Part shown: in pieces, positions 1 to 64,000 of the stretch | How the letters are laid out: each line of letters starts with the position of its first letter | Position numbering within the stretch: position 1 is the stretch's first letter | Assembly (NCBI GenBank): GCA_019752015.1 | Contig: JAIEMQ010000037.1 | Span: 62,001-126,000, forward strand | Reading direction: 5' to 3' | DNA: 64,000 nucleotides | Source: Cyanobacteriota bacterium | GTDB taxonomy: Bacteria > Acidobacteriota > Vicinamibacteria > Vicinamibacterales > UBA2999 | The notes under the pieces: model-generated | Database searches by the model: none | Told to the model about the DNA's origin: nothing | Seen by the model: the letters and a program-made list of their open reading frames with translations, nothing else | Program-made: the position numbers and the translations under genes

Positions 1-219
1 AGTATGCGGATGCTGGTTCCCGGCGTGACGATCGGCCTGATCCTGGCCGCCGGCGCCGCTCAACTCGTCCGCTTCATGTTCATCGGCGTCAACGTCTTGA
101 ACCCGGCCACGTATCTCATCGTCGCCGCGCTGCAGGTGTTGATCGTGGTGATTGCGTGTGTCGGCCCGGCGATCCGCGCCTCGCGAGTCGATCCGCTCAT
201 CGCCCTGCACTCGGAGTAG
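1..219 (+). CDS. C-terminal end of an FtsX/MacB-type ABC permease (partial)
   Basis: The reading frame is already open at base 1, so only the last 72 codons are present. The segment shows two hydrophobic helices separated by a short loop, then the ending RASRVDPLIALHSE. A helix followed by 'R-A-x-R-V-D-P-x-x-A-L' and a short tail is the usual end of acidobacterial orphan permeases (MacB/FtsX type), inner-membrane proteins thought to act in export or envelope processes. The permease at 46598 belongs to the same family but lacks this tail. The family call rests on a short tail only. Confidence 0.72.
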   Translation, partial: SMRMLVPGVTIGLILAAGAAQLVRFMFIGVNVLNPATYLIVAALQVLIVVIACVGPAIRASRVDPLIALHSE

Positions 220-223
220 CAGT

Positions 224-238
224 TGGTGCCAGGCACCA
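224..238. terminator. 15-bp palindrome between converging genes, possible bidirectional terminator
   Basis: tggtgccaggcacca is a perfect palindrome around a central base. It lies between the stop of the permease fragment and the stop of the converging haemoglobin gene. It has no T-run, so it may instead be a member of a dispersed GGTGC/GCACC family; the REP pairs near 30.8 and 31.9 kb use the same GGTGC...GCACC stem. Confidence 0.35.
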
Positions 239-242
239 CCCG

Positions 243-650
243 CTACCGGCCGACGATTGGAATGGAGCCGGGGGTGGGGGCGTTCATGAGGAACGTCGCC
301 ATGTGGTGGAAGAAGCCGCGCAGCACGTCTTCGGACTCCTTCGGCAGCTTCGCGTCATCGAGCGCGCGGTCCATCAGCTGCACCCAGCGATCGCGGGCGC
401 GCTGATCGAGCTTGAACGGCAGGTGCCGCATCCGCAGGCGCGGGTGGCCGCGCTGCTCCATGTAGCGCTGCGGGCCGCCGAAGCGGCCGACCAGGAAATC
501 GCGCAGCCGCTCCTCGGCGCCAGGTAAGTCGTGGCCCGGATACATCGGGCCGAGAATGTCGTCGCCCGGCACCTGCTTGTAGAACGCCGCCACGAGGCGC
601 GTGAAACCGTCTTCGCCGATCTGCTGGTAAACGTCGCCGTCTGAAAACAT
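243..650 (-). CDS. Group II truncated haemoglobin
   Basis: A 135-residue cytoplasmic haem protein that would bind O2 or NO. The length is normal for 2/2 globins. Visible landmarks are the B10 tyrosine in AFYKQV (about residue 24), the RGHPRLRMRH block whose His at about 76 is the expected proximal F8 ligand, the group-II Trp (G8) in RDRWVQLM (about residue 89) and the terminal helix RGFFHHMATFLM. It is divergent from the small gene at 676, with starts about 25 bp apart. Group assignment comes from the conserved Trp and the HPRLR block. Its partner reductase is not visible nearby. Confidence 0.9.
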   Translation of the reverse strand: MFSDGDVYQQIGEDGFTRLVAAFYKQVPGDDILGPMYPGHDLPGAEERLRDFLVGRFGGPQRYMEQRGHPRLRMRHLPFKLDQRARDRWVQLMDRALDDAKLPKESEDVLRGFFHHMATFLMNAPTPGSIPIVGR

Positions 651-675
651 CTGCTTCCCATCATATGATCAGCCC

Positions 676-972
676 ATGAGTGACGGCGCCCCGAAGAGCG
701 CTCTCGAGCTGGCGATGGCGCGGCTGAAGAAGCAGGATGCCGACCAGGGCGTCAGCGAGCGGTCCCTGACCGAGGATCAAAAGACCGAGATCGCCGACGT
801 CCGCAAGACCTACGGCGCGAAGCTGGCGCAGGAAGAAATCCTCTACAAGTCGAAGGCGCAGGGCTTCCTCGATCCGGACTCACGCCGCCAGCTCGAAGAG
901 AACTACCGGCGCGACGTCGAGCGCATCACCCACGAGCGGGATCGGAAGATCGAGAAGATCCGAGCGTCCTGA
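676..972 (+). CDS. Small charged, coiled-coil hypothetical protein
   Basis: 98 residues, not recognised. There is no signal peptide or membrane helix. The composition is very rich in Lys, Arg, Glu and Asp, and the C-terminal two thirds (from about residue 35) reads as continuous amphipathic helix with the pattern ERxxxERDRKIEKI at the end, consistent with a coiled coil. It shares a short promoter region with the divergent haemoglobin gene. Its last 47 bases overlap the 3' end of the converging membrane-protein gene. The ATG at 676 is the first in frame. Confidence 0.65.
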   Translation: MSDGAPKSALELAMARLKKQDADQGVSERSLTEDQKTEIADVRKTYGAKLAQEEILYKSKAQGFLDPDSRRQLEENYRRDVERITHERDRKIEKIRAS

Positions 973-3013
973 CCAGCGACGCGATCGCGCAGATCGTCAG
1001 CGCGCAGCCGGCGCCGACGAGGTGAACGGAAAACCGTCCCGCATACGCCACGCCACGCGCCGCCAGCGCGCCCGAGCACGCCACCAGGAAGAACGCGACC
1101 AGCGCGAGCGGGATGTCGCGAAACACCTTGATGTCGAGCATTGCCGCCACCGCGACGGCCGCACCAATCAATAACGGCAGCGCGTAGATCGCGAAGCGCG
1201 GCGGATCGTTGAACGTCAGCACCATCATCAGGCTGCTGATCATGCCGCTGACGTTGTCGGCAATCGGCTGTCCGGCGCGCCACAACACGTGATTGCCCCA
1301 CGTGGTGCCGTGCAGCATCGAGAACACGCCCGTGTAGTGATAGGTGCGGATCGTGAACAGCAGCATCGCGAACAGGATCACCGCCGCGACGCCGAATAAC
1401 GAATTCCAGGATACCGACGGCCACCAGTTCTGCCTGCGCCACCACTGGCGTGACGGCACCGCCAGTGACAAGCCGAACGCGGACGACGCAAAGGCCATCG
1501 GCAGATTGTTGAGGCGCGTGTAGAAACCGATTGCCGCGAGCACGCCCGCGCCGATCGCCGTGCCGATCGAAATGTTGCCGCGCTGACGCGCCGACAGAAT
1601 GACGAGCGCCGCGAGATAGATGAATCCCGCCGAGGCGATGTCGGACAAACCGATGCCGATGAAGATCCATGCCGGTCCCTGCATGACGATCGTCAGGCAT
1701 AACACGGCGGCAGCAAGACCCCAGCGGAATCCGTAGACGGCGGCAACGGACTGGTGCGCGAACAGCGCCGGCACCATCACGCAGATTGCGTCCCACCAGA
1801 ATTCGCCCATGCTCGAATCGCCGAAGAGCATGTGCAGTGCTCCGGCTATCCAGCGATAGAAGGGCTGGAACCAGAACGTCAGCTCACCGCCCTGCAGCCA
1901 GTAGCCTTGCAGGTAAATGCGATAGGCAAAGCGCTGGAACATCCACATGTCGTCGCCGCCCGCATAGAGCGAGAAGCGGCCGATGTGCGATGCATGGACG
2001 GCCGTCACGAACACGAGCCACGGGATCCCGATCAGCACGAACGCGCCTTTCAGCGTTTGCTTCTCCGCGGGCACCTTCAACAGGATCGCGAACCCGAGGG
2101 CGGTGATCGACCACGTCGCCCACGCCGTCATGACGAAATCCGGCGCGGGCGAGCCGAGCCATCCGACGATGAGCGATGCGAGCGCGGCGAAGCCCAGCGT
2201 GATCGGATCGCGCCAGGACCAGAGCCACGTCACGATCCAGCCGATCACGATCGCGGCGGCGAAGATCTGCGTGACGAGCGACAACACGCCACGAATGCGC
2301 ATGTCCGCAGTGGAGGGAATCGCGGTCGTCGCCGCGGCAAATCCCGTCGATCCGATCGGCGATCCGTGCCACAGCGGCACGAACGTCCAGCGATTGCCGG
2401 CGAGACTCGACTTCGCCTGGATGAAATGCCGTCCGCGATCGAGCGCGACCTGGTGCCGCGACGGCCCGCTCGGCTCGATCACCTTCCCATCGAGCACGAG
2501 CGACGTCTGCATCGACTCACCGGTCTCGATGATGAGCTCGCCCGGATCATCAGCATGAAGGTAACCGGCAACCGTCATGTCGAGCGCCGCGTACGGAGGC
2601 CGATCCTCCGGCCGCGGCAGGTTGTTGTCCGTCGGCGGCATGTTGAAGAACCAGACGGGGAACTCCTTGAACTCGCGATACGGACGCGTGAGGATCGCCG
2701 AGCACTGCGGCGCCGGCGATCGCCAGTCCGCTCTCACGTCCCACGTATGAATGCGGCCGATCGAATCGGTGACGAGCGGCTTCGGCGTGTCGAACTGCAC
2801 GCACCAGCCGTCGCGGACGAGCCCCATCGAGCCCGCCTTCGCGAGCACGAGCCACACGATCAGGGCGCGAGCCGCGCGATGACGGAGATAGTCAGGTTGC
2901 AGCCACCAGAGAAATGGTGTGACGAGACCGAGCAGAATCGCTTCGGGAACGCGATCGAGCGGCGCGCCATCGAGCGGGCCGTCGAGGTGGCCGGGCCAGA
3001 GGAGTGCCGCCAT
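926..3013 (-). CDS. Polytopic membrane protein, glycosyltransferase-C-like
   Basis: About 695 residues with an N-terminal hydrophobic region, a large soluble domain (roughly residues 90-250, containing GELIIETGESMQTS) and then about ten strongly hydrophobic helices. The motif FYTRLNNLPMA in a loop, and the alternation of helices with aromatic-rich loops, resemble GT-C membrane glycosyltransferases (PMT/GT39 relatives), which transfer sugars from lipid-linked donors at the outer face of the inner membrane. The exact activity is not identifiable. I chose ATG 3013, 35 bp after the stop of the proline dehydrogenase on the same strand, because a start further upstream would lie inside that gene. 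A TTG at 3031 is an alternative. Confidence 0.75.
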   Translation of the reverse strand: MAALLWPGHLDGPLDGAPLDRVPEAILLGLVTPFLWWLQPDYLRHRAARALIVWLVLAKAGSMGLVRDGWCVQFDTPKPLVTDSIGRIHTWDVRADWRSPAPQCSAILTRPYREFKEFPVWFFNMPPTDNNLPRPEDRPPYAALDMTVAGYLHADDPGELIIETGESMQTSLVLDGKVIEPSGPSRHQVALDRGRHFIQAKSSLAGNRWTFVPLWHGSPIGSTGFAAATTAIPSTADMRIRGVLSLVTQIFAAAIVIGWIVTWLWSWRDPITLGFAALASLIVGWLGSPAPDFVMTAWATWSITALGFAILLKVPAEKQTLKGAFVLIGIPWLVFVTAVHASHIGRFSLYAGGDDMWMFQRFAYRIYLQGYWLQGGELTFWFQPFYRWIAGALHMLFGDSSMGEFWWDAICVMVPALFAHQSVAAVYGFRWGLAAAVLCLTIVMQGPAWIFIGIGLSDIASAGFIYLAALVILSARQRGNISIGTAIGAGVLAAIGFYTRLNNLPMAFASSAFGLSLAVPSRQWWRRQNWWPSVSWNSLFGVAAVILFAMLLFTIRTYHYTGVFSMLHGTTWGNHVLWRAGQPIADNVSGMISSLMMVLTFNDPPRFAIYALPLLIGAAVAVAAMLDIKVFRDIPLALVAFFLVACSGALAARGVAYAGRFSVHLVGAGCALTICAIASLVRTLGSSRSSDPARG

Positions 3014-3047
3014 GGCGACGACTCCCCACAACCCGCTGACGAATCCT

Positions 3048-3977
3048 CTAGCCGAAGAGGCTCTTGGCAACGAACCACACGTTGGCCGGGCGCTCGGCGA
3101 GCCGGCGCATGTACCAGGGGAACCAGTAGTCGCCGTAGGCAATCAGCACGCGGACCAGCGTGCCGTCCTGCGCCAGTCGTAACTGCGCCGCCTTCTGGAT
3201 GCCATACAGCATGTGGATCTCGTAATCGGCCGGCTTCACGCCGGTGGTCTGCGCGTGCGTGCGAATCGACTGGATCAGCGTCAGATCGTGCGTGCCGAAG
3301 ACCGGGCGCGATCCGGCGGCTCGCGCTGCCGGACCAAGCATGATTTGCGCGAGCGCAAAGTAGTTGGCGTCGACGTCGCTCTTTTTCGGAAAGGCGACCA
3401 TCGCTGGTTCGTTATACGCGCCCTTCACCAGGCGCACGCCGATCCCGCGCGACGTGATGTCCTCGAGGTCCTCGCGCGTGCGGAACAGATACGCCTGCAG
3501 GCACACACCGATGTGCGGAAATTCTTCGCGCAGCCGTTTGGTCAGCGTCAACGTGACATCGACGTACGGAGACTGCTCCATGTCGATCCACAGGTAGTTG
3601 CCGGCCGCGTGGCACCGCGCCGCCAGATCGCGCAGGTGGCCGTAGGCCAGCTCGCGATTGATATCGAGCCCGAGCTGCGTGAGCTTGATCGACGGCTGGC
3701 AGTCGAGTTTCAGATCGCGAATGCGATCGATCCCTTCGAGATAGTGCGTTGCGACCGCGTCCGCCTCGGCGAGGTCCTTCACGTTCTCGCCGAGGCGCGT
3801 GAACACCGCCGAGATCCCTTCGGCCGCGGTCGCCTTCGCGGCGCCGATCATGTCGTCGAAGGATTCGCCGGGCATGAACTTCGAGACGGCACGGCGAATG
3901 AACGGCACCCTGGTGCCGTTGGCGCGAAGCCACTGATTATCGGAAATTTTCAGAAGGACCGTGCGGCCAACACTCAT
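3048..3977 (-). CDS. putB: Proline dehydrogenase (monofunctional)
   Basis: 309 residues, the size of a stand-alone PRODH. It would oxidise L-proline to pyrroline-5-carboxylate, passing electrons through FAD to the respiratory chain. The family blocks are all present: YLWIDMEQSPYVD, LQAYLFRT, IGVRLVKGAYNEP, PVFGTHD, YEIHMLYGI and, at the C-terminus, YGDYWFPWYMRRLAERP, which carries the paired arginines that bind the substrate carboxylate. No pyrroline-5-carboxylate dehydrogenase gene lies nearby, so the second step must be encoded elsewhere. The membrane-protein gene follows 35 bp downstream and may be co-transcribed. Confidence 0.93.
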   Translation of the reverse strand: MSVGRTVLLKISDNQWLRANGTRVPFIRRAVSKFMPGESFDDMIGAAKATAAEGISAVFTRLGENVKDLAEADAVATHYLEGIDRIRDLKLDCQPSIKLTQLGLDINRELAYGHLRDLAARCHAAGNYLWIDMEQSPYVDVTLTLTKRLREEFPHIGVCLQAYLFRTREDLEDITSRGIGVRLVKGAYNEPAMVAFPKKSDVDANYFALAQIMLGPAARAAGSRPVFGTHDLTLIQSIRTHAQTTGVKPADYEIHMLYGIQKAAQLRLAQDGTLVRVLIAYGDYWFPWYMRRLAERPANVWFVAKSLFG

Positions 3978-3981
3978 CGGT

Positions 3982-3999
3982 CCACAGATTATACGGATT
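3982..3999. repeat. ACAGATT-type dispersed repeat
   Basis: ccacagattatacggatt sits between proline dehydrogenase and the MFS gene; the MFS stop codon (3989-3991 read on the minus strand) falls inside it. Related copies occur at 8824, 9650, 19119 and 41550. Confidence 0.5.
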
Positions 4000-5299
4000 C
4001 CGTCGCGGCGGCCTCTCGCTGGGTCACCTCAACCGACTGGGCCGGCGTCAGCGTATGCAGTGGACCGATCCGCGCCAGCTGCGGCCAGACGCCGCGGACC
4101 ATCGCCACGACCAGTAGCGTCGCGAATCCGCCGCCGACGACCGACAGCGTTGGTCCAAACAGCGCCGCCGTCGCGCCGCTTTCGAACGCGCCGAACTCGT
4201 TCGAGAAGCCGATGAACACGTAATTGATCGCCGACACGCGGCCGCGCAGGTGATCGGGCGTAATCGTCTGCTCGAGCGTCAGGCGAATGACGACGCTGAT
4301 GTTGTCGAAGACGCCGGTGAGGAACAGGCAGAACAGCGACAGCGCAAAGGATCGCGAGAGGCCGAAGCCGATCGTCGCGAGGCCGAAGCCCGCCACCGCC
4401 CACAGCAGGATCGTGCCGGGACGCTGCCATGGCGTCAACCGCGTGGTGATCAGCGCCATGCTCAGTGCGCCGACGCCAGGCGCCGCGCGCAGATAGCCAA
4501 GGCCGGCGGGACCGACCTGCAGGATGTCCTTCGCGAAGATCGGCAGCAGCGCCACCGCGCCACCGAACAGGACGGCGAACAAGTCCAACGTGATCGCCGA
4601 CAGGAACAGCGGGTTGGCGCGCACGAACCGGAAGCCGGCGAACACTTCGCTGGCGCTGCGGCGCGATCCCGACGGCCCACCGTCGCGCTGCGCGCTATGG
4701 TGGGCAGGCGGCATTCGGACTGGCATCGTCCGGAGCATCAGGATGAACACGAATTGACCGACCGCGGCGAGCGCGAACGACACGGTTGCCGCGCCGGTGG
4801 CCGCGATCAACATGCCGCCGATCGCCGGCCCGGTGATCGCGGCGAGCTGGAACGTCGACGACAGCCACGCGTTGGCGTTGGCGAACTCCGCCGGCGGCAG
4901 CAGCTGCGGCAGGATCGTGTTCACCGACGGCGACGCGAACGCGCGCGCGGTGCCGACCATGAACAGCAGCGCATAGATCGCCCACGTCGGGCCGTTGAAA
5001 TACGACAGCAGGGCGAGACCGGTGGCGGCGAGCGTCAGCACCGCATGCGCGAAAATGCCGATGTTGCGGCGCGGATAGCGATCGGCGGCGTTGCCCGCGA
5101 TCACCATCAGGAACAGAACGGGTGTCAGCTCGGCGACGCCGACCAGGCCGAGCGACCAGGCGCCGGCGGTGCGCTCGTAGAGCAGCCAGCCGACCGCGAC
5201 GTTGATCATCTGCCAGCCGGCAATCGCGGCAAAGCGGCCGATGGCAAACGATCGGACGAAAGAATGACGGAGCGCGGCGTAGGAGTCCGGGGCGGTCAA
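3989..5299 (-). CDS. MFS transporter, EntS/DUF894-type exporter
   Basis: 436 residues with about twelve hydrophobic helices. It starts with the pattern SFVRSFAIGRFAAIAGWQM and has the MFS inter-helix motif GNAADRYPRRNI (about residues 69-80). It resembles the MFS_3 group that includes the enterobactin exporter EntS, so efflux of a small molecule is the likely role; the substrate is unknown. The start codon I accept is TTG at 5299, just before the first conserved block; no ATG lies closer. It is divergent from the gene at 5330, leaving about 30 bp between starts. The stop codon comes from the ACAGATT repeat. Confidence 0.88.
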   Translation of the reverse strand: MTAPDSYAALRHSFVRSFAIGRFAAIAGWQMINVAVGWLLYERTAGAWSLGLVGVAELTPVLFLMVIAGNAADRYPRRNIGIFAHAVLTLAATGLALLSYFNGPTWAIYALLFMVGTARAFASPSVNTILPQLLPPAEFANANAWLSSTFQLAAITGPAIGGMLIAATGAATVSFALAAVGQFVFILMLRTMPVRMPPAHHSAQRDGGPSGSRRSASEVFAGFRFVRANPLFLSAITLDLFAVLFGGAVALLPIFAKDILQVGPAGLGYLRAAPGVGALSMALITTRLTPWQRPGTILLWAVAGFGLATIGFGLSRSFALSLFCLFLTGVFDNISVVIRLTLEQTITPDHLRGRVSAINYVFIGFSNEFGAFESGATAALFGPTLSVVGGGFATLLVVAMVRGVWPQLARIGPLHTLTPAQSVEVTQREAAATESV

Positions 5300-5329
5300 G
5301 AACTTACGACTTCACGATAGCATGCGCCG

Positions 5330-7039
5330 ATGGCCACCGACACGACCGCTCCGGCGCCGACGCGATCGCTGTGGATCTCGCGGCCCTGGATCGATCTCGC
5401 GATCGGCTGCGCCGGCTGGTCGCTGCCGCTGCTCGCGATCGCCTATCGGCTGACCGGTCCCGCCGCCCTCGCATTGTCGACGACGTTCTACAGCCTGGCG
5501 CTGGTCGTCAACTATCCGCATTACATGGCGACGGTGTATCGCGCTTACGGCGCTGGCGAATGGCGCAAGTATCCCGCCTACACCGTGTGGGCCACGCTCG
5601 CGCTCGTCGCCATCGGCGCGGCCGCGCACGTCGAGCTGTCGTGGATTCCGATTCTGTTCACGGCCTACATCATGTGGAGTCCGTGGCATTACTCCGGCCA
5701 GAACTACGGGTTGATGATCATGTTCGCCAGGCGCGGCGGTCATCAATTGACGCGACGCCAGCAGCAGTTGATCAAGTCGGCGTTTGTGGCGTCGTACCTG
5801 ATGCTGCTCGTCTCCTTCAACACCGGTCCGTCATCGGATCCACTGGTGTTGTCGCTGGGATTGCCGGCGTCGTGGACGTTGCTGATCGCAAACGCCGCAT
5901 TGCTGGTCTTCGCGGCCGGCGCCGGTGTTGGCATCTTTGCGCTCGTGCGGCAGCATCGCGGCAGCGCGATTACTCCTCCGCTGGTGCTGTTGCTGACACA
6001 GGGATTGTGGTTCGCAGCACCGGCCGTGGTCAGCACCTTCACCGGCGTGGCCGCGCCGCAAACGCGCTACAGCTCCGGCGTGCTCGCGCTGATGCATTCG
6101 GCGCAGTACCTCTGGATCACGCAATACTTCGCCAAGCGCGAGCGCGGCCGCGACTGGTCGGCGGCGCGCTACTGGTTCACGGTGATCGCCGGCGGCATCA
6201 TGCTGTTCCTGCCGGTGCCCTGGCTCGCCGGCACGCTGGCGCGCCTCGACTTCACCGCCAGCATGATCATCGTCACCGCAATCGTCAACATCCATCACTT
6301 CATGATCGACGGCGTGGTGTGGAAGCTGCGCGATCCGAAAGTCGCCGGCGCGTTGACGACGGATGCGGATGCGACGTCACGCCGCGCGCATCGCGACGGC
6401 TCGCGTGTGCGGCTCGTTGTAGCAACGTCAGCGGCGCTGCTGCTCATCGCCCTTGCCGGTGTCGATCAATGGCGCTACCGGCTGGCATCACGCGAGACCG
6501 ACGCAGCGGCGCTCTTGTCGGCCGCGGCGCTCACGCCGAACGACACCACGATTCAATCGCGGTTGCTGCGCGTGCTGATCGAATCAGGACGGTACGACGA
6601 GGCGCGGCAGCGGATCGATCAACGCATCAGCGATCATCCGTCGGACGTCACCGCACATGTCAATGCCGGTGTGCTGGCACGGCAGACGGGCCGCGACGAA
6701 GACGCGGTGAGGCACTGGCAGCGTGCGTTGTCGTTGAATCCGTCGCAGCCAGTCGTGCAGCTGTATCTGGCGGAGGCGCTCCACGAGCTGCGGCGGCCGG
6801 CCGAGGCCATCCCGCTCTATCGTGCGTATCTCGAATCGGTCACGGCAGATCGCGAACGGGCGCAGGCGCATCCCGACGAGCTCGTGACCGTCATCCTGAA
6901 GTTCGGTGATGCGCTGCTGCTCGCCGACCGAAAGGCGGATGCGCGCACGCAGTATGAGCTGGCCGGCGAGATCGCGCGGCAGACACGCCTGGCCGAGCTC
7001 GAGCAGCAGGCAAAGCTGCGGCTGAACGACACCAGGTAG
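5330..7039 (+). CDS. Multi-pass membrane protein with C-terminal TPR domain
   Basis: 569 residues. Residues 1 to about 330 contain eight or so hydrophobic helices with conserved-looking polar blocks (VNYPHYMATVYRAYG, MWSPWHYSGQNYGL, IVNIHHFMIDGVVWKLRD), histidines in helices suggesting a metal or cofactor site. One more helix near residue 365 is followed by a TPR-like region (about 390-560) with the pattern NAGVLARQTGRDEDAVRHWQ and LYLAEALHELRRPAEAI. The role is unknown. The His-rich helices recall membrane hydroxylase/oxygenase-type proteins, but I cannot place it. The glycosyltransferase gene begins 4 bp after the stop, so the two are probably translated together. Confidence 0.82.
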   Translation: MATDTTAPAPTRSLWISRPWIDLAIGCAGWSLPLLAIAYRLTGPAALALSTTFYSLALVVNYPHYMATVYRAYGAGEWRKYPAYTVWATLALVAIGAAAHVELSWIPILFTAYIMWSPWHYSGQNYGLMIMFARRGGHQLTRRQQQLIKSAFVASYLMLLVSFNTGPSSDPLVLSLGLPASWTLLIANAALLVFAAGAGVGIFALVRQHRGSAITPPLVLLLTQGLWFAAPAVVSTFTGVAAPQTRYSSGVLALMHSAQYLWITQYFAKRERGRDWSAARYWFTVIAGGIMLFLPVPWLAGTLARLDFTASMIIVTAIVNIHHFMIDGVVWKLRDPKVAGALTTDADATSRRAHRDGSRVRLVVATSAALLLIALAGVDQWRYRLASRETDAAALLSAAALTPNDTTIQSRLLRVLIESGRYDEARQRIDQRISDHPSDVTAHVNAGVLARQTGRDEDAVRHWQRALSLNPSQPVVQLYLAEALHELRRPAEAIPLYRAYLESVTADRERAQAHPDELVTVILKFGDALLLADRKADARTQYELAGEIARQTRLAELEQQAKLRLNDTR

Positions 7040-7043
7040 CCAC

Positions 7044-8300
7044 GTGCGCATCGGCATTCACACCTGGGGCAGTGAGGGCGACATCCGCCCGTTCGTGGCG
7101 CTCGGGGCCGCCTTGTCGCGCCGCGGACACGCCGTCGATCTGATCTACACCGAGATCGGCGAGCGTCGCTATGAAGCGGTCGCAACGTCGCTCGGCTTCA
7201 CCGCACGCGCCATTGCGTCGCCGGTGCTCGCCGATCCGCAGCGGATGGATGATCTCGGCTGGAAGCTGGTGAACACGCGCAACCCGCTCGAGCAGGGATT
7301 GATCATCAGCAAGGCATTGCTCGAGCCGATCGCCGACGTGGCGTACGAAGCCGCGCTCGAACAAGCGGCGCGATCCGATTTGCTGATCCAGCACTTCATC
7401 CTGCATCCGGCGCGGGCGGCCGCCGACAAGGCCGGCACGCCGCAGATCACCGTTACCTTCCAGCACATGATGACGCCGTCGCGATTCATTTGTCCGCAGG
7501 CGATGCCGTGCCTGGGCGAATGGGGCAACGTCCTCGAGTGGCGGCTCGCGCGTTTCGCGCTGAATCAAACGTTGTTGAAGGACGTGAATCGATTCCGGAC
7601 GCGAGCCGGTCTTCCCCGCTTCGCCGACCTCGCGCTCGATGCATGGCCGTCGCATCGGCTCAACCTGCTCGCGTCGAGTCCGGCGTTTCTCGATCGTCCG
7701 TCCGACTGGCCGGCCTGGCATCAGCTGTGTGGATTTCTGGAGCTCCCATCGCACGAGCACGAATCGACATCACCCGATGTCGATCAGTTTCTCGGCGCCG
7801 GCACACCGCCGGTGTTCATGGGATTTGGCAGCCTGATGCCCGAGGAAGGATCGCGATTGCTCGAGACCGTCGCGGTGTTTGAAGAAGCGGCACGCATCGC
7901 CGGATGCCGCGCGATCATCCAGGCGGATGTGGAGAAGGCCGCGACCGATCGCATCCTTTACATCAAACGCACGCCGCACAAGCTCGTGTTCCCCCGGTGT
8001 GCCGCGGTCGTGCATCATTGCGGCGCGGGGACGACGCACGCGACGCTGCGCGCGGGCGCGCCATCGATCCCGGTTCCGCACGTGTCCGATCAATTCGCGT
8101 GGGCCGGCGAGCTCCGTCGTCTTGGCGCCGCGCCGCGGATGCTGCGGCGCAACCAATGGAGTGCGAACAAGCTCGCGTCGCGTATCAGCGAGGTGTTGCA
8201 TAGTCCGCGAATGAAGGAATCAGCGGTGGCGATGAGCGCAAGAATGAAGGACGACAACGGTCCCGAAACCGCGTCAGACTTGATCGAGTCGCTGGTCTGA
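7044..8300 (+). CDS. GT1-family glycosyltransferase (sterol/macrolide glucosyltransferase-like)
   Basis: 418 residues with the two Rossmann-like halves of GT-B enzymes. The N-terminus RIGIHTWGSEGDIRPFVAL matches the GT28/GT1 acceptor domain. The C-terminal half carries the donor-binding signature VVHHCGAGTTHATLRAGAP followed by VPHVSDQFAWAGELRRLG, with the His and Asp-Gln positions that bind the nucleotide sugar. It probably glycosylates a lipid or natural product in the cytoplasm. The start is GTG at 7044, four bases after the upstream gene, with which it likely forms an operon. A lipid acceptor would fit the membrane partner but is inference. Confidence 0.86.
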   Translation: MRIGIHTWGSEGDIRPFVALGAALSRRGHAVDLIYTEIGERRYEAVATSLGFTARAIASPVLADPQRMDDLGWKLVNTRNPLEQGLIISKALLEPIADVAYEAALEQAARSDLLIQHFILHPARAAADKAGTPQITVTFQHMMTPSRFICPQAMPCLGEWGNVLEWRLARFALNQTLLKDVNRFRTRAGLPRFADLALDAWPSHRLNLLASSPAFLDRPSDWPAWHQLCGFLELPSHEHESTSPDVDQFLGAGTPPVFMGFGSLMPEEGSRLLETVAVFEEAARIAGCRAIIQADVEKAATDRILYIKRTPHKLVFPRCAAVVHHCGAGTTHATLRAGAPSIPVPHVSDQFAWAGELRRLGAAPRMLRRNQWSANKLASRISEVLHSPRMKESAVAMSARMKDDNGPETASDLIESLV

Positions 8301-8330
8301 TTTTTGTAAGGCCGCACCCTAGAGGTTTGC

Positions 8331-8822
8331 ATGGTCACCAGGAGTGGACAGCGTTTAGCGCTGGTCTTCGTTTTTCTGGCCGGTTTCATCACCTTTGGCG
8401 CCATTGGCGCGTCGGCACAGTCCTCTATTAACTTCAACGGCGGCGCGTCGATCGATCCCACGCAGGTCTATGCGGGCGTCTCGTGGGAGTCGCCGGACAT
8501 TGGCGGCCGGTTCCGGCTGCGACCCGGAATCGATGGCGGTTTTGGCGACAACCTGCGGCTCGGCACCATCAACATCGATCTGATCGTGAAATTTCCGTTG
8601 GGGACGACGGGATGGATGTTAATTCAGGGCGGCGGGCCGGCCATCAGCGTGTCGAAATTCACGAGCGAGTTGGGCGATTCAAAGCGCGAGCTGCACGCCG
8701 GCGGCAGCTATCTGTTCGGCTTTCAACACGACAACGGCTTCTTCACCGAGTTCCGCGTCGGCGGCGGCGGCTTCGTGCCGCAACTGAAGATCGGCGTCGG
8801 CTGGGCCGTCGAGATCAAATAG
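8331..8822 (+). CDS. Small exported protein, probable outer-membrane beta-barrel
   Basis: 163 residues. An N-terminal signal peptide (about residues 1-33, ending GASA before QSSINFNGG) is followed by alternating hydrophobic/polar strands rich in Gly and aromatic residues (VSWESPDIGGRFRLRPGID, LFGFQHDNGFFTEFRVGGG). This looks like a small beta-barrel of the OmpW/PagL-like size class; I do not recognise a named family. It lies 30 bp after the glycosyltransferase. The stop codon is immediately followed by the left inverted repeat of the GxxExxY unit. Confidence 0.72.
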   Translation: MVTRSGQRLALVFVFLAGFITFGAIGASAQSSINFNGGASIDPTQVYAGVSWESPDIGGRFRLRPGIDGGFGDNLRLGTINIDLIVKFPLGTTGWMLIQGGGPAISVSKFTSELGDSKRELHAGGSYLFGFQHDNGFFTEFRVGGGGFVPQLKIGVGWAVEIK

Positions 8823-8863
8823 TCATCCACAGATTACGCAGATTTCACAGATTGATCGGTACG

Positions 8864-8997
8864 CCCGCGAGGCGGACGTAGTCCGCCGGGCACGGTAAAC
8901 GATCCGTGAATTCGAGAGACAGGTCCGCTCTGTAGTCTCTTGAATTCGCGGATCGTTTGTCGTGCCACGCGCCGGGCTCCGCCCGGCGCTCGCGGGC
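8864..8997 (+). repeat. 134-bp direct repeat, copy 1 (internally palindromic)
   Basis: This copy is 129/134 identical to 9496-9629. Each copy is a nest of inverted repeats: an outer pair around cggatcgttt and its complement, and an inner pair gaattc...gaattc flanking agagac/gtctct. A separate hairpin, gccgggctccgcccggc, lies at its right end. The copy ends on the base before the stop codon of the GxxExxY gene. Confidence 0.85.
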
Positions 8998-9377
8998 TTA
9001 TCCCCACACCAATCGCTGATATTGCAGGCTTGTCGCGCCGAAGTTGATCAGCAGGCCGCGTCTGATCCGAGATGCCTTGAGATAGTTGAGCAGCTGAGCG
9101 GCTTCGACGTTGCCCATTGCGCTCAGCGCTTTGACTTCGACAATGACGCCGCCGAAGCAAATGAAGTCGACGTAATAGTCAGTCGGCAGAAGATGCCGCT
9201 TGTAGTGGATGGGCAGCTGCACTTCGCGCTGAAAGACAATGCCGCGCTCCGCGAACTCGATCGGCAGTGCAACCTTGTAGACCTTTTCGAGGAATCCGCA
9301 TCCAAGTTCGGTATGGACCGCCATCGAAGCGCCGATGATGCGATATGTCTCAGGGTCGCGCGTTCATCTGTCGTCAT
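8998..9377 (-). pseudogene. GxxExxY protein gene, frameshifted near its start
   Basis: From ATG 9324 the frame encodes 108 residues with the family signature: AVHTELGCGFLEKVY (the G-x-x-E-x-x-Y core), IHYKRHLLPTDYYVDF, VIVEVKA and a C-terminal FGATSLQYQRLVWG. Homologues usually begin about 20 residues earlier with an acidic stretch and RIIGAAMAVH. Here MTTDER is encoded from ATG 9377 in one frame and DPETYRIIGAS in another. Removing two bases from the CGCGCG run near 9359-9364 joins them into a normal N-terminus. So this is either a young pseudogene, a sequencing indel, or a protein restarted at 9324. The function of the family is not established; it often occurs as multi-copy paralogues. Confidence 0.75.
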
Positions 9378-9495
9378 GCGGCGGGATCCTGCATTCGCGG
9401 TACCGCGGGCTTTTGCGCGGATATCCGCACAAAGTCGTGTCGGTGAACGCAACAAATGCTACGCACAGCCCGTGATCGCGCCGCAACATCTGCGA

Positions 9496-9629
9496 CCCGC
9501 GAGGCGGACGTAGTCCGCCGGGCACGGCAAACGATCCGTGAATTCGAGAGACGGGTCCGTTCTGTAGTCTCTCGAATTCGCGGATCGTTTGCCGTGCCAC
9601 GCGCCGGGCTCCGCCCGGCGCTCGCGGGC
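9496..9629 (+). repeat. 134-bp direct repeat, copy 2
   Basis: Same orientation as copy 1 with five substitutions. Three of them (t/c near 9528, 9574 and 9592) give better pairing in the hairpin arms of this copy, so it looks like the less decayed version. Confidence 0.85.
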
Positions 9630-9674
9630 CTCGTCGCGCGAAACGCGTTTCAATCTGTGGAATCTGTGTAATCT

Positions 9675-10169
9675 GTGGATGTGAAAAGACAGCGGACTTT
9701 CGAGTGGGACGAAGCGACCGCCTTCTGGCATCGCGCTCAGGGCAAATCAGGTCTTGAGCTTCTGCGGATGGCGATCGCCGGCGAGCTGCCTCCCCCGCCG
9801 ATGGCGATGCTGATGGACATCCGCCTCACGCAGATCGAAAAAGGCAAGGCCACCTTCACCGGCACGCCGCAGGAGTTCCACTACAACCCGCTCGGCACCG
9901 TGCACGGCGGCTACGGCGCCACGCTGCTCGCCTCCGCCACGGGCTGCGCCGTCCACAGCACGCTCGATCCCGGCGACATCTACACGACGCTCGAATTCAA
10001 GATCAACTTCATGCGCGCGTTGACGCACGAGACGGGCATCGTGCAAGGAATTGGAACGGTGATAAGCGCCACGCGCACGACCGCGGTGGCTGAGGGAAGA
10101 ATCGTTGATGGCGAAGGCAAGCTGTATGCCTTCGCCACCACGACGTGTGTGATTCGACGCGCCCAGTAA
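9675..10169 (+). CDS. PaaI-family hot-dog thioesterase
   Basis: About 164 residues, the usual size. A hot-dog fold hydrolysing acyl- or aryl-CoA thioesters is indicated by FHYNPLGTVHGGYGATLLASATGCAVHSTL, where HGG-x-x-ATLLASATG carries the catalytic region of the 4HBT/PaaI group, and by YTTLEFKINFMRALTHETG. Start candidates are GTG 9675 and GTG 9681; both lie in or at the edge of the right inverted repeat of the GxxExxY unit, and no clear ribosome-binding site precedes either. The substrate is unknown. Confidence 0.85.
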   Translation: MDVKRQRTFEWDEATAFWHRAQGKSGLELLRMAIAGELPPPPMAMLMDIRLTQIEKGKATFTGTPQEFHYNPLGTVHGGYGATLLASATGCAVHSTLDPGDIYTTLEFKINFMRALTHETGIVQGIGTVISATRTTAVAEGRIVDGEGKLYAFATTTCVIRRAQ

Positions 10170-10196
10170 GTCTGAGCCGTCTGTGCCTTCTGCGGC

Positions 10197-11474
10197 CTAC
10201 TTCTTCACGTACCGCTGCAGCTTGTGCGGCCCGACTTCGGCGCCGTAGATGATGCCGTCCTTGTCGACGACCACACCTTCCGCAGCGAGCGTGCCGCCCG
10301 GCGGGCGGCTGCCGTCGGCCATCTTCGCCGTGACCTTGCCGTCGACCATTTCGTAGGTCAGGCCGTTGTGCGACGGATCGGGAATGAACGCGATCACCTT
10401 GCCGTCCTTCGCGCTGCCGATGCGGATGCCGCGCTTCCACTGATAGTGCGCCGGGTTGACCGATCCCGACTCCGAATCGGCGCCGTAGATCATGTCGTTC
10501 TTGTCGATGTAGATCCCGCTCAGGCGGCTGAACTGATACCACGTGTCGGTCGTGGCGAACGTCTTCGGATCGAGGATCTGAATGCGGTTGTTCGAGCGAT
10601 CGGCGACGAACAGGCGGCCGCGTGAATCGAATGCGAGGCTGTGCGGCTGATCGAACTCGCCCTGCAGGCCGGTGCCCTTCTTGCCGAACTGCCTGATGAA
10701 CTTGCCGCTCTTGTCGAACAGGATCAAACGCGAGTTCGCGCCGCCGTGTCCCTCGGCCACGAGGATGTCGCCGTTCGGATACGTGATGACGTCATTCGGC
10801 TGATAGAACGACGCGGGATCTTCCGCATCAGCGCCCGCGGGGTTGCCGCCCGGCTTGCCGAGCGTCAGCAGCAGCTTGCCTTCAGGGCTGAACTTGAACA
10901 CCTGGTGGCCGACGACCTTCTCCGGCTTCGGCGGCAGCGGCGCATCGGCGGGCTGGCCCGGACGGCGACGGGGCAGGTTGTCGTTGCCGTCGGTCACCCA
11001 GATGTTGCCGTCGCGATCGACGTGGATGCCGTGCGGGAACACCATCATGCCGGCGCCGAAGCTCGTGACGAGCTTCCCGGTCGAATCAAACTTCAGGACC
11101 GGGTTGAAGTCCGACATCTTGCCGGCGGTTGCGTCCCAGCACGAGTTGGTCGACACCGGCGCGCCGCCCTGCGGATTCGGCCGCGTGCCGCAGCGCTCGG
11201 CGACCCAGATCGACTTGCCGTCCTTGTCGACCTCGACGGCGCTCGTTGAGCCCCATTCGCGGCCGGCGGGCAGCTTCGCCCAGCCTTCAATCGTGTTGTA
11301 GGGATTCGGCGCGTCGTTGACCGGCGGCGCCTTCATCCATTCGCCCGTCGCCGGTGCCTGCGCCCCGCCCCCGCCCTGAGCGAAGTCGAAGGGCTGGGCG
11401 AACGTGCCGCCACTCAACAATCCCAACGCCACCACGCCGGCGGCGGTCAAACTCACTCGAATTGCACGTCCCAT
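10197..11474 (-). CDS. Exported NHL-repeat six-bladed beta-propeller protein
   Basis: 425 residues with a signal peptide (cleavage probably after the first ~26 residues, near GGTFA/QPFDF). The body is made of NHL-type blades, visible as repeated 'G-x-D-x-x-G-N-I-x-V-T-D' blocks: VDRDGNIWVTDGND, GDILVAEGHGG, DSRGRLFVADRSNNRIQILD, KDGIIYGAEVGPHKLQRY. This resembles peptidyl-alpha-hydroxyglycine lyase-like propellers common in acidobacteria, but enzymatic residues cannot be judged by eye. It is periplasmic or secreted. It diverges from the FmdB gene across a GC-rich inverted repeat. Confidence 0.87.
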   Translation of the reverse strand: MGRAIRVSLTAAGVVALGLLSGGTFAQPFDFAQGGGGAQAPATGEWMKAPPVNDAPNPYNTIEGWAKLPAGREWGSTSAVEVDKDGKSIWVAERCGTRPNPQGGAPVSTNSCWDATAGKMSDFNPVLKFDSTGKLVTSFGAGMMVFPHGIHVDRDGNIWVTDGNDNLPRRRPGQPADAPLPPKPEKVVGHQVFKFSPEGKLLLTLGKPGGNPAGADAEDPASFYQPNDVITYPNGDILVAEGHGGANSRLILFDKSGKFIRQFGKKGTGLQGEFDQPHSLAFDSRGRLFVADRSNNRIQILDPKTFATTDTWYQFSRLSGIYIDKNDMIYGADSESGSVNPAHYQWKRGIRIGSAKDGKVIAFIPDPSHNGLTYEMVDGKVTAKMADGSRPPGGTLAAEGVVVDKDGIIYGAEVGPHKLQRYVKK

Positions 11475-11504
11475 CAGTGCCTCCCCAGAGGACGGAATAT
11501 TACA

Positions 11505-11587
11505 CGGGAACCGGGAGCGGGGAGCCGGGAGCCGGGAATTTTCACCGTCAACTTCCGGTTCCCGGTTCCCGGTTCCCGGTAACCGGC
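11505..11587. repeat. GGGAGCCGGG-type repeat cluster forming a long hairpin
   Basis: The left arm 11505-11538 is built of cgggaaccggg/gggagccggg units. The right arm 11554-11587 is the complementary gg-ttcccgg series. The gap between the divergent genes NHL and fmdB is nearly filled by this structure. Related short copies lie at 26700-26731 and 53057-53075, again just upstream of genes. Confidence 0.7.
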
Positions 11588-11602
11588 TAGAATCGTCTTG
11601 TC

Positions 11603-11851
11603 ATGCCGATCTTCGAATACGCGTGTAAGGCCTGCGGCAAAGAGTTCGAGGCGCTGGTGCTGCCAACCACGGACGCGCCGGCTTGCCCCGCGTGTAAGGG
11701 TGTCGATCTCGAAAAGCTGATTTCGCGGCCGGCGATCAAGTCCGAGTCAACGCACGGCCTGGCGATGAAGGCGGCGAAGGCGCGCGATAAGAAAGCCGGT
11801 TCAGAAAAGGCGCGCGAGCAGCGCGAGTACGAACTGCATCACAACGACTAG
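11603..11851 (+). CDS. FmdB-type zinc-ribbon protein
   Basis: 82 residues. It starts [18 protein letters not shown] and has a second pair in [12 protein letters not shown], giving the C-x2-C...C-x2-C zinc ribbon of the FmdB/CxxC_CxxC_SSSS family. The C-terminal half is a charged, probably disordered tail rich in Lys and Glu. The role of these putative regulators is unclear. It sits 56 bp before lysW; a shared transcript is possible, but a TATACAAT-like element at 11863-11870 suggests lysW may have its own promoter. Confidence 0.87.
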
Positions 11852-11907
11852 CGCACTCGGCCGTTATACAATCTGGGGTTTATCGTCACTACCTCGGAGT
11901 TGTTCAC

Positions 11908-12093
11908 ATGGCCGTCCAGACCGCCTCGGGGCAGGCGCAATGCCCCGAATGTTTTGCCGACGTCACCTTGAATAAGGTGATGCAGAACGAAATCACCCAG
12001 TGCCCCGGCTGCGGCGCGGAGCTCGAGATCACGGCGCTCGAGCCGCTCACGCTCGCGCTGGCGCCGCAGGAAGAGGAAGACTGGGGTGAGTAG
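11908..12093 (+). CDS. lysW: LysW amino-group carrier protein
   Basis: 61 residues. It is the small acidic carrier whose C-terminal glutamate is linked to the amino group of aminoadipate or glutamate, so that later steps act on a protein-bound substrate. The zinc ribbon CPEC...CPGC and the terminal EEEDWGE, with the essential EDWGE end, are both present. GGAG lies 8 bases before the ATG. The last eight bases overlap the start of lysX (GTG 12086), the first of a chain of junctions that ties the six genes of this operon together. Confidence 0.95.
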
Positions 12094-13027
12094 CCCGAAG
12101 GTCGGCGTCCTCTATAGCCGGGTCCGCGTCGAAGAAAAGCTGCTCTTCGAGGCGTTCGAAAAGCGCGGCGTGTCGCTCGATCTGCTCGACGATCAGAAAC
12201 TGATCTTCGACATCACCGACGTCCACAATCACCCCTACAAGGATTACGACGTCATCGTCGAGCGCTGCATCAATCACAGCCGCGCGCTCTACAGCCTGAA
12301 GATCCTGAACGACCAGGGCGTGAAGACCGTCAACACCGCGCTCTGCGCCGACATCTGCGGCAACAAGTTGATGACGACGAGCGCACTGGCGGCGGCCGGC
12401 GTGCCGCAGCCGAAAGCGCTGGTCGCGTATACCGCGGACAGCGCGATCGAGGCGATCGAGCGGCTCGGTTATCCGGCGGTGCTCAAGCCGACGGTCGGAT
12501 CGTGGGGACGCCTGTTGAGCAAGGTCAACGATCGCGACGCCGCCGAGACCATCCTCGAGCACAAGGAAACGCTCGGCAGCTATCACCACTCGATTTTCTA
12601 CATCCAGGAATACGTGAAGAAGCCGGGCCGCGACATCCGCGCCTTCCAGGTCGGGCCGGAAACGATTTGCGCGATCTACCGGACCTCGCCGAACTGGATC
12701 ACGAACACCGCGCGCGGCGGCACATCGAGCAACTGCCCGATCACGCCGGAGCTCGCCGACATCTGCACGCGCGCAGCCGCGGCGTGCGGCGGCGGCGTGG
12801 TGGCGCTCGATCTGTTCGAGGATCCGGATCGCGGGCTGCTGGTGAACGAAGTCAACTACACGATGGAGTTCCGCAACAGCATTGCGCCGACCAACGTGAA
12901 CATCCCCGAGCGCATGGTCGACTTCTGCCTCGACGTGGCGAAGCGCGGCTGGAACGCCGCCAACGGCTGGAAGGGAGATCAACCGCACCTCGCCGCGATC
13001 TCGCTTGCCGAAGGCGCTTCGGCGTAA
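12086..13027 (+). CDS. lysX: LysX/ArgX: LysW ligase (ATP-grasp)
   Basis: 313 residues, RimK-like ATP-grasp. It would join alpha-aminoadipate or glutamate to the C-terminal glutamate of LysW using ATP. Visible elements are the N-terminal [32 protein letters not shown] (ATP-binding), [35 protein letters not shown] (substrate loop) and the metal-binding [13 protein letters not shown]. The start is GTG 12086, overlapping the lysW stop. Whether it prefers aminoadipate (lysine) or glutamate (arginine) cannot be fixed from this view. Confidence 0.93.
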
Positions 13028-14073
13028 TGGTCTCGGTCTCGATCATCGGCGCCTCCGGATATACCGGAGGCGAACTGCTTCGCCTCGCCCTCGCGCATCC
13101 GCATCTCGAAGTGAAGCAGGTCACCAGCGAGCGGCTCGATGGCCAGTTCGTGCACTTCACGCATCCGAATCTCCGCAAGCGCACGCAGCTGAAGTTCGTG
13201 CGATCGGAGGCGATCGAGAAGTGCGACCTGCTGTTCCTCGGCTTGCCGCACGGCAGCGCCATGGGGCGGATCGATCAACTGGCGACGCTCGCCGATCGCA
13301 TTGTCGATCTCAGCGCGGATTTCCGATTGCGCGACGCGTCCGGCTACGACACGTGGTACGGCAAGCCGCACTCGAATGCGGCCTGGCTCGGCAAGTTCGT
13401 CTACGGACTTCCTGAACTGCATCGCGCCGCATTGAAATCGGCGAAGTACGTCAGCGGCGTCGGCTGCAACGCCACCGCAACCACGCTCGCGATCTGGCCG
13501 CTCGCCGCCGCGGGGTTGATCGATGCGGCGCGCGGCATCATCTGCGAAGTGAAAGTCGGCAGCAGCGAAGGCGGCGCCGCCTCGGCGGATTCAACGCACC
13601 ACCCCGAACGCGCCGGCGTCATGCGCAGCTTCGCGCCGACAGGTCATCGTCACACGGCCGAAGTCCTGCAGGCGCTGAAGCTGAAGAACGTTGTCACCGA
13701 CGTGCACCTGAGCGCGACCGCTGTGGATAACGTTCGCGGCGTGCTGGCCACCGCTCACGTCTTCGTCACGCCGGGCACACAGGAGAAAGATGTCTGGAAG
13801 GCGTTCCGCGAGGCCTATAACAACGAGCCGTTCGTTCGCATCGTCAAGGAGAAGGCCGGGCTGTATCGCTATCCGGAGCCGAAGATCCTGTCCGGCAGCA
13901 ATTACGCCGACGTCGGATTCGAATTCGATCCGAAAACCAATCGCGTCGTGTGCCTGTGCGCGATCGATAATTTGATGAAGGGTGCAGCGGGCACGGCCCT
14001 GCAGTGCGCGAACGTCATGATGGGCTGGGACGAAACCCTCGGCCTCGAGTTTCCCGGCTTACATCCGATCTAA
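13027..14073 (+). CDS. lysY: LysY/ArgC: LysW-aminoacyl phosphate reductase
   Basis: 348 residues. NADPH-dependent reduction of the LysW-bound acyl phosphate to the semialdehyde. The Rossmann motif SIIGASGYTGGELLRL is at the N-terminus, and the catalytic cysteine lies in SGVGCNATATTLAI (GCNATA rather than the GCYPTA usual in acetyl-type ArgC, which from memory fits LysW-type reductases). Other blocks are KVGSSEGGAASADSTHHPER and the C-terminal NLMKGAAGTALQCANVM. ATG 13027 overlaps the lysX stop by one base (TAATG). An in-frame opening extends far upstream but lies inside lysX and is not used. Confidence 0.93.
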   Translation: MVSVSIIGASGYTGGELLRLALAHPHLEVKQVTSERLDGQFVHFTHPNLRKRTQLKFVRSEAIEKCDLLFLGLPHGSAMGRIDQLATLADRIVDLSADFRLRDASGYDTWYGKPHSNAAWLGKFVYGLPELHRAALKSAKYVSGVGCNATATTLAIWPLAAAGLIDAARGIICEVKVGSSEGGAASADSTHHPERAGVMRSFAPTGHRHTAEVLQALKLKNVVTDVHLSATAVDNVRGVLATAHVFVTPGTQEKDVWKAFREAYNNEPFVRIVKEKAGLYRYPEPKILSGSNYADVGFEFDPKTNRVVCLCAIDNLMKGAAGTALQCANVMMGWDETLGLEFPGLHPI

Positions 14074-14076
14074 CAG

Positions 14077-14880
14077 ATGATCGTCGTCAAAGTAGGTGGA
14101 GGGACCTCCCTCAACATCGACGCTGTTGTCGCTGACATCGTGGCACTGCGCGCGAAGGGCACCGAGCTGTTGCTCGTGCACGGCGGCGCGCAGACCACGA
14201 ATGCGGTCGCTGAAGCGCTCGGTCATCCCGCGCAGTTCGTGACCAGCGAGACCGGTCACGTCAGCCGCCGCACCGATCGCCGCACGCTCGAGATCTTCGA
14301 GATGGTCTACTGCGGCCAGTTGAACAAGATGTGGGTCGAGAAGCTGCAGACCAAAGGCATCAACGCCGTCGGCCTCTCCGGCCTCGACGGCCGCGTGTTC
14401 GAAGGCGCCCGCAAGGACACGCTGCGCATCCGCGTCGATGGCCGGCGAATGGTGTTGCGTGACGACTGGACCGGCACCGTTGAACGCGTCAACGTTGAGC
14501 TCTTGAAGCTGTTGATCGGAGCGGGCTACTTCCCCGTGCTGACGCCGCCGGGAGCTTCAACCGCCGGGGAGGCGATCAACGTCGACGGGGATCGCGCCGC
14601 CGCGATGGTCGCGGGCGCGTTCAACGCGGAAGCGCTCGTGATCCTGACCGATCAAGTCGGTTTGCTGAAGAATTTTCCGGACGAATCCACGTTGATCTCG
14701 CAGATTCCAAAGGGCCAGGCCGACAGGTTCATGGAGTTCGCCGAAGGGCGAATGAAGAAGAAGGTCATGGGCGCGGTCGAAGCGATCGATGCAGGCGTCG
14801 GCAAGGTGATCTTCGGCGATGGCCGCGTCGAGAGTCCAATTACAAAAGCACTGGCTGGTTCCGGTACTCACATTGCCTAA
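14077..14880 (+). CDS. lysZ: LysZ/ArgB: LysW-aminoadipate/glutamate kinase
   Basis: 267 residues of the amino-acid kinase fold. It phosphorylates the side-chain carboxylate of LysW-bound aminoadipate or glutamate. Visible motifs are [11 protein letters not shown] (phosphate-binding), [18 protein letters not shown] (substrate loop), [25 protein letters not shown] in the form [16 protein letters not shown], and [15 protein letters not shown]. It follows lysY after three bases. The end overlaps the probable start of lysJ by eight bases. Confidence 0.93.
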
Positions 14881-16060
14881 GTTCAAGTACGCCGACGTCG
14901 AAGAAAAAATCCTGGGCGGCACGACTGCGCGCCGCGGTGACATTGTCATCACCCGTGGAGAGGGCTGCTGGCTCTTCGACGAGGACGACAACAAGTATCT
15001 CGATCTCGGCTCCGCGCAAGGCGTCGCAATGCTCGGGCATTGCCATCCCGGCGTCACCGAGGCCATCCAGGAGCAGGCGGCAACGCTGACGCTCTGCCCT
15101 TCCTATCTCTATAACGACACGCGCGCGGAGTTTGCGAAGGCGCTCGTCGACGTGCTGCCGAAATATCTCAACAACGTGTTCCTCGCCAACAGCGGCGCCG
15201 AAGCCATGGACGGCGCGCTGAAGTTCGCGCGCCTGTTCACGAAACGCACCGCCTTCGTTGCCGCGACCAAGGGGTTTCACGGCCGGACGATGGGGGCGTT
15301 GTCGGTGACGTGGGAGCCGAAGTACCGCGAGGGCTTCGGCCCGCTGTTCGAGACCACGCACGTGCAATTCAACGATGCCGCGGCGCTTGATAAAGCTGTT
15401 ACCGATCAAACGGCGGCGGTCGTCCTTGAAGTCGTGCAAGGTGAAAGCGGCGTCAACGTCGGCACGCCCGACTTCCTGAAGACCGCGCAACGGGTTTGCA
15501 AGGAGCGGGGCGCGGTGCTGATCGTCGACGAGATCCAGACCGGATTCGGCCGCACCGGCAAATGGTTCGCGATCGAGCACGCCGGGATCGAGCCGGACAT
15601 CATGTGCCTGGCCAAGGGACTCGGCGGCGGATTTCCGATGGGCGCGTTCGCGTATACGAAGGCGATTCGAGAAGTGCTGACGCCGGGCGCGCACGGCAGC
15701 ACGTTCGGCGGCTCGCCGCTCGCTTGCGCCGCGGGGCTCGCCGCGATCGAGGCCTACAAGGATGAAGGCCTGATCCAGCGCAGCGGCATCCTTGGCGCGA
15801 ACATGCGCAACCAGTTACGCGGTGCTCTCGAGGGCGTGGCGATGGTCCGCGACATCCGCGGCCTCGGCCTGATGATCGCGGTGGAGCTGCGGACGAAGGT
15901 CGCGCCCGTCCTGAAGAGCCTGATGATGAATCACGGCGTCATCGCGTTGCCGGCGGGACCAACGGTGCTGCGCCTGCTGCCGCCGCTCGTGATCAGCGAA
16001 AAGGAGATCGACATCGGCGTGCAGGCGATTGCGAAAGCGATCAAGGAGCTGAAGGCGTAA
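14873..16060 (+). CDS. lysJ: LysJ/ArgD: LysW-semialdehyde aminotransferase
   Basis: About 395 residues, class III PLP aminotransferase. It aminates the LysW-bound semialdehyde to LysW-lysine or LysW-ornithine using glutamate. Key features are [23 protein letters not shown] (phosphate site), [31 protein letters not shown] and the PLP lysine in [15 protein letters not shown], then [15 protein letters not shown] favour TTG 14873, giving [11 protein letters not shown] at the N-terminus and an eight-base overlap with lysZ. ATG 14819 is in frame but overlaps lysZ by 62 bases with an unlikely N-terminus. Confidence 0.92.
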
Positions 16061-17202
16061 TGGATCGCGCCTCGGCGACCGAGCTCGTTCGGGGACTCGT
16101 CGAGATTCCGTCGCTGTCGAGACAGGAATCGGTCGCTTCGGCGTGGCTCGCCGCGCAAATGCGCGGTGCCGGTTTCGATCGCGCTTACGTTGACGACGCC
16201 GGTAATGCCGTCGGCGAGCTTGGCGATCCGAAAGCGGCGCGGACGATCGTGCTGCTCGGACACATCGACACCGTTCCCGGCAACATTCCTGTCCGCATCG
16301 AGGACGATCTGCTGTACGGCCGCGGCAGCGTGGATGCGAAAGGACCGCTCGCGACCTTCGTCGCCGGCGCCGCTCGATTCGGTTCAGCGGCGGCCAGGTC
16401 CGGCGCTCTCCGCGTCGTCGTCGTGGGCGCGGTGGAAGAAGAAGCCGCCACGAGCAAGGGCGCGCGCTTCATCGCGTCGCGGTTCAACGGCAAGAACGAG
16501 CCGATACCAACGGCGTGCATCATCGGCGAGCCAAGCCACTGGAATCGCGTCACCCTCGGATACAAAGGCCGGCTGTTGATGGACTTCACCGCCGATCAAC
16601 CGATGGCGCACACCGCCGGCCCTGATGCGAGCCTTGCCTCCGTCGTTGTTGATTTCTGGAACTGGGTCACTGCGCATGCGGCTCGCGTGAATGAAGGCAA
16701 GCACAAGGTCTTCGATCAGCTGAGCCCGAGCCTTCGCCGCTTCATCACCTCGTCGAACGATCAGATGCACGACACGGTCGATGGGCAGTTCGCCTGGCGG
16801 CTGCCGGTTGGCTTCGATGTCGAAGCGTTCATGATGGAACTCGAGCAGGTGGCATCAGGGCAGGTAGTGTCCGGCTTGAGCCGGATTCACTCCACCACCT
16901 TTAAGTTGAAGTTCCGCGGCTACGAGAAGGCCTGGCGCGGCGATCGCAACAATCCGCTGGTCAGAAGTTTCCTCGCCGGCCTGCGATCCGTCGAGGCTGC
17001 AGAGAAACTTGGCTTCGTCCTGAAGACCGGCACCAGCGACATGAACGTCGTCGGGCCGGTGTGGCAAGGCCCGATCGTCGCGTATGGCCCGGGCGACAGC
17101 TCGCTCGATCACACGCCAAACGAGCACCTGCCGATCGACGAGTACTGGAAGGCCGTCAACGTGATCGAGCAGACGCTGATCGCCTTCGCCGGTCTGGTCT
17201 AG
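16060..17202 (+). CDS. lysK: LysK/ArgE: LysW-lysine/ornithine hydrolase (M20)
   Basis: 380 residues, M20 metallo-peptidase. It releases free lysine or ornithine from LysW, the last step of the carrier pathway. Metal ligands appear in [25 protein letters not shown] and [15 protein letters not shown] (catalytic Glu pair), then [22 protein letters not shown] 16060 overlaps the lysJ stop by one base. Its last four bases overlap the stop of the converging PIN toxin gene. With lysW-J it completes the carrier half of the pathway; homocitrate synthase, homoaconitase and homoisocitrate dehydrogenase are not in this window. Confidence 0.92.
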
Positions 17203-17597
17203 CGGCCAATCCGCGCGATACCGGGCACGCGATCGAATCCGCGATCGAAGCTCATGATTCGGTTGATGCCCTGCCGGACCATCACCGCAACGTGGACGGC
17301 ATCACGAGACGATAACGTCCTCGTGCCGAGGACCAGATCCCTGGCGCGGCCGACGTCCTCCTCCTCGACCGCAACGACTTCATCCACGACCGCGAGCAGC
17401 GTGTCAAACGCCGCAGCGATCGCCTCGCGGCGATTGATTGAGACATAGCGGTGCAGGATTTCCTGAAGAACCTCGGCGCTCGTCACCAGGCGCTCGCCTG
17501 ACGTCACGGCGGCCTCGAGCAACTCCTCGGCCTGCTGCTTGAACGGGCTCGGCGCACCGACCAGATACATCGGCACGTTGGAGTCGATGAAGATCAC
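17199..17597 (-). CDS. VapC-like PIN-domain toxin
   Basis: 132 residues, a probable Mg-dependent ribonuclease. The PIN acidic residues are visible: [11 protein letters not shown] (Asp near residue 5), SAEVLQEIL (Glu), [11 protein letters not shown] (Asp) and [10 protein letters not shown] (Asp). It overlaps its antitoxin gene by four bases and is convergent with lysK, with a four-base stop overlap. Together with the RHH gene this is a type II toxin-antitoxin pair. Its target RNA is unknown. Confidence 0.9.
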
Positions 17598-17851
17598 TCG
17601 TTGACGTCCTCGCGGTAGCCCTGCTGGATTTCGCGAAGCATCTGATCGATGTCAGGCGCCGGAAACGAGTAATGGGTCGCCGCCTTGATGGCGGTGAGCT
17701 TCTTCCGCGCGTCGCCCGGCGGCGCGACCTTGCGCGCCGCCCGGAGCGCCTGCCGCACCCACTCGGCCGTCGTCAGGCGTTGCTGACGCGCGAAGCGCTG
17801 AATCTCGGACAATTCGCGGGCGTCGAGCACGACCTGGAGACGCTTGACCAT
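17594..17851 (-). CDS. VapB-like ribbon-helix-helix antitoxin
   Basis: 85 residues. The N-terminal [20 protein letters not shown] is a ribbon-helix-helix pattern (beta strand, then two helices through [10 protein letters not shown]), expected to bind operator DNA as a dimer. The C-terminal tail ([16 protein letters not shown]) should wrap the PIN partner. It is the first gene of the pair and overlaps vapC by four bases. The AT-rich palindrome at 17859 just upstream is the likely autoregulatory operator. Confidence 0.88.
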
Positions 17852-17858
17852 TGCTTGA

Positions 17859-17877
17859 GTATATTTAAATCATATAC
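17859..17877. promoter_or_regulatory. Putative operator of the VapBC pair
   Basis: gtatatttaaatcatatac has 6-bp inverted arms (gtatat/atatac) and lies 8 bp upstream of the antitoxin start in a strikingly AT-rich island. It overlaps a plausible -10 region, as expected for RHH autoregulation. Confidence 0.55.
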
Positions 17878-17941
17878 ATGAGTCAATATGACTACATCGG
17901 CGCCGGCGCGCCGGCCGCGGCGCGGGGTAAAATCACGCCGC

Positions 17942-19117
17942 ATGGCCGACGTCGTTACCGCTGTCACCATCGCCGACCTTCGCGCAATGGCGAAGCGCCG
18001 CCTGCCGCGAATGGTGTTCGACTACATCGACGGCGGCGCCGAGCGCGAGTGGACGCTGCGCGAGAACATGCGCGCGTTCGAGGACGTGATGTTCCGTCCG
18101 CGATCCGCTGTCGCGACACCCAAGTGCGATCTGTCGACCACCGTCCTTGGGCTGCCAATAGATCTGCCGTTCATCCTCGCCCCCGTCGGCAGCAGCCGCA
18201 TGTTCTATCCTCGCGGAGAGGAATGCGCCGCATGCGCCGCTGGAGAGGCCGGCACGATCTACACGCTGTCGACACTTTCCGGCTGCACGATGGAAGACGT
18301 CAAAGCGGCGACGCGCGGCAACGCGTGGTATCAGCTGTATCTCGTCGGCGGCCGCGACGTCGCGATGGGCGCGATCGCCCGCGCGAAGGCCTGCGGCTAC
18401 CGGGCGCTCGTCGTCACGATCGATACGCCGGTCGCCGGCATGCGCGAGCGCGATTCGCGTAACGGCGTCAAAGAACTCCTCGCGCGCAATCTCTCGACGG
18501 TGCCGTATCTCGGCCAGATGATCGCGAAGCCCGGTTGGCTCTACACCTTCTTCGGCGACGGCGGCCTGATGAGTTTTCCAAACATCGAGATCAACGGCGA
18601 GCCGATGGGATATGCGGACGTCGGCGCCGCGCTCGAAGCGTCGATGACGTCATGGGAAGACTTCAAGTGGATTCGCGACGCGTGGGGCGGCCCGATCGTC
18701 GCCAAGGGCGTGCACACCGCCGATGATGCGAGGCAGGCCGTCGATCACGGCGCGTCGGCAATCGTCGTCTCGAATCATGGCGCGCGTCAGCTCGACGGCG
18801 TCGCGCCGACGATCCGCGTGCTGCCCGAGGTCGTGCAGGCCGTCGGCAGCCGGATCGAAGTCCTTCTCGACGGCGGCGTCCGCCGCGGCAGCGACATCGT
18901 CAAGGCGGTCTGCATGGGCGCGCGCGCCGTGTTGATCGGGCGCGCCTACGCCTATGGTCTCGGCGCGTCCGGTGAAGCGGGCGTCACCCGCGCCATCGAC
19001 ATCCTCAGGGCCGACGTCATCCGCACGATGAAACTCTTAGGAGTTGCCGCCATCAAAGATCTTGACGGCTCGTTCGTAGACGTCCCGCCCGAGTGGACGG
19101 CCCGCTTACCCCGTTAG
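17942..19117 (+). CDS. FMN-dependent alpha-hydroxy-acid dehydrogenase (lactate dehydrogenase-like)
   Basis: 391 residues, TIM barrel of the glycolate oxidase/LldD family, oxidising L-lactate or a related 2-hydroxy acid to the keto acid. The family landmarks are FDYIDGGAEREWTLREN at the N-terminus, LAPVGSSRMFYPRGE, WYQLYLVGGRD, VVSNHGARQLDG (catalytic His and substrate Arg) and VLLDGGVRRGSDIVKAV (FMN phosphate site). I chose ATG 17942, since the upstream in-frame ATG at 17888 would begin inside the VapBC promoter island and add an unconserved Arg-rich stretch. Membrane association through the variable loop is possible. Confidence 0.9.
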   Translation: MADVVTAVTIADLRAMAKRRLPRMVFDYIDGGAEREWTLRENMRAFEDVMFRPRSAVATPKCDLSTTVLGLPIDLPFILAPVGSSRMFYPRGEECAACAAGEAGTIYTLSTLSGCTMEDVKAATRGNAWYQLYLVGGRDVAMGAIARAKACGYRALVVTIDTPVAGMRERDSRNGVKELLARNLSTVPYLGQMIAKPGWLYTFFGDGGLMSFPNIEINGEPMGYADVGAALEASMTSWEDFKWIRDAWGGPIVAKGVHTADDARQAVDHGASAIVVSNHGARQLDGVAPTIRVLPEVVQAVGSRIEVLLDGGVRRGSDIVKAVCMGARAVLIGRAYAYGLGASGEAGVTRAIDILRADVIRTMKLLGVAAIKDLDGSFVDVPPEWTARLPR

Positions 19118-19118
19118 G

Positions 19119-19150
19119 CCACAGATTAAACACCGATTAGTCACAGACAA
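19119..19150. repeat. ACAGATT-type dispersed repeat
   Basis: Begins ccacagattaaacaccgatt directly after the hydroxyacid dehydrogenase stop, and continues with tcacagacaa. It occupies most of the short gap before the pirin gene. Same family as the copies at 3982, 8824, 9650 and 41550. Confidence 0.5.
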
Positions 19151-19168
19151 TCGGACTGGAGAAATCCC

Positions 19169-20074
19169 ATGTCATTGCGACCTGTAAAGAGGGTCGTTGA
19201 ATCCACGCCCACCATGGAAGGTGCCGGCGTCAAGCTGCACCGCGGCTTCGGCTTCGGTGAGACCAACGAATTCGATCCTTTCCTGCTGTTCGACGATTTC
19301 CGCAACGAGCGGCCGGAGGATTTCCTGGCCGGCTTCCCGTGGCATCCGCATCGCGGTATCGAAACCATCACCTATGTCCTGGCCGGCACCGTTGATCATG
19401 GCGACAGCCTCGGCAATCGCGGCTCGCTCGGCGCGGGCGACGTGCAGTGGATGACCGCCGGCAGCGGCATCCTCCACCAGGAAATGCCGAAGGGCGACGC
19501 CGGCGGCCGCATGCACGGCTTCCAGCTGTGGGCGAACCTGCCGAAGTCGCTCAAGATGACGAATCCGCGCTACCAGGACGTGCTCGCGAAGGACATCCCG
19601 GAAGTGACCGATGACGATGGGACGCGCGTGAGGATCGTGGTGGGAGATTTCTGGGGCCAGCGCGGGCCGGTGGAAGGTGTCGCCGCGGATCCTCGTTATC
19701 TCGACATCTCGGTTCCGCCGAACAAGACCAAGCGCATTCCCGTCGAGGCGTCGCGTCACGCGTTCGCCTACGTCTTTGCCGGATCGGGCACGTTCCGCGA
19801 TTCGTCGAAGCCATTGCCCGTGCAAACGGAGCTCGTTGGTGTCTCCGAGGACGCTACGCCATCGATGCTTGGCAATCGATCGCTCGTGCTCTTCGACAGC
19901 GGCGACGAGATCACCGTCACGGCCGGCGACGAGGGCATTCGCTTCCTGCTCGTCTCGGGCCGTCCGCTCGAGGAGCCGGTCGCCTGGTATGGCCCGATCG
20001 TGATGAACACACGCGACGAGCTGCAGCAGGCCTACGCGGAGCTCAAGAACGGCACTTTCATTAAACACCCCTAA
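19169..20074 (+). CDS. Pirin-family bicupin protein
   Basis: 301 residues. Two cupin domains: an N-terminal cupin with the metal ligands in GFPWHPHRGIETITYVLAG and VDHGDSLGN, then MTAGSGILHQEMP, and a C-terminal cupin from about residue 180 (FAYVFAGSGTF). The bacterial pirins act as quercetinase-like dioxygenases or as regulators; neither can be chosen here. The distance to the next gene, the M24 peptidase, is 8 bases, so they may share a transcript. Confidence 0.92.
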   Translation: MSLRPVKRVVESTPTMEGAGVKLHRGFGFGETNEFDPFLLFDDFRNERPEDFLAGFPWHPHRGIETITYVLAGTVDHGDSLGNRGSLGAGDVQWMTAGSGILHQEMPKGDAGGRMHGFQLWANLPKSLKMTNPRYQDVLAKDIPEVTDDDGTRVRIVVGDFWGQRGPVEGVAADPRYLDISVPPNKTKRIPVEASRHAFAYVFAGSGTFRDSSKPLPVQTELVGVSEDATPSMLGNRSLVLFDSGDEITVTAGDEGIRFLLVSGRPLEEPVAWYGPIVMNTRDELQQAYAELKNGTFIKHP

Positions 20075-20082
20075 CACCTACA

Positions 20083-21396
20083 ATGCGCGGGATGAAAATC
20101 TCCCGCCGACACTTCGTTCACACAGGCGCGGCTGCCGGGATCGGTCTCGGCGCCGCGGCCTGTTCGCCTTCGCCTTCGGCTTCGGCCCAACAGGCGCAGG
20201 CTCCCGCTCCGTCGAACTCCGGTATGCATCCCGCACTCGCCGCGTTGAAGCCGATGACGGCCGGCGTCAAGCCGATCACCGCGGACGAGCGGAAAGCGCG
20301 CATCCAAAAAGCGCAGCAGCTGATGGCGGCGAACAAGATCAGCGCGATCTTCCTCGAAGGCGGATCGAGCATGTTCTACTTCACCGGCATTCGCTGGGGC
20401 CTCAGCGAGCGGCCCTTTGTCTGCGTGATGCCGGCGAAAGGCGAGCCGGCGTGGGTCTCTCCCGGATTCGAAGAAGAGCGCGCGCGTGAGCTGGTCGGCA
20501 AGACCGCGGAAGTGCGCGTGTGGCAGGAAGACGAAAGTCCTTACCAGCAGATCGCCGGCATCCTGAAAGATCGCGGCGCCGCGAGCGGCCGCGTCGGCGT
20601 GGAAGAGCGGCTGCGGTTTTTCATTGCCAGCGGCGTGAACAAGGAAATGCCGGCCGCCGATTTCGTGGATGCCGAAGTGATCACCGCCGGCTGCCGCATG
20701 ATCAAGAGCGCGACCGAGCTCGCGCTGATGCAGAAAGCCAGCGACATCACCATTGAAGCGTTCCGCGCCGCCTTCCAGACGTTCACGGAAGGCATGACGC
20801 AGGACGAGCTGCGCGCCAACATCGCGACCGCGCATCGACTGCTCGGCGCGCCGGGCAGCGCGGGCGTGAGCTTCGGGATGTATACCGCCTTCCCGCACGG
20901 CTCGATCGAGCCCCAGAAGCTGAAGGAAGGCGATGTGATCCAGGTCGATGGCGGCTGCGCTGTTGACGGCTATCAATCGGACATCACGCGCACCACCGTC
21001 TTCGGCCGCGCGTCCGCGCGGCAAACGGAGATCTGGAATCTCGAGAAGCAGGCGCAGGCCGCCGCGTTTGCCGTCGTCAAGCCGGGCACGCCGTGCGAAG
21101 CCGTCGATGCCGCCGCGCGCAAGGTGATCACCGACGCCGGATTCGGTCCCGACTACAAGGTGCCGGGACTTCCCCATCGCACCGGACATGGCATTGGCCT
21201 CGACGGCCACGAGTGGACCAACTTCGTGCGCGGCAACAAGACGCCGCTCACGCCGGGCATGTGCTTCAGCAACGAGCCGATGATCGCGATCTACGGCGAG
21301 TTCGGGATCAGGCTCGAAGACTGCCTGCACGTCACCGAGAACGGCGCGCAGTATTTTTCGCAGCCGAGCCCGTCGATCGACAAGCCGTTCGCGTGA
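20083..21396 (+). CDS. Exported M24 metallopeptidase (Xaa-Pro aminopeptidase-like)
   Basis: 437 residues. The N-terminus has a twin-arginine motif (SRRHFV) followed by a hydrophobic stretch ending LGAAAC, which also reads as a lipobox, so Tat export with lipid anchoring is likely. The pita-bread domain carries the five metal ligands: VDGGCAVDGYQSDITRT (two Asp), GHGIGLDGHE (His), FSNEPMIAIYGEFG (Glu) and IRLEDCLHVTENG (Glu). It would cleave N-terminal residues before proline in the periplasm. ATG 20083 and ATG 20092 (MKISRRHF) are both possible starts. Confidence 0.9.
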   Translation: MRGMKISRRHFVHTGAAAGIGLGAAACSPSPSASAQQAQAPAPSNSGMHPALAALKPMTAGVKPITADERKARIQKAQQLMAANKISAIFLEGGSSMFYFTGIRWGLSERPFVCVMPAKGEPAWVSPGFEEERARELVGKTAEVRVWQEDESPYQQIAGILKDRGAASGRVGVEERLRFFIASGVNKEMPAADFVDAEVITAGCRMIKSATELALMQKASDITIEAFRAAFQTFTEGMTQDELRANIATAHRLLGAPGSAGVSFGMYTAFPHGSIEPQKLKEGDVIQVDGGCAVDGYQSDITRTTVFGRASARQTEIWNLEKQAQAAAFAVVKPGTPCEAVDAAARKVITDAGFGPDYKVPGLPHRTGHGIGLDGHEWTNFVRGNKTPLTPGMCFSNEPMIAIYGEFGIRLEDCLHVTENGAQYFSQPSPSIDKPFA

Positions 21397-21419
21397 AGAC
21401 CGCGTGATACTCTCACCGC

Positions 21420-22673
21420 GTGTCTGAGTCGAAACCGACAGTCAGCTTTCTCAAGCTCGCCGGACCGGGACTCGTTGTTGCGGCAACGGGCATCGGGTCC
21501 GGCGATGTCGTCTCGGCGACCGTCGGCGGCGCCAATTTCGGCGTCGTGCTGTTGTGGGCGATCGCGGCGGGCGCGTTCTTCAAGTTCGTGCTGCAGGAAG
21601 GCATTGCGCGCTGGCAGCTCGCGACCGGCAGGACCGCGGTCGAGGGCTGGGCCGAATATCTCCCGGCGTGGGTGAAGTGGTACTTCGGCGTCTATCTGGT
21701 GATCTGGACGGTGTCGGTCAGCGCGTCGCTGACCAACGCAACCGGACTCGGGATGGCCAACCTCACCAACAACACGCTGCCGCAGTCCTGGGGCGCGGTC
21801 GCGCACAGCCTGATCGGCGGTCTGCTGATCTTCTTCGGCGGCTACAACAACTTCGAGAAGCTGATGAAGCTGCTGGTCGGCATCATGGGCTTCAGCATCC
21901 TGTTCTGCGCGATCTTCACGCTGCATCAGCCGGCGCTGGCGCTGCAGGGCCTGGTGGTGCCGACGATTCCGTCCGGCAGCGGCACCTACGTGCTGTCGCT
22001 GATCGGCGGCGTCGGCGGCTCGATCACGATGCTGTCGTACAACTACTGGATGCGCGAGGAGAACATGCGCGGCAGCGGCTTCCTGTCGTTCGTGCGCGGC
22101 GACATCGCGATCGCGTATCTGTTCACGGCGATCTTCGGCGGCTCGATCATGCTGATCGCCAACGATGCGTTCTTCACCGCCGGCGTGACGTTGACCAACG
22201 CGCAGGCGGTGCCGCGCATGGCGGAGGCGCTCGGCACCGTCCTTGGTCTGTTCGGACGAATCGCTTTTTCGGCCGGCTTCTGGGCGGCGGTGTTCGCGTC
22301 GCTGCTCGGCGTGTGGCAGAGCGTGCCGTATCTCTACGCCGATCTCTACGGCATTGTCACGAAGATGACGCCCGAGCAGCGCGAGCAGGCCGTCAAGGTG
22401 ACGAGCACGCCGTATCGATGGGCGCTGCTGTTCATCACGCTGGCGCCGCTGCCGTTCGCGTTCACCGGCCAGCCGATTCAGGTGGTGATCACCTACACGA
22501 TCGTCAGCAGCCTGTTCGTGCCGTTCGTCGCCGCGACGCTGCTGTACTTGAACAATCGCGTCAAGTGGAGCGGCGCGGTGCCGCACAACTCGATCATTAC
22601 CAACCTGTTGCTGGCCGCGATCCTGGTGCTGTTTGCCATCGTCGGCTACCAGGAAGTCGCGGCCAGATTCTGA
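21420..22673 (+). CDS. Nramp-like divalent metal transporter
   Basis: 417 residues with about eleven hydrophobic helices. The opening LAGPGLVVAATGIGSGDVVSA aligns with the GPGF..A.A.IDPGN start of Nramp carriers. However, the metal-binding DPGN of helix 1 is replaced by GSGD, and helix 6 reads SITMLSYNYWMREE instead of the canonical MPH. It therefore belongs to a divergent branch whose cation may differ from Mn/Fe (inference). The start is GTG 21420. The oxidoreductase gene begins 9 bases after its stop. Confidence 0.82.
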   Translation: MSESKPTVSFLKLAGPGLVVAATGIGSGDVVSATVGGANFGVVLLWAIAAGAFFKFVLQEGIARWQLATGRTAVEGWAEYLPAWVKWYFGVYLVIWTVSVSASLTNATGLGMANLTNNTLPQSWGAVAHSLIGGLLIFFGGYNNFEKLMKLLVGIMGFSILFCAIFTLHQPALALQGLVVPTIPSGSGTYVLSLIGGVGGSITMLSYNYWMREENMRGSGFLSFVRGDIAIAYLFTAIFGGSIMLIANDAFFTAGVTLTNAQAVPRMAEALGTVLGLFGRIAFSAGFWAAVFASLLGVWQSVPYLYADLYGIVTKMTPEQREQAVKVTSTPYRWALLFITLAPLPFAFTGQPIQVVITYTIVSSLFVPFVAATLLYLNNRVKWSGAVPHNSIITNLLLAAILVLFAIVGYQEVAARF

Positions 22674-22682
22674 GAGGCGAAC

Positions 22683-23681
22683 GTGATCAATCGGCAGATT
22701 CATCTTGTCTCGCGGCCAGCCGGTGAGCCGGTGCGCGATAACTTCAAGCTGATCGAAGCGCCGGTGCCGGCGTTGCTGGATGGCCAGGTGCTCATCAAGC
22801 ACAGCTGGCTGTCGCTCGATCCGTACATGCGCGGGCGCATGGACGACAAGAAGAGCTATGCCGCACCGCAGAAACTCAACGAGGTGATGATCGGCGGCAC
22901 CGTCGGTGACGTGATCGACTCACGAAATCCCGCATTCAAGGCCGGCGATCACGTCGTCGGCATGGGCGGCTGGCAGGAATACAGCGTGGCCGATGGGCGC
23001 GGCATCCGCAAGGTCGACACGTCTCACATTCCGCTGCAGGCGTTTCTCGGGCCGGTCGGCATGCCGGGCGTGACCGCGTGGTACGGACTGAACAAGATCT
23101 GCGAAGCGAAAGCGGGACAAACGATTTCCGTGAGCGCCGCCAGTGGCGCGGTCGGCGGCGTCGTCGGTCAACTGGCGAAAGCGAAGGGTTGCCGCGCCGT
23201 CGGTTTCGCCGGCGGGCCCGAGAAGTGCCGCTACGTCGTCGACGAGCTCGGCTTCGATGCGTGCATCGATTACAAGGCGCACCCCGATTCGAAGTCGCTC
23301 TACGCGGCGCTCGAGGCGTCCACGGATTTCCTGCACGCGCACTTCGAAAACGTCGGCGGACCGATTCTCGACGCGGTGATGGTCCGCATCAACGACTTCG
23401 GCCGCATCGCCATGTGCGGCATGATCAGCGGCTACAACGGCGAGCCGATCCCGATGAAATTTCCGCAGTTGATCCTGACGTCGCGCCTGCGCGTCCAGGG
23501 CTTCATCGTCAGCGAGCACATGGACGTGTGGCCCGAGGCGCTCACCGAGCTCGCCACGCTCGTCGCGACTGGAAAGCTGAAGTATCGCGAGACGATCGCC
23601 AACGGACTCGACGCCGCACCGGAAGCGTTCTTCGGAATGTTGAAGGGAAAGAATTTCGGTAAGCAGCTGGTCAAGCTATGA
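22683..23681 (+). CDS. NADP-dependent medium-chain reductase (leukotriene/curcumin reductase type)
   Basis: 332 residues, MDR superfamily without structural zinc. It would reduce alpha,beta-unsaturated ketones or aldehydes. Motifs are the N-terminal SLDPYMRGRM, PGVTAWYGLNKICEAKAGQ, the NADP-binding SAASGAVGGVVGQLAKAKG and HFENVGGPILDAVM, with a C-terminal GKNFGKQLVKL. It starts at GTG 22683 with GAGAGGCGAAC upstream. It is the last gene of a rightward group and converges on the TonB receptor across a hairpin. Confidence 0.9.
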   Translation: MINRQIHLVSRPAGEPVRDNFKLIEAPVPALLDGQVLIKHSWLSLDPYMRGRMDDKKSYAAPQKLNEVMIGGTVGDVIDSRNPAFKAGDHVVGMGGWQEYSVADGRGIRKVDTSHIPLQAFLGPVGMPGVTAWYGLNKICEAKAGQTISVSAASGAVGGVVGQLAKAKGCRAVGFAGGPEKCRYVVDELGFDACIDYKAHPDSKSLYAALEASTDFLHAHFENVGGPILDAVMVRINDFGRIAMCGMISGYNGEPIPMKFPQLILTSRLRVQGFIVSEHMDVWPEALTELATLVATGKLKYRETIANGLDAAPEAFFGMLKGKNFGKQLVKL

Positions 23682-23685
23682 GCCT

Positions 23686-23712
23686 GGGGCTCGGGACCAA
23701 GTCCCAAGCCCC
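23686..23712. terminator. Hairpin between converging genes
   Basis: ggggctcggga and tcccaagcccc pair around a 5-base loop (one mismatch), and extra copies of ccccaag follow. It lies between the stops of the reductase and the TonB receptor and could terminate both, although there is no T-run. Confidence 0.55.
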
Positions 23713-23726
23713 AAGCCCCAAGCCCC

Positions 23727-26564
23727 TTAGAAGTTCAACGAGAATCCCACCCGAATGATGCGCGGCGCCAGGATCGACGTCGGCAGCAGGTAGTTCGCGC
23801 CGACCGCCGAGTTCTGGTTGTCGCGGGTATCCGTGTTGGTGACGTTGAAGAAGTCGATCGTCGGCTGGAAGCTGCGCGATCCGAAGCGGAAGCGCCGCGA
23901 TAAGCGGAGATCGATCATCGTTACGTTCGGCAGCCGCTCGGTGCCGCGCTCGCTCAACACGATGGTTTGGGACGCCCGCGTCAGCGCGATCCCCTGGGTG
24001 GCGGCGAACGCGCGCGTCACCGAGTAGGTCGACACGTACGGGTAGCCGTTGTTAGCGAGCATCGAGCCGGCCAGCGAGATCTGATACGGCAGCTCGTAGC
24101 TGCCCGAGATGCGCAGCGCGCGCTCGGAGTCGTTGCCGATGATGCCGCGCGGGAACCGGATTGTGTTCGGATCATTCAGGTCGCCGCCACCGAGGCCGCC
24201 TCGGTTCCGGCCGATGGTGAAGCCGGCCTGCATCTGCCACTTCTGCGTGAAGCGCTTGGTCGCGGTGAATTCGATGCCCTTGTAATCGGTATTGAGATGT
24301 GACTCGTTGCTGCGGACCGTCTGATCCGCGCTGGCGAGGTTCGCGGGCAGGTTCCAGATTGGCACCGAAATCGGCTGCAGGTTGGTGGTGCCGGGGCCGC
24401 CGCCGGGGCCGTTCGGAATCGTGATGTTGGACTGCGTGTAGGCGCTCGTCGGTACCGCGTTGTTGCGATCGCCGAGCTGATCGCGGTTGGTGCGGTAGTA
24501 GAACATGGCACCGACGCGCACCGCGCCAGGCAGTTGCGTCTCGACACCGGCCGTGGCCTCATCCGAGTATGGCCATCGCACGCCAGGTGCGAAGTTGGTG
24601 GTCGCGCCACCGCTGAACGACGAGCACTGCGCGACGTTGATTTCAGACTCCTGGAACTTACCGTCGCCGTTCGGGTCCGACCACGGGCAGGTGCGGCTGC
24701 CGCTCGACAGAGGGTTCACCGAGGTCACGCGATCGATGCCGACCTGCAGCGCATAGCGGCTATAGCTCGCCTTCACCGCGGTGCGGCCGGAACCGGTCAT
24801 GTCGTACGACGCGCCAAGGCGGAACACGCCCTTGCTCTGGTTGATCACTTCGCGGCCGGGGAACGACGCCGGGCCGATGAACCGGCCGCCGGGCCGCTGC
24901 TGGTCGGGCAGCTCGCCGACGTATTTGTCCCAGCGGCCACCGACGTTCAGCGTCAGGCGATTCATCGACCACGAATCCTGGACGAAAAAGCCCAGCACCC
25001 GCGCGATGTTCTCCGACACCACCGGCGTGTTGAACTGACGGACCTGCGTCGGGACGCCGGAGTTGTACTCGACGTAGTGATCGCCCATCACCGAGAAGTC
25101 CGACGAGTAATACAGGCGCGCCCACTGCACGCCGGTTTTCAGCAGATGCTCGCCACCGAAGCCGCTCTTCCCGAAGGTCATCACGTTGTCGAACTGATGA
25201 CGCGAGTTCGGCTGGAACTCCTGTCGCGTCGACGCGTTGCGGACCTCCCCCGTGACGTTGTCGACGTAGCGAATGGCATCCGGGGCGGTCTCGGGCTGAT
25301 AGGTGTATTTGGTCTCGCCGTCCATGACGCTGAAGTTCGACTCGAAGACCAACGCGCCGCGAATGCCGGTGTACTTCGCCTGCGTCGTCTGCACCGGGTT
25401 GGCCTGCACGACCGAGGCAATGTCGGGAATGATCTGGGTCGTGCTGTCTCGACGATGGCCGCGAATCTTGTCGTTCCAGAGATAGGACGCTGCCAACTTG
25501 TTGTTCGTGGTGAGCTGGGCGACCACCTTGCCGGAATAGTTCTTCAGGTTGTTGTCGTCGAGGGCCTGGCTGCCGTCGGCGTTCCTGGCGTTGACCAGCT
25601 TGTTGACGACCCATTTGCGGATCGTGCCGTTGACCCACACCTTGTTCTGCACCAGCGCGCCGCCGCCCGAGAAGTTCATGTCGTAGGTCTTCTTCGTCGG
25701 GTTGCCGAGAAAGGTCGCCGCCGGGTTGATGCCGCGCACGTAATCGACGGTGTCCTGCCAGTTCGACGACTGCAGCGCATCGTTCGAGAAGTTGTAGCGG
25801 AGGTTGCCCTTCCACTGGTTGCCGCCGTCCTTGGTGACCATGTTGATCGAGACGCCGCCGGCCATGATCTCGGCCGGGATCGCCGAGGTCATGTAGTTGA
25901 CCTCTTCGAACATGCCCTGGTCGTAATACATCATCGTCGCGCCGCCGCCGCCGCCCGGCCAGTTCACCGTGGCGCCGTCGATGTTGTAGCTGACGTCGCT
26001 GGTGTTGGAGCCGTGCGCCGACATGCTGCTCTGCTGCATCGACTGCGTGCCGCCGACGTCATAGGTGCCGACCTGCACACCCGGGATCAGCTTGGCGAGC
26101 GACCACGGATCGCGGCCGGTCGGAATGCCTTCCAGGATTTCCTGGTTCATCACGGTCTGCTGCAGATTCGAGCGCACGTCGACGGTCGGCGATTCCCCCG
26201 TGACGGTGATCGTCTCGGCGACCGAGCCGACTTCCATCTTCGCGTTGATGGTCGCCACGAACGCGGCGCTGATGCGCACGTCCGGCCGCTCGACGTTGCG
26301 GAAGCCCTGCAGCTCGAACTTCACGAGATACACGCCCGGGACGAGGCGATCGAAGCGGTACGCGCCGCTCGTGTCGCTGACCTGCGTCTGCGGGCCGCCG
26401 ATCAGGCGATCGCTGGTCAGCGTGATCGTCGCACCCGGCAGGACCGCGCCGCTGGAGTCGGTCACGACGCCGGTAATCGATCCGGTTGTTTGCGCGTGTG
26501 CAAGGGGGGTGCCCAGCAATATCGCCAGGCTCGCGAGTACAAAAATCCGGCGAACAATCGTCAT
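23727..26564 (-). CDS. Oar-like TonB-dependent receptor with carboxypeptidase regulatory domain
   Basis: 945 residues in the outer membrane. A signal peptide ends near TPLAHAQ. It is followed by a CarboxypepD_reg domain (GSITGVVTDSSGAVLPGA to about residue 115), a plug region with QQTVMNQEILEGIPTGRDP, and a long beta-barrel ending in the C-terminal phenylalanine of VGFSLNF. This is the acidobacterial/Oar-type receptor group, thought to import large or complexed substrates. ATG 26564 has a strong ribosome-binding site (GGAGGAAGAGG directly upstream); an upstream ATG at 26654 has none. It is a single gene, divergent from the next transcription unit. Confidence 0.92.
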   Translation of the reverse strand: MTIVRRIFVLASLAILLGTPLAHAQTTGSITGVVTDSSGAVLPGATITLTSDRLIGGPQTQVSDTSGAYRFDRLVPGVYLVKFELQGFRNVERPDVRISAAFVATINAKMEVGSVAETITVTGESPTVDVRSNLQQTVMNQEILEGIPTGRDPWSLAKLIPGVQVGTYDVGGTQSMQQSSMSAHGSNTSDVSYNIDGATVNWPGGGGGATMMYYDQGMFEEVNYMTSAIPAEIMAGGVSINMVTKDGGNQWKGNLRYNFSNDALQSSNWQDTVDYVRGINPAATFLGNPTKKTYDMNFSGGGALVQNKVWVNGTIRKWVVNKLVNARNADGSQALDDNNLKNYSGKVVAQLTTNNKLAASYLWNDKIRGHRRDSTTQIIPDIASVVQANPVQTTQAKYTGIRGALVFESNFSVMDGETKYTYQPETAPDAIRYVDNVTGEVRNASTRQEFQPNSRHQFDNVMTFGKSGFGGEHLLKTGVQWARLYYSSDFSVMGDHYVEYNSGVPTQVRQFNTPVVSENIARVLGFFVQDSWSMNRLTLNVGGRWDKYVGELPDQQRPGGRFIGPASFPGREVINQSKGVFRLGASYDMTGSGRTAVKASYSRYALQVGIDRVTSVNPLSSGSRTCPWSDPNGDGKFQESEINVAQCSSFSGGATTNFAPGVRWPYSDEATAGVETQLPGAVRVGAMFYYRTNRDQLGDRNNAVPTSAYTQSNITIPNGPGGGPGTTNLQPISVPIWNLPANLASADQTVRSNESHLNTDYKGIEFTATKRFTQKWQMQAGFTIGRNRGGLGGGDLNDPNTIRFPRGIIGNDSERALRISGSYELPYQISLAGSMLANNGYPYVSTYSVTRAFAATQGIALTRASQTIVLSERGTERLPNVTMIDLRLSRRFRFGSRSFQPTIDFFNVTNTDTRDNQNSAVGANYLLPTSILAPRIIRVGFSLNF

Positions 26565-26694
26565 CCTCTTCCTCCGGTTGAACAAATCAGAAAGCGCCCG
26601 ATCACTCGTAATCAGGCGACGCGGTGTTGTGGCGCAGTGTAACCGAAAGTTCACGCCATAAGCACAGAAGCAGGGGACGAAACGAAGGCTATAC

Positions 26695-26731
26695 TTGCCC
26701 GGTTCCCTGCTCCCGGCTCCCGGTTCCCGAC
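26695..26731. repeat. GGGAGCCGGG-type repeat upstream of a gene
   Basis: cggttccctgctcccggctc followed by ccggttcccga ends one base before ATG 26732. It is the same repeat family as 11505-11587 and occupies the position where a ribosome-binding site would be expected. Confidence 0.5.
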
Positions 26732-27475
26732 ATGATTCGTTTGATCCAATTCATTGGTCTGGTCGGATTCACCGCGATTTTGGCCGGGCAATCCGTGGAA
26801 CAAACCACCGAAGGCACACGCCCGGCAGCGGCGCTCGTCGCCCGGTTCGACGGGCTCGGCACGGGTTTCGAGGGGCCGCAGGGTTCGGCGACGCTGAGAA
26901 ATCCGTCTGACAACTCACTCGCCGTCGGTCCCGATCACATCGTCCAGACGGTGAATTCGCGCATGGCGATCTTCACCAAGCGCGGCTCGCGCTTCAAGGA
27001 AACCGGGCGCGTGTTGTACGGCCCGGTGAACACCAACAACGTGTTCCGCAACTTCGGCGGCCCACCTTCGCCCGACGGGCTACGGCGGGCAAGCACGTGC
27101 GAAGCGCGCAACAACGGCGACGCCGTGGTTCGTTACGACCAGCTCGCGAATCGATGGTTAATCGTCATGCCGATCTTTTCGCGCGCTGCGGAGCGGCCCG
27201 ATCAACCGCCGGTGTGGACCGCACGCGCGGCCGCATATGAAAGCCCCGTCGGGCGCGCGGAACAGCCGGGCAAACCGGAGGCTCTGTTTCAACCTCAGGC
27301 ACCTCAGGCACCTCAGGCACCTCAGGCACCTCAGGCACCCCAGGCACCCACGCACCCCAGGCACCCCAAGCACCCCAGGCACCCCAGGCACCCCAGGCAC
27401 CCCAGGCACCCCAGGCACCCCAGCCACCTCAGGCACCAGCGTCGAAAGGGCCTTATTCAATCTGCTACGCGCTGA
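26732..27475 (+). pseudogene. Secreted propeller-like protein, N-terminal part (frameshifted)
   Basis: Starts MIRLIQFIGLVGFTAILA (signal peptide), then the conserved blocks NSLAVGPDHIVQTVNSRMAIF and EARNNGDAVVRYDQLANRWLIVMPIF typical of a large secreted acidobacterial protein family without a name that I know. The frame enters a minisatellite coding (Gln-Ala-Pro)n and, after 27349, slips into Arg-His-Pro and a stop at 27475. Inserting one C near 27347-27350 restores QAP and continues into the rest of the protein, which lies in the next frame (to 28536). So these are two pieces of one gene. Confidence 0.78.
27296..27437 (+). repeat. 9-bp minisatellite, tract 1 (QAP-coding)
   Basis: About sixteen units of caggcacc(c/t). 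The first four end in t and the later ones in c. One unit is a variant (acgcacccc at 27350) that has lost its first C, so all later units are read one base out of phase. Confidence 0.92.
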
Positions 27476-28536
27476 GCGTCAGTGATGACCCGTCAGGCGC
27501 GTACTACCGGTACGAGTTCCTTCGTCCGTTATTCCCTGACTACCCACGTCCGGCGATCTGGCGCGACGGCTATTACGTTCCGAGCAGTACCGGCGACGAA
27601 GTGATCGAGAAGCACGCCTGCGTTGTCGAACGCGACGCGATGCTGAAAGGCCGTCCCGCGCGCGAGCAGTGCTTCGTCATCAACGACGTCAACTTCCTGA
27701 ACAACGCCGATATTGATGGCACGCAGTTGCCGCCGCGCGGCGCGCCGAACGTGATGATGGCGGCCGGCGGCACCCAATTGAAGAAGGTGTTCGAGGACGA
27801 TGCGATCCTGACGTGGAAGATGTTCACGAACTGGGAGGACGCATCGAAGTCCCGCCTGGAGGGGCCCGAGCGCATCGCGGTCGCGCCGTATCACTACCTC
27901 TGCAATGGACAGCTGACCAACTGCGTGCCGCAGCCCGGCGTCGAGCGGCGGCTGGATGCGCAAGGCGACAAGATCATGTCGCGGCTCGTCTATCGGCGCA
28001 TCGGCAATCAGCAATCGATCGTCGGCGTGCACTCGGTGAATACATCGTCGAACGGCGGCGGCGTTCGCTGGTATGAATTCAGGATGGATTCGTCAGGAGC
28101 GGTGAAGCTGTTTCAGCAAGGCACCTACGCACCACAGGCACCCCAGGCACTTCAGGCACCCCAGGCACTTCAGGCACCCCAGGCACTTCAGGCACCCCAG
28201 GCACCTGCTTTCCGATGGATGGCGAGTCCCGCGATGGACAAGGCGGGCAACATCGGCATCGGTTATTCATACGGCGACGCGGCGACTTTCGTCGGCCAAC
28301 GTTTCGCCGCGCGGCGCGCCGGCGATCCGTTGGGCCAGTTGACGACTCGTGAAACAGTCCTCGTGCGGGGTGAGGCCGCGCAAACGTCCACCTTGCGATG
28401 GGAGGACTACACTCAGACCGCGATCGATCCGAGCGACGATTGCACCATCTGGTATGTTGGCGACTACTTGAAGAAGGACGCGGGCAGCTACTCGACTCGC
28501 ATTGGCGCGTTTCGAATCCCTGGGTGCACACCATGA
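27350..28536 (+). pseudogene. Secreted propeller-like protein, C-terminal part (frameshifted)
   Basis: Continuation of the gene that starts at 26732, one frame on; the first internal ATG is 27601. The segment reads ICYALSVSDDPSGAYYRYEF, FPDYPRPAIWRDGYYVP, QLPPRGAPNVMMA, RLVYRRIGNQQSIVGVHSV, GGVRWYEFR, FRWMASPAMDKAGNIGIGYS and ends TIWYVGDYLKKDAGSYSTRI-GAF. These blocks occur in the same order in intact secreted relatives (from memory). A second QAP/QAL repeat is inserted between FQQGTYAP and FRWMASPAM. The stop overlaps the start of the metallo-hydrolase (ATGA), indicating that the operon was once translated through. Confidence 0.8.
28135..28206 (+). repeat. 9-bp minisatellite, tract 2 (18-bp higher order)
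   Basis: Eight 9-bp units arranged as four copies of caggcaccccaggcactt (the last copy ends in cacct), coding QAPQAL repeats in frame. Confidence 0.92.
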
Positions 28537-29987
28537 AACGAATCGCTTTCGTTCTTTGTTCTTCGTTCTTTGTTCTTTCTGCCGTCAGCTGCACGCCGCG
28601 GCCGCCGGAACAGCAATTCGTGGAAGACGCCATGCGTGCCGTGGGCGGCCGTGCCAGGGTCGAGGCGGTCAAGTCGATCGCCATCGAAGGCACCGGCGTC
28701 AACTACAACCTCGGGCAGGACATGAAGCCCGAGGCCGCGACGCAGCAGTTTGAAATCACCGGATACAAACGCCAGATCGATGTCGAGCAGGGCCGTCAGC
28801 GCGTCGATCAGACGCGCACGCCGAAGTTCGCGTACTTCCAGGGTCCGCAGCCGCAAACGCAGGTGCAGGTGCTCGACGGCGACATTGCGTTCAACATTGG
28901 CGCGAATGGCACTCCGGCGCGGGTCGGCACCGGGCTGGCCGAGCGCGATCGGCGCACCGAGTATTTCCATCACCCGATCACGGCGCTGAAGGCGGCAACT
29001 GCGCCGAGCAACGTCACCACGATCTCCAACGTCAGGACCGTTGGCAACGTCCGGCAGGCCGATTTCGCGTTTCGCGATCGGCAGTGGACCATGACGATCG
29101 ATGCGGCGGGACTGCCGCTGTCGATCTCGACGAAGTCGTACAACGCGAATCTCGGCGACGTCGTGCTGACGACGACGTTTGCGGATTACCAGGATACCAA
29201 CGGCCTGAAGATGCCGGCGAAGTTCACCGGCAAGGTCGACGACTTCACGACCTACGAAATCGTCGCGTCACAGCAGTCGATCGATACGGCGCTTGGCGAC
29301 ATGGCCGCGCCCGCGGCGGTCCTCAAGCCCGCTCCGCCGGCGGCGCCGAACGTCACGGCCGAATCCGTCGGCAAGGGCGTGTGGTTCCTCGCCGGGCAGT
29401 CGCATCACAGCGTGCTCGTCGAGTTCGACGATCACCTGATGCTGATCGAAGCGCCGCAAAGCGAGGCGCGCACTCTCGCGGTGATTAAGAAGGCGCGCGA
29501 CACCGTGCCGAAGAAGCCGCTGACCGAGCTGGTGATCACGCATCACCATTTCGATCACACCGCCGGCCTGCGCGCCGCGATCGCGGAAGGCTTGACGGTG
29601 ATCACGCAGACCGGCAACAAGGCGTGGGTCGAGAACATGGCGCGGCGTCCGCACACGCTGCAGCCGGATCTGCTCGCGAAGAACACGTCACGCCTCAACG
29701 TCGTGACGGTTGATGAAGAGAAGGAGTTCAGGGATCGGACCAACATCGTGATGCTGTATCACGTGGCGGGCAACCCGCACTCCGGCACGATGTTGATGGC
29801 GTATCTGCCGCGCGATCGTGTGCTGGTCGAGGTCGACGCGTTCAGCCCGGGCGCGCAGGTCAACCCGTATGCGGCAAACCTGCTGGAGAACATCCAGAAG
29901 CGTAACCTGCGTGTTGATAAAATCGTGCCGCTCCACGGCGCGATCGCGCCGTTTGCAGAGTTGGTCAAGGTATCGAAGGGAAACTGA
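28533..29987 (+). CDS. Exported metallo-beta-lactamase-fold hydrolase (lipoprotein)
   Basis: 484 residues. The signal peptide ends in FVLSAVSC, a lipobox, so the protein is probably lipid-anchored. Residues about 25-290 form a beta-rich domain with no name I recognise. The C-terminal third is a metallo-beta-lactamase fold with ITHHHFDHTAGLRAAI (the H-x-H-x-D-H metal site), VAGNPHSGTMLMAYLP and IVPLHGAIAPF (further His ligands). The substrate is unknown. ATG 28533 overlaps the preceding stop by four bases and its own stop overlaps the methyltransferase start, so the three genes form one operon. Confidence 0.86.
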   Translation: MKRIAFVLCSSFFVLSAVSCTPRPPEQQFVEDAMRAVGGRARVEAVKSIAIEGTGVNYNLGQDMKPEAATQQFEITGYKRQIDVEQGRQRVDQTRTPKFAYFQGPQPQTQVQVLDGDIAFNIGANGTPARVGTGLAERDRRTEYFHHPITALKAATAPSNVTTISNVRTVGNVRQADFAFRDRQWTMTIDAAGLPLSISTKSYNANLGDVVLTTTFADYQDTNGLKMPAKFTGKVDDFTTYEIVASQQSIDTALGDMAAPAAVLKPAPPAAPNVTAESVGKGVWFLAGQSHHSVLVEFDDHLMLIEAPQSEARTLAVIKKARDTVPKKPLTELVITHHHFDHTAGLRAAIAEGLTVITQTGNKAWVENMARRPHTLQPDLLAKNTSRLNVVTVDEEKEFRDRTNIVMLYHVAGNPHSGTMLMAYLPRDRVLVEVDAFSPGAQVNPYAANLLENIQKRNLRVDKIVPLHGAIAPFAELVKVSKGN

Positions 29988-30808
29988 TGCACACGCGATT
30001 ATTTTTCGCTTTTCATTTTGCATTTTTAATTTCCCTTGCGAGCGCCGCGGGCGCGCAGCAAGCGAAGCCCTTCGAGCCGGTCAGCGGCCAGGCCGGCAAG
30101 GATGTCGTGTGGGTGCCGTCGCCGCCCGACATGGTCAACAAGCTGATGGAGCTCGGGCAGGTCACGTCGAAGGATTTCGTGATGGATCTCGGGTCGGGCG
30201 ACGGCCGCAATGTGATCGCCGCCGCGAAGCTCGGCGCGCAGGCGCTCGGCGTGGAATACAACCCTGACATGGTCGAGTTGTCGCGCCGCCTCGCGCGCGA
30301 GGCCGGCGTCGCCGACAAGGCGCAGTTCGTGCAGGCCGACATGTACGAGTACGACATTTCGAAGGCGACGGTGATGGCGTTGTTCCTGTTGCCGGTGAAC
30401 ATGAATCGCCTCGCGCCGAAGTTCTTCAACCTCGCGCCCGGATCGCGCATTGTCGCCAACACCTTCGGCATCGAGGGCTGGGAGCCCGACGTCCGCGTCA
30501 CGCTGCCGCCGACGTCGGAGTGTGAGAGCTGGTGCGAAGCGCTGTTGTGGCTCGTGCCCGCCAAGATCGCCGGCACGTGGACGATGGCGAATGGCGCGAT
30601 GACGCTGACGCAGGAGTATCAGGCGGTGCAGGGCACCGTCACGATCGCCGGTCAGCCGCAGACGGTCGTGATGGGCCGCCTCAAGGGCGAAGAGATTACC
30701 TTCACCGCCGGCGGTCTGACCTACCAGGGCATCGCCAAGGGCAACACGATCACCGGCACGGTCACCACCCCCAACGGCGCCCTCCCCTGGACCGCGACAC
30801 GAAAGTAG
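29987..30808 (+). CDS. SAM-dependent methyltransferase with apparent signal peptide
   Basis: 273 residues. The first 25 residues (RLFFAFHFAFLISLASAAGAQ) look like a cleavable signal peptide, unusual for an enzyme that needs cytoplasmic SAM. A class I Rossmann domain follows: DFVMDLGSGDGRNVIAAAK (motif I), ALGVEYNPDMVELSRRLA and FVQADMYEYD. The last 85 residues (from about PAKIAGTWTM) form a beta-rich extra domain. The stop codon TAG is contributed by the REP element at 30805. Whether it is truly exported, or the leader anchors it to the inner face, is open. Confidence 0.83.
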   Translation: MHTRLFFAFHFAFLISLASAAGAQQAKPFEPVSGQAGKDVVWVPSPPDMVNKLMELGQVTSKDFVMDLGSGDGRNVIAAAKLGAQALGVEYNPDMVELSRRLAREAGVADKAQFVQADMYEYDISKATVMALFLLPVNMNRLAPKFFNLAPGSRIVANTFGIEGWEPDVRVTLPPTSECESWCEALLWLVPAKIAGTWTMANGAMTLTQEYQAVQGTVTIAGQPQTVVMGRLKGEEITFTAGGLTYQGIAKGNTITGTVTTPNGALPWTATRK

Positions 30809-30867
30809 CGATTGGTGCTTAGCACCAACGACGCCCCGCCCGATCGGTGCTTTGCACCAACCGCTAC
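30805..30867. repeat. REP pair, copy 1 (right end of RAYT element)
   Basis: Two hairpins, ttggtgc-tta-gcaccaa (30812-30828) and tcggtgc-ttt-gcaccaa (30844-30860), are separated by cgacgccccgcccga. The unit is bounded by gtagcg on the left and cgctac on the right. The TAG stops of both flanking convergent genes fall in these boundary hexamers. Confidence 0.85.
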
Positions 30868-31733
30868 TTTTCGCCTTCGCGTCGGGATTCGAGTATCCGA
30901 CGATAGATCTTGCTGATCGTCGACGGGTTAACCCGCAGATGCCTGGCTATTTCCGCCAATTTGTAGCCATGCGTAACGTAGGCTTCGTAGATCGCGTTGG
31001 CGCGAGCGGAGGAGTTCGCATCTTCCGCAAAGAGTTCCGTCAAGCTCGAACGCAAGACGGAGCGATATATCTGTGGAAGCGTCGCGAGCTGTAGCTGCTC
31101 GCCGACGTATGAGCGAACAACGCGCCTGAGCGCATCGCGGTCCACGGCCTCGCCCGCGTGATCATTCAAGTAGCCGTACACAGGGTCCCCGTCAGTCATG
31201 AGTTGATGGAAACGCGCCTGCGCCTGTTCGAGAGTGCGATTCGGAAACAGCGCTCCAAGCCAATCGATTGATAAGTAGCTCGGACAAGGCGCCAGCCCGA
31301 CAGTTGCGGCGTAGGTGCTCCATTTATACAGTTCCGGTTTCGTTACCATGCCGGCACTAACCGGGTTGAAGAAAACGTAACAAACCGCGATCAAGAGCTG
31401 GACATCGTGTTCGATTTGAACGCAGCGGTACTGGCCTTGGAACAGGTGTCCGACCCGGTGATGTCGCTTATTCGAGTACTTGGCGAACCGACTTTCGAAC
31501 TGCTCCATGAAATCCGACAAGTTCCCATGAGGCGTTGTCACGATTCCGTGAAAGTGGTTGTCCATCGGACAGCTAGCCAGAATTCGGACGCCGTAGGTCT
31601 TCTGCGTTTCGATCTGAATTCGCATTAGTTGTCCACGATCGCAATCGTCTTCAACGATGGCTGCCTTGCGATTTCCGCGGTTCATGATGTGGAAGGTTGC
31701 GCCAGGAATTGGAGGTCGTCGAGGTCGTCCCAT
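30864..31733 (-). CDS. REP-associated tyrosine transposase (RAYT)
   Basis: 289 residues, IS200-like Y1 single-strand transposase domesticated to act on REP sequences. The N-terminal GATFHIMNRGNRK, the HUH-type metal motif PMDNHFHGIV, and the catalytic tyrosine region VCYVFFNPVSAGMV are all present. The C-terminus (HGYKLAEIARHLRVNPSTIS) is a helix-turn-helix. REP pairs flank the gene on both sides, the expected substrate of such enzymes. The length and reading frame look intact, so it could be active. Confidence 0.92.
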   Translation of the reverse strand: MGRPRRPPIPGATFHIMNRGNRKAAIVEDDCDRGQLMRIQIETQKTYGVRILASCPMDNHFHGIVTTPHGNLSDFMEQFESRFAKYSNKRHHRVGHLFQGQYRCVQIEHDVQLLIAVCYVFFNPVSAGMVTKPELYKWSTYAATVGLAPCPSYLSIDWLGALFPNRTLEQAQARFHQLMTDGDPVYGYLNDHAGEAVDRDALRRVVRSYVGEQLQLATLPQIYRSVLRSSLTELFAEDANSSARANAIYEAYVTHGYKLAEIARHLRVNPSTISKIYRRILESRREGEK

Positions 31734-31875
31734 GCTGGGGACTAATCAACTTTCCTGCCGTGGTTGAAAAACGTGAAATCGCCCGAGATCTTCGACTGGC
31801 CCAGAGGATCGGCATGCCAACCTTGCAGAAATTGCGGCCCGGGTCCAGAAGCGGCGTCGCAGTTTCTGCAGGCGT

Positions 31876-31933
31876 GGTTGGTGCAAAGCACCCACGACGC
31901 CCCGCCCGGTTGGTGCAAAGCACCTGTCGCTAC
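31876..31933. repeat. REP pair, copy 2 (left end of RAYT element)
   Basis: Two ggtgc-aaa-gcacc hairpins (31880-31892 and 31912-31924) with the same cgacgccccgcccg spacer as copy 1, ending in cgctac at 31928-31933. The stop of the next gene (minus strand, 31930) uses that hexamer. The 140 bp between this and the RAYT start hold no gene that I can support. Confidence 0.83.
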
Positions 31934-33228
31934 TGCGACAGTTTTTCGAGGGCGACGGTGTAGGCGCGGCGGCCGGCTTGGGGGTCGTAGACGATGACGG
32001 GCATCAGCTGGCCGCGGATCCGATCGGGGTTCGAGCGGGCGTAGCCCATCAGCGTCGTCGCCAGCAGCTGCTGCGATCCCTCCTCGAGGCCGGCGCGGGG
32101 GACGCCGGTCAGCAGATCGTTCATCGACACATCCCACGCCTCACCCCACAGCAACGCGTCGACGACCGTCCCCTTCACCACGTTGTGCGAGAAGTTGAAG
32201 AAGAACGACAGCGGCGAATAAGCAGTGTCGGTCGGGCGATAGCGCGGGAACGATTCGAGCAGCGCCGCCTTGTGACGCCGGAAGCCCTCGACAAAATGCA
32301 CGCGGTCGACTTCCGACTCGGCCAGCGACGGCGGCGGCACGCCGACGAAAGCGCGCGCGTCGGCGGTGAGGCCGTTCAGCAGCGCTTCTTCGATCACCGC
32401 GATGTTTCTTGCCGCAGGAACATCGGCCGAGGCTCCGCCAGTATCGACGAAGCCGGCATCGGCGAGCCGAGAGTATTCACGCATCACAGCGGCGAGCGCA
32501 AAACACAGCCACGGGTAATCGGCAATGTTGTCGTCACGCAACGCCAGCGTGTCTCGGCCGCATTGCGCCTCGAAGCCGAAGCGCAGATGGCAGCCCATGC
32601 TCGACGCGTGACCGAGTCCGATGCGGAACTTGTGGTGATCGTCGAGCGTGCGCACTCTGGCGAGCAGCTTGCCGTAGCCCCACTCCTCGGGCTCGTAGTG
32701 CGACGTGCCGATCAGCATCAGCGTCGCGGCATCGGCGGCAAACAGCTGGCCGCTGCCGTGCTCGCCCTGCAGGTCCGCCAGCAGCGTGTTGATCTTCGAC
32801 AGGTTCTCGTTCGGGTCGCCGCCGTCCCAGATGCGCATGGTAAGCAGCGCGAGCACGTGCATGAAGTAGTAATCGAGCAGGATCGCGGGCTCCGTCAGCG
32901 TGGACGGCTCGACACCGCGTTGATCAGCGAGGAAGTGCAGCACGTCAACCGGAATGATGTCGGGATTGGTTTGCTGCGACACGCCATCCCAGTCGTGCAG
33001 GATGTGGAACCCCTCCGCGCGCGTGCGGCCGTCGTAACTGCTGATGATGCGATCGAGAAAAATCTGCTGGCCGACGGCGCGGAACCGGTTGGCGCGCATC
33101 GCATCACGCAGCGCCAGCAGCGCCTGCCCCAGCGTTTTGCCACTCACACCGGCGACGATTTCCTTCCGGACGCCTCCTTGCAGTGCGCTCTGGACGACTG
33201 CGCAAGCCTGCTCAAACGGAATTTCCAT
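31930..33228 (-). CDS. Uncharacterised cytoplasmic protein
   Basis: 432 residues, not recognised. No signal peptide or membrane helix. Recurrent features are a mostly helical N-terminal half (SYDGRTRAEGFHILHDWDGV, DVLHFLADQRG), a block rich in Asp/His (RTLDDHHKFRIGLGHASSMG) and a hydrophobic C-terminal segment (PLSFFFNFSHNVVKGTVVDA). ATG 33228 begins MEIPFEQA; a second ATG at 33249 lies on top of the divergent amidase start. The stop TAG comes from the REP element. It is divergent from the amidase gene, with starts about 20 bp apart. Confidence 0.72.
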   Translation of the reverse strand: MEIPFEQACAVVQSALQGGVRKEIVAGVSGKTLGQALLALRDAMRANRFRAVGQQIFLDRIISSYDGRTRAEGFHILHDWDGVSQQTNPDIIPVDVLHFLADQRGVEPSTLTEPAILLDYYFMHVLALLTMRIWDGGDPNENLSKINTLLADLQGEHGSGQLFAADAATLMLIGTSHYEPEEWGYGKLLARVRTLDDHHKFRIGLGHASSMGCHLRFGFEAQCGRDTLALRDDNIADYPWLCFALAAVMREYSRLADAGFVDTGGASADVPAARNIAVIEEALLNGLTADARAFVGVPPPSLAESEVDRVHFVEGFRRHKAALLESFPRYRPTDTAYSPLSFFFNFSHNVVKGTVVDALLWGEAWDVSMNDLLTGVPRAGLEEGSQQLLATTLMGYARSNPDRIRGQLMPVIVYDPQAGRRAYTVALEKLSQ

Positions 33229-33247
33229 TCTGGCTAGAATACCCTGC

Positions 33248-34957
33248 ATGAAAAAGGTTTCCGCCGTTTTCACGTTGTTCGTGGCCGCCCTGATCTCGAC
33301 ACTGCCCGCCGTGCAGAGCCAGCCGCGCCGCTTCTCCGTCGTCGAAGCGACGATCCGGCAGATGCAGGAAGCGATGGCGAAGAAGCAGGTCACGTCGCGG
33401 CAGCTGGTCGAGCAGTACCTGATCAGGATCGCGATGTACGAGGACCGGCTGAATGCCGCACTGGCGATCAATCCACGAGCGCTCGACGAAGCCGATGCGC
33501 TCGATCGCGAGCGCGCGCAGGGCAGGCTGCGGGGACCGCTGCACGGCATCCCCGTCGCGCTCAAAGACAACATCCACACGACCGACATGCCGACCACCGG
33601 CGGCGCGCTGGTCTTCGCCGGCTACGTCCCGCCCTATGAAGCCACGCTGACGACGAACCTCACGGCGGCGGGCGCGATCATCATCGCCAAGACCGGACTC
33701 ACCGAGCTCGCGAACTGGGTCGCGGGCAATCCGAACGCAATGCCCGGCAACTACAACGCCGTCGGCGGATTCGGCTTCAATCCGTACGACCCGCGTCCGG
33801 ATCCGCGGCCCGAGCCGGGCGATGGACGGCCCGTGCTGCAGACGGGCGGATCGAGCTCGGGCATCGGCACCGCGGCAAACTTCTGGGCAGGCAACGTCGG
33901 ATCGGATACCGGCGGGTCGATCATCAGCCCGTCGAACGCGAACATGCTCGTCGGCATCCGCCCAACCATCGGCCGCATCAGCCGTCACGGCGTGATTCCA
34001 ATCACCGCCGATCACGACACCGCCGGCCCGATGACGAAGACCGTCACCGACTCGGCGATCATGCTCGGCGCCATGGAAGGCGCGACTCCGGATCCACACG
34101 ATGCGGCAACCAGGACGTGCACGCCGCCACCAAATCGCGATTACACCAAGTTCCTGAACGCATCAGGGCTGAAGGGCAAACGCATCGGCGTGCCGCGCGC
34201 GTTCTACATCGATCGCGTGACCCTGCCCGGCGAGAAAGAGCCGCGCGGCGGCATCAATGCGGAACAAGCCAGGGTGTTCGCCGAAGCGATCGAAGTGCTC
34301 AAGCAACAAGGCGCGATCGTCGTCGATCCCGCCGACGTCCCGAGCTTCGTCGCCAGGAACGCGAACGACAGTTTCCCGCTATGGGATTTCTGTTCGGGCG
34401 GCGAGCACGCCAAGGGCAAGGATCAGAATTGCTCGATCAACTTCAAGTACGGCATGAAGCGCGATTACAACGCGTGGCTCGCGTCGCTCGGTCCATCAGC
34501 GCCGGTCAAGACGCTGAAGGAGCACCGCGAATGGAACCTCGCGCACGCCAAGGCCGGGGCGATCAAGTATCAACAATCGCGATTCGACATCTCCGATGAA
34601 ATCGATCTCGTCGCCGATAAAGCGCGCCTCGATGCCGACGATGCGAAGGATCGGCGACTGAGCCGCGAACAGGGCATCGATGGCGTGCTGAAGCAGTACA
34701 ACCTCGATGCGTTCATCACGCCCGGCGGATCTGGCGCAGGCATTGCGGCTCGCGCCGCGTATCCAATCATCGCGGTGCCATTCGGAATGGTGCCGAACGC
34801 GCCGCAACAGCCATACCCGGCAGGCTTCAACGCGAAGCCCGCTCCGTTCGGCGTCGGGTTCGTCGGCGCACAGTGCAGCGAGCCGAAATTGATCGAGATT
34901 GCGTACGCATTCGAGCAGGCGACGAAGAAGCGGATCGCTCCGCCGCTGTTCCCTTAA
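33248..34957 (+). CDS. Exported amidase (amidase-signature family)
   Basis: 569 residues with a signal peptide (VFTLFVAALISTLPAVQS). The amidase-signature Ser-Ser-Lys catalytic triad is visible: GIPVALKDNIHT (Lys, about residue 107), TGGSSSGIGTAA (first Ser) and NVGSDTGGSIISPS (nucleophile Ser). The closing region carries the family's DAFITPGGSGAGIAARAAYP. It would hydrolyse amides in the periplasm; the substrate is not deducible. It converges on the broken beta-helix gene two bases after its stop. Confidence 0.92.
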   Translation: MKKVSAVFTLFVAALISTLPAVQSQPRRFSVVEATIRQMQEAMAKKQVTSRQLVEQYLIRIAMYEDRLNAALAINPRALDEADALDRERAQGRLRGPLHGIPVALKDNIHTTDMPTTGGALVFAGYVPPYEATLTTNLTAAGAIIIAKTGLTELANWVAGNPNAMPGNYNAVGGFGFNPYDPRPDPRPEPGDGRPVLQTGGSSSGIGTAANFWAGNVGSDTGGSIISPSNANMLVGIRPTIGRISRHGVIPITADHDTAGPMTKTVTDSAIMLGAMEGATPDPHDAATRTCTPPPNRDYTKFLNASGLKGKRIGVPRAFYIDRVTLPGEKEPRGGINAEQARVFAEAIEVLKQQGAIVVDPADVPSFVARNANDSFPLWDFCSGGEHAKGKDQNCSINFKYGMKRDYNAWLASLGPSAPVKTLKEHREWNLAHAKAGAIKYQQSRFDISDEIDLVADKARLDADDAKDRRLSREQGIDGVLKQYNLDAFITPGGSGAGIAARAAYPIIAVPFGMVPNAPQQPYPAGFNAKPAPFGVGFVGAQCSEPKLIEIAYAFEQATKKRIAPPLFP

Positions 34958-34959
34958 GG

Positions 34960-36374
34960 CTACTGAACGGCGGCGCCTGGAGGATCAGTCGCGCTGCGGG
35001 CGCGGCCGTTACGATCCAGCACGACGCGATTCGAGCGGTCACCGGCCGGCGCTTGCGGGGTGGCCGGCCGATCGTCCCACGAGAAGTCGGGCACTTCGAC
35101 ACCGCGCGCCTGCGCCAGCGCGCCCGACGGGCGCACATCGCCGGCGGACAGATCGGCAAACGCCGGCTGCCGGCTGTTGATCTGATTGTTCGCGCGCACG
35201 TAAGTCTCGCTGCACGCCGGATGCGAGGCCGGCACGCATCGTCGCCAAGACCGAGCGCGTGCCCGTCCGGTCCGTTCCAGATCACGTTGCCGGCGATTCG
35301 CAGGTCGTTGTCACCGCGATTCGACGCCGCCGCGCCCCTGCCGCCCGGGCCGCCATCAAACGCGCCGGCAATCTGAAACTGCCGCCACTCGCTGGCCTCG
35401 CCGTCGGGATTGAAGACGACGTTGTTCATGACGAACACGTGGTGATTCGGAATGCGCACGAAGTTGTCGCCGTCATCGACCGCCGAGGTGCCCCACGCGC
35501 CGGCGCCGAGACGCGACTCGCACTGCGCGCGCTCCGCCTCGACGTCCGCCGCATCACAACTGCGCGCGCCAAAGCCCGCTTCCAGCACGTGACTGCGCCG
35601 GCCAACGCGATACATGGTGTTCCACGCGATCAACACGTTGTAGCCGCCGTTGACCCCGAGGCCCGCGCCCTCGGTGTCGTGAATGATGTTGTTGACGACG
35701 CGAATGCCATAGGCTTCGTAGTGCAGCCACGGCGACGTCATGAACTGCAGGCCGGTGCCCTGGCCAGCGGTGAAGCCGCCGGTGCCGCAGTCGTCGAACT
35801 CGTTGCTGTCGACGAGGATGTTGGCGGAACCGCCTTCACATATCCACACCAGTCGCCGGCGCCATGCACTCGGCTGCGGACGATGTGGCCGTCCTGGACG
35901 GCGACAAAGTCGATGGCGTTATCGCCGGCGCCGCCAATGCGCGAGTCCTCGATGTAGATGTGCGTCGATTGATTGGCCTTGACCGTTTCATGCGCGACCG
36001 GCGCGCAGGACCGCGGTGCCGGCGCCATTCGCGCCGCGAAACACGATCGGCGCGCTCGCAGAGCCATAACGCAGCTCCATGTAGTGCGGAATCGCCGCTT
36101 CCGCATACTCGCCCGGCATCAATCGAATTTCGTATCCGGCGGAAGCGAGCGGCGCCGACGACGAGTTACGCGGGATGCGGCTCCACGCTTCGATGATCGA
36201 TCGCAACGCCTCGCCGGCACTGCGGCCGCTGGCGCGATCGTCGCCGCGATCCGGATCGACCCAGATCTGCTGCAACGTCGGCGCGCCGATGTCGAGGCGA
36301 GGCTGCGCCCCGGCGAGAGCCGGAAGCACGAGGAACGCGACGGTGACGGCCGAACGGACGGAGATTGAGATCAA
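34960..36374 (-). pseudogene. Exported right-handed beta-helix protein, three frameshifts
   Basis: Four pieces read in sequence reconstruct one protein: a signal peptide and N-terminus from TTG 36374 (SAVTVAFLVLPALAGAQPRL, then QIWVDPDRGDDRASGRSAGEALRSI) to about 36000; then ETVKANQSTHIYIEDSRIGGAGDN and FVAVQDGHIVRSRVHGAGDWC to about 35850; then NEFDDCGTGGFTAGQGTGLQF, IIHDTEGAGLGVNGGYNVLI to about 35235; then SAGDVRPSGALAQARG to the stop at 34960. The 'IxIxxNxIxxxxxxGI' repeats are typical of pectate-lyase-like beta helices with the short 'WVDP..GDDRASG' start. Three changes of frame make it a decayed gene or an assembly problem. Confidence 0.75.
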
Positions 36375-36424
36375 CGCGACACCAAAGGGGTGTCTGGTGT
36401 TATCGGCCGGGCGGCAGCCGGTCT

Positions 36425-37018
36425 TTAGCGATCGCCCTTTGCCGTCAGCGCGAGCAGCCTGTCGACTTCGTCCTGGAGATCGCGCGTCAACTGCGATCGA
36501 TAACGGCGGATCAGCGTGTGGGCGACCGTTTCGTAATACCACAGCGTGCCGTCGCGCCGGCCCTGGAAACGATCCCAGATCGCTTCGCCGTGCTCGTGAT
36601 AGTCGCGAATGATCGAGCGCACGTTGTGCAGCTTGTCGGCCGCGGACACCAGGCACACCGAGGCGCTCGCGTTCTCGAGATGCGCGAGGTAGTTCTCCTT
36701 GCGCTCCTGCCACGGCAGCTTGTCTTCCGGATCCTCGACGAGACTGTCGCTGCAGCCGAGCACGATCTCGCCGACGACATCGCCGAAGCGCGCGCGAATC
36801 TCGGCCAGCGTCGCTTCCCCGCCGCCATCTTCAGCCGCGTCGTGCAGCAGCGCCCCGATCGCCTCGTCCTCGTCGGCGCCATATTCCATGGCGATCGCGG
36901 TGACGCCGAGAATGTGAGCAATGTAGGGAATGCCGGTGCCCTTCCGGCGCTGTCCGGCGTGCACCTGCCAGGCGTACGCCATCGCGGACGCGAACCGATC
37001 GGTCGTCGTCAGCAGCAT
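36425..37018 (-). CDS. Mesh1-like HD-domain (p)ppGpp hydrolase
   Basis: 197 residues, a stand-alone HD_4 domain of the RelA/SpoT hydrolase type. Motifs in order are FASAMAYAWQVHAGQRRKG (His), PYIAHILGVTAIAM (His), AIGALLHDAAEDGGGE (HD and following ED) and LVSAADKLHNVRSI (Asp and Asn). The size is close to animal Mesh1 and bacterial small alarmone hydrolases, so it may remove pyrophosphate from (p)ppGpp or NADPH. No synthetase domain is attached. The gene follows the MEDS gene with 20 bases between them. Confidence 0.85.
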   Translation of the reverse strand: MLLTTTDRFASAMAYAWQVHAGQRRKGTGIPYIAHILGVTAIAMEYGADEDEAIGALLHDAAEDGGGEATLAEIRARFGDVVGEIVLGCSDSLVEDPEDKLPWQERKENYLAHLENASASVCLVSAADKLHNVRSIIRDYHEHGEAIWDRFQGRRDGTLWYYETVAHTLIRRYRSQLTRDLQDEVDRLLALTAKGDR

Positions 37019-37037
37019 GCGTGGATGGTAGCGTGAA

Positions 37038-37694
37038 TCAGGTGCGCGGCGACGCGCCTTTGGATTCGCCGTCCCGCTGATCGAGCAGGTACTCGGCGAG
37101 CAGATCGTCTTTCTTCCGGTGCAAATGACTGTGCGCTTCGCAGATGTCGCTGAGGGCCCTGGCCGTCTTCGGATCGCCGAAGTGCCCCGAGGCGTAGCCG
37201 CAGAACAGCGTGAAGCTCTCGCGCCGTCCGAGCGCGTTCCACAGCTCCTCGAGCTGATGCGCGCCGCGATACTTGCCCTGCGCCGCCAGCACGTCGACCA
37301 TTTCGCCGTAGATACACACGCGGCGGCCGTTAGCAAGACGCGCGACCAGCGAGCCGACGACTTCGTCGAACGCTTCGGGACTCGGCGTGTCCTGCCGCAT
37401 GAACTTGCTGAGCGTCTGCGCGGCGTCGAGGATGACGAGACGCGACGCCAGCATCGCTTCGCGCACGTTCAGCCCGGCCCCTTCGAGCTTGCGCGTGAGC
37501 AGCTCGCGATGTTCCGGCGTGGCGACGACGAGCAGGGGCTCCTGGCGGTTGAAGCCGGCCATCAGAAAGGCCGCGACCGTCTCCGCCAGCGATTTCGACG
37601 AATCGAACAGCTGAAGATGGTGCTCCGACGTGCAGAAACTTCCGTCAGTCCGCATGAACTTCTTCAGGATACGGCCAAACTGGCCGCGCGACAA
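37038..37694 (-). CDS. MEDS-domain sensory protein
   Basis: 218 residues. The body matches the MEDS (DcmR-type sensory) domain: HHLQLFDSSKSLAETVAAFL, LLVVATPEHRELLTRKLEG, RLVILDAAQTLSKFM and RVCIYGEMVDVLAAQGKY, ending in YASGHFG. Such domains bind small ligands in regulators and are usually joined to a kinase or HTH. Here nothing is fused except a charged C-terminal tail of about 40 residues. It lies 20 bases upstream of the Mesh1-like gene on the same strand, so the two probably act together. ATG 37694 gives the full domain. Confidence 0.85.
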   Translation of the reverse strand: MSRGQFGRILKKFMRTDGSFCTSEHHLQLFDSSKSLAETVAAFLMAGFNRQEPLLVVATPEHRELLTRKLEGAGLNVREAMLASRLVILDAAQTLSKFMRQDTPSPEAFDEVVGSLVARLANGRRVCIYGEMVDVLAAQGKYRGAHQLEELWNALGRRESFTLFCGYASGHFGDPKTARALSDICEAHSHLHRKKDDLLAEYLLDQRDGESKGASPRT

Positions 37695-37768
37695 GCTCGG
37701 CCGCAGCGATTTCCGGCTCGTCCATATAACTATAGATTGTCGATATTGATGTCCTATATCATCTCGGC

Positions 37769-38965
37769 ATGACGATCCCTTCGACTTCGGTCAGCGCAAG
37801 CAGCGACTCGTCGCGCGTCAGGGCTCTCGACGTGGCCCGAGGCCTGGTGATGGTGCTCATGGCGATCGATCACGTGCGCGTCTATGCCGGCGTTCCGGCC
37901 GGCGGACCGGCGCCCGCGGTCTTCTTCACGCGCTGGGTCACCCATTTCTGCGCGCCCGGGTTCGTCTTCCTTGCCGGCAGTTCGGCATTCCTTCGACGCT
38001 CGACACTGCCCGGCACCGCGGAGCTGTCTCGCTATCTGCTGACACGCGGCCTGCTGATCGTGCTGCTCGAGCTGACGGTCATGCGCTTCTTCTGGACCTT
38101 CAACTTCGACGTGATCAACTACAACCTTGCCGGCGTGCTGTGGATGATCGGCTGGAGCCTGGTCGCGCTCGCGGCTCTTGTGTGGCTGCCTTTCGAAGCG
38201 ATCGCGGCGATTGGTCTTGTGATCGTGCTCGGGCACAACCTCGCGGATCCGTATCTGCGCGACGCCGGCCGCGCGATCGGCGAAAGCCCGTTCCGCTGGT
38301 TCTGGCAGTTCCTGTATTTCGGCGGATCGGTTTCACTCGGCGAGTCGGGACCGCGCATCGCGATCCTGTATTCGCTGATGCCGTGGATTGGCGTGATGGC
38401 AGCCGGCTACGCCTTCGGCCGCGTGCTGCAGTGGCCGGTCGAGCGGCGCAATCGCGCCTGCCTGATGATCGGCGGCGCGGCGATCGCGCTATTCATCGTG
38501 TTGAGGACGTTCAATCTCTACGGCGATCCGCGCCCGTGGAACGCCGAACAGCCGCTGACGTTCCTCAACACGACCAAGTACCCCGCCTCGTTACTGTTCC
38601 TGTTGATGACGCTCGGACCGCTGATCGCGTTGATGCCGATCTTCGAGCGCGTGCGCGGCGCGATCGGCAACGCGCTCGCGCTCTTCGGCCGCGTGCCGCT
38701 GTTCTACTACGTGCTGCACATTCCACTGATCCACGTCGCGGCGATGATCGTGTCGCTGATCCGCACCGGATCGATCACGCCGTGGCTGTTCGGCAATCAT
38801 CCGCTCGAGCCGCCCGAGCCGCCGGACGGATACCGGTGGAGCCTGGTGCTGCTCTATCTCGTGACGGCGGTGTGCGTCGTCGCGCTGTATGGCGCGTGCC
38901 GCTGGTGGGTGGAACGCCGACGCGCCGCGTCAGGCCGCCTTGCGGGCGCGGCCGGCGCGGCGTAG
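37769..38965 (+). CDS. DUF1624/HGSNAT-like membrane acyltransferase
   Basis: 398 residues, about ten membrane helices. The start SRVRALDVARGLVMVLMAIDHVR is the hallmark of the heparan-alpha-glucosaminide N-acetyltransferase/DUF1624 group, with the conserved DH in the first helix. Additional blocks are RWVTHFCAPGFVFLAGSSAF and PLFYYVLHIPLIHVAAM. It would transfer acetyl groups across the inner membrane to a sugar or lipid. It is divergent from the MEDS gene; its last 36 bases overlap the converging topoisomerase gene. Confidence 0.88.
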   Translation: MTIPSTSVSASSDSSRVRALDVARGLVMVLMAIDHVRVYAGVPAGGPAPAVFFTRWVTHFCAPGFVFLAGSSAFLRRSTLPGTAELSRYLLTRGLLIVLLELTVMRFFWTFNFDVINYNLAGVLWMIGWSLVALAALVWLPFEAIAAIGLVIVLGHNLADPYLRDAGRAIGESPFRWFWQFLYFGGSVSLGESGPRIAILYSLMPWIGVMAAGYAFGRVLQWPVERRNRACLMIGGAAIALFIVLRTFNLYGDPRPWNAEQPLTFLNTTKYPASLLFLLMTLGPLIALMPIFERVRGAIGNALALFGRVPLFYYVLHIPLIHVAAMIVSLIRTGSITPWLFGNHPLEPPEPPDGYRWSLVLLYLVTAVCVVALYGACRWWVERRRAASGRLAGAAGAA

Positions 38966-39991
38966 CAGCGACACGAGCCGCGCCTCCGCATCGAGCAGGC
39001 CGCGCGGCGTCGCCGCCGCGGTCACGCCGCTGAGGGTGACGCGGTCGCGAAACGATTCGATCACCGCGGGATGAATGTAGGAGCCGCGGCAGACCGCGCG
39101 AGTGTTGCCGAGCGCCTCGGCGACGCAATCGATCGCCTTGACGATCGCGCGGTTCACGGCCGTCTTCGATTCCGGGTGTTCGATCTTGTCGAGCGCCTGG
39201 GCGGCGGCGAGCGTGCCCGCCCAGGTGCGGAAATCCTTTGCCGTGAATGCGGCGCCGGTGACCTCGCGCAAGTACGAATTGACGTCGGTGGAGGACAGGC
39301 TCCGCACCCTGCGATGATCGTCGCGATATTGAAATAGCGTCTGGCCCGGGAGATCCTGGACCTCGCGGACCGCCTTGGCAAGACGCGGCTCTTCGATCTC
39401 GATCGACTGGAACACGCCGCTCTTGCCGCGAAACGCGAAGTGCAGCTTTCGCCCGCGCACCTTGACGTGACTATCCTTCAGCGTCGTCAGTCCATGCGAC
39501 TTGTGCTTGCGCGTGTACTCTTCGTTGCCGATGCGGATGTAAGTGCGGCCGAGCAGCTCGACGACGGTGGCCAGGACGCGCGGACGGCAGCACGCCGGCC
39601 CCATCATGTCGCGGCGCGTGCGGCGGCGGATCGCCGGCAGCACTTCGGCGAACGACAGCATGCGGTGATACTTCGTCGACGACCGCTCGGTGCGCCAGTT
39701 CGCGTGATAGCGATATTGCTTACGGCCGGCGCCATCGTAGCCGGTGGCCTGCAGGTGCGCGCGCGGATCGGTCGAGATCCAGACGTTGGTCCACGCCGGC
39801 GGCAGCACGAGCGCGCGAATGCGCGCGAGCGTCTTCGCATCGCGAATGCGCCGTCCGCGCGCATCCACGTACACACAGCGCTTACCTCGGCCCTTGCGCG
39901 TGATGCCGGGAGCATTGGCGTCCGCATAACGAAGGCCCGCGGCCCTCGCACTGGATACGCCGTCGGCCTTTTTGGCCTTGTGAGTACTCAT
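38930..39991 (-). CDS. DNA topoisomerase IB (poxvirus-type)
   Basis: 353 residues. It relaxes supercoils through a 3'-phosphotyrosine intermediate. The small bacterial topoisomerase IB layout is clear: PPAWTNVWIS in the N-terminal cap, GRKQYRYHANWR, TYIRIGNEEYTRKHKSHGL with the catalytic Arg, KDFRTWAGTLAAA and GSYIHPAVIESF with the active-site Tyr. ATG 39991 (or 39994) begins MSTHKAKK. Upstream in-frame sequence to 40150 is unconserved. It converges with the DUF1624 gene. Confidence 0.93.
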   Translation of the reverse strand: MSTHKAKKADGVSSARAAGLRYADANAPGITRKGRGKRCVYVDARGRRIRDAKTLARIRALVLPPAWTNVWISTDPRAHLQATGYDGAGRKQYRYHANWRTERSSTKYHRMLSFAEVLPAIRRRTRRDMMGPACCRPRVLATVVELLGRTYIRIGNEEYTRKHKSHGLTTLKDSHVKVRGRKLHFAFRGKSGVFQSIEIEEPRLAKAVREVQDLPGQTLFQYRDDHRRVRSLSSTDVNSYLREVTGAAFTAKDFRTWAGTLAAAQALDKIEHPESKTAVNRAIVKAIDCVAEALGNTRAVCRGSYIHPAVIESFRDRVTLSGVTAAATPRGLLDAEARLVSLLRRAGRARKAA

Positions 39992-40084
39992 CATGCTGAT
40001 CGTGGCGCTCACAGAGAGGTATCGGTGCAACCATGTTGCCAGAACAGCGGTAGGGCTTTTGCAGGCGGAAAAGCGGAGGAAAAC

Positions 40085-40327
40085 GTGAAAAACCCGGCCG
40101 AACCCGACACCCAGCCGAACGAATACATGCCCGAGGCGCCGAACGCGCACAAGCAGCGCGCCGGCACGCCGAACGCCGACGAAGAAGGCGTCAATCCGCG
40201 CGACACCTCATCGATGCCGCGCGGTGAGGACGACAAGAAAACGCGAGCGGACAGTCCCGAGTTTCACGACCGCACCGATGTGCCGGGCGCCGGCACGGCG
40301 CCACCGCCGGGAGAAATCCGCCGCTAA
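40085..40327 (+). CDS. Small hydrophilic, probably disordered protein
   Basis: 80 residues from GTG 40085, preceded by gcggaggaaaac, a strong ribosome-binding site at normal distance. The composition is dominated by Pro, Asp, Glu, Asn and Arg with no hydrophobic core (NPAEPDTQPNEYMPEAPNAH, TPNADEEGVNPRDTSSMPRG). No known family. It is divergent from topoisomerase IB and its last four bases overlap the stop of the converging dehydrogenase gene. The RBS and the clean frame are the reason to accept it. Confidence 0.62.
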   Translation: MKNPAEPDTQPNEYMPEAPNAHKQRAGTPNADEEGVNPRDTSSMPRGEDDKKTRADSPEFHDRTDVPGAGTAPPPGEIRR

Positions 40328-41511
40328 CCCTTGTAAGAGATCCGCCAGAGCTTACGACCGCCGTCGTCGCTCACGAGCAGCGAGCCGTCCGGCATCTGCA
40401 GCAGGCCGACCGGACGGCCCCACACTTCTTTCTTGTCGGGCGCGAGCATCCAGCCGCTGACGAAGTCCTCCGGGCCCGCTGTCGCCATCCGGTTCTTGAA
40501 CGGGATGAACGCGATCTTGTAGCCCTGGCGCTGCGAGCGGTTCCACGATCCGTGCAGCGCCACGAACATGCCGCCCTGGTATTTCTCGGGGAACATCTTG
40601 CCGGTGTAGAACGCGATATCGAGCGGTCCGACATGGCCGCCGAGAATCACGTCCGGATAGAGCGTGCTCTCGACCTTCTTCATGTCGACGTCCTTGTGCC
40701 GCGGCTCGGCGTGCGGGCCGATGTACGCAATCGGCCAGCCGTAAAAGCCGCCGAACTCCACCTTGGTCGCGTAGTCGGGCGCGAGATCGTCGCCGAGCTC
40801 GTCGCGCTCGTGCACCGTCACCCAGAGATCGTCAGTACCGGGATAGAAGCGCATGCCGACGGCGTTGCGCAGTCCGGTCGCAACGGTTTCGTGGCCGGTG
40901 CCATCCGGGTTGTATCGATGCACGGCGGCGCGCATTGGATCCTCACCGAGGTTGATGTTCGACTGCGAGCCAACGGAGAGATATAACTTCGATCCATCTC
41001 GATTGAACGCGAGCGTGCGCGTGTTATGACCGGTGCCCATGCCCGGCAGCGCGATGATTTCCCTGCCCGCCGTCGTGACCTTCATGGTCTTCGCATCGTA
41101 GGTATAGATCTTCACCGACGTCGGCTCGGCAACGTAGAGCTGATCGCCTTTGAGCGCCAGGCCGTACGGGCGATCGAGCTTCTCGATGATCGCCGTGCGC
41201 ACGCCGTCCTTGATCACGAACACGTTGCCGTTGCCCGACGTGTCGCTGATCAAGATCTCGTTGCTCGGACCGAGCATCATGAAGCGCGGACGCATGCCGG
41301 CGAAGTCCATGAATTCCTCGACCACGAATCCGGGCGGCGCCGCCAGCGCGGCGCCGTCAGGCTTCGGAATCACGGTCGCGTTGTTGCGCACCGACGGCGT
41401 GGCGAACGGCGCGGGCAAAGCCTTGTAGTTGACCGGCTTCCGGCCGCGCTGAGCCGACACGGTCATGGCCGAGGCGGTGAGGAGAATGACGGCGACGATC
41501 GCTTTCTTCAT
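40324..41511 (-). CDS. Exported sorbosone/PQQ-type sugar dehydrogenase-like propeller
   Basis: 395 residues. A signal peptide (KKAIVAVILLTASAMTVSAQ) begins at ATG 41511; an in-frame upstream ATG is not conserved. The beta-propeller shows FVVEEFMDFAGMRPRFM, NTRTLAFNRDGSKLYLSVGS, LRNAVGMRFYPGTDDLWVTV, FVALHGSWNRSQRQGYKIAF and SLLVSDDGGRKLWRI, the pattern of L-sorbosone dehydrogenase/GdhB-like quinoprotein propellers. Oxidation of a sugar in the periplasm is likely, but PQQ ligands cannot be confirmed by eye. Confidence 0.9.
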   Translation of the reverse strand: MKKAIVAVILLTASAMTVSAQRGRKPVNYKALPAPFATPSVRNNATVIPKPDGAALAAPPGFVVEEFMDFAGMRPRFMMLGPSNEILISDTSGNGNVFVIKDGVRTAIIEKLDRPYGLALKGDQLYVAEPTSVKIYTYDAKTMKVTTAGREIIALPGMGTGHNTRTLAFNRDGSKLYLSVGSQSNINLGEDPMRAAVHRYNPDGTGHETVATGLRNAVGMRFYPGTDDLWVTVHERDELGDDLAPDYATKVEFGGFYGWPIAYIGPHAEPRHKDVDMKKVESTLYPDVILGGHVGPLDIAFYTGKMFPEKYQGGMFVALHGSWNRSQRQGYKIAFIPFKNRMATAGPEDFVSGWMLAPDKKEVWGRPVGLLQMPDGSLLVSDDGGRKLWRISYKG

Positions 41512-41549
41512 GGCGCCTAATACTAACGCGGCACTGGTAATCAGTGTCG

Positions 41550-41569
41550 AATCTGTATCTAATCTGTGG
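41550..41569. repeat. ACAGATT-type dispersed repeat (inverted)
   Basis: aatctgtatctaatctgtgg, reverse orientation relative to 3982 and 19119, lies three bases before the ATG of the capA remnant, in the gap after the divergent dehydrogenase start. Confidence 0.5.
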
Positions 41570-41572
41570 CCC

Positions 41573-42117
41573 ATGAAGACCAGACTCCTGACCGCCCTCA
41601 CGATCCTTGGCCTGTCGGTCACCGTCATCGGCGACGCCGCGTGGACGTGGACCGGCAGCTACGGCGACAAGGCCGTCGAGATGCTGATCATCGGCGACAT
41701 CCAGGTGCACTCGCGCCGCGCCGATCCGTCGTCGGCGTCGCGAACAACGTTGCGTCCGGACGCGCCAACATCCTCAAGAGCATCGGCGTGCTGGATGCGA
41801 ACGGCATCATTCACACCGGCGCCGGCCGGAACATCGACGAGGCGCACAAGCCGGCGATCGTCGAGCGCAAAGGCGTCAAGATCGGATTCCTGCAATACAC
41901 GGCGCGCGTGATCCAGAACCAGTCGATTCGACGCGTCTCGTTCGTGCCGGTCACGCGCGACGGCAACAACGATGTCTATCTGCTCGATCCATCCGAAGGC
42001 GAAGGCGCGAAGCTGACGCAGTGGGTGAAGGAGCGCTCGAGCACGCCGCCGCCGATGCGCATCGACGACCATGAAGTCGTGATGTTCGAGCGGCTGCCGG
42101 TTACGAGCTCTCGTTAG
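41573..42117 (+). pseudogene. CapA-family (poly-gamma-glutamate synthesis-like) remnant
   Basis: It begins with a signal-like KTRLLTALTILGLSVTVIG and the CapA strand VEMLIIGDIQVHSRRADP in one frame, then continues in another with VVGVANNVASGRANILKSIGVLDANGIIHTGAGRNIDEAH, KGVKIGFLQYTARV and a normal-looking C-terminal piece. The shift lies near 41712-41735, and the region in between is much shorter than in CapA metallophosphatase-like proteins, so both a deletion and a frameshift occurred. Its 3' end overlaps the stop of the converging zinc-ribbon gene. Confidence 0.72.
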
Positions 42118-43210
42118 CGACGACGAAGAAGATCAGCGCGATAATCGCGAGCAGGATCAGCAGCGCAATCTTCCACGGGCTGTACGGATAGCGGCCGGCA
42201 ATGCGGCCGGTATAGCCGTTGACGACGACCTGGAAATTCCGCGGCCCGAACATGTAGACGAGCAGCCAGATCGGCACGAGCACGTGCTTGAAGGTTTTTC
42301 CAGAAAACACCGGGTGAATCACGAGATTGCGATGCGTGTCTCCCGGCACCTGCCGCGCGCACAACTGCTCGAGCGTCGCGCGCATCTGCGCTTCTGAATC
42401 ACCCGCCGCTTCCGTCAGCGCCACCTGATACTGCTCGACCACATGGCCGGAGAGAAACGCCGTGTCGTAAGGCACGATCTCCTGCGTCGGAAACGGCTCG
42501 ACCTGCCGCAATAAATTGATGTCGACGCCGGTCGTCCCCGGCACGAGCTCATCGTCAAAGGTGTGATCGACGACGCCTGAGGCGCGTTCCCATCGTACGC
42601 GCCGCTCCTGCCGCACGGCGCGATTGCCCTTGCTGTCGCGGCCGTCGACGTTGACGTAGTAGTAATAGCCGGCCTCGGCATCCCACGGGCACTGCGCGCG
42701 CGCGTCGAACGTCCAGTACGGAATGTAAAGACTCTTGACGGTGTCGACGAGCGCCGCCTGCGCGAGCCGGCCGGGCGCGAGCCACTTGCCGCGCCACCAT
42801 TGCCGGATGTCGTCGCGCACGCGGCTGCGATCGACTTTGAACGGCAGGACGCCTTCCGGTCGAATCGGCGACTTGATGTCGTCGTAGGCGACGAGCGCCG
42901 GCGAGCCGCAGAACTCGCAGTTCTGTCCGACGCGTGACGCGTCGTAGATCATGATCGCGCGGCAGCTTTGACACTGCACCTTCCGCTCGATCTTGTTTGG
43001 CTCGCTCCGCTCGCGTTCGGCGACCGCGGCGGTACGGAGTCCGTCCTCGAGCCCGCGCTCGCCGACCTTGCCGATGTCGCGATCGATGACGTAGGGGGAT
43101 TCAGTGCCGCAGAACGGGCAGACGAGTTTCTGCCTGGCGGGATTCCACTCGGCCTGGGCGCCGCACGCGGGACACGCGTGTTTCTGGAGCGCCGAAACTT
43201 CGTCTGCCAC
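42101..43210 (-). CDS. Zinc-ribbon membrane-anchored protein (YdjG-like)
   Basis: 369 residues. Two zinc ribbons near the start (CPACGAQAEW...CPFCGTES and CQSCRAIM...CEFCGSP), a central soluble domain (KVDRSRVRDDIRQWWRGKW, SLYIPYWTFDARA, DHTFDDELVPGTTG) and a single C-terminal membrane helix (KIALLILLAIIALIFFVVA). Such proteins accompany SPFH proteins in YdjGHI-type envelope-stress clusters, which supports a membrane-surface role. It starts at GTG 43210, nine bases after the SPFH gene. Its 3' end overlaps the capA remnant. Confidence 0.82.
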   Translation of the reverse strand: MADEVSALQKHACPACGAQAEWNPARQKLVCPFCGTESPYVIDRDIGKVGERGLEDGLRTAAVAERERSEPNKIERKVQCQSCRAIMIYDASRVGQNCEFCGSPALVAYDDIKSPIRPEGVLPFKVDRSRVRDDIRQWWRGKWLAPGRLAQAALVDTVKSLYIPYWTFDARAQCPWDAEAGYYYYVNVDGRDSKGNRAVRQERRVRWERASGVVDHTFDDELVPGTTGVDINLLRQVEPFPTQEIVPYDTAFLSGHVVEQYQVALTEAAGDSEAQMRATLEQLCARQVPGDTHRNLVIHPVFSGKTFKHVLVPIWLLVYMFGPRNFQVVVNGYTGRIAGRYPYSPWKIALLILLAIIALIFFVVANESS

Positions 43211-43218
43211 TGACGCCG

Positions 43219-44253
43219 TTATTCAGCCAGATACGCGTTGAGCGCCGCGCGCGAAATCCGCCACGACGATCCGATCTTCTTGCCTTTCAGCTCGCCGGAT
43301 TCGAGGACGGCCATCACGTCGGCCTCGGTGACGCCGAGCGCGCGCGCCGCTTCGGCCGGCCCCATCAGCTCGGGCGCCACGGCCGGCGCCGCGGCGCCGC
43401 CGGTGAATCCCTGCTGCATCATCTGCTGCGCGAGGCCGAAGCCGACCGCGAGCTCCGCGGCCGTGCCGGCCGGGCCGGCGCCGCCGCCCTTCTCCATGCC
43501 CTGCGCCATCTGGTACTTCACGTAATCGTTCACGTTGCCGATCGCGGTCATGCTGGTGCGCTTGTCGATCGCGCTTTCGACCTCGGGCGGCACCGACACG
43601 TTCTCGACGATGAAGCTGGTGATCTCGAGGCCGTACTTCGACGTCACCGCGGGATTGATCAACGGCAGCAGCGCGTCGCCGAGCTCGCTGTACCGCGACG
43701 CGACGTCGAGCACCGGAATCTTCGCCGACGCGATCGCGTCGGTGAACAGGCTGACGATGCGCGAGCGCATGGTGTCGTTGAATTCATCGAGCCGGAAATT
43801 GTGGTCGGAGCCGGCGACCTCGCGCAGGAACGTCGCGGGCTGCACGATCTTGAAGTCGTAGGTGCCGAACGCGCGCACGCGGACGACGCCGAAGTCGCTG
43901 TCGCGCAGCATCACCGGGTTCGAGGTGCCCCACTTGTTGCCGGTGAACAGCCGCGTGATGACGTAATAGACGTCGGCCTTGAACGGCGAATTGAAGCCGA
44001 ACTTCCACGACGCCAGCTTGGTGAGAATCGGGATGTTGTCGGTCGTCAGCGTGTGCGTGCCGGGCGCGAAGGTGTCGCCGAACTGGCCCAGGTAGACGAA
44101 CTGCGCCACCTGCGACTCGCGGACGATCAGCTGCGCGCCGTTCTTGATCGCCTTGTCGTCGTCCGGGAAGCGGTACGACAGCGTGTCGCGCGAGTCATCG
44201 GTCCACTCGATGACGTCAATCAGCTCGCCTTTGAAGAAGTCGGTGATTCCCAT
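43219..44253 (-). CDS. SPFH (YdjI-type) protein with C-terminal excisionase-like HTH
   Basis: 344 residues. Residues 1 to about 250 are an SPFH/stomatin-like domain of the YdjI group (GELIDVIEWTDDSRDTLSYRF, AFGTYDFKIVQPATFLREVAG, SRYSELGDALLPLINPAVTSKYG). A flexible Gly/Ala-rich linker follows (GGAAAPAVAPELMGP). The last ~48 residues, PAEAARALGVTEADVMAVLESG then KIGSSWRISRAALNAYLAE, are an HTH_17/excisionase-type DNA-binding domain. In relatives known to me this place holds a zinc ribbon or a GYF_2 domain. It sits between the two zinc-ribbon genes, all on one strand with gaps of 9-20 bases. Confidence 0.88.
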   Translation of the reverse strand: MGITDFFKGELIDVIEWTDDSRDTLSYRFPDDDKAIKNGAQLIVRESQVAQFVYLGQFGDTFAPGTHTLTTDNIPILTKLASWKFGFNSPFKADVYYVITRLFTGNKWGTSNPVMLRDSDFGVVRVRAFGTYDFKIVQPATFLREVAGSDHNFRLDEFNDTMRSRIVSLFTDAIASAKIPVLDVASRYSELGDALLPLINPAVTSKYGLEITSFIVENVSVPPEVESAIDKRTSMTAIGNVNDYVKYQMAQGMEKGGGAGPAGTAAELAVGFGLAQQMMQQGFTGGAAAPAVAPELMGPAEAARALGVTEADVMAVLESGELKGKKIGSSWRISRAALNAYLAE

Positions 44254-44272
44254 GGGCTCGAATTCTATCCTG

Positions 44273-44934
44273 TCAGGACTCTTCCTTGATGAGGCGCATC
44301 AGCTCGCCGAGGCCGGCGGCAACGAGGCCGAGCGATGAAACATCGTTGTCCCACTGCTGGTGGCCAGGCACGCCGACAAACGCCGACTCGGCCTGCCGGC
44401 GGGCGCGGGCCAGCGCCAGCGGCAGCCACGGATCGACCGTCTTCCCGGTGCGGGCGGCTTCCGCTTCACGCAGCTGCGTGATCACCTTCTCGGCCTGGTT
44501 CATGTCGAGCATCGACAGCGGCGACCCGCAATGCTCGCATTCGGATCGCCTCGTCAGGTCGACCGGCGCGCCGCAATTGGAGCAATTGATGAATTGGACG
44601 TTTTTCCGCAGCGTTTCGATCTGCTGCGCCGTCAGCGGCTTGATGAAGTCCTTTTCGCGAAGGAAATCGAAGAACGTCGAGAGGCGGTGCGGCGCAGCTG
44701 CGCCTTGCAGCGGGGACACTTGGCGATGTCACGATCCTGCGGCGCCGGCCTGGCGGCACGCTCGCCGATGATGCGGAACATCGACAGCGTCGCGCCCGGC
44801 GTCAGCTGCAGGTTTTCACGCGCGTCGAACCAGATCGACTGGCATGGCTCGCAGAAATCGATCTCGATGTCGCGGTCCATGTAGCCGTCAAGCGTCTGCG
44901 GCTGCATCGCGCGGGCGCAGCGGGGACAATCCAC
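44273..44934 (-). pseudogene. TFIIB-type zinc-ribbon protein, frameshifted with internal loss
   Basis: Two overlapping frames. The 5' part from GTG 44934 encodes CPRCARAMQPQTLDG, DFCEPCQSIWFDARENLQL, MFRIIGERAARPAP and CPRCKAQLRRT; then the frame changes near 44690-44700 to FFDFLREKDFIKPLTAQQIE, FINCSNCGAPVDL and CEHCGSPLSMLDMNQAEKVI. Intact homologues have about 18 residues (a HDMQRNT...WRC stretch) between these parts, so a deletion that also shifts the frame is likely. Starts three bases after the LLM gene and 20 bases before the SPFH gene in the same operon. Confidence 0.75.
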
Positions 44935-44937
44935 GGG

Positions 44938-45909
44938 CTACATTTTAGCCGCGAGCTCGTAAGAGTGAAGCCGCGCGGCGTGGTCGTAGACGTGCGAGAC
45001 GGCGATCAGCTCGTCGGCCGCGGTGGCGGCGACGAACTCGTCGATCTGTCCCCTGATCGTCGACGGCGCGCCAACGAACGAGACCCGCGTCTGATTCGCC
45101 GGGTCGGTGCGATCCGACGCATCGCGCTCCCACTCCTTCGACGGCGGCGGCAGGGGAATCGGCCGGCCCGCGCGCAAGCTTGCAAACGACTGTCGCCCCG
45201 AAGACGCGAGGAACCGCGCCTCGGCATCCGTATCGGCGGCGACAATGTTGACGCCGAGCATCACGTACGGAGTCTGCGAGTGTTCCGACGGCGTAAAGCG
45301 CTCGCGGTAAATATCGATCGCCTGATGCAGCAGTTGCGGCGCGAAGTGGGACGCAAAGGAAAACGGCAATCCGAGAGCCGCGGCGACCTGCGCGCCGAAC
45401 AGGCTCGATCCGAGGATCCAGATCGGCACGCGCAGGCCGGCGCCGGGCACCGCCGTGACCGCCTGTCCGGATTGCGCATCGCGGAAGTAGTCGATCACTT
45501 CAATGACGTCACGCGGAAATTCGTCGGGGTTGGCTTGCAGCGTGCGCCGCAGCGCCAGCGCGGCGGCGTGATCGGTGCCGGGAGCGCGGCCGAGACCGAG
45601 GTCGACGCGGTTCGGGAACAGTGACGCGAGCGTCCCGAACTGCTCCGCTACCTGCAGCGGCGCGTGGTTGGGCAGCATGATCCCGCCGGCGCCAATACGA
45701 ATCGTCGACGTGCCGGCGCCGATGTGGCCGATCAGTACCGCCGTGGCCGCGCTGGCGATGCCCGGCATGTTGTGATGTTCGGCGAGCCAGTAGCGGCGGT
45801 AGCCCCAGCGCTCGGCGTGTTGCGCGAGATCGAGCGCGTTCCTGAACGACTGCGCCGCTGTGCCGCCCTCGACGATCGGCGCAAGGTCGAGGACCGATAG
45901 CGGCAACAT
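44938..45909 (-). CDS. LLM-class flavin-dependent oxidoreductase
   Basis: 323 residues, luciferase-like (alpha/beta)8 barrel. The start [40 protein letters not shown] and [20 protein letters not shown] are the standard blocks of the 'LLM class, MsnO8-like' group. It would use F420 or FMN with an aldehyde-type substrate; which is not decided here. It opens the leftward four-gene group that continues with the broken TFIIB gene, SPFH and zinc-ribbon genes, although a functional link is not obvious. Confidence 0.92.
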
Positions 45910-46249
45910 CAGACCATTATGGTCCGCACTCCTAGACGTCGTCTTTCATGATCATCAGCAGATCCGTCGCCAGCGCGCGGCCGTCACTTGATTGACGATC
46001 GGCACGCGGCAGGCGTTCGCGTGTCGACCGATGTACGCGTTGGGGGTCAGACCCTGATTTTTTGCATTTTGCAGTGAAGGGGACAGGTCACGGGACGAGG
46101 TCTGTCCCTGATCAAGCATTTCGCCAATTTTCAGGGTCTGACCCCCAGTTAGCATCCTCTGCGGCGGTTAGTCCCAGCGACTTTCGCCGCTCCCCTTGAG
46201 TTCCGAGGGGTCGCGGGCTATGCTCCCATAGAAACCCAAGGGGAGCACA
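45910..46249. other. Intergenic region before padR, with possible gene remnant
   Basis: 340 bp without a supported gene. Next to the LLM gene, the minus strand from about 45990 to a stop at 45932 reads [16 protein letters not shown] in a plausible codon pattern, possibly the tail of a lost gene. The middle holds the GGGTCAG palindrome (46041-46147). The last 30 bases contain a ribosome-binding site, aaggggagcaca, in front of GTG 46250. Confidence 0.5.
46041..46147. repeat. GGGTCAGACCC inverted repeat element
   Basis: tgggggtcagaccctga (46041-46057) and its exact complement (46131-46147) form a perfect 17-bp inverted repeat. A second inner pair, gggacag/ctgtccc (46080-46086 and 46102-46108), lies inside. 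The element looks like a MITE-like or REP-like palindrome with no coding sequence. The outer arm is itself partly palindromic (gggtcagaccc). Confidence 0.8.
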
Positions 46250-46591
46250 GTGAACCCGCCCGCACCGGAAATCCTGCGAGGAACGCTCGACCTGCTGATC
46301 CTGAAGGCGCTCAGCTGGGGCCCGTCCCACGGCTACGCGGTCGCGCGATGGATCGAGCACGCCACCAACGACGCGCTGGCGGTTGGTGAAGGCACGCTCT
46401 ACCCCGCCCTGCATCGCCTCGAAGAGCGCGGCTGGATCACGGCGAGCTGGGGCGCGTCGGAGAACAATCGCCAGGCCAAGTTCTATGCGCTGACCCGCAA
46501 GGGCCGCACGCAGCTGCGCGCCCAAACGGCGAGCTGGCACCGCTACGCGGCGGCGGTGTTCGCGGCGCTGGACGCGCCCGCACTGGACTGA
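46250..46591 (+). CDS. PadR-family transcriptional regulator
   Basis: 113 residues. Winged-helix PadR pattern: EILRGTLDLLILKALSWGPSHGYAVARWIE, VGEGTLYPALHRLEERGWI and FYALTRKGRTQLRAQ. In acidobacteria such a PadR gene sits directly before an ADOP permease, as here (6-base gap), and is presumed to repress it. The start is GTG 46250 with GGGGAG six bases upstream. The protein lacks the long C-terminal helix of larger PadR proteins, which is normal for this subgroup. Confidence 0.92.
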   Translation: MNPPAPEILRGTLDLLILKALSWGPSHGYAVARWIEHATNDALAVGEGTLYPALHRLEERGWITASWGASENNRQAKFYALTRKGRTQLRAQTASWHRYAAAVFAALDAPALD

Positions 46592-46597
46592 TCGGCC

Positions 46598-49066
46598 ATG
46601 GCTCGCTGGACCCGCTTCCGCAAGATGTTCGGCCTCGAGCCGAAAGGCGACGTGGACGCCGAGATCGACTTCCACGTCGAGATGCGGATCCGCGAGCTGA
46701 TCGAGGACGGCGAGCCACCCGAGCGCGCGCGGCTGCTGGCGCTGCGGCGCTTCGGCGATCTCGATCGCACGCGACAGGAATTGATTGTCATCAACGAACG
46801 ACGGAGACGACACATGGATCGCGCCGAGTTTTTGACCGAATTGAAACAGGACCTGGGCTACGCGATCCGCATGATGCGGCGCACTCCCGGCTTCACGGCC
46901 GCCGCGCTGCTGACGCTGGCGCTCGGTGTCGGCGCCAACAGCGCCATCTTCAGCGTGGTCAACGGCGTGCTGCTGCAGTCGCTGCCGTTCAAGGACGCCG
47001 AACGCCTGCATCTCGTGCAGATGCTGTATCCGGACGGCACCCGCTACACGTCGCTGTCGGCGCCGGACTTCATGAGCGTGCGCGCCGACGCGCGAGTGTT
47101 CGAGCAGATCGAAGCCATCGATCAACGCAATGTGACAATGCTTGGCGCCGGCGAACCGCGCGAGATCGATGCGGCGTTCGTCAGCGGCGGGCTGTTCGAC
47201 ATGCTCGGATTCAAGATCGCAACCGGGCGCGGGTTCCGGCCGGAGGAGAACAAGCCGGGACAAAGCCAGGTCGTGATCCTCGGCCACGGATTGTGGCAAC
47301 GCGTGTTCGGCGGCGATCCGGGCGTGCTTGGCAAATCCATCACGAGCGCCGGGATCACCTACACGATCGTTGGCGTTGCCGCACCCGGCGCAGCGCTGCC
47401 GGAGGCGGCGGAAGCGTATTTCCCAATCGAGTTCGGTCCGATCTACGACGCCACGACCGCACAAGGTCGCCGCGGCGAATTCCTGACGGTGGTCGCGCGC
47501 GCGAAAGCGGACGCAAATGAGAGCGCCCTCGATGGCGATCTCAAGCGCCTCGGCACTCAACTGCAGTCCGCGTTCCCGGAGTCGAACGACGGCCTGACCT
47601 TCACGAGCAAGCCGCTGCGCGAATTCATGATCGGCGACGTGCGGCGGCCGCTCTACGTGCTGTTCGGTGCCGTTGGATTCGTCTTGCTGGTGGCCTGCGT
47701 CAACGTGGCGAACCTGTTGCTGGCACGCGGCTCAGCGCGGCACGGGGAGTTGTCCGTGCGCGCGGCGGTCGGCGCCGGCCGCGGGCGGTTGATCCGCCAG
47801 CTGATCACCGAATCGATGCTGCTCGGCCTGATCGGCGGCGCGCTCGGCCTCGGCATCGCCTACTGGAGCACGCAGGCGCTGATCGCGGCACGGCCCGCCG
47901 ATCTGCCGCGCATCGACGACATCCGCTTGAGCAGCACGGTCGTGATCTTCACGCTGGGCCTGTCGTTGTTGACGAGCCTGATCTTCGGACTGGTCCCCGC
48001 GCTGCAGGTGACCAACCAGCATTTGCTGCTCGGGCTGCAGGAGAGCGGCCGCAGCAGCGGCGGCGGCGGACGCAAAATGCATCGCCTGCGATCGACGTTA
48101 GTCGTCGCGGAAATGGCGCTCGCCGTGATCCTGCTCACCGGCGCGGGGCTGCTGATTCGCAGCTTCATCGCGCTCACGCAAGTCGACCCCGGCTTCCAAC
48201 CCGGCGGCGCGATCACGCTGCGCGTGACGCTCCAGGGCGCGGAGTATGCGAACGGCGATCAGATCAGGAATCGCGTCGATCAACTCATCACGCGAGTGCG
48301 TGAATTGCCGCAGGTGACGGCGGTCGGCGTGGGATCGATCCTGCCGCTTGGCGGCCTCGGCGCGCTCAACGATTTCGCGGTCGAAGGTGCGCCGCCGCCA
48401 CCGCCGGAGGTGAACCAGGAGATCGCCGTGGCCGGCGCCAGCCCCGACTACTTCAAGGCGATCGGCGCGCCGCTCCTTCGCGGCCGGATGTTCAGCGATC
48501 TCGATCAACCGAAGTCGCCGCCGGTCGTGCTCCTCAACGAAGCCGCGGCGAAGAAGTGGTTCCCGAACCAGGATCCGATCGGACGGAAGGTGCTCTCGAG
48601 CTCACCCATCCCGAAGGAAGTCGTCGGCATTGTCGGCGACGTCTTGCAGCGGACGCCGGGCGAGCCCGCGGTCGCACAGATGTTCGCGCCGTACGCGCAG
48701 CGCACCGGACGCACGATCCGGCTGATCGTGCGCACCAACGGCGATCCGATGGCGATGGCGTCGGCGGTACGGGAGCAGGTGCGCGCGCTCGATCCCAACC
48801 TGCCGCTCGCGGAGGCGACACCCCTCGCCGACGTGGTCTCGCGATCGGTCGCGAGGCCCAGGTTCTATACGTCGCTGCTGACGCTGTTTGCCGCGGTGGC
48901 GTTGATCCTGTCGGCGACCGGCATCTTCGGCGTGATGAGCTATTCGGTCGCGCAGCAGTCGAAGGAGATCGGCATTCGCATGGCGCTCGGCGCGCGCGCT
49001 GCCGACGTGCTGCGATCGGTGCTCGGCCGCGCCGTCGGCCTGGCCGACCAGATCAACAGATCATGA
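46598..49066 (+). CDS. ADOP-type ABC permease, truncated at the C-terminus
   Basis: 822 residues. It has the N-terminal helical prefix (FRKMFGLEPKGDVDAEIDFH, residues 1-70), a first membrane helix (MRRTPGFTAAALLTLALGVGANSAIFS), a MacB-type periplasmic domain, the paired FtsX helices around residues 350-480, a second periplasmic domain and one more FtsX helix. The protein then stops at LGARAADVLRSVLGRAVGLADQINRS. Complete members go on for about 70-80 residues with two more helices; here the frame runs into an AACAGATCAAC-like tail. So it has probably lost its last membrane segment. It overlaps the ligase gene by four bases. Confidence 0.85.
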   Translation: MARWTRFRKMFGLEPKGDVDAEIDFHVEMRIRELIEDGEPPERARLLALRRFGDLDRTRQELIVINERRRRHMDRAEFLTELKQDLGYAIRMMRRTPGFTAAALLTLALGVGANSAIFSVVNGVLLQSLPFKDAERLHLVQMLYPDGTRYTSLSAPDFMSVRADARVFEQIEAIDQRNVTMLGAGEPREIDAAFVSGGLFDMLGFKIATGRGFRPEENKPGQSQVVILGHGLWQRVFGGDPGVLGKSITSAGITYTIVGVAAPGAALPEAAEAYFPIEFGPIYDATTAQGRRGEFLTVVARAKADANESALDGDLKRLGTQLQSAFPESNDGLTFTSKPLREFMIGDVRRPLYVLFGAVGFVLLVACVNVANLLLARGSARHGELSVRAAVGAGRGRLIRQLITESMLLGLIGGALGLGIAYWSTQALIAARPADLPRIDDIRLSSTVVIFTLGLSLLTSLIFGLVPALQVTNQHLLLGLQESGRSSGGGGRKMHRLRSTLVVAEMALAVILLTGAGLLIRSFIALTQVDPGFQPGGAITLRVTLQGAEYANGDQIRNRVDQLITRVRELPQVTAVGVGSILPLGGLGALNDFAVEGAPPPPPEVNQEIAVAGASPDYFKAIGAPLLRGRMFSDLDQPKSPPVVLLNEAAAKKWFPNQDPIGRKVLSSSPIPKEVVGIVGDVLQRTPGEPAVAQMFAPYAQRTGRTIRLIVRTNGDPMAMASAVREQVRALDPNLPLAEATPLADVVSRSVARPRFYTSLLTLFAAVALILSATGIFGVMSYSVAQQSKEIGIRMALGARAADVLRSVLGRAVGLADQINRS

Positions 49067-49932
49067 GATCAACAAATCAACAGATGCCCGAGTGGCTCGA
49101 TCCAATGGCGGCGACGCTCACCGAAGAACGCTTTGCCGGCAAGGACTGGCTGTTCGAGCGCAAGTTCGACGGCATCCGCCTGCTCGCCTACAAGCGCGGC
49201 CGGAAGGTGCAGCTGTTTTCGCGCAACCGGCTGCTGCAGGACATCCCCGCGATCGAAAAGGCGATCGCGGCGATGCCGGTCAAGGAGCTGATCCTCGACG
49301 GCGAGGTCGCCTGGGATCGTCACAGCACCTACCACGTGTTCGACATCCTCTGGCTCGATGGCAAGAGCACGACCGCGCTGCCGCTCGAAGAGCGCCGCGC
49401 GCTGCTGAAAAAACTGAAGTTCAGCGGGCCGTTGCGGCGCGTCGAGCTGCTGGACGAAGACGAGCCGTGGGAGCGCGCGCGGAAAGAAGGCTGGGAAGGC
49501 GTGATCGCGAAGCGTCGCGGCTCGCCGTACGAGCATCGCCGCTCGAAGCACTGGCTGAAGATGAAAATCGAGGCGTCGCAGGAGCTCGTCGTCGGCGGGT
49601 TCACCGATCCGCAAGGCGCGCGCGTCGGGCTCGGCGCGCTGCTCGTCGGCTACTACGACGGCGACGACCTGGTGTTCGCCGGCAAGATCGGCACCGGCTT
49701 CGATTCGAAGATGCTGATCGATCTGCGCGCCCGGCTCAACAAGATCGAGATCGCCAAACCGCCGTTCACCGTCGCCAAGGGTTTACCGAAGCTGCGCGCG
49801 CACTGGGTCAAGCCGTCGATCGTCGTGCAGGTCTCGTTCATCGAATGGACCGTCAACAACAAGCTGCGTCATCCGCGGCTGATCGGCGTGCGCTTCGACA
49901 AGACGGCGCGTGAAGTCGTGAGGGAATCGTGA
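49063..49932 (+). CDS. ATP-dependent DNA ligase (LigD-type ligase domain)
   Basis: 282-289 residues. The adenylation domain has the nucleotide-lysine motif LFERKFDGIRLL, then DGEVAWDRHSTYHVFDILWL, WEGVIAKRRGSPYEHRRS and WLKMKIEASQELVVGGF, and an OB-fold follows (VGLGALLVGYYDGDDL, IVVQVSFIEWTVNNKLRHP). This is the ligase module of LigD used in non-homologous end joining. Start ATG 49063 overlaps the permease stop; ATG 49084 (MPEWLDPM) fits conservation better. The polymerase module is in the next gene (four-base overlap). Confidence 0.9.
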   Translation: MRSTNQQMPEWLDPMAATLTEERFAGKDWLFERKFDGIRLLAYKRGRKVQLFSRNRLLQDIPAIEKAIAAMPVKELILDGEVAWDRHSTYHVFDILWLDGKSTTALPLEERRALLKKLKFSGPLRRVELLDEDEPWERARKEGWEGVIAKRRGSPYEHRRSKHWLKMKIEASQELVVGGFTDPQGARVGLGALLVGYYDGDDLVFAGKIGTGFDSKMLIDLRARLNKIEIAKPPFTVAKGLPKLRAHWVKPSIVVQVSFIEWTVNNKLRHPRLIGVRFDKTAREVVRES

Positions 49933-50822
49933 TCACACATCCCGAGAAAGTCATGTTTCCCGACGACGGGATCACGAAAGGCGACCTCGCGGCGTACTAC
50001 GAAGCGCTCGCGCCGGTGATCCTGCCGCACATCAAGGGCCGGCCCATCACCATGGAGCGCTACCCCGCCGGCATCGGCAAGAAAGGCTTCTGGCAGAAGG
50101 ACGTCTCGAAGGGATTTCCCGGCTGGCTCGAGCGCGTCAAGGTCCCGAAGAAAGACGGCATCGTCCATCACCCGGTGATCACCGACGAGCGATCGCTGCT
50201 GTGGGTGACGAACCAGAACACAATCACGCAACACGTGTGGATTTCGCGCGTGCCCGATCTCTACTACCCGGACATCTGCGTGTTCGATCTGGATCCGTCC
50301 ACCGACGATGCCGCGGCGGTGCGGCAGGCGGCGCTCGGTCTCCGCGACCTGCTCGACGAGCTTGGCCTGAAGTCGTGGATCAAGACCACCGGCGGCAAAG
50401 GCTTCCACATCGTCACGCCGCTCGACGGCAAGTCGACGATGGACGATGTGGCGCGATTCGCGAATCAGGTCGGACGCGTCTTCGTATCGCTCGCGCCCGA
50501 TCACCTGACGCAGGAATTCAACAAGGTCGATCGCAAGGGACGCATCTACGTAGACACCGGCCGCAACGGCTACAGCGCGACGTTCGCGGCGGCGTATACC
50601 GTTCGCGCGAAGAAGGGCGCGCCGGTGTCGGCCCCGTGCACGTGGGAGGAAATCGAAAAAGGCAAAGTCGATCCCGCCACGTTCAACCTCCGCAACATGC
50701 CGGCGCGGATCAAGAAGGCCGGCGACCTCTGGGCCGACATGCTGCGGAAGCGGCCGTCACTGAAGAAACCGATTGCGAAGCTGAAGCGCATGCGCCTCGG
50801 CACGTCACAAGCCCATCCGTAA
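49929..50822 (+). CDS. ligD: LigD polymerase/primase domain protein
   Basis: 297 residues, archaeo-eukaryotic primase-type polymerase that fills or primes ends during end joining. Motifs are THPEKVMFPDDGITKGDLAAYYE, ITMERYPAGIGKKGFWQKD, CVFDLDPSTDD (catalytic Asp pair), LKSWIKTTGGKGFHIVTPL (catalytic His region) and FNLRNMPARI at the C-terminus. It is encoded separately from the ligase, starting GTG 49929. No Ku gene or LigD phosphoesterase domain is visible in the window, so these must come from elsewhere if the pathway is active. Confidence 0.93.
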   Translation: MITHPEKVMFPDDGITKGDLAAYYEALAPVILPHIKGRPITMERYPAGIGKKGFWQKDVSKGFPGWLERVKVPKKDGIVHHPVITDERSLLWVTNQNTITQHVWISRVPDLYYPDICVFDLDPSTDDAAAVRQAALGLRDLLDELGLKSWIKTTGGKGFHIVTPLDGKSTMDDVARFANQVGRVFVSLAPDHLTQEFNKVDRKGRIYVDTGRNGYSATFAAAYTVRAKKGAPVSAPCTWEEIEKGKVDPATFNLRNMPARIKKAGDLWADMLRKRPSLKKPIAKLKRMRLGTSQAHP

Positions 50823-50859
50823 GGTAGGTGTTGGCCCGCAATCTGCAAGAGCTACTGGC

Positions 50860-52062
50860 GTGAAACTGCTGCTGCGTTGCGCTTTCGCGCTGATTGGCTT
50901 CCATCCCGCCGCCGCACTCGCGCAGGGGCCTCCGGCTGTGCCGTCGAGCGCCACCGAGCCTCGAGGAATCGTGGCCGAACCGGGTGTGATCACCCGAGCG
51001 GTACTGTTCGCCGACCGCCAGCTCGGTCAAGGCGACCTCACAAACGGCATTTACGTGGATCGCGGCAACATGATGCCCGGCGCGGGCTGGCTGTCGGCTG
51101 GTCCCGGTTACAAGCATTGGTACGGCAAGGACAGCTTGTTCGTGGACGGGTCGGCCGCGATGTCGGTGAAAGGCTACCGCATGGCGCAGGCGCGCGTCGA
51201 GGCGCCGAGGTTCCTCAAGAGCCGCCTCGGTGTGGGCGCGTCGGCGCGATGGCAGGATTTCGGACGCGTCGACTACTTCGATATTGGTCCGGCGACTTCA
51301 CGCGACAACCCCTCGCGATACGGCATCGAAGCGACGTTGCTGACCGCATACGCCACGCTGCGGCCGGCGCGCTGGATGGACATCAAGGGCCAGATCGGGT
51401 GGATGAATCCGGTCACGAATTACGTCGACGGTCCGTTCCTCGCCCGGTTCGTCAGCAGACGCGAGTTCGTGCCGATGGAAGCCTCGGCGACGATCGACAC
51501 GCGCGACTTTCCCGGCCACCCGACCAGCGGCATCGTGCTGCGCGGTGTCGCCGCGCGCTACGACGATCGCACGACCGGCGCGCAGAGTTTCGATCAGGTC
51601 GAAGGCGAGGCCGCCGGCTTCCTGCCGATTGGCGGCGGCCGTGTCGTCCTCGCGCTGCACGGCTGGTATGTCGGCACCAATCCGCGCAATCCGGGCGGCA
51701 GCGTGCCGTTCTATCTGCAGCCGAGTCTTGGCGGCTTCACCACAATGCGTGGCTACACCGACTACCGCTTCCACGACGATCAGATGGTGGTCGCCAACGC
51801 GGAAGTGCGGCTGGCGCTGCTGACGCATCTCGATCTCGCGACGTTCGTCGATGCCGGTAACGTGGCGCCGCGGCGGAGCGATCTCAATTTCGACAGACGG
51901 TCATACGGCGTCGGCTTCCGTCTGCACACGCGCCGCGAGACGTTCGCCACGATCGACATGGCGAGAGGCGATGAAGGGTGGCGGTTCCTGTTCCGGCTCA
52001 AAGATCCGCTGAGCCTGGGCCGCCTGGACAAGCGAACGACGCTGGTGCCGTTCGTTCCGTAA
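50860..52062 (+). CDS. Omp85-like outer-membrane barrel (BamA/TamA family, no POTRA)
   Basis: 400 residues. A signal peptide starts at GTG 50860 (KLLLRCAFALIGFHPAAALAQ). The C-terminal half is a D15-type barrel: YLQPSLGGFTTMRGYTDYRF contains the conserved loop-6 RGY motif region, followed by VVANAEVRLALLTHLDLATFVDAGNV. The earlier part lacks recognisable POTRA domains. The function is likely a surface channel or translocator of unknown substrate. It is followed after 20 bases by a lipoprotein gene, perhaps an accessory factor. Confidence 0.82.
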   Translation: MKLLLRCAFALIGFHPAAALAQGPPAVPSSATEPRGIVAEPGVITRAVLFADRQLGQGDLTNGIYVDRGNMMPGAGWLSAGPGYKHWYGKDSLFVDGSAAMSVKGYRMAQARVEAPRFLKSRLGVGASARWQDFGRVDYFDIGPATSRDNPSRYGIEATLLTAYATLRPARWMDIKGQIGWMNPVTNYVDGPFLARFVSRREFVPMEASATIDTRDFPGHPTSGIVLRGVAARYDDRTTGAQSFDQVEGEAAGFLPIGGGRVVLALHGWYVGTNPRNPGGSVPFYLQPSLGGFTTMRGYTDYRFHDDQMVVANAEVRLALLTHLDLATFVDAGNVAPRRSDLNFDRRSYGVGFRLHTRRETFATIDMARGDEGWRFLFRLKDPLSLGRLDKRTTLVPFVP

Positions 52063-52081
52063 GCACTGTTACACACAGAAC

Positions 52082-53056
52082 ATGAAAACCATCAGCATCG
52101 GAATTGCGGCTCTGTCGTTGACGATCGGCGCGGGATGCGCGGGCGTCAAAGTGCCGAAGGCCTCCACGACGCCGAAGCCGCCGGCCGCGAGCCTGTGGAC
52201 GGAGCCGGCCAATCTCGCGGACCGCGATCTGTATTACGGCCCATGGGGCGCGGAGCATGCGCCCGATCCGAACGGCGTCTTCACGCTGGTCGAGTTGAAG
52301 CACACCGGCGTCAACCTCGGCATGACCGTCAAGGACGACAAGGGCCGCGAGTGGAGCGTCAAGCAGTCGTACCCGGGTGGCCTCGATCCCGAAGCGCCCG
52401 TCGAAGTCGTGCTGTCGCGGCTGCTGTCGGGAGTCGGCTACCACCAGCCGCCGATCTATTACCTGCCCGCGTTCAGGCTGAAGGACGACTTCGGCACGAA
52501 GGTCGAGGCCGGCGGCCGCTTCCGCCTGAAGGGCGACTCGCTCAAGGAAATCGGCAATTGGAAGTGGGAAGACAACCCGTTCGTCGGGACCATGCCGTAT
52601 CAAGGCCTGATCGTGCTGCTGACGATGTTCAACAGCACGGATTTGAAGAACGCGAACAATTCGCTCTATGAATATCGTGACGGCGATCTGGTGCAGCAGT
52701 GGTACATGCCGCGGGATCTCGGCTCGGCGCTCGGCGACACCAATCCGATTGCGCCGCGGAAAGGCCACCCGGATTCCTTCGAGAAGACGCCGTACATCCT
52801 CGGCGTCAGCAACGGCCACGTGCAGTTTGCGTATAACGGCTGGTACAAGAACCTGACGCGCGATCGCATCACGCCCGAAGAAGTGGCGTGGGCCAGCGAT
52901 CTGCTCGGCGGCCTGACCGACAAGCAGTGGGCCGATGCGTTCCGCGCCGGCGGTTATGAGCCGGCGGTCGCCAACCGCTTCATCGCGAAGCTGAAGGAAA
53001 AGATCGAGCAGGGCCGCGCGCTCGTGACCCGCACGGCCGACCGCGACCAGCAATAA
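52082..53056 (+). CDS. Uncharacterised exported lipoprotein
   Basis: 324 residues. The signal ends in SLTIGAGCAG, a lipobox, so the protein is lipid-anchored. I recognise no family. The middle has a conserved-looking block NSTDLKNANNSLYEY then YMPRDLGSALGDTN, spaced like the catalytic and metal-binding residues of atypical kinase folds, but this is weak. A helical C-terminus ends in an Arg-rich tail. Co-oriented with the Omp85-like gene upstream; a GGGAGCC repeat separates it from the BlaI promoter. Confidence 0.78.
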   Translation: MKTISIGIAALSLTIGAGCAGVKVPKASTTPKPPAASLWTEPANLADRDLYYGPWGAEHAPDPNGVFTLVELKHTGVNLGMTVKDDKGREWSVKQSYPGGLDPEAPVEVVLSRLLSGVGYHQPPIYYLPAFRLKDDFGTKVEAGGRFRLKGDSLKEIGNWKWEDNPFVGTMPYQGLIVLLTMFNSTDLKNANNSLYEYRDGDLVQQWYMPRDLGSALGDTNPIAPRKGHPDSFEKTPYILGVSNGHVQFAYNGWYKNLTRDRITPEEVAWASDLLGGLTDKQWADAFRAGGYEPAVANRFIAKLKEKIEQGRALVTRTADRDQQ

Positions 53057-53089
53057 CCCGGGAACCGGGAGCCGGTACGAAGTCGTTCG

Positions 53090-53117
53090 TTGACATCTAC
53101 GAATGATTTCGTATAGT
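53090..53117 (+). promoter_or_regulatory. Promoter with BlaI-type operator
   Basis: ttgaca (53090-53095) and tatagt (53112-53117) are 16 bases apart and fit -35 and -10 boxes. Between and over the -10 lies tacgaa-tgat-ttcgta (53098-53113), a perfect 6-bp inverted repeat, the position expected for repression by the BlaI gene that starts at 53128. Confidence 0.7.
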
Positions 53118-53127
53118 CTCCTTTTTC

Positions 53128-53511
53128 ATGGCACGTCCTCAGCTCCGGCCGACCGACGCCGAGCTCGCGATTCTCCGAGTGTTATGGGAACGCGGCGCCT
53201 CCACGGTCCGCCAGGTTCACGAAGCGCTCGCCGATACGCGCGAGACCGGTTACACCACCACGCTCAAGCTCATGCAGATCATGGCGGACAAGGGCCTGGT
53301 CACGCGGAACGAAACCGCGCGCACGCACGTCTATTCGGCGATCGCCGGCGAGGAGCAGACGCAGCACCAGCTCGTCCGCGATCTCGTCGATCGCGCCTTC
53401 GGCGGCTCCGCGGCGCAGCTCGTGCTGCGCGCGTTGAGCGCGGACGGCACGACCGACGCCGAGCTCAGGGAAATCCGCAAGCTGATCGATGACTACCGGG
53501 AGAAACGGTGA
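53128..53511 (+). CDS. BlaI/MecI/CopY-family repressor
   Basis: 127 residues. The winged helix PTDAELAILRVLWERGASTVRQVHEAL and TGYTTTLKLMQIMADKGLV is the classic BlaI DNA-binding domain, and ARTHVYSAIAGEEQTQHQLVRDLVDRAFGGS its dimerisation part. It should repress its own operon through the operator at 53098-53113 until cleaved by the M56 partner. The stop overlaps the start of the M56 gene by one base. No beta-lactamase is present, so the signal sensed is probably not a beta-lactam. Confidence 0.93.
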   Translation: MARPQLRPTDAELAILRVLWERGASTVRQVHEALADTRETGYTTTLKLMQIMADKGLVTRNETARTHVYSAIAGEEQTQHQLVRDLVDRAFGGSAAQLVLRALSADGTTDAELREIRKLIDDYREKR

Positions 53512-56147
53512 TGATCGACTTCAACGACTTCGCGCAGCAACCAATCGTCGAAGCGCTGGCCTGGACGCTCCTCCACTTCGTATGGCAGGGCGCGGTGCTC
53601 GGCTTCGTGGCGTTCGTCCTGCTGCGCCTGGCGCGGCCCGAGCGCGCGTCGACGCGATATGCCATCGGCGTCGTGACGCTCGGATTGATGCTGATGACAT
53701 GCGTCAGCACGTTCGCGGTCCTGATGCGGACCGCGCCGGCGGCAACCGAGAGCGGGTTCACGATCTTCCCCATCTCGGCGCCTGGCCCACACCAGCTGGC
53801 GTCGGTCGATGAAACCATCAACGAAGTGACGCGCGCCGGAGCGTCGCAGTCGATCGAGCGCACGTCGCCGTCGATCCTGTCCACGTGGCGGCCGGCTCCG
53901 CTCGGCGAGACCGCGTCGTTCGTGCTGGTCCTGGCCTGGGGCATCGGCGTGCTGGCGCTGTCGCTGCGCCTGCTCGGCGGCTGGATCGTCACGCGCAGCC
54001 TGACGCGCCACGCGATTTCCACGGTGTCGCCGGCGATCATGTTGGCCGCGGCGGCAATCGCCGAGCGATTGCGTCTGCGTCGCGCCGTCGCCATCGTCGA
54101 GTCGGGAGCGGTCGCGGTGCCGACGCTCGTCGGCTGGGTGAAGCCGGTGGTACTGCTGCCGGCCGCAGCGTTGTCGGGACTCTCGCCCGAACAGCTCCAG
54201 GCAATCCTTGCGCACGAGCTCGCACATGTCCGGCGGCACGACTACCTCGTCAACCTGATGCAGTCGATGATCGAGACGCTGCTCTTCTATCACCCGGCCA
54301 CGTGGTGGGTGTCGGCACAGGTCCGCGCCGAGCGCGAACACTGTTGCGATGATCTCGCGGTCGAAGTGTGCGGCGATCGGCTCGTGTATGTGACGGCGCT
54401 GGCCGAGCTGACGACGATTACGAGTCATCGCGCCTTTGCGCTGGCGGCGACCGATGGCTCGCTGGTCCGCCGCGTGCAGCGCATCCTCGGCCGCCCGCGC
54501 TCGATGAACGAGCCCGCGCCGGCGTGGGCGCTGCTCGTGCTGTTCGTGTTGCTGGTCGGCGGCGCCGGAACGTTCCGTTCGGCGTCGGCCGAAGCGGCGG
54601 TGACCGAAGAGGCGGTCACGCCGAAATCAATCGTGACGATCAATACCGCGCCGGCCATCGGAGCATCGACGGTCCCGGCAGCACCGGTTGCGTCGACGAA
54701 GCCGCTCGAAGCAAAGTCGTTCTTCAGCGCGCAGTGGTTCCAGGCCTGGTTTGATCAAGCGCCGCCGCCACCGCCTGCGCCGCCCGAAGCGCCCGCTGCG
54801 CCGGAGCTGGCTTCCTTTGCGCCTCCGCCTCCCGCGCCTCCGGCGCCGCCCATGCCGTCCACGCCGCCCGCGCCCCCGGCGCCGCCGGCGCAGGAAATTG
54901 GCACGCGCGGCGGCAGCGGCAACATGTCGTGGAGCGACGGCGACGAGCGGATCAGCGTCAAGTGGAACGGCGCGTTCCGGCTTTCGGATGACGAGAAAGA
55001 CATCTCGTGGATGGAGGACGGCGCGACGCTGACGATCGCCGACGGCGTCATCTTCAGGTCGCAGGTCGTGCTGCGCGGCGTCGACGGCCGCATCGAGCGC
55101 ACCTTTTCGAAGAACGGCACGCGCCGCGACTACGAGCCTGAAGGCCGTCTATTCCTCGCCGCGGCGATCGACAAGCTGATCACGCGCAGCGGGATGTTCG
55201 CGAAGGAGCGCGTCGCGAAGTACTTGAAACAGGGCGGCCCGGACGCGGTGATGGCCCAGATTGCCAGGCTCGGCGATTCGTCATACACGCATCGCATCTA
55301 TTACACCGAGCTGGCGCGCCAGGCGGAGCTCTCGGACTCGCTGCTGTCGCGGATCCTGCAGCGCGTCACGACCGAGATCACGTCGAACTACGACAAGGCA
55401 ACGCTGTTCACGACGATCCTCAAGCAGCCGTCGATCAACGACGCGCATCGCGCGCAGATCGCGCGCGCGGCGAAGACGATCAGCAGCAACTACGACAAGC
55501 GCCGCACCCTGACCGCGGTCATGGAAGTGACGCCGTTGACGTCGAGCGTCGCCGCCGCGGTGCTCGACGCCGCCGGCACCATCGACTCCAACTACGATCG
55601 CGCGCAGGTCCTGACCGAAGTGGTCGAGCGCGGTGGTGTCACCGCCGCCAATGCCGGCACCTTCACCGCGCTCGTGCAGTCGATGAGCTCGTCGTACGAC
55701 AAGCGCCGCGTGTTCACCGCGCTGGCGGCCAGCGTCAACGTGGCCAAGGAAGCGCTCGGCGAAGCGATCAAGGCGACCTCGAGCATCAGCAGCTCGTACG
55801 ATCAATCGGAAACGCTGATCAAGTTGATCGGCAAGGGCGGCCTGACCGACAACTCGGCCGACGCGTTCTTCCAGTCGGCGTCGCAGATCTCGTCACCGCA
55901 CGATCTCTCCCGCACGCTTCGCACCGTCGTCGATCAGCCGTCGGTGAGCCCGCGGCTTCTCGAAGGCGTCCTGCGGACCGCGATGAAGATCAGCAGCAGC
56001 CACGATCGCGCCAACCTGCTCGAGGCCGTTGCGTCACGCCACAAAGTGACGGGAGCCTCGCGCCAGTTGTATGTCGACGCGACGACGGGAATGGGATCGT
56101 TCGACGGCAATCGCGCGCTGGCGGCGCTGGTGCGCGCGGAGCGCTAA
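53511..56147 (+). CDS. BlaR1/M56-type metallopeptidase with long repeat-bearing C-terminus
   Basis: 878 residues. N-terminal membrane helices (about 1-330) enclose the M56 peptidase motif AHELAHVRRHDYLVNLM and the downstream HPATWWVSAQVRAEREHCCDD. After a last membrane helix (about 340-360) comes a Pro/Ala-rich linker (PPPPPAPPEAP repeats, about 420-465). From about residue 623 there are eight copies of a roughly 34-residue repeat centred on I-S-S-x-Y-D (SNYDKATLFTTIL, SSYDKRRVFTAL and so on), which replace the penicillin-binding sensor domain of true BlaR1. The protein is likely the transmembrane sensor that inactivates BlaI. Confidence 0.9.
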   Translation: MIDFNDFAQQPIVEALAWTLLHFVWQGAVLGFVAFVLLRLARPERASTRYAIGVVTLGLMLMTCVSTFAVLMRTAPAATESGFTIFPISAPGPHQLASVDETINEVTRAGASQSIERTSPSILSTWRPAPLGETASFVLVLAWGIGVLALSLRLLGGWIVTRSLTRHAISTVSPAIMLAAAAIAERLRLRRAVAIVESGAVAVPTLVGWVKPVVLLPAAALSGLSPEQLQAILAHELAHVRRHDYLVNLMQSMIETLLFYHPATWWVSAQVRAEREHCCDDLAVEVCGDRLVYVTALAELTTITSHRAFALAATDGSLVRRVQRILGRPRSMNEPAPAWALLVLFVLLVGGAGTFRSASAEAAVTEEAVTPKSIVTINTAPAIGASTVPAAPVASTKPLEAKSFFSAQWFQAWFDQAPPPPPAPPEAPAAPELASFAPPPPAPPAPPMPSTPPAPPAPPAQEIGTRGGSGNMSWSDGDERISVKWNGAFRLSDDEKDISWMEDGATLTIADGVIFRSQVVLRGVDGRIERTFSKNGTRRDYEPEGRLFLAAAIDKLITRSGMFAKERVAKYLKQGGPDAVMAQIARLGDSSYTHRIYYTELARQAELSDSLLSRILQRVTTEITSNYDKATLFTTILKQPSINDAHRAQIARAAKTISSNYDKRRTLTAVMEVTPLTSSVAAAVLDAAGTIDSNYDRAQVLTEVVERGGVTAANAGTFTALVQSMSSSYDKRRVFTALAASVNVAKEALGEAIKATSSISSSYDQSETLIKLIGKGGLTDNSADAFFQSASQISSPHDLSRTLRTVVDQPSVSPRLLEGVLRTAMKISSSHDRANLLEAVASRHKVTGASRQLYVDATTGMGSFDGNRALAALVRAER

Positions 56148-57679
56148 CGCGCGCGCAGCTTGAATCGCTGCAGCTTGCCGGTGGCGGTCTTCGGCAGCTC
56201 GGGAACGAACTCGACGCCGCGGGGCCGCTTGTATTCGGCGAGCCGTTCCCGCACGAACGTCTGCAGCGCGGTCGCCAGCTCCGGTGAGCCGGTGACCTGC
56301 TGCTTCAACACCACGTAGGCAAACGGCTTGGCGAGGCCGTCGCCGTCCTCGCGCCCAATCACGGCGCACTCCTGCACCGCTTCGTGATCGATCAGCACGC
56401 TCTCAATCTCGATCGGGCTCACCCAGATGCCGCCGGCCTTCAACATGTCGTCGCTGCGGCCGCCGTACCAGTAATAGCCGTCGGCGTCGCAGTAATACTT
56501 GTCGCCGGTACGAATCCACTCACCCTGGATCGTCTGCTTCGTCTTGTCGTGCTGGTTCCAGTAGTACGCGCACGTTGAATCGCCCTTGATCAGCAGGTTG
56601 CCCAACTCCCCGGCCGGCACGGGCTGATCGTGCTCATCGACGATGCGTGCTTCGTAGCCGGGCACGGGCTGGCCGCTCGATCCCGGCCGCACGCGCCCCG
56701 GATAGTTGGCGATGAACATGTGCAGGCACTCGGTCGAGCCGATCGCATCGAGAATCTCCACGCCGAAGCGCTGCCTGAAACGGCGGAACAATGATTCGGG
56801 CAGCGCCTCGCCGGCGGAGACGGCATGACGAACGCTCGACAGGTCGAAATTCCCTTCGTGAGCGAGCAGCATGCCGAAATTCGTCGGCACGCTGAAGAAC
56901 AGCGTCGGCTTGTGGCGCGCGATCATTTCGTAGACGCGCGGTGCCGTCGGCGCATCCGGGAGCAGGATCGAGGTCGCGCCGACCGCGAACGGCATGTACA
57001 ACGCGTTGCCGAGGCCATATGCGAAGAACAACTTGGCGGCGCTGAAGCAGCGATCCGGCTCGCGCATGCCGAGCACGCCCTTCGCGTACGACTCGGCGCA
57101 CACGAACATGTCGTGCTGCAGGTGCACGCACCCCTTGGGGCTGCCGGTGCTGCCCGATGAATACAGCCAGAACGCCATCGCGTCGCGATGCGTCGGCTCC
57201 GGCTCCAGCGTGGCGGACGAGTCAGCGAGCATGGCGTCGAAGCCGATCGAGCCAGGGCGGGAGTTTCCGACGACGATCACGTGCTCGAGGCGAGGGACTT
57301 TCGCCCGATCGATCGCGTCGAACTCGCGCAGCAGCGCTTCGCTGATCACGAGGACGCGTGCGCCGCTGTCGCCGAGCGCGTGCGTATAATCTTTGGCGCG
57401 CCATAACGTATTGAGCGGCACCGGCACGGCGCCGATCTTGATGGCGCCGAAGAAGCTGTAGGCAAACGCCGGAGTGTCCTGCAGGATCAGCGCGATGCGC
57501 TGCTCGGGCTGAATGCCGAGGCGCCTGAGCGCGTGGCCGAAGCGATTGACGCGCTCGGCGACCTGCCGGTAGGTGACGCGCTCGTCGCCGCACTCGATGG
57601 CGATGTTGCCGCCGCGCCCCTCGTCGACGTTGCGGTCGACGAAGTGCGTGGCGGCGTTGAAGGTCTCCGGCAAGCTCAC
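56144..57679 (-). CDS. Benzoate-CoA ligase-family enzyme
   Basis: 511 residues, adenylate-forming enzyme. Motifs are FWLYSSGSTGSPKGCVHLQ (phosphate-binding loop), SVPTNFGMLLAHEG, IGSTECLHMFIANYPG, GELGNLLIKGDSTCAYYWN, WIRTGDKYYCDADGYYWYGG and the C-terminal lysine loop ELPKTATGKLQRFKL. The sequence around NAATHFVDRNVDEGRG and SAAKLFFAYGLGNALYMPF fits the benzoate-CoA ligase branch. It would activate an aromatic or related acid to the CoA thioester. The start is GTG 57679. No ring-reduction or beta-oxidation partners are in the window. Confidence 0.9.
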   Translation of the reverse strand: MSLPETFNAATHFVDRNVDEGRGGNIAIECGDERVTYRQVAERVNRFGHALRRLGIQPEQRIALILQDTPAFAYSFFGAIKIGAVPVPLNTLWRAKDYTHALGDSGARVLVISEALLREFDAIDRAKVPRLEHVIVVGNSRPGSIGFDAMLADSSATLEPEPTHRDAMAFWLYSSGSTGSPKGCVHLQHDMFVCAESYAKGVLGMREPDRCFSAAKLFFAYGLGNALYMPFAVGATSILLPDAPTAPRVYEMIARHKPTLFFSVPTNFGMLLAHEGNFDLSSVRHAVSAGEALPESLFRRFRQRFGVEILDAIGSTECLHMFIANYPGRVRPGSSGQPVPGYEARIVDEHDQPVPAGELGNLLIKGDSTCAYYWNQHDKTKQTIQGEWIRTGDKYYCDADGYYWYGGRSDDMLKAGGIWVSPIEIESVLIDHEAVQECAVIGREDGDGLAKPFAYVVLKQQVTGSPELATALQTFVRERLAEYKRPRGVEFVPELPKTATGKLQRFKLRAR

Positions 57680-57696
57680 GCCGGAATTCTACAGTG

Positions 57697-58563
57697 CTAC
57701 CAGGGCGGCAGCGTCTGGTACAGGTATTCGACCAGATACGCGTCCTTGGCGGCGAGCAGTTCGGACGCGTTGCCCTGGAAAATGATCGCGCCCTCGTGGA
57801 GCACCATGAACGCCACGCCGTTGACCTTCGCGGCGTCTTCCTTGATCACTTCGACCGTGCCGTCCGTCTGGATCGCGCGATGTTCGGCGATGTAGAAGGC
57901 GTCGCGAATCTGGTGCGTGACGACGAAGGTGGTGACGTCCTCGAGATCGCGCAGCTTCACGATCTCGTGGTCGATGGTCGTGGCGATCAGCGGATCGAGG
58001 CCGGTGATCGGATCGTCGAACAGCAGCAGCTGCGGCTTCGACGCCATCGCGCGCGCAATGCCGACGCGGCGGCGCTGGCCGCCGGAGAGCGAGGCCGGCA
58101 TGCGATCGGCGAAGTCGCGGAGACCGACGAAGCCAAGCACCTCGTCGACGCGCGCGTCGATCTGCTGGTCCGTCAGATCGCGCTCCTCGGTGAGGCGGAA
58201 GGCCACGTTCTGCGCCACCGTCAGCGAGTCGAACAACGCGTTTTCCTGGAACACCATGCCGATGTCGGCACGCATCTGCAGCAGCTCGAGCTCCGGCATC
58301 TGATCGACGCGCATGCCGTTGACGAGGATCGCGCCCTCGTCCGGGCGCAACAGGCCGAGAGTCAGCTTGAGGATCACCGACTTGCCGGCGCCGCTGGCGC
58401 CGAACAGCAGCCGCATCTCGCCTTTCGGCACCGCGAAGCTGAGATCGCGCAGCACGACGTGATCGTCGAAGGCCAGCGAGACGTGCTCGAAGACGATCGC
58501 GTTCAGATCCTGCGGCTGTCGTACGCCCAGTGGAGCACGGCCTGACGTTGTCGTTTGCGGCAT
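57697..58563 (-). CDS. MlaF-type ABC transporter ATP-binding protein
   Basis: 288 residues. Walker A LLFGASGAGKSVILK, signature MPASLSGGQRRRVGIARA, Walker B LLLFDDPITGLDP, switch VVTHQ. The order GEMRLLFGASGAGKS and MRADIGMVFQENALFDSL fits the MlaF/Ttg2A phospholipid-transport ATPases. The residue after the Walker B Asp is Asp instead of the usual catalytic Glu. No MlaE/MlaD gene is adjacent. ATG 58563 is the first plausible start, though it overlaps the preceding gene by 61 bases. Confidence 0.86.
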   Translation of the reverse strand: MPQTTTSGRAPLGVRQPQDLNAIVFEHVSLAFDDHVVLRDLSFAVPKGEMRLLFGASGAGKSVILKLTLGLLRPDEGAILVNGMRVDQMPELELLQMRADIGMVFQENALFDSLTVAQNVAFRLTEERDLTDQQIDARVDEVLGFVGLRDFADRMPASLSGGQRRRVGIARAMASKPQLLLFDDPITGLDPLIATTIDHEIVKLRDLEDVTTFVVTHQIRDAFYIAEHRAIQTDGTVEVIKEDAAKVNGVAFMVLHEGAIIFQGNASELLAAKDAYLVEYLYQTLPPW

Positions 58564-59015
58564 TCGAGATCGCCCGGTTCGCAGTGCTTCCTGATCGCCG
58601 CCACGTGGCGCGCGATCGCCCGCCACCGCCGGATCTGCCGCCGATCGTCGGCGGTGCGGCGGCCCATGTAATACCGACAGTACCACTGGAACCAGCCGCG
58701 CGGATCCTGCGGCCGGATCCAGCCGCTCATTTTCCATGTCGCCAGGGACTGCGACGCATTGACGCCAAAGCAATTGAGCTTCGCCTGGCGCCGGCCGGTG
58801 GCCAGCCTCGCCTTCGTAAACCAATCCGCCGGAAATTCCTCACCGCAATCGGTCAGATACCTGCCGCCGAACACGCCGAGTCGAAGCATTTGTTTCGGCG
58901 TCAACTGCGGAGTGAATTCCGGCGCGAAGTTCTTTCCGGCCGGCTCGGTGAGGTAATAGGTGTAGCCCCGCTGCATGCGGTCGTTGACGACCACTTTTCT
59001 TCGCTCGCCCGGCAC
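58503..59015 (-). CDS. Conserved hypothetical protein
   Basis: About 170 residues from GTG 59015. I do not recognise a named family, but the dense aromatic/charged pattern (YTYYLTEPAGKNFAPEFTPQ, MLRLGVFGGRYLTDCGEEFP, SGWIRPQDPRGWFQWYCRYY, KHCEPGDLECRKRQRQAVLH) looks like a strongly conserved cytoplasmic domain that I believe also occurs in other phyla. GTG 59015 lies just after the histidine kinase stop at 59030. Its 3' end overlaps the ABC gene start by 61 bases, a large overlap that suggests one of the two starts is further in. Confidence 0.68.
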   Translation of the reverse strand: MPGERRKVVVNDRMQRGYTYYLTEPAGKNFAPEFTPQLTPKQMLRLGVFGGRYLTDCGEEFPADWFTKARLATGRRQAKLNCFGVNASQSLATWKMSGWIRPQDPRGWFQWYCRYYMGRRTADDRRQIRRWRAIARHVAAIRKHCEPGDLECRKRQRQAVLHWAYDSRRI

Positions 59016-59029
59016 GTCGAGAATCGATC

Positions 59030-60435
<1,406 letters not shown>

Positions 60436-60528
60436 CGGGATTATCGCTAAATGAAGCTCGACCGATTGGCGGATTACCCAAGCGCGGCCATGAAAGCATC
60501 GCGGACGGGGAAAGCTGCCCGCGCCCTA

Positions 60529-61764
60529 TCAGGTCGAGTCGGTCGACATCTGGGGCCAGTCGGGCGATGAGTGGCGATCCCGGCGCAAAGGCTGACGCGC
60601 GCCGTAGGTGAGCGTGCGCCACAGCCACTCGAGCGGCCCGAAGCGGAATCGCTCGAGCCAGAGCGGCGCCGCGATCAGGAAGACGATCCACACCGCCAGC
60701 GTCACCGCGATCTGTCCCGGCCTCGACACGTACATGAAATAGCCGAGGCCGTGGCCGTAGAAGACGAACGTGCAGATCAGCGAGGTCATGATGTAGCACG
60801 TGAACGCGGTGCGGCCCACCGCGATCAGCCGCGACGTCAGCGCCGTCAACGCGCCGCTCTTCCAGATCGAAATCCACAGGCCGACCCATCCGGCCGCAAC
60901 GAGCAGGCTCGCCCAGTAATTGAACTGTCCCGCGAGGAAGAAGGAATAAAACGTCTCCCACGCGTGCGCGTCCATTTGCCACACGCCGAACGCGATGATC
61001 GGCACGCCGAGACCAAAGCCGGCGATCGCCAGGCGCCGGTAAAAGCCGATCGACTTTTCACCGGTGGCGATCGCCCACTTCACGAGCGCCATGCCGATCA
61101 GCATGTTGCCGCCGGCGCGCCAGATTCCCCACAGCGGGATCTCCGTCGTCTGGAACTCGAATGCGCGCGCCGTCCGCTCCGACAAGTGCGTCAGGAAGCC
61201 GCCCTGGAAGGCGGCAGTCTCTTCGGCGATTCGCGCCGCCGTCGGGGCCCAGAAGTCCTGGCAGTCCAGCATCACCTCGGCCGGCCCTTTCGGAATGAAA
61301 ATGCCGGCGGCAACCATCAGCGAGGATCCGATCGCGAGCATCAGCAGGCCAAGCCCGAGCAGGACCAGCGGCCGCAGCTTGCGCAACGGATATACAAGGG
61401 CGCCGCAGATTGAGTACAGCACCAGGATGTCGCCGTCCCAAATCAGGTAGGCGTGGATCAAGCCGAAAACGAGCAAGGCCAGCATGCGGCGATAGTGAAA
61501 CGCCGCCGCCTTCAATCCGCGATTGGCCGCACGCGACGTCATCAGGAAGACGCCGGCGCCGAACAGCCACGAGAAGATCGTCATGAACTTCTGATCGAAG
61601 AACAGGTGGCTGCCGAGCCAGACCGCGAAATCGACCGCGCCCTGATCGCCGAGCGCGGCCGGGTTGAAGTACGCCGCCATCGGCATCGCGAACGCCTGGA
61701 TGTTCATGACCAGGATGCCGAGCAGCGCGGCGCCGCGCAGCAGGTCCATGCTTTCGTAACGCAT
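60529..61764 (-). CDS. DUF418-family membrane protein
   Basis: 411 residues with about ten helices. The N-terminus RYESMDLLRGAALLGILVMNIQAF and the C-terminal RTAFTCYIMTSLICTFVFYGHGLG are characteristic of DUF418 (YeiB-like) proteins, relatives of the acyltransferase-type membrane family. Possible transfer of an acyl group to a surface sugar or lipid is inference. ATG 61764 is used, and its first base is shared with an ATG on the opposite strand. It is divergent from the gamma-glutamyltransferase gene. Confidence 0.88.
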   Translation of the reverse strand: MRYESMDLLRGAALLGILVMNIQAFAMPMAAYFNPAALGDQGAVDFAVWLGSHLFFDQKFMTIFSWLFGAGVFLMTSRAANRGLKAAAFHYRRMLALLVFGLIHAYLIWDGDILVLYSICGALVYPLRKLRPLVLLGLGLLMLAIGSSLMVAAGIFIPKGPAEVMLDCQDFWAPTAARIAEETAAFQGGFLTHLSERTARAFEFQTTEIPLWGIWRAGGNMLIGMALVKWAIATGEKSIGFYRRLAIAGFGLGVPIIAFGVWQMDAHAWETFYSFFLAGQFNYWASLLVAAGWVGLWISIWKSGALTALTSRLIAVGRTAFTCYIMTSLICTFVFYGHGLGYFMYVSRPGQIAVTLAVWIVFLIAAPLWLERFRFGPLEWLWRTLTYGARQPLRRDRHSSPDWPQMSTDST

Positions 61765-61811
61765 TGGCGGCCCAAATCTACTACTATCTGGGCGATCTTT
61801 CAGGAGGCCGC

Positions 61812-63626
61812 ATGCGTCACCTCATTCTCGGAGCCGCCCTCGTCGCCGCCCTGTTCACCGTCGTGGCCCAGGGCCAGTCGAAAAACCCGTTCGGCACGCC
61901 GTCGGCCGAGACCCCGCAACCGGGGTCGGCGATCAAGGCCGCGCCGGGATCGCGCGCGCAAGGCTGGCTCGATCAGGGCCGCTCCGAAGTGCTCGCGCGC
62001 CACGGCATGGTCGCCACGAGCGATCCGCTTGCCGCTGAAGCGGGCCTCGAGATCCTGAGACAAGGCGGCAACGCCATTGATGCGGCCGTCGCCACCGGCG
62101 CGGTGCTCGACGTCACCTCGCAGAACGACACCGGCATCGGCGGCGATCTGTTCGCGATTGTGTATTCCGCGAAGGACAAGCAGCTCTACGCGCTCAACTC
62201 AGGTGGATGGGCGCCAACGGGATGGACACCGGACTTCTTCACCGGCACGTTGAAGCAGACGCGCGTGCCGCAAAACGGCGTCAACTCCGCGACGGTGCCC
62301 GGCGCCATCGCCGGTTACGACGCGCTGCTGTCGCGCTTCGGCACGATGAAGTTCAGGGAAACCTTCGAGCGCGCCGCGCGCATTGCTGAAGAAGGCTGGG
62401 GGCTCGCCGAGCGCCGCCACAACGATCTGCGCAGCGCCGCCAACGGCCTCAAGAACGATCCGGATTCAAAGCAGGTCTTCCTCAACGGCGAGGAAGCATG
62501 GCCGCTCTACAGCGTGATCAACAATCCAGGCCTCGCCAAGGCGCTGCGCATTCTGCAGGCAAAGGGCAAGGACGGTTTCTACAAAGGCGAGATCGCCGAC
62601 GCGATCGTCGCGAAGGTCAAGTCCGGCAGCGGCGTCATGACGCTGAACGATCTGGCCGAGTTCACGCCGGAGTGGGTCGAGCCGGTGTCCACGAACTATC
62701 ACGGCTTCGACGTGTTCGAGCTGCCGCCGCCGGGCCAGGGCTTCGCCGCGCTCGAAATGCTCAACATCCTCGAAGTGTGCGTGCCGAAACTCGGGTTCAA
62801 CCTGTCGAGCCTTGGTCCATCGGATCCGATGTATTGGCACCTGATGGTCGAAGCGAAAAAGCTCGCCTACTCCGATCTGCTCGCGAAGAACGGCGATCCG
62901 AAATTCTCGAAGGTGCCGGTCGCGCAGCTGATCTCCAAGGAACACGCCGCCTCGCTGTGCGGTCGCATCGATCCAAACGTCGCCGGCAAGCCCGGCATCG
63001 CCGGCGGCACCGAAGGCGGCACGATCTACCTGACCACGGCGGATCGGTGGGGCAACATGGTGTCGCTGGTGCACAGCGTGTTCAGCGTCTACGGCAGCCG
63101 CGCCACCGTGCCCGGCTACGGATTCGTCCTGCACAATCGCGGCTCTGCCTTCTCGCTCGATCCGAAGAGCCCGAACATCGTCGCGCCGCGCAAGCGCCCC
63201 TTCCACAGCATCATCGCCGGCTTCGTGATGAAAGACGGCCAGCCTCTGATGACGTTCGGCAACATGGGCGGCAGCGTGCAGCCGGAAACGCACGCGCAGC
63301 ACATGGTCAACATGATCGATCACGGCATGAACGTGCAGATGACGACGGATGCGGCGCGGTTCACGCACAACCAGAACAACAACTCGTTGTCGCTCGAAGC
63401 GGCGCTCTTCAACCTGGTCGGCGCGGCGCTGAAGGCGAAGGGGCACGAGGTGCGGAGCGTCAACGGCGGCGCGGTCGGCGGCTACCAGGGCATTCTGTTC
63501 ACGCGCGATCCGCGATTGCCGTTGCCGGTCTTCGACGCGTCGTGGGCGCGCGAGGATCGACCGGTCAACGGCGTGTATCGCGGCGGCTCGGATCATCGCA
63601 AGGATGGGCAAGCCGTCGGCTGGTAG
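61812..63626 (+). CDS. Exported gamma-glutamyltransferase-family protein
   Basis: 604 residues. A strong ribosome-binding site (caggaggc) precedes ATG 61812 and a signal peptide follows (HLILGAALVAALFTVVAQG). The body has the Ntn-hydrolase family start ARHGMVATSDPLAAEAGLEIL and NAIDAAVATGAVLDV, a processing-site block GGTEGGTIYLTTADRWGNMV (the first Thr of GGTIYLT would be the nucleophile) and FGNMGGSVQPETHAQHMVN. It would process itself into two subunits in the periplasm and hydrolyse or transfer gamma-glutamyl groups. An in-frame upstream ATG (61764) is less likely. Confidence 0.9.
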   Translation: MRHLILGAALVAALFTVVAQGQSKNPFGTPSAETPQPGSAIKAAPGSRAQGWLDQGRSEVLARHGMVATSDPLAAEAGLEILRQGGNAIDAAVATGAVLDVTSQNDTGIGGDLFAIVYSAKDKQLYALNSGGWAPTGWTPDFFTGTLKQTRVPQNGVNSATVPGAIAGYDALLSRFGTMKFRETFERAARIAEEGWGLAERRHNDLRSAANGLKNDPDSKQVFLNGEEAWPLYSVINNPGLAKALRILQAKGKDGFYKGEIADAIVAKVKSGSGVMTLNDLAEFTPEWVEPVSTNYHGFDVFELPPPGQGFAALEMLNILEVCVPKLGFNLSSLGPSDPMYWHLMVEAKKLAYSDLLAKNGDPKFSKVPVAQLISKEHAASLCGRIDPNVAGKPGIAGGTEGGTIYLTTADRWGNMVSLVHSVFSVYGSRATVPGYGFVLHNRGSAFSLDPKSPNIVAPRKRPFHSIIAGFVMKDGQPLMTFGNMGGSVQPETHAQHMVNMIDHGMNVQMTTDAARFTHNQNNNSLSLEAALFNLVGAALKAKGHEVRSVNGGAVGGYQGILFTRDPRLPLPVFDASWAREDRPVNGVYRGGSDHRKDGQAVGW

Positions 63627-63627
63627 G

Positions 63628-64000
63628 TTATTTTCCCGTCCGTGGCCACACTGTGCCCTGGTGCATTGTGGTCACGGCCGCGAGGCCTTTGTAGACGAAC
63701 TTCTGGAGGCGCTTTCCTTCCCACGTCTCCGTCGTGTAGACGTTGCCTTTCGAATCGGTGGCGATGCTGTGCACGCCGTAGAACTGGCTCGGCTGCCGTC
63801 CGCCGTCGCCGAAGGTCGTCAGGATTTCGAGCGTATCGCGCAGCACGATGTAGACGCGGTTGTTGATGCCGTCGGCCACATAGAGATAACGCTGCTGCGG
63901 ATCGCGTGAGAAGGCGACGTCCCAGACCGAGCCCGACAGCCTGGTGTTCTTCGAGAAGAAGGCTTCCTTCACGAACGTGCCATCGGGTTTGAAGACCTGC
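63628..64000 (-). CDS. NHL-repeat propeller protein (partial, 3' part)
   Basis: The frame continues past base 64000 (reading QVFKPDGTFVKEAFFSKNT at the window edge), so the start lies outside. The visible 124 residues have NHL blades: WDVAFSRDPQQRYLYVADGINNRVYI and GVHSIATDSKGNVYTTETWEGKRLQKFVYKG. It is probably an exported beta-propeller related in type to the protein at 10197. The stop lies one base beyond the gamma-glutamyltransferase stop, so the two converge with almost no gap. Confidence 0.88.
   Translation of the reverse strand, partial: QVFKPDGTFVKEAFFSKNTRLSGSVWDVAFSRDPQQRYLYVADGINNRVYIVLRDTLEILTTFGDGGRQPSQFYGVHSIATDSKGNVYTTETWEGKRLQKFVYKGLAAVTTMHQGTVWPRTGK

Follow-up and report, generated by a model that had tools for sequence, protein, structure and literature searches.

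What kind of element is formed by a small GxxExxY gene that lies between nested direct and inverted repeats? We found this arrangement in the window, by which we mean the whole stretch of 64,000 nucleotides that was analyzed (G000:C13:62001-126000, from a source genome of 5.92 Mb in 82 contigs). GxxExxY proteins form a multi-copy family to which, to our knowledge, no role has been assigned. The first-pass annotation had proposed that the unit is a non-autonomous cassette that landed next to a thioesterase gene. The answer that we favor, with a probability of roughly 0.6, is that the unit belongs to a widespread group of iteron-bounded elements that would be handled by a Cas4/RecB-like nuclease with a REPIN/RAYT-like logic, and whose mobility we infer.

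Architecture of the unit and its neighbors

The repeats that had been annotated at 8824-9681 were all confirmed. The left inverted end (8824-8855, + strand) consists of three tandem 9-bp iterons, CACAGATTA, CGCAGATTT and CACAGATTG, preceded by an outermost CATC, and it pairs with the right inverted end (9650-9681, – strand), where the three iterons are inverted. The two 32-nt ends match at 30/32 positions (94% complementary) and their iterons have the form CRCAGATTN. Inside the ends are two 134-bp direct repeats that are 96% identical, copy 1 at 8864-8997 and copy 2 at 9496-9629, and both contain nested palindromes. When the copies were folded as single-stranded DNA, the z scores were –11.57 for copy 1 and –14.51 for copy 2 as compared to 200 shuffles; each copy is a near-perfect palindrome that folds into a stem with a pair of side hairpins and a ~32-bp stem at the center, and we call the two copies the left and right cloverleaf cores. 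The one small GxxExxY gene of the unit is found at 8998-9363 on the – strand, and, as had been described, no base separates its stop codon from the first direct repeat. The stretch upstream of the gene, from the gene to the right core (9364-9495, – strand), is assigned by position only.

The unit fills the junction between two genes. The stop codon of the left neighbor, a barrel gene, ends at 8822; on the other side, the ATG of the thioesterase of congeneric genomes aligns by eye with a GTG at 9681-9683, and the last base of the right inverted repeat is the first base of this GTG. Since the congeners' ATG aligns with the GTG, the suggestion that the right repeat supplies the thioesterase start stands only as far as this shared base: the start is touched, not replaced.

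Among the other open reading frames in or touching the unit (n = 7), none had a Pfam match at E 0.01. Rfam 15 gave no match above gathering score for window positions 8300-10300; at E values up to 1 there were seven matches, all far below their gathering scores, and we rejected a known structured RNA and took these weak matches as chance pairings with the hairpins. A de novo scan of the window for inverted iteron pairs returned eight tandem arrays, none of them paired, with a script whose 800-bp limit missed the known unit too.

The GxxExxY protein is predicted to be a Cas4/RecB-like nuclease

The window protein scores 137.5 bits against the GxxExxY model TIGR04256 (cut-off 35) and 117.7 bits against PF13366 PDDEXK_3 (cut-off 22), confirming the annotated family. 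In an alignment of 55 sequences, E26, D66, K78, Q90 and Y94 are invariant and E76 is present in at least 90%, so that the conserved residues run in the order E26, D66, E76xK78, Q90xxxY94; invariance at residues 22-29 arises partly by selection, because this stretch belongs to the search peptide used for collecting the loci. The family's own E and Y are also present in the eight proteins found at junction 1 of genus g69 (see below).

The structure model of the protein has a pLDDT of 95 and a pTM of 0.88. Its best PDB match by Foldseek is 4ic1 (SSO0001), which we take to be a Cas4, with E 6.7e-4, the sole match below 0.001, and lambda exonuclease and other exonucleases come next. VIA-align gave 4ic1 a Z of 9.8 and all remaining rows 7.8 or less, and a sequence search of the PDB found no relative at E 10. 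The QxxxY motif is presumably a mark of the Cas4/RecB group, whose enzymes process DNA ends. From its modeled fold and conserved residues, GxxExxY is a predicted PD-(D/E)XK nuclease of Cas4/RecB-like fold.

The window copy seems, from its sequence, to be without a start codon. In its frame, the stretch from the preceding stop to the domain contains no ATG, GTG, TTG or CTG; there is an internal ATG at 9324, and the ATG at 9377 sits in another frame. As there is no in-frame start before the domain, this copy may be damaged or may begin at the internal ATG. Of the 87 loci (the source genome's own seven together with the best 80 of 155 from named genomes), three are missing an upstream start, and the other six copies of the source genome have one. 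When we searched with the window protein by tblastn (E 1e-5), we found matches in 0/50,697 phage records and 8/72,556 plasmid records, and so the family seems not to travel mainly on phages or plasmids.

Inverted iteron arrays bracket GxxExxY genes in many phyla and track the protein lineage

The source genome holds seven GxxExxY genes with a normalized similarity of 0.24-0.60, and each has its own iteron variant. The window units (CACAGATTA, period 9) are one of these; the others are CACGGAGA (period 8), CACGAAGAA (9), CACAGATTAAT and CACAGATTAGA (both 11), CRCAGAAGG (9) and CACAGAAA (8), where some periods were read by eye and that of L054 was read against the script's 11. With flanks of 700 bp, the inverted iteron ends of 7/7 paralogues score more than 3 above the highest value from 20 shuffles; with flanks of 300 bp, six of the seven have z>4, and the left arm of L052 is 334 bp away. 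A DNA search of the source genome with the unit found no further copy of the 134-bp sequence, and a cloverleaf core is present at one end in two of the six other paralogues (C4 and C5:146783). Thus, the association of GxxExxY genes with repeats held for the inverted iteron ends (seven of seven own genes), but the 134-bp sequence is not the common signature. A likeness of the outer bases (ATCCACA) to a DnaA box was considered and set aside; the classes AACCACAGAG and AACCRCCGAT do not have it.

We then scored bracketing by local alignment of the left flank of each gene with the reverse complement of its right flank, as compared to dinucleotide shuffles. The first set was made up of the best 80 of the 155 loci, picked by likeness to the window protein, and the seven own loci, and 85 of these 87 had both flanks. 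It covers Bacteroidota, Planctomycetota, Acidobacteriota, Proteobacteria, Treponema, Armatimonadota, a cyanobacterium, others and two archaeal bins. In this set, which is a non-random sample that includes groups of close relatives, inverted repeats bracket GxxExxY with z>4 in 67/85 loci and z>6 in 62/85, as compared to 2/260 and 0/260 control intervals of equal size elsewhere in the same loci; 18/85 loci fall below z>4. In direct orientation, 15/85 loci have z>4. For the second set, we collected 29 Acidobacteriota loci by HMM; 26 have z>4, 25 have z>6 and three are below z>4, with controls at 0/95 and 7/29 in direct orientation. The best period according to the script, in the 62 loci with an arm score of at least 16, is 10 in 32, 9 in 24, 11 in 4 and 8 in 2. 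These data show that in most loci examined, and in many phyla, GxxExxY is bracketed by inverted arrays, each of some two to four 8-11-bp units in tandem. The proposed local cassette was right in that gene and inverted repeats belong together, but too local, as the arrangement spans phyla.

To relate enzyme and ends, we compared protein similarity with iteron similarity across the 62 loci with that arm score and found a rho of 0.55 over all 1,891 pairs and of 0.45 over the 1,493 between-phylum pairs, with phyla assigned by hand from record titles and P 0.002, which is the floor of 500 permutations. Among the 62 loci, the nearest relatives of the window protein (Bacteroidota) have mostly window-like units of period 9 that end in ATT (CAGATT or CGAATT), whereas period 10 prevails in the Planctomycetota and others, which are more distant. 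Iteron sequence and period therefore track the lineage of the GxxExxY protein, between phyla too.

Units differ in presence and class at orthologous junctions

In five genomes of the source genus (G001-G005), the barrel and thioesterase genes are adjacent, about 200 bp apart or less, with no GxxExxY unit between them, so the empty site that had been looked for in relatives does exist; several of these junctions carry short palindromes of other unit classes (by eye). In G036, from another genus of the same family, a GxxExxY gene follows the barrel gene in the same orientation with 63% protein identity to the window copy. It is bounded by an inverted repeat of GATTACGCG-type units, and the thioesterase is absent from that locus. 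Given this locus, and barrel proteins that are 58% identical between G036 and the window, descent from a family ancestor with loss in the congeners fits the window junction as well as insertion does. The claim that the unit landed at the thioesterase gene thus has the five congeners without a unit in its favor and the G036 gene after the same barrel gene against it, and a fresh insertion is weakened by the 63% identity and by the other-class palindromes of the congeners.

Genus g69 offered two junctions for comparison. For junction 1, we searched 41 genomes and read 30 loci, with classes assigned by eye: 8 are gene-bearing, 1 is degenerate, 5 have gene-less inverted hairpins and 16 are without a unit. 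Two iteron types match two protein lineages in 8/8 of the gene-bearing loci, where protein identity is 73-100% within lineages and 60-68% between them. The flanks are not split by lineage (for example, 89.7% identity between G181 and G304 and 88.7% between G181 and G300). On the flank tree, the presence or absence of a unit requires at least seven changes, three of which are forced by firm branches, and the two iteron types require three changes. At this junction, gene and iterons change together and the flanks do not.

For junction 2, we fetched 20 loci, of which 18 were readable on both sides. In 15 of these the neighboring genes abut, mostly with a TGATG or TAATG junction (by eye), two have GxxExxY units of different class, and one has a CACAAAG hairpin. 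The query genome G248 has a further GxxExxY unit, and at junction 2 G173 has a unit that is not found in its sister G303, which is firmly supported in the junction 1 tree. The simpler explanation is that units were inserted between packed genes. By eye, no consistent target-site duplication was found at the junctions, whose flanks are 80-90% identical, so that short duplications could be blurred; at junction 2 of G173, ACTGA is found on both sides of the unit.

These junctions bear on the strongest competing explanation, that the iteron palindromes serve the host as signals (as terminators, as recombination or Chi-like sites, or as nucleoid sites), which a resident GxxExxY reads to the benefit of the host and co-evolves with, but which the nuclease does not move. 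The units lie between genes directly after stop codons at the junctions read, the predicted fold is Cas4/RecB-like, RecB-type enzymes respond to oriented sites, and phage and plasmid records hold few or no GxxExxY matches, all of which would suit such signals. However, entire units are present or absent at one junction, the number of GxxExxY copies varies from 0 to 10 among the species of g69, and each paralogue of the source genome has its own iteron variant, whereas one set of sites would be expected of host signals. We consider this explanation unlikely as compared to the elements that we propose.

Gene-less units are dispersed and accompany the gene

In the source genome, the two-unit pattern ATCTGTGNNATCTGTG has 25 exact matches, and the reversed control has none. 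When we scanned with up to three mismatches, many matches paired invertedly, and these pairs often spanned about 200-240 bp; arms without a partner in their locus were found at C8, C9, C18, C29, C42 and C10:54797. We read 12 units that lack the gene and have a pair of iteron arms in inverted orientation. The first-pass annotation had regarded repeats that occur widely on their own at unrelated sites, with no empty counterpart of the barrel-thioesterase junction, as evidence against its cassette; these 12 units do stand on their own, but five congeners have that junction with no GxxExxY unit. For the class of the C9 paralogue (CRCRGAGNCRCRGAG), 15 sites were found as compared to 10 with the reversed pattern, which can match inside period-8 arrays.

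We folded 11 of the gene-less units and the cores beside two other GxxExxY genes, and 11/13 form a three-branch cloverleaf that is like that of the 134-bp repeat in shape and differs from it in sequence. The exceptions, with the folding script used, are C61 and C10, and the twelfth gene-less unit (C40) has the iteron arms and no cloverleaf. The core stems contain 273 Watson-Crick pairs, 11 G-T pairs and 4 mismatches, as folded by a script that chose a side hairpin over the central stem in several elements. In core alignment A2 the stems are not in register by eye, and conservation of the cloverleaf is known for the source genome alone. The interior of most gene-less units read in this genome is thus a structured core, not a deleted copy of the gene.

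To see how far such arrays are dispersed, we counted patterns in 51 genomes (50 with a first-set locus and the source genome). The period-9 class pattern CRCAGATTNCRCAGATT is present in 20/51 genomes and CRCAGATNNACRCAGAT in 32/51, with up to 147 sites, and each reversed pattern is found in 0/51. G096 and G097 have 18 and 23 CRCAGATTNCRCAGATT sites, respectively, yet the GxxExxY locus that was read in each of them has a different unit. Prevotellaceae-type genomes have almost no sites of the two patterns, which differ from the Prevotellaceae's own class. As a side observation, CACAGAT- and CACAGAG-type units in tandem are intergenic in many bacteria, without explanation.

We counted co-occurrence across 197 genomes of Acidobacteriota that are at least 90% complete, and 76 of these have TIGR04256. 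We found CRCAGATNNACRCAGAT in 29/197 of these genomes, and the reversed control has one site in one genome. The pattern is present in 28/76 GxxExxY carriers as compared to 1/121 non-carriers (G128; P 1.4e-12, uncorrected for shared ancestry). The CACAGAG class pattern CACAGAGNCACAGAG is present in 27/76 carriers as compared to 6/121 non-carriers (P 4.9e-8, likewise uncorrected); its reversed control matches in 15 genomes, all of them GxxExxY carriers, and is not clean, as it probably matches within period-8 arrays. Among the six genomes with this class and no detected GxxExxY, G136 has six sites. Of the genomes with at least four sites, 14/14 are carriers for CRCAGATNNACRCAGAT and 22/23 for CACAGAGNCACAGAG; some low site counts will be the gene's own ends.

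Where arrays lie within 900 bp of each other in four genomes (the source genome and three of those with complete site lists), 20/22 neighbor pairs have the inverted order of the gene-bearing unit and the other two are on the same strand; G132 and a few other genomes have CACAGAG pairs in the opposite order. Taken together, these data show that gene-less inverted pairs are dispersed and that the two counted classes are far more common in genomes with GxxExxY.

This dispersal makes it improbable that the units are homing elements, in which the nuclease would cut unit-less alleles and repair would copy the unit into the same site: presence or absence at orthologous junctions with no evident target duplication and the recurrent occupation of the same junctions would fit, but gene-less units of one class are found at many unrelated sites per genome, beyond the one allelic site to which homing endonuclease elements are confined, and one junction is occupied by units of differing class.

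A proposed scheme for a nuclease and its iterons

Because iteron type follows protein lineage, gene-less units occur alongside the gene and the window unit has no other recognizable gene, we regard a scheme in which the GxxExxY nuclease acts on iteron-bounded DNA as the likeliest. In this scheme, the nuclease would recognize its own iterons, and the DNA that these bound, gene-bearing or gene-less, would be excised, copied or exchanged by it. The cloverleaf, which in the source genome is often found between the ends, could extrude as a cruciform or fold when single-stranded, which would offer the iterons to the nuclease as a substrate. Cutting or trimming would take place at the iteron hairpins while these are extruded or single-stranded, and host repair would follow; host replication, repair and recombination may assist the copying or exchange of the DNA between the inverted iterons. 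As the nearest fold is of Cas4/RecB type, cutting or trimming with host repair seems likelier than classical DDE transposition.

It is just as improbable as homing that another, unrecognized enzyme mobilizes the palindromes and that GxxExxY is cargo or a hitch-hiker: the protein has only about 120 residues, we know of no transposition chemistry in its family and target duplication was not seen at the junctions read, but the iteron type follows the GxxExxY lineage across phyla, and in 8/8 cases within one junction, and the other open reading frames tested in the window unit have no Pfam match.

Under the scheme of a nuclease that acts on its own iterons, linking gene and repeats gives GxxExxY a concrete hypothesis and the repeats a likely source. 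The matched pairs of enzyme and iterons would be a natural series for DNA choice by a minimal Cas4-like domain, and they make a general question testable, namely how end-processing nucleases turn into engines of dispersed repeats.

Relation to known systems

We give about even odds that GxxExxY units are an undescribed class of mobile DNA, with inverted-iteron ends, a stand-alone nuclease of predicted Cas4/RecB type that mobilizes them, co-evolving enzyme-iteron pairs, large gene-less populations that follow them and a cloverleaf core whose shape, in this lineage, persists while its sequence changes. Every known mobile family that we considered differs from these units in a defining feature, and for this reason we rate this kind of putative mobile element as new. 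Among titles in open-licence PMC text, which is weak evidence, we recognized no published account of GxxExxY/PDDEXK_3 or its iterons.

The closest parallel is the RAYT/REPIN system. In the portions of PMC3116915 used here, a nuclease gene is flanked by a repeat that is dispersed without the gene as inverted doublets, and a genome can have several distinct single-copy genes, each with its own repeat; REP/RAYT and the Pseudomonas genomes that carry them are also the subject of PMC8266576, PMC2817692 and PMC3733652, as far as the excerpts used go. Measured against those portions, GxxExxY is likewise flanked by its repeat, which is dispersed as inverted doublets, and in the source genome there are several distinct, single-copy GxxExxY genes, each with its own repeat. 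In contrast, GxxExxY is a predicted PD-(D/E)XK protein of Cas4/RecB-like fold and RAYT is a Y1 HUH (IS200-like) transposase; its repeat is an array of 8-11-bp units where REP is a single short hairpin, and its elements are found in many phyla and two archaeal bins. Because the enzyme is unrelated, GxxExxY units do not belong to RAYT/REPIN, and they would be a second, independent arrangement of this kind, built on an unrelated nuclease.

Like insertion sequences and MITEs, the GxxExxY elements have terminal inverted repeats, gene-bearing and gene-less forms, and presence or absence at orthologous sites. However, no DDE, HUH, serine or tyrosine transposase was found in the window unit, the ends are iterons, the junctions that we read did not reveal a consistent target-site duplication, and gene-less interiors in the source genome are mostly structured cores. 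The protein appears, according to its model, to be similar to Cas4, lambda exonuclease and RecB domains in fold and in the order of conserved residues, but it is a stand-alone minimal domain of about 120 residues that is bounded by its own iteron arrays. Finally, the gene-less units resemble ERIC, RU and BOX as intergenic palindromic units of 100-250 bp. We know of no enzyme linked to those families, whereas the iteron units are linked, class by class, to a nuclease gene.

Start of the window GxxExxY copy and copy number elsewhere

In the window copy of GxxExxY, a small PD-(D/E)XK nuclease gene (8998-9380, minus strand), the reading frame of the domain lacks a start codon ahead of the domain. 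An ATG is present at 9377, but it is out of frame with the domain, as if the copy had undergone a frameshift. Among the compared genomes, G171 has 19 GxxExxY matches and G189 has 21; both genomes would be well suited to a series that matches enzymes with iterons. GxxExxY relatives are also found in archaeal bins of Thermoplasmata (locus L112) and Nanoarchaeia (locus L135), where binning errors are possible.

Iteron order and recurrent arms

Two units in the window's own genome (C22, 2496-2752, locus L041; C3, 30384-30652, locus L015) each have a single core between the iteron arms, around which two iteron classes are interleaved: CGCAGAG units come first and CACAGAT units second, followed by the core, then by inverted CGCAGAG and finally by inverted CACAGAT. 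In another genome, G132, several CACAGAG pairs are in the reverse order compared to other genomes, with a spacing of about 35-60 bp.

In genus g69, near a GxxExxY unit, there is a gene-less unit (locus L185, 2803-2910, genome G248) whose arms recur at many unrelated sites across species of the genus, in places with 97-100% identity over 33-38 bp. At junction 1 of this genus (L203-L215 and others), most of the orthologous junctions without a unit have a 7-bp inverted repeat, TCCAACC...GGTTGGA, that surrounds the likely ribosome-binding site; this repeat may be a remnant, or it may be a signal in its own right.

Other arrays in the window

Two 9-bp tandem arrays of the CACCTCAGG type (27289-27437 and 28129-28206) lie within open frames, and we read them as QAP-type repeats. 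The frame containing 27289-27437 stops shortly beyond the array, and the next listed frame begins at 27601. A lone iteron-like array, GTCTGAGCCGTCTGTGCCTTCTGCGGCC, is found at 10170-10197, immediately 3' of the thioesterase stop codon and between convergent genes.
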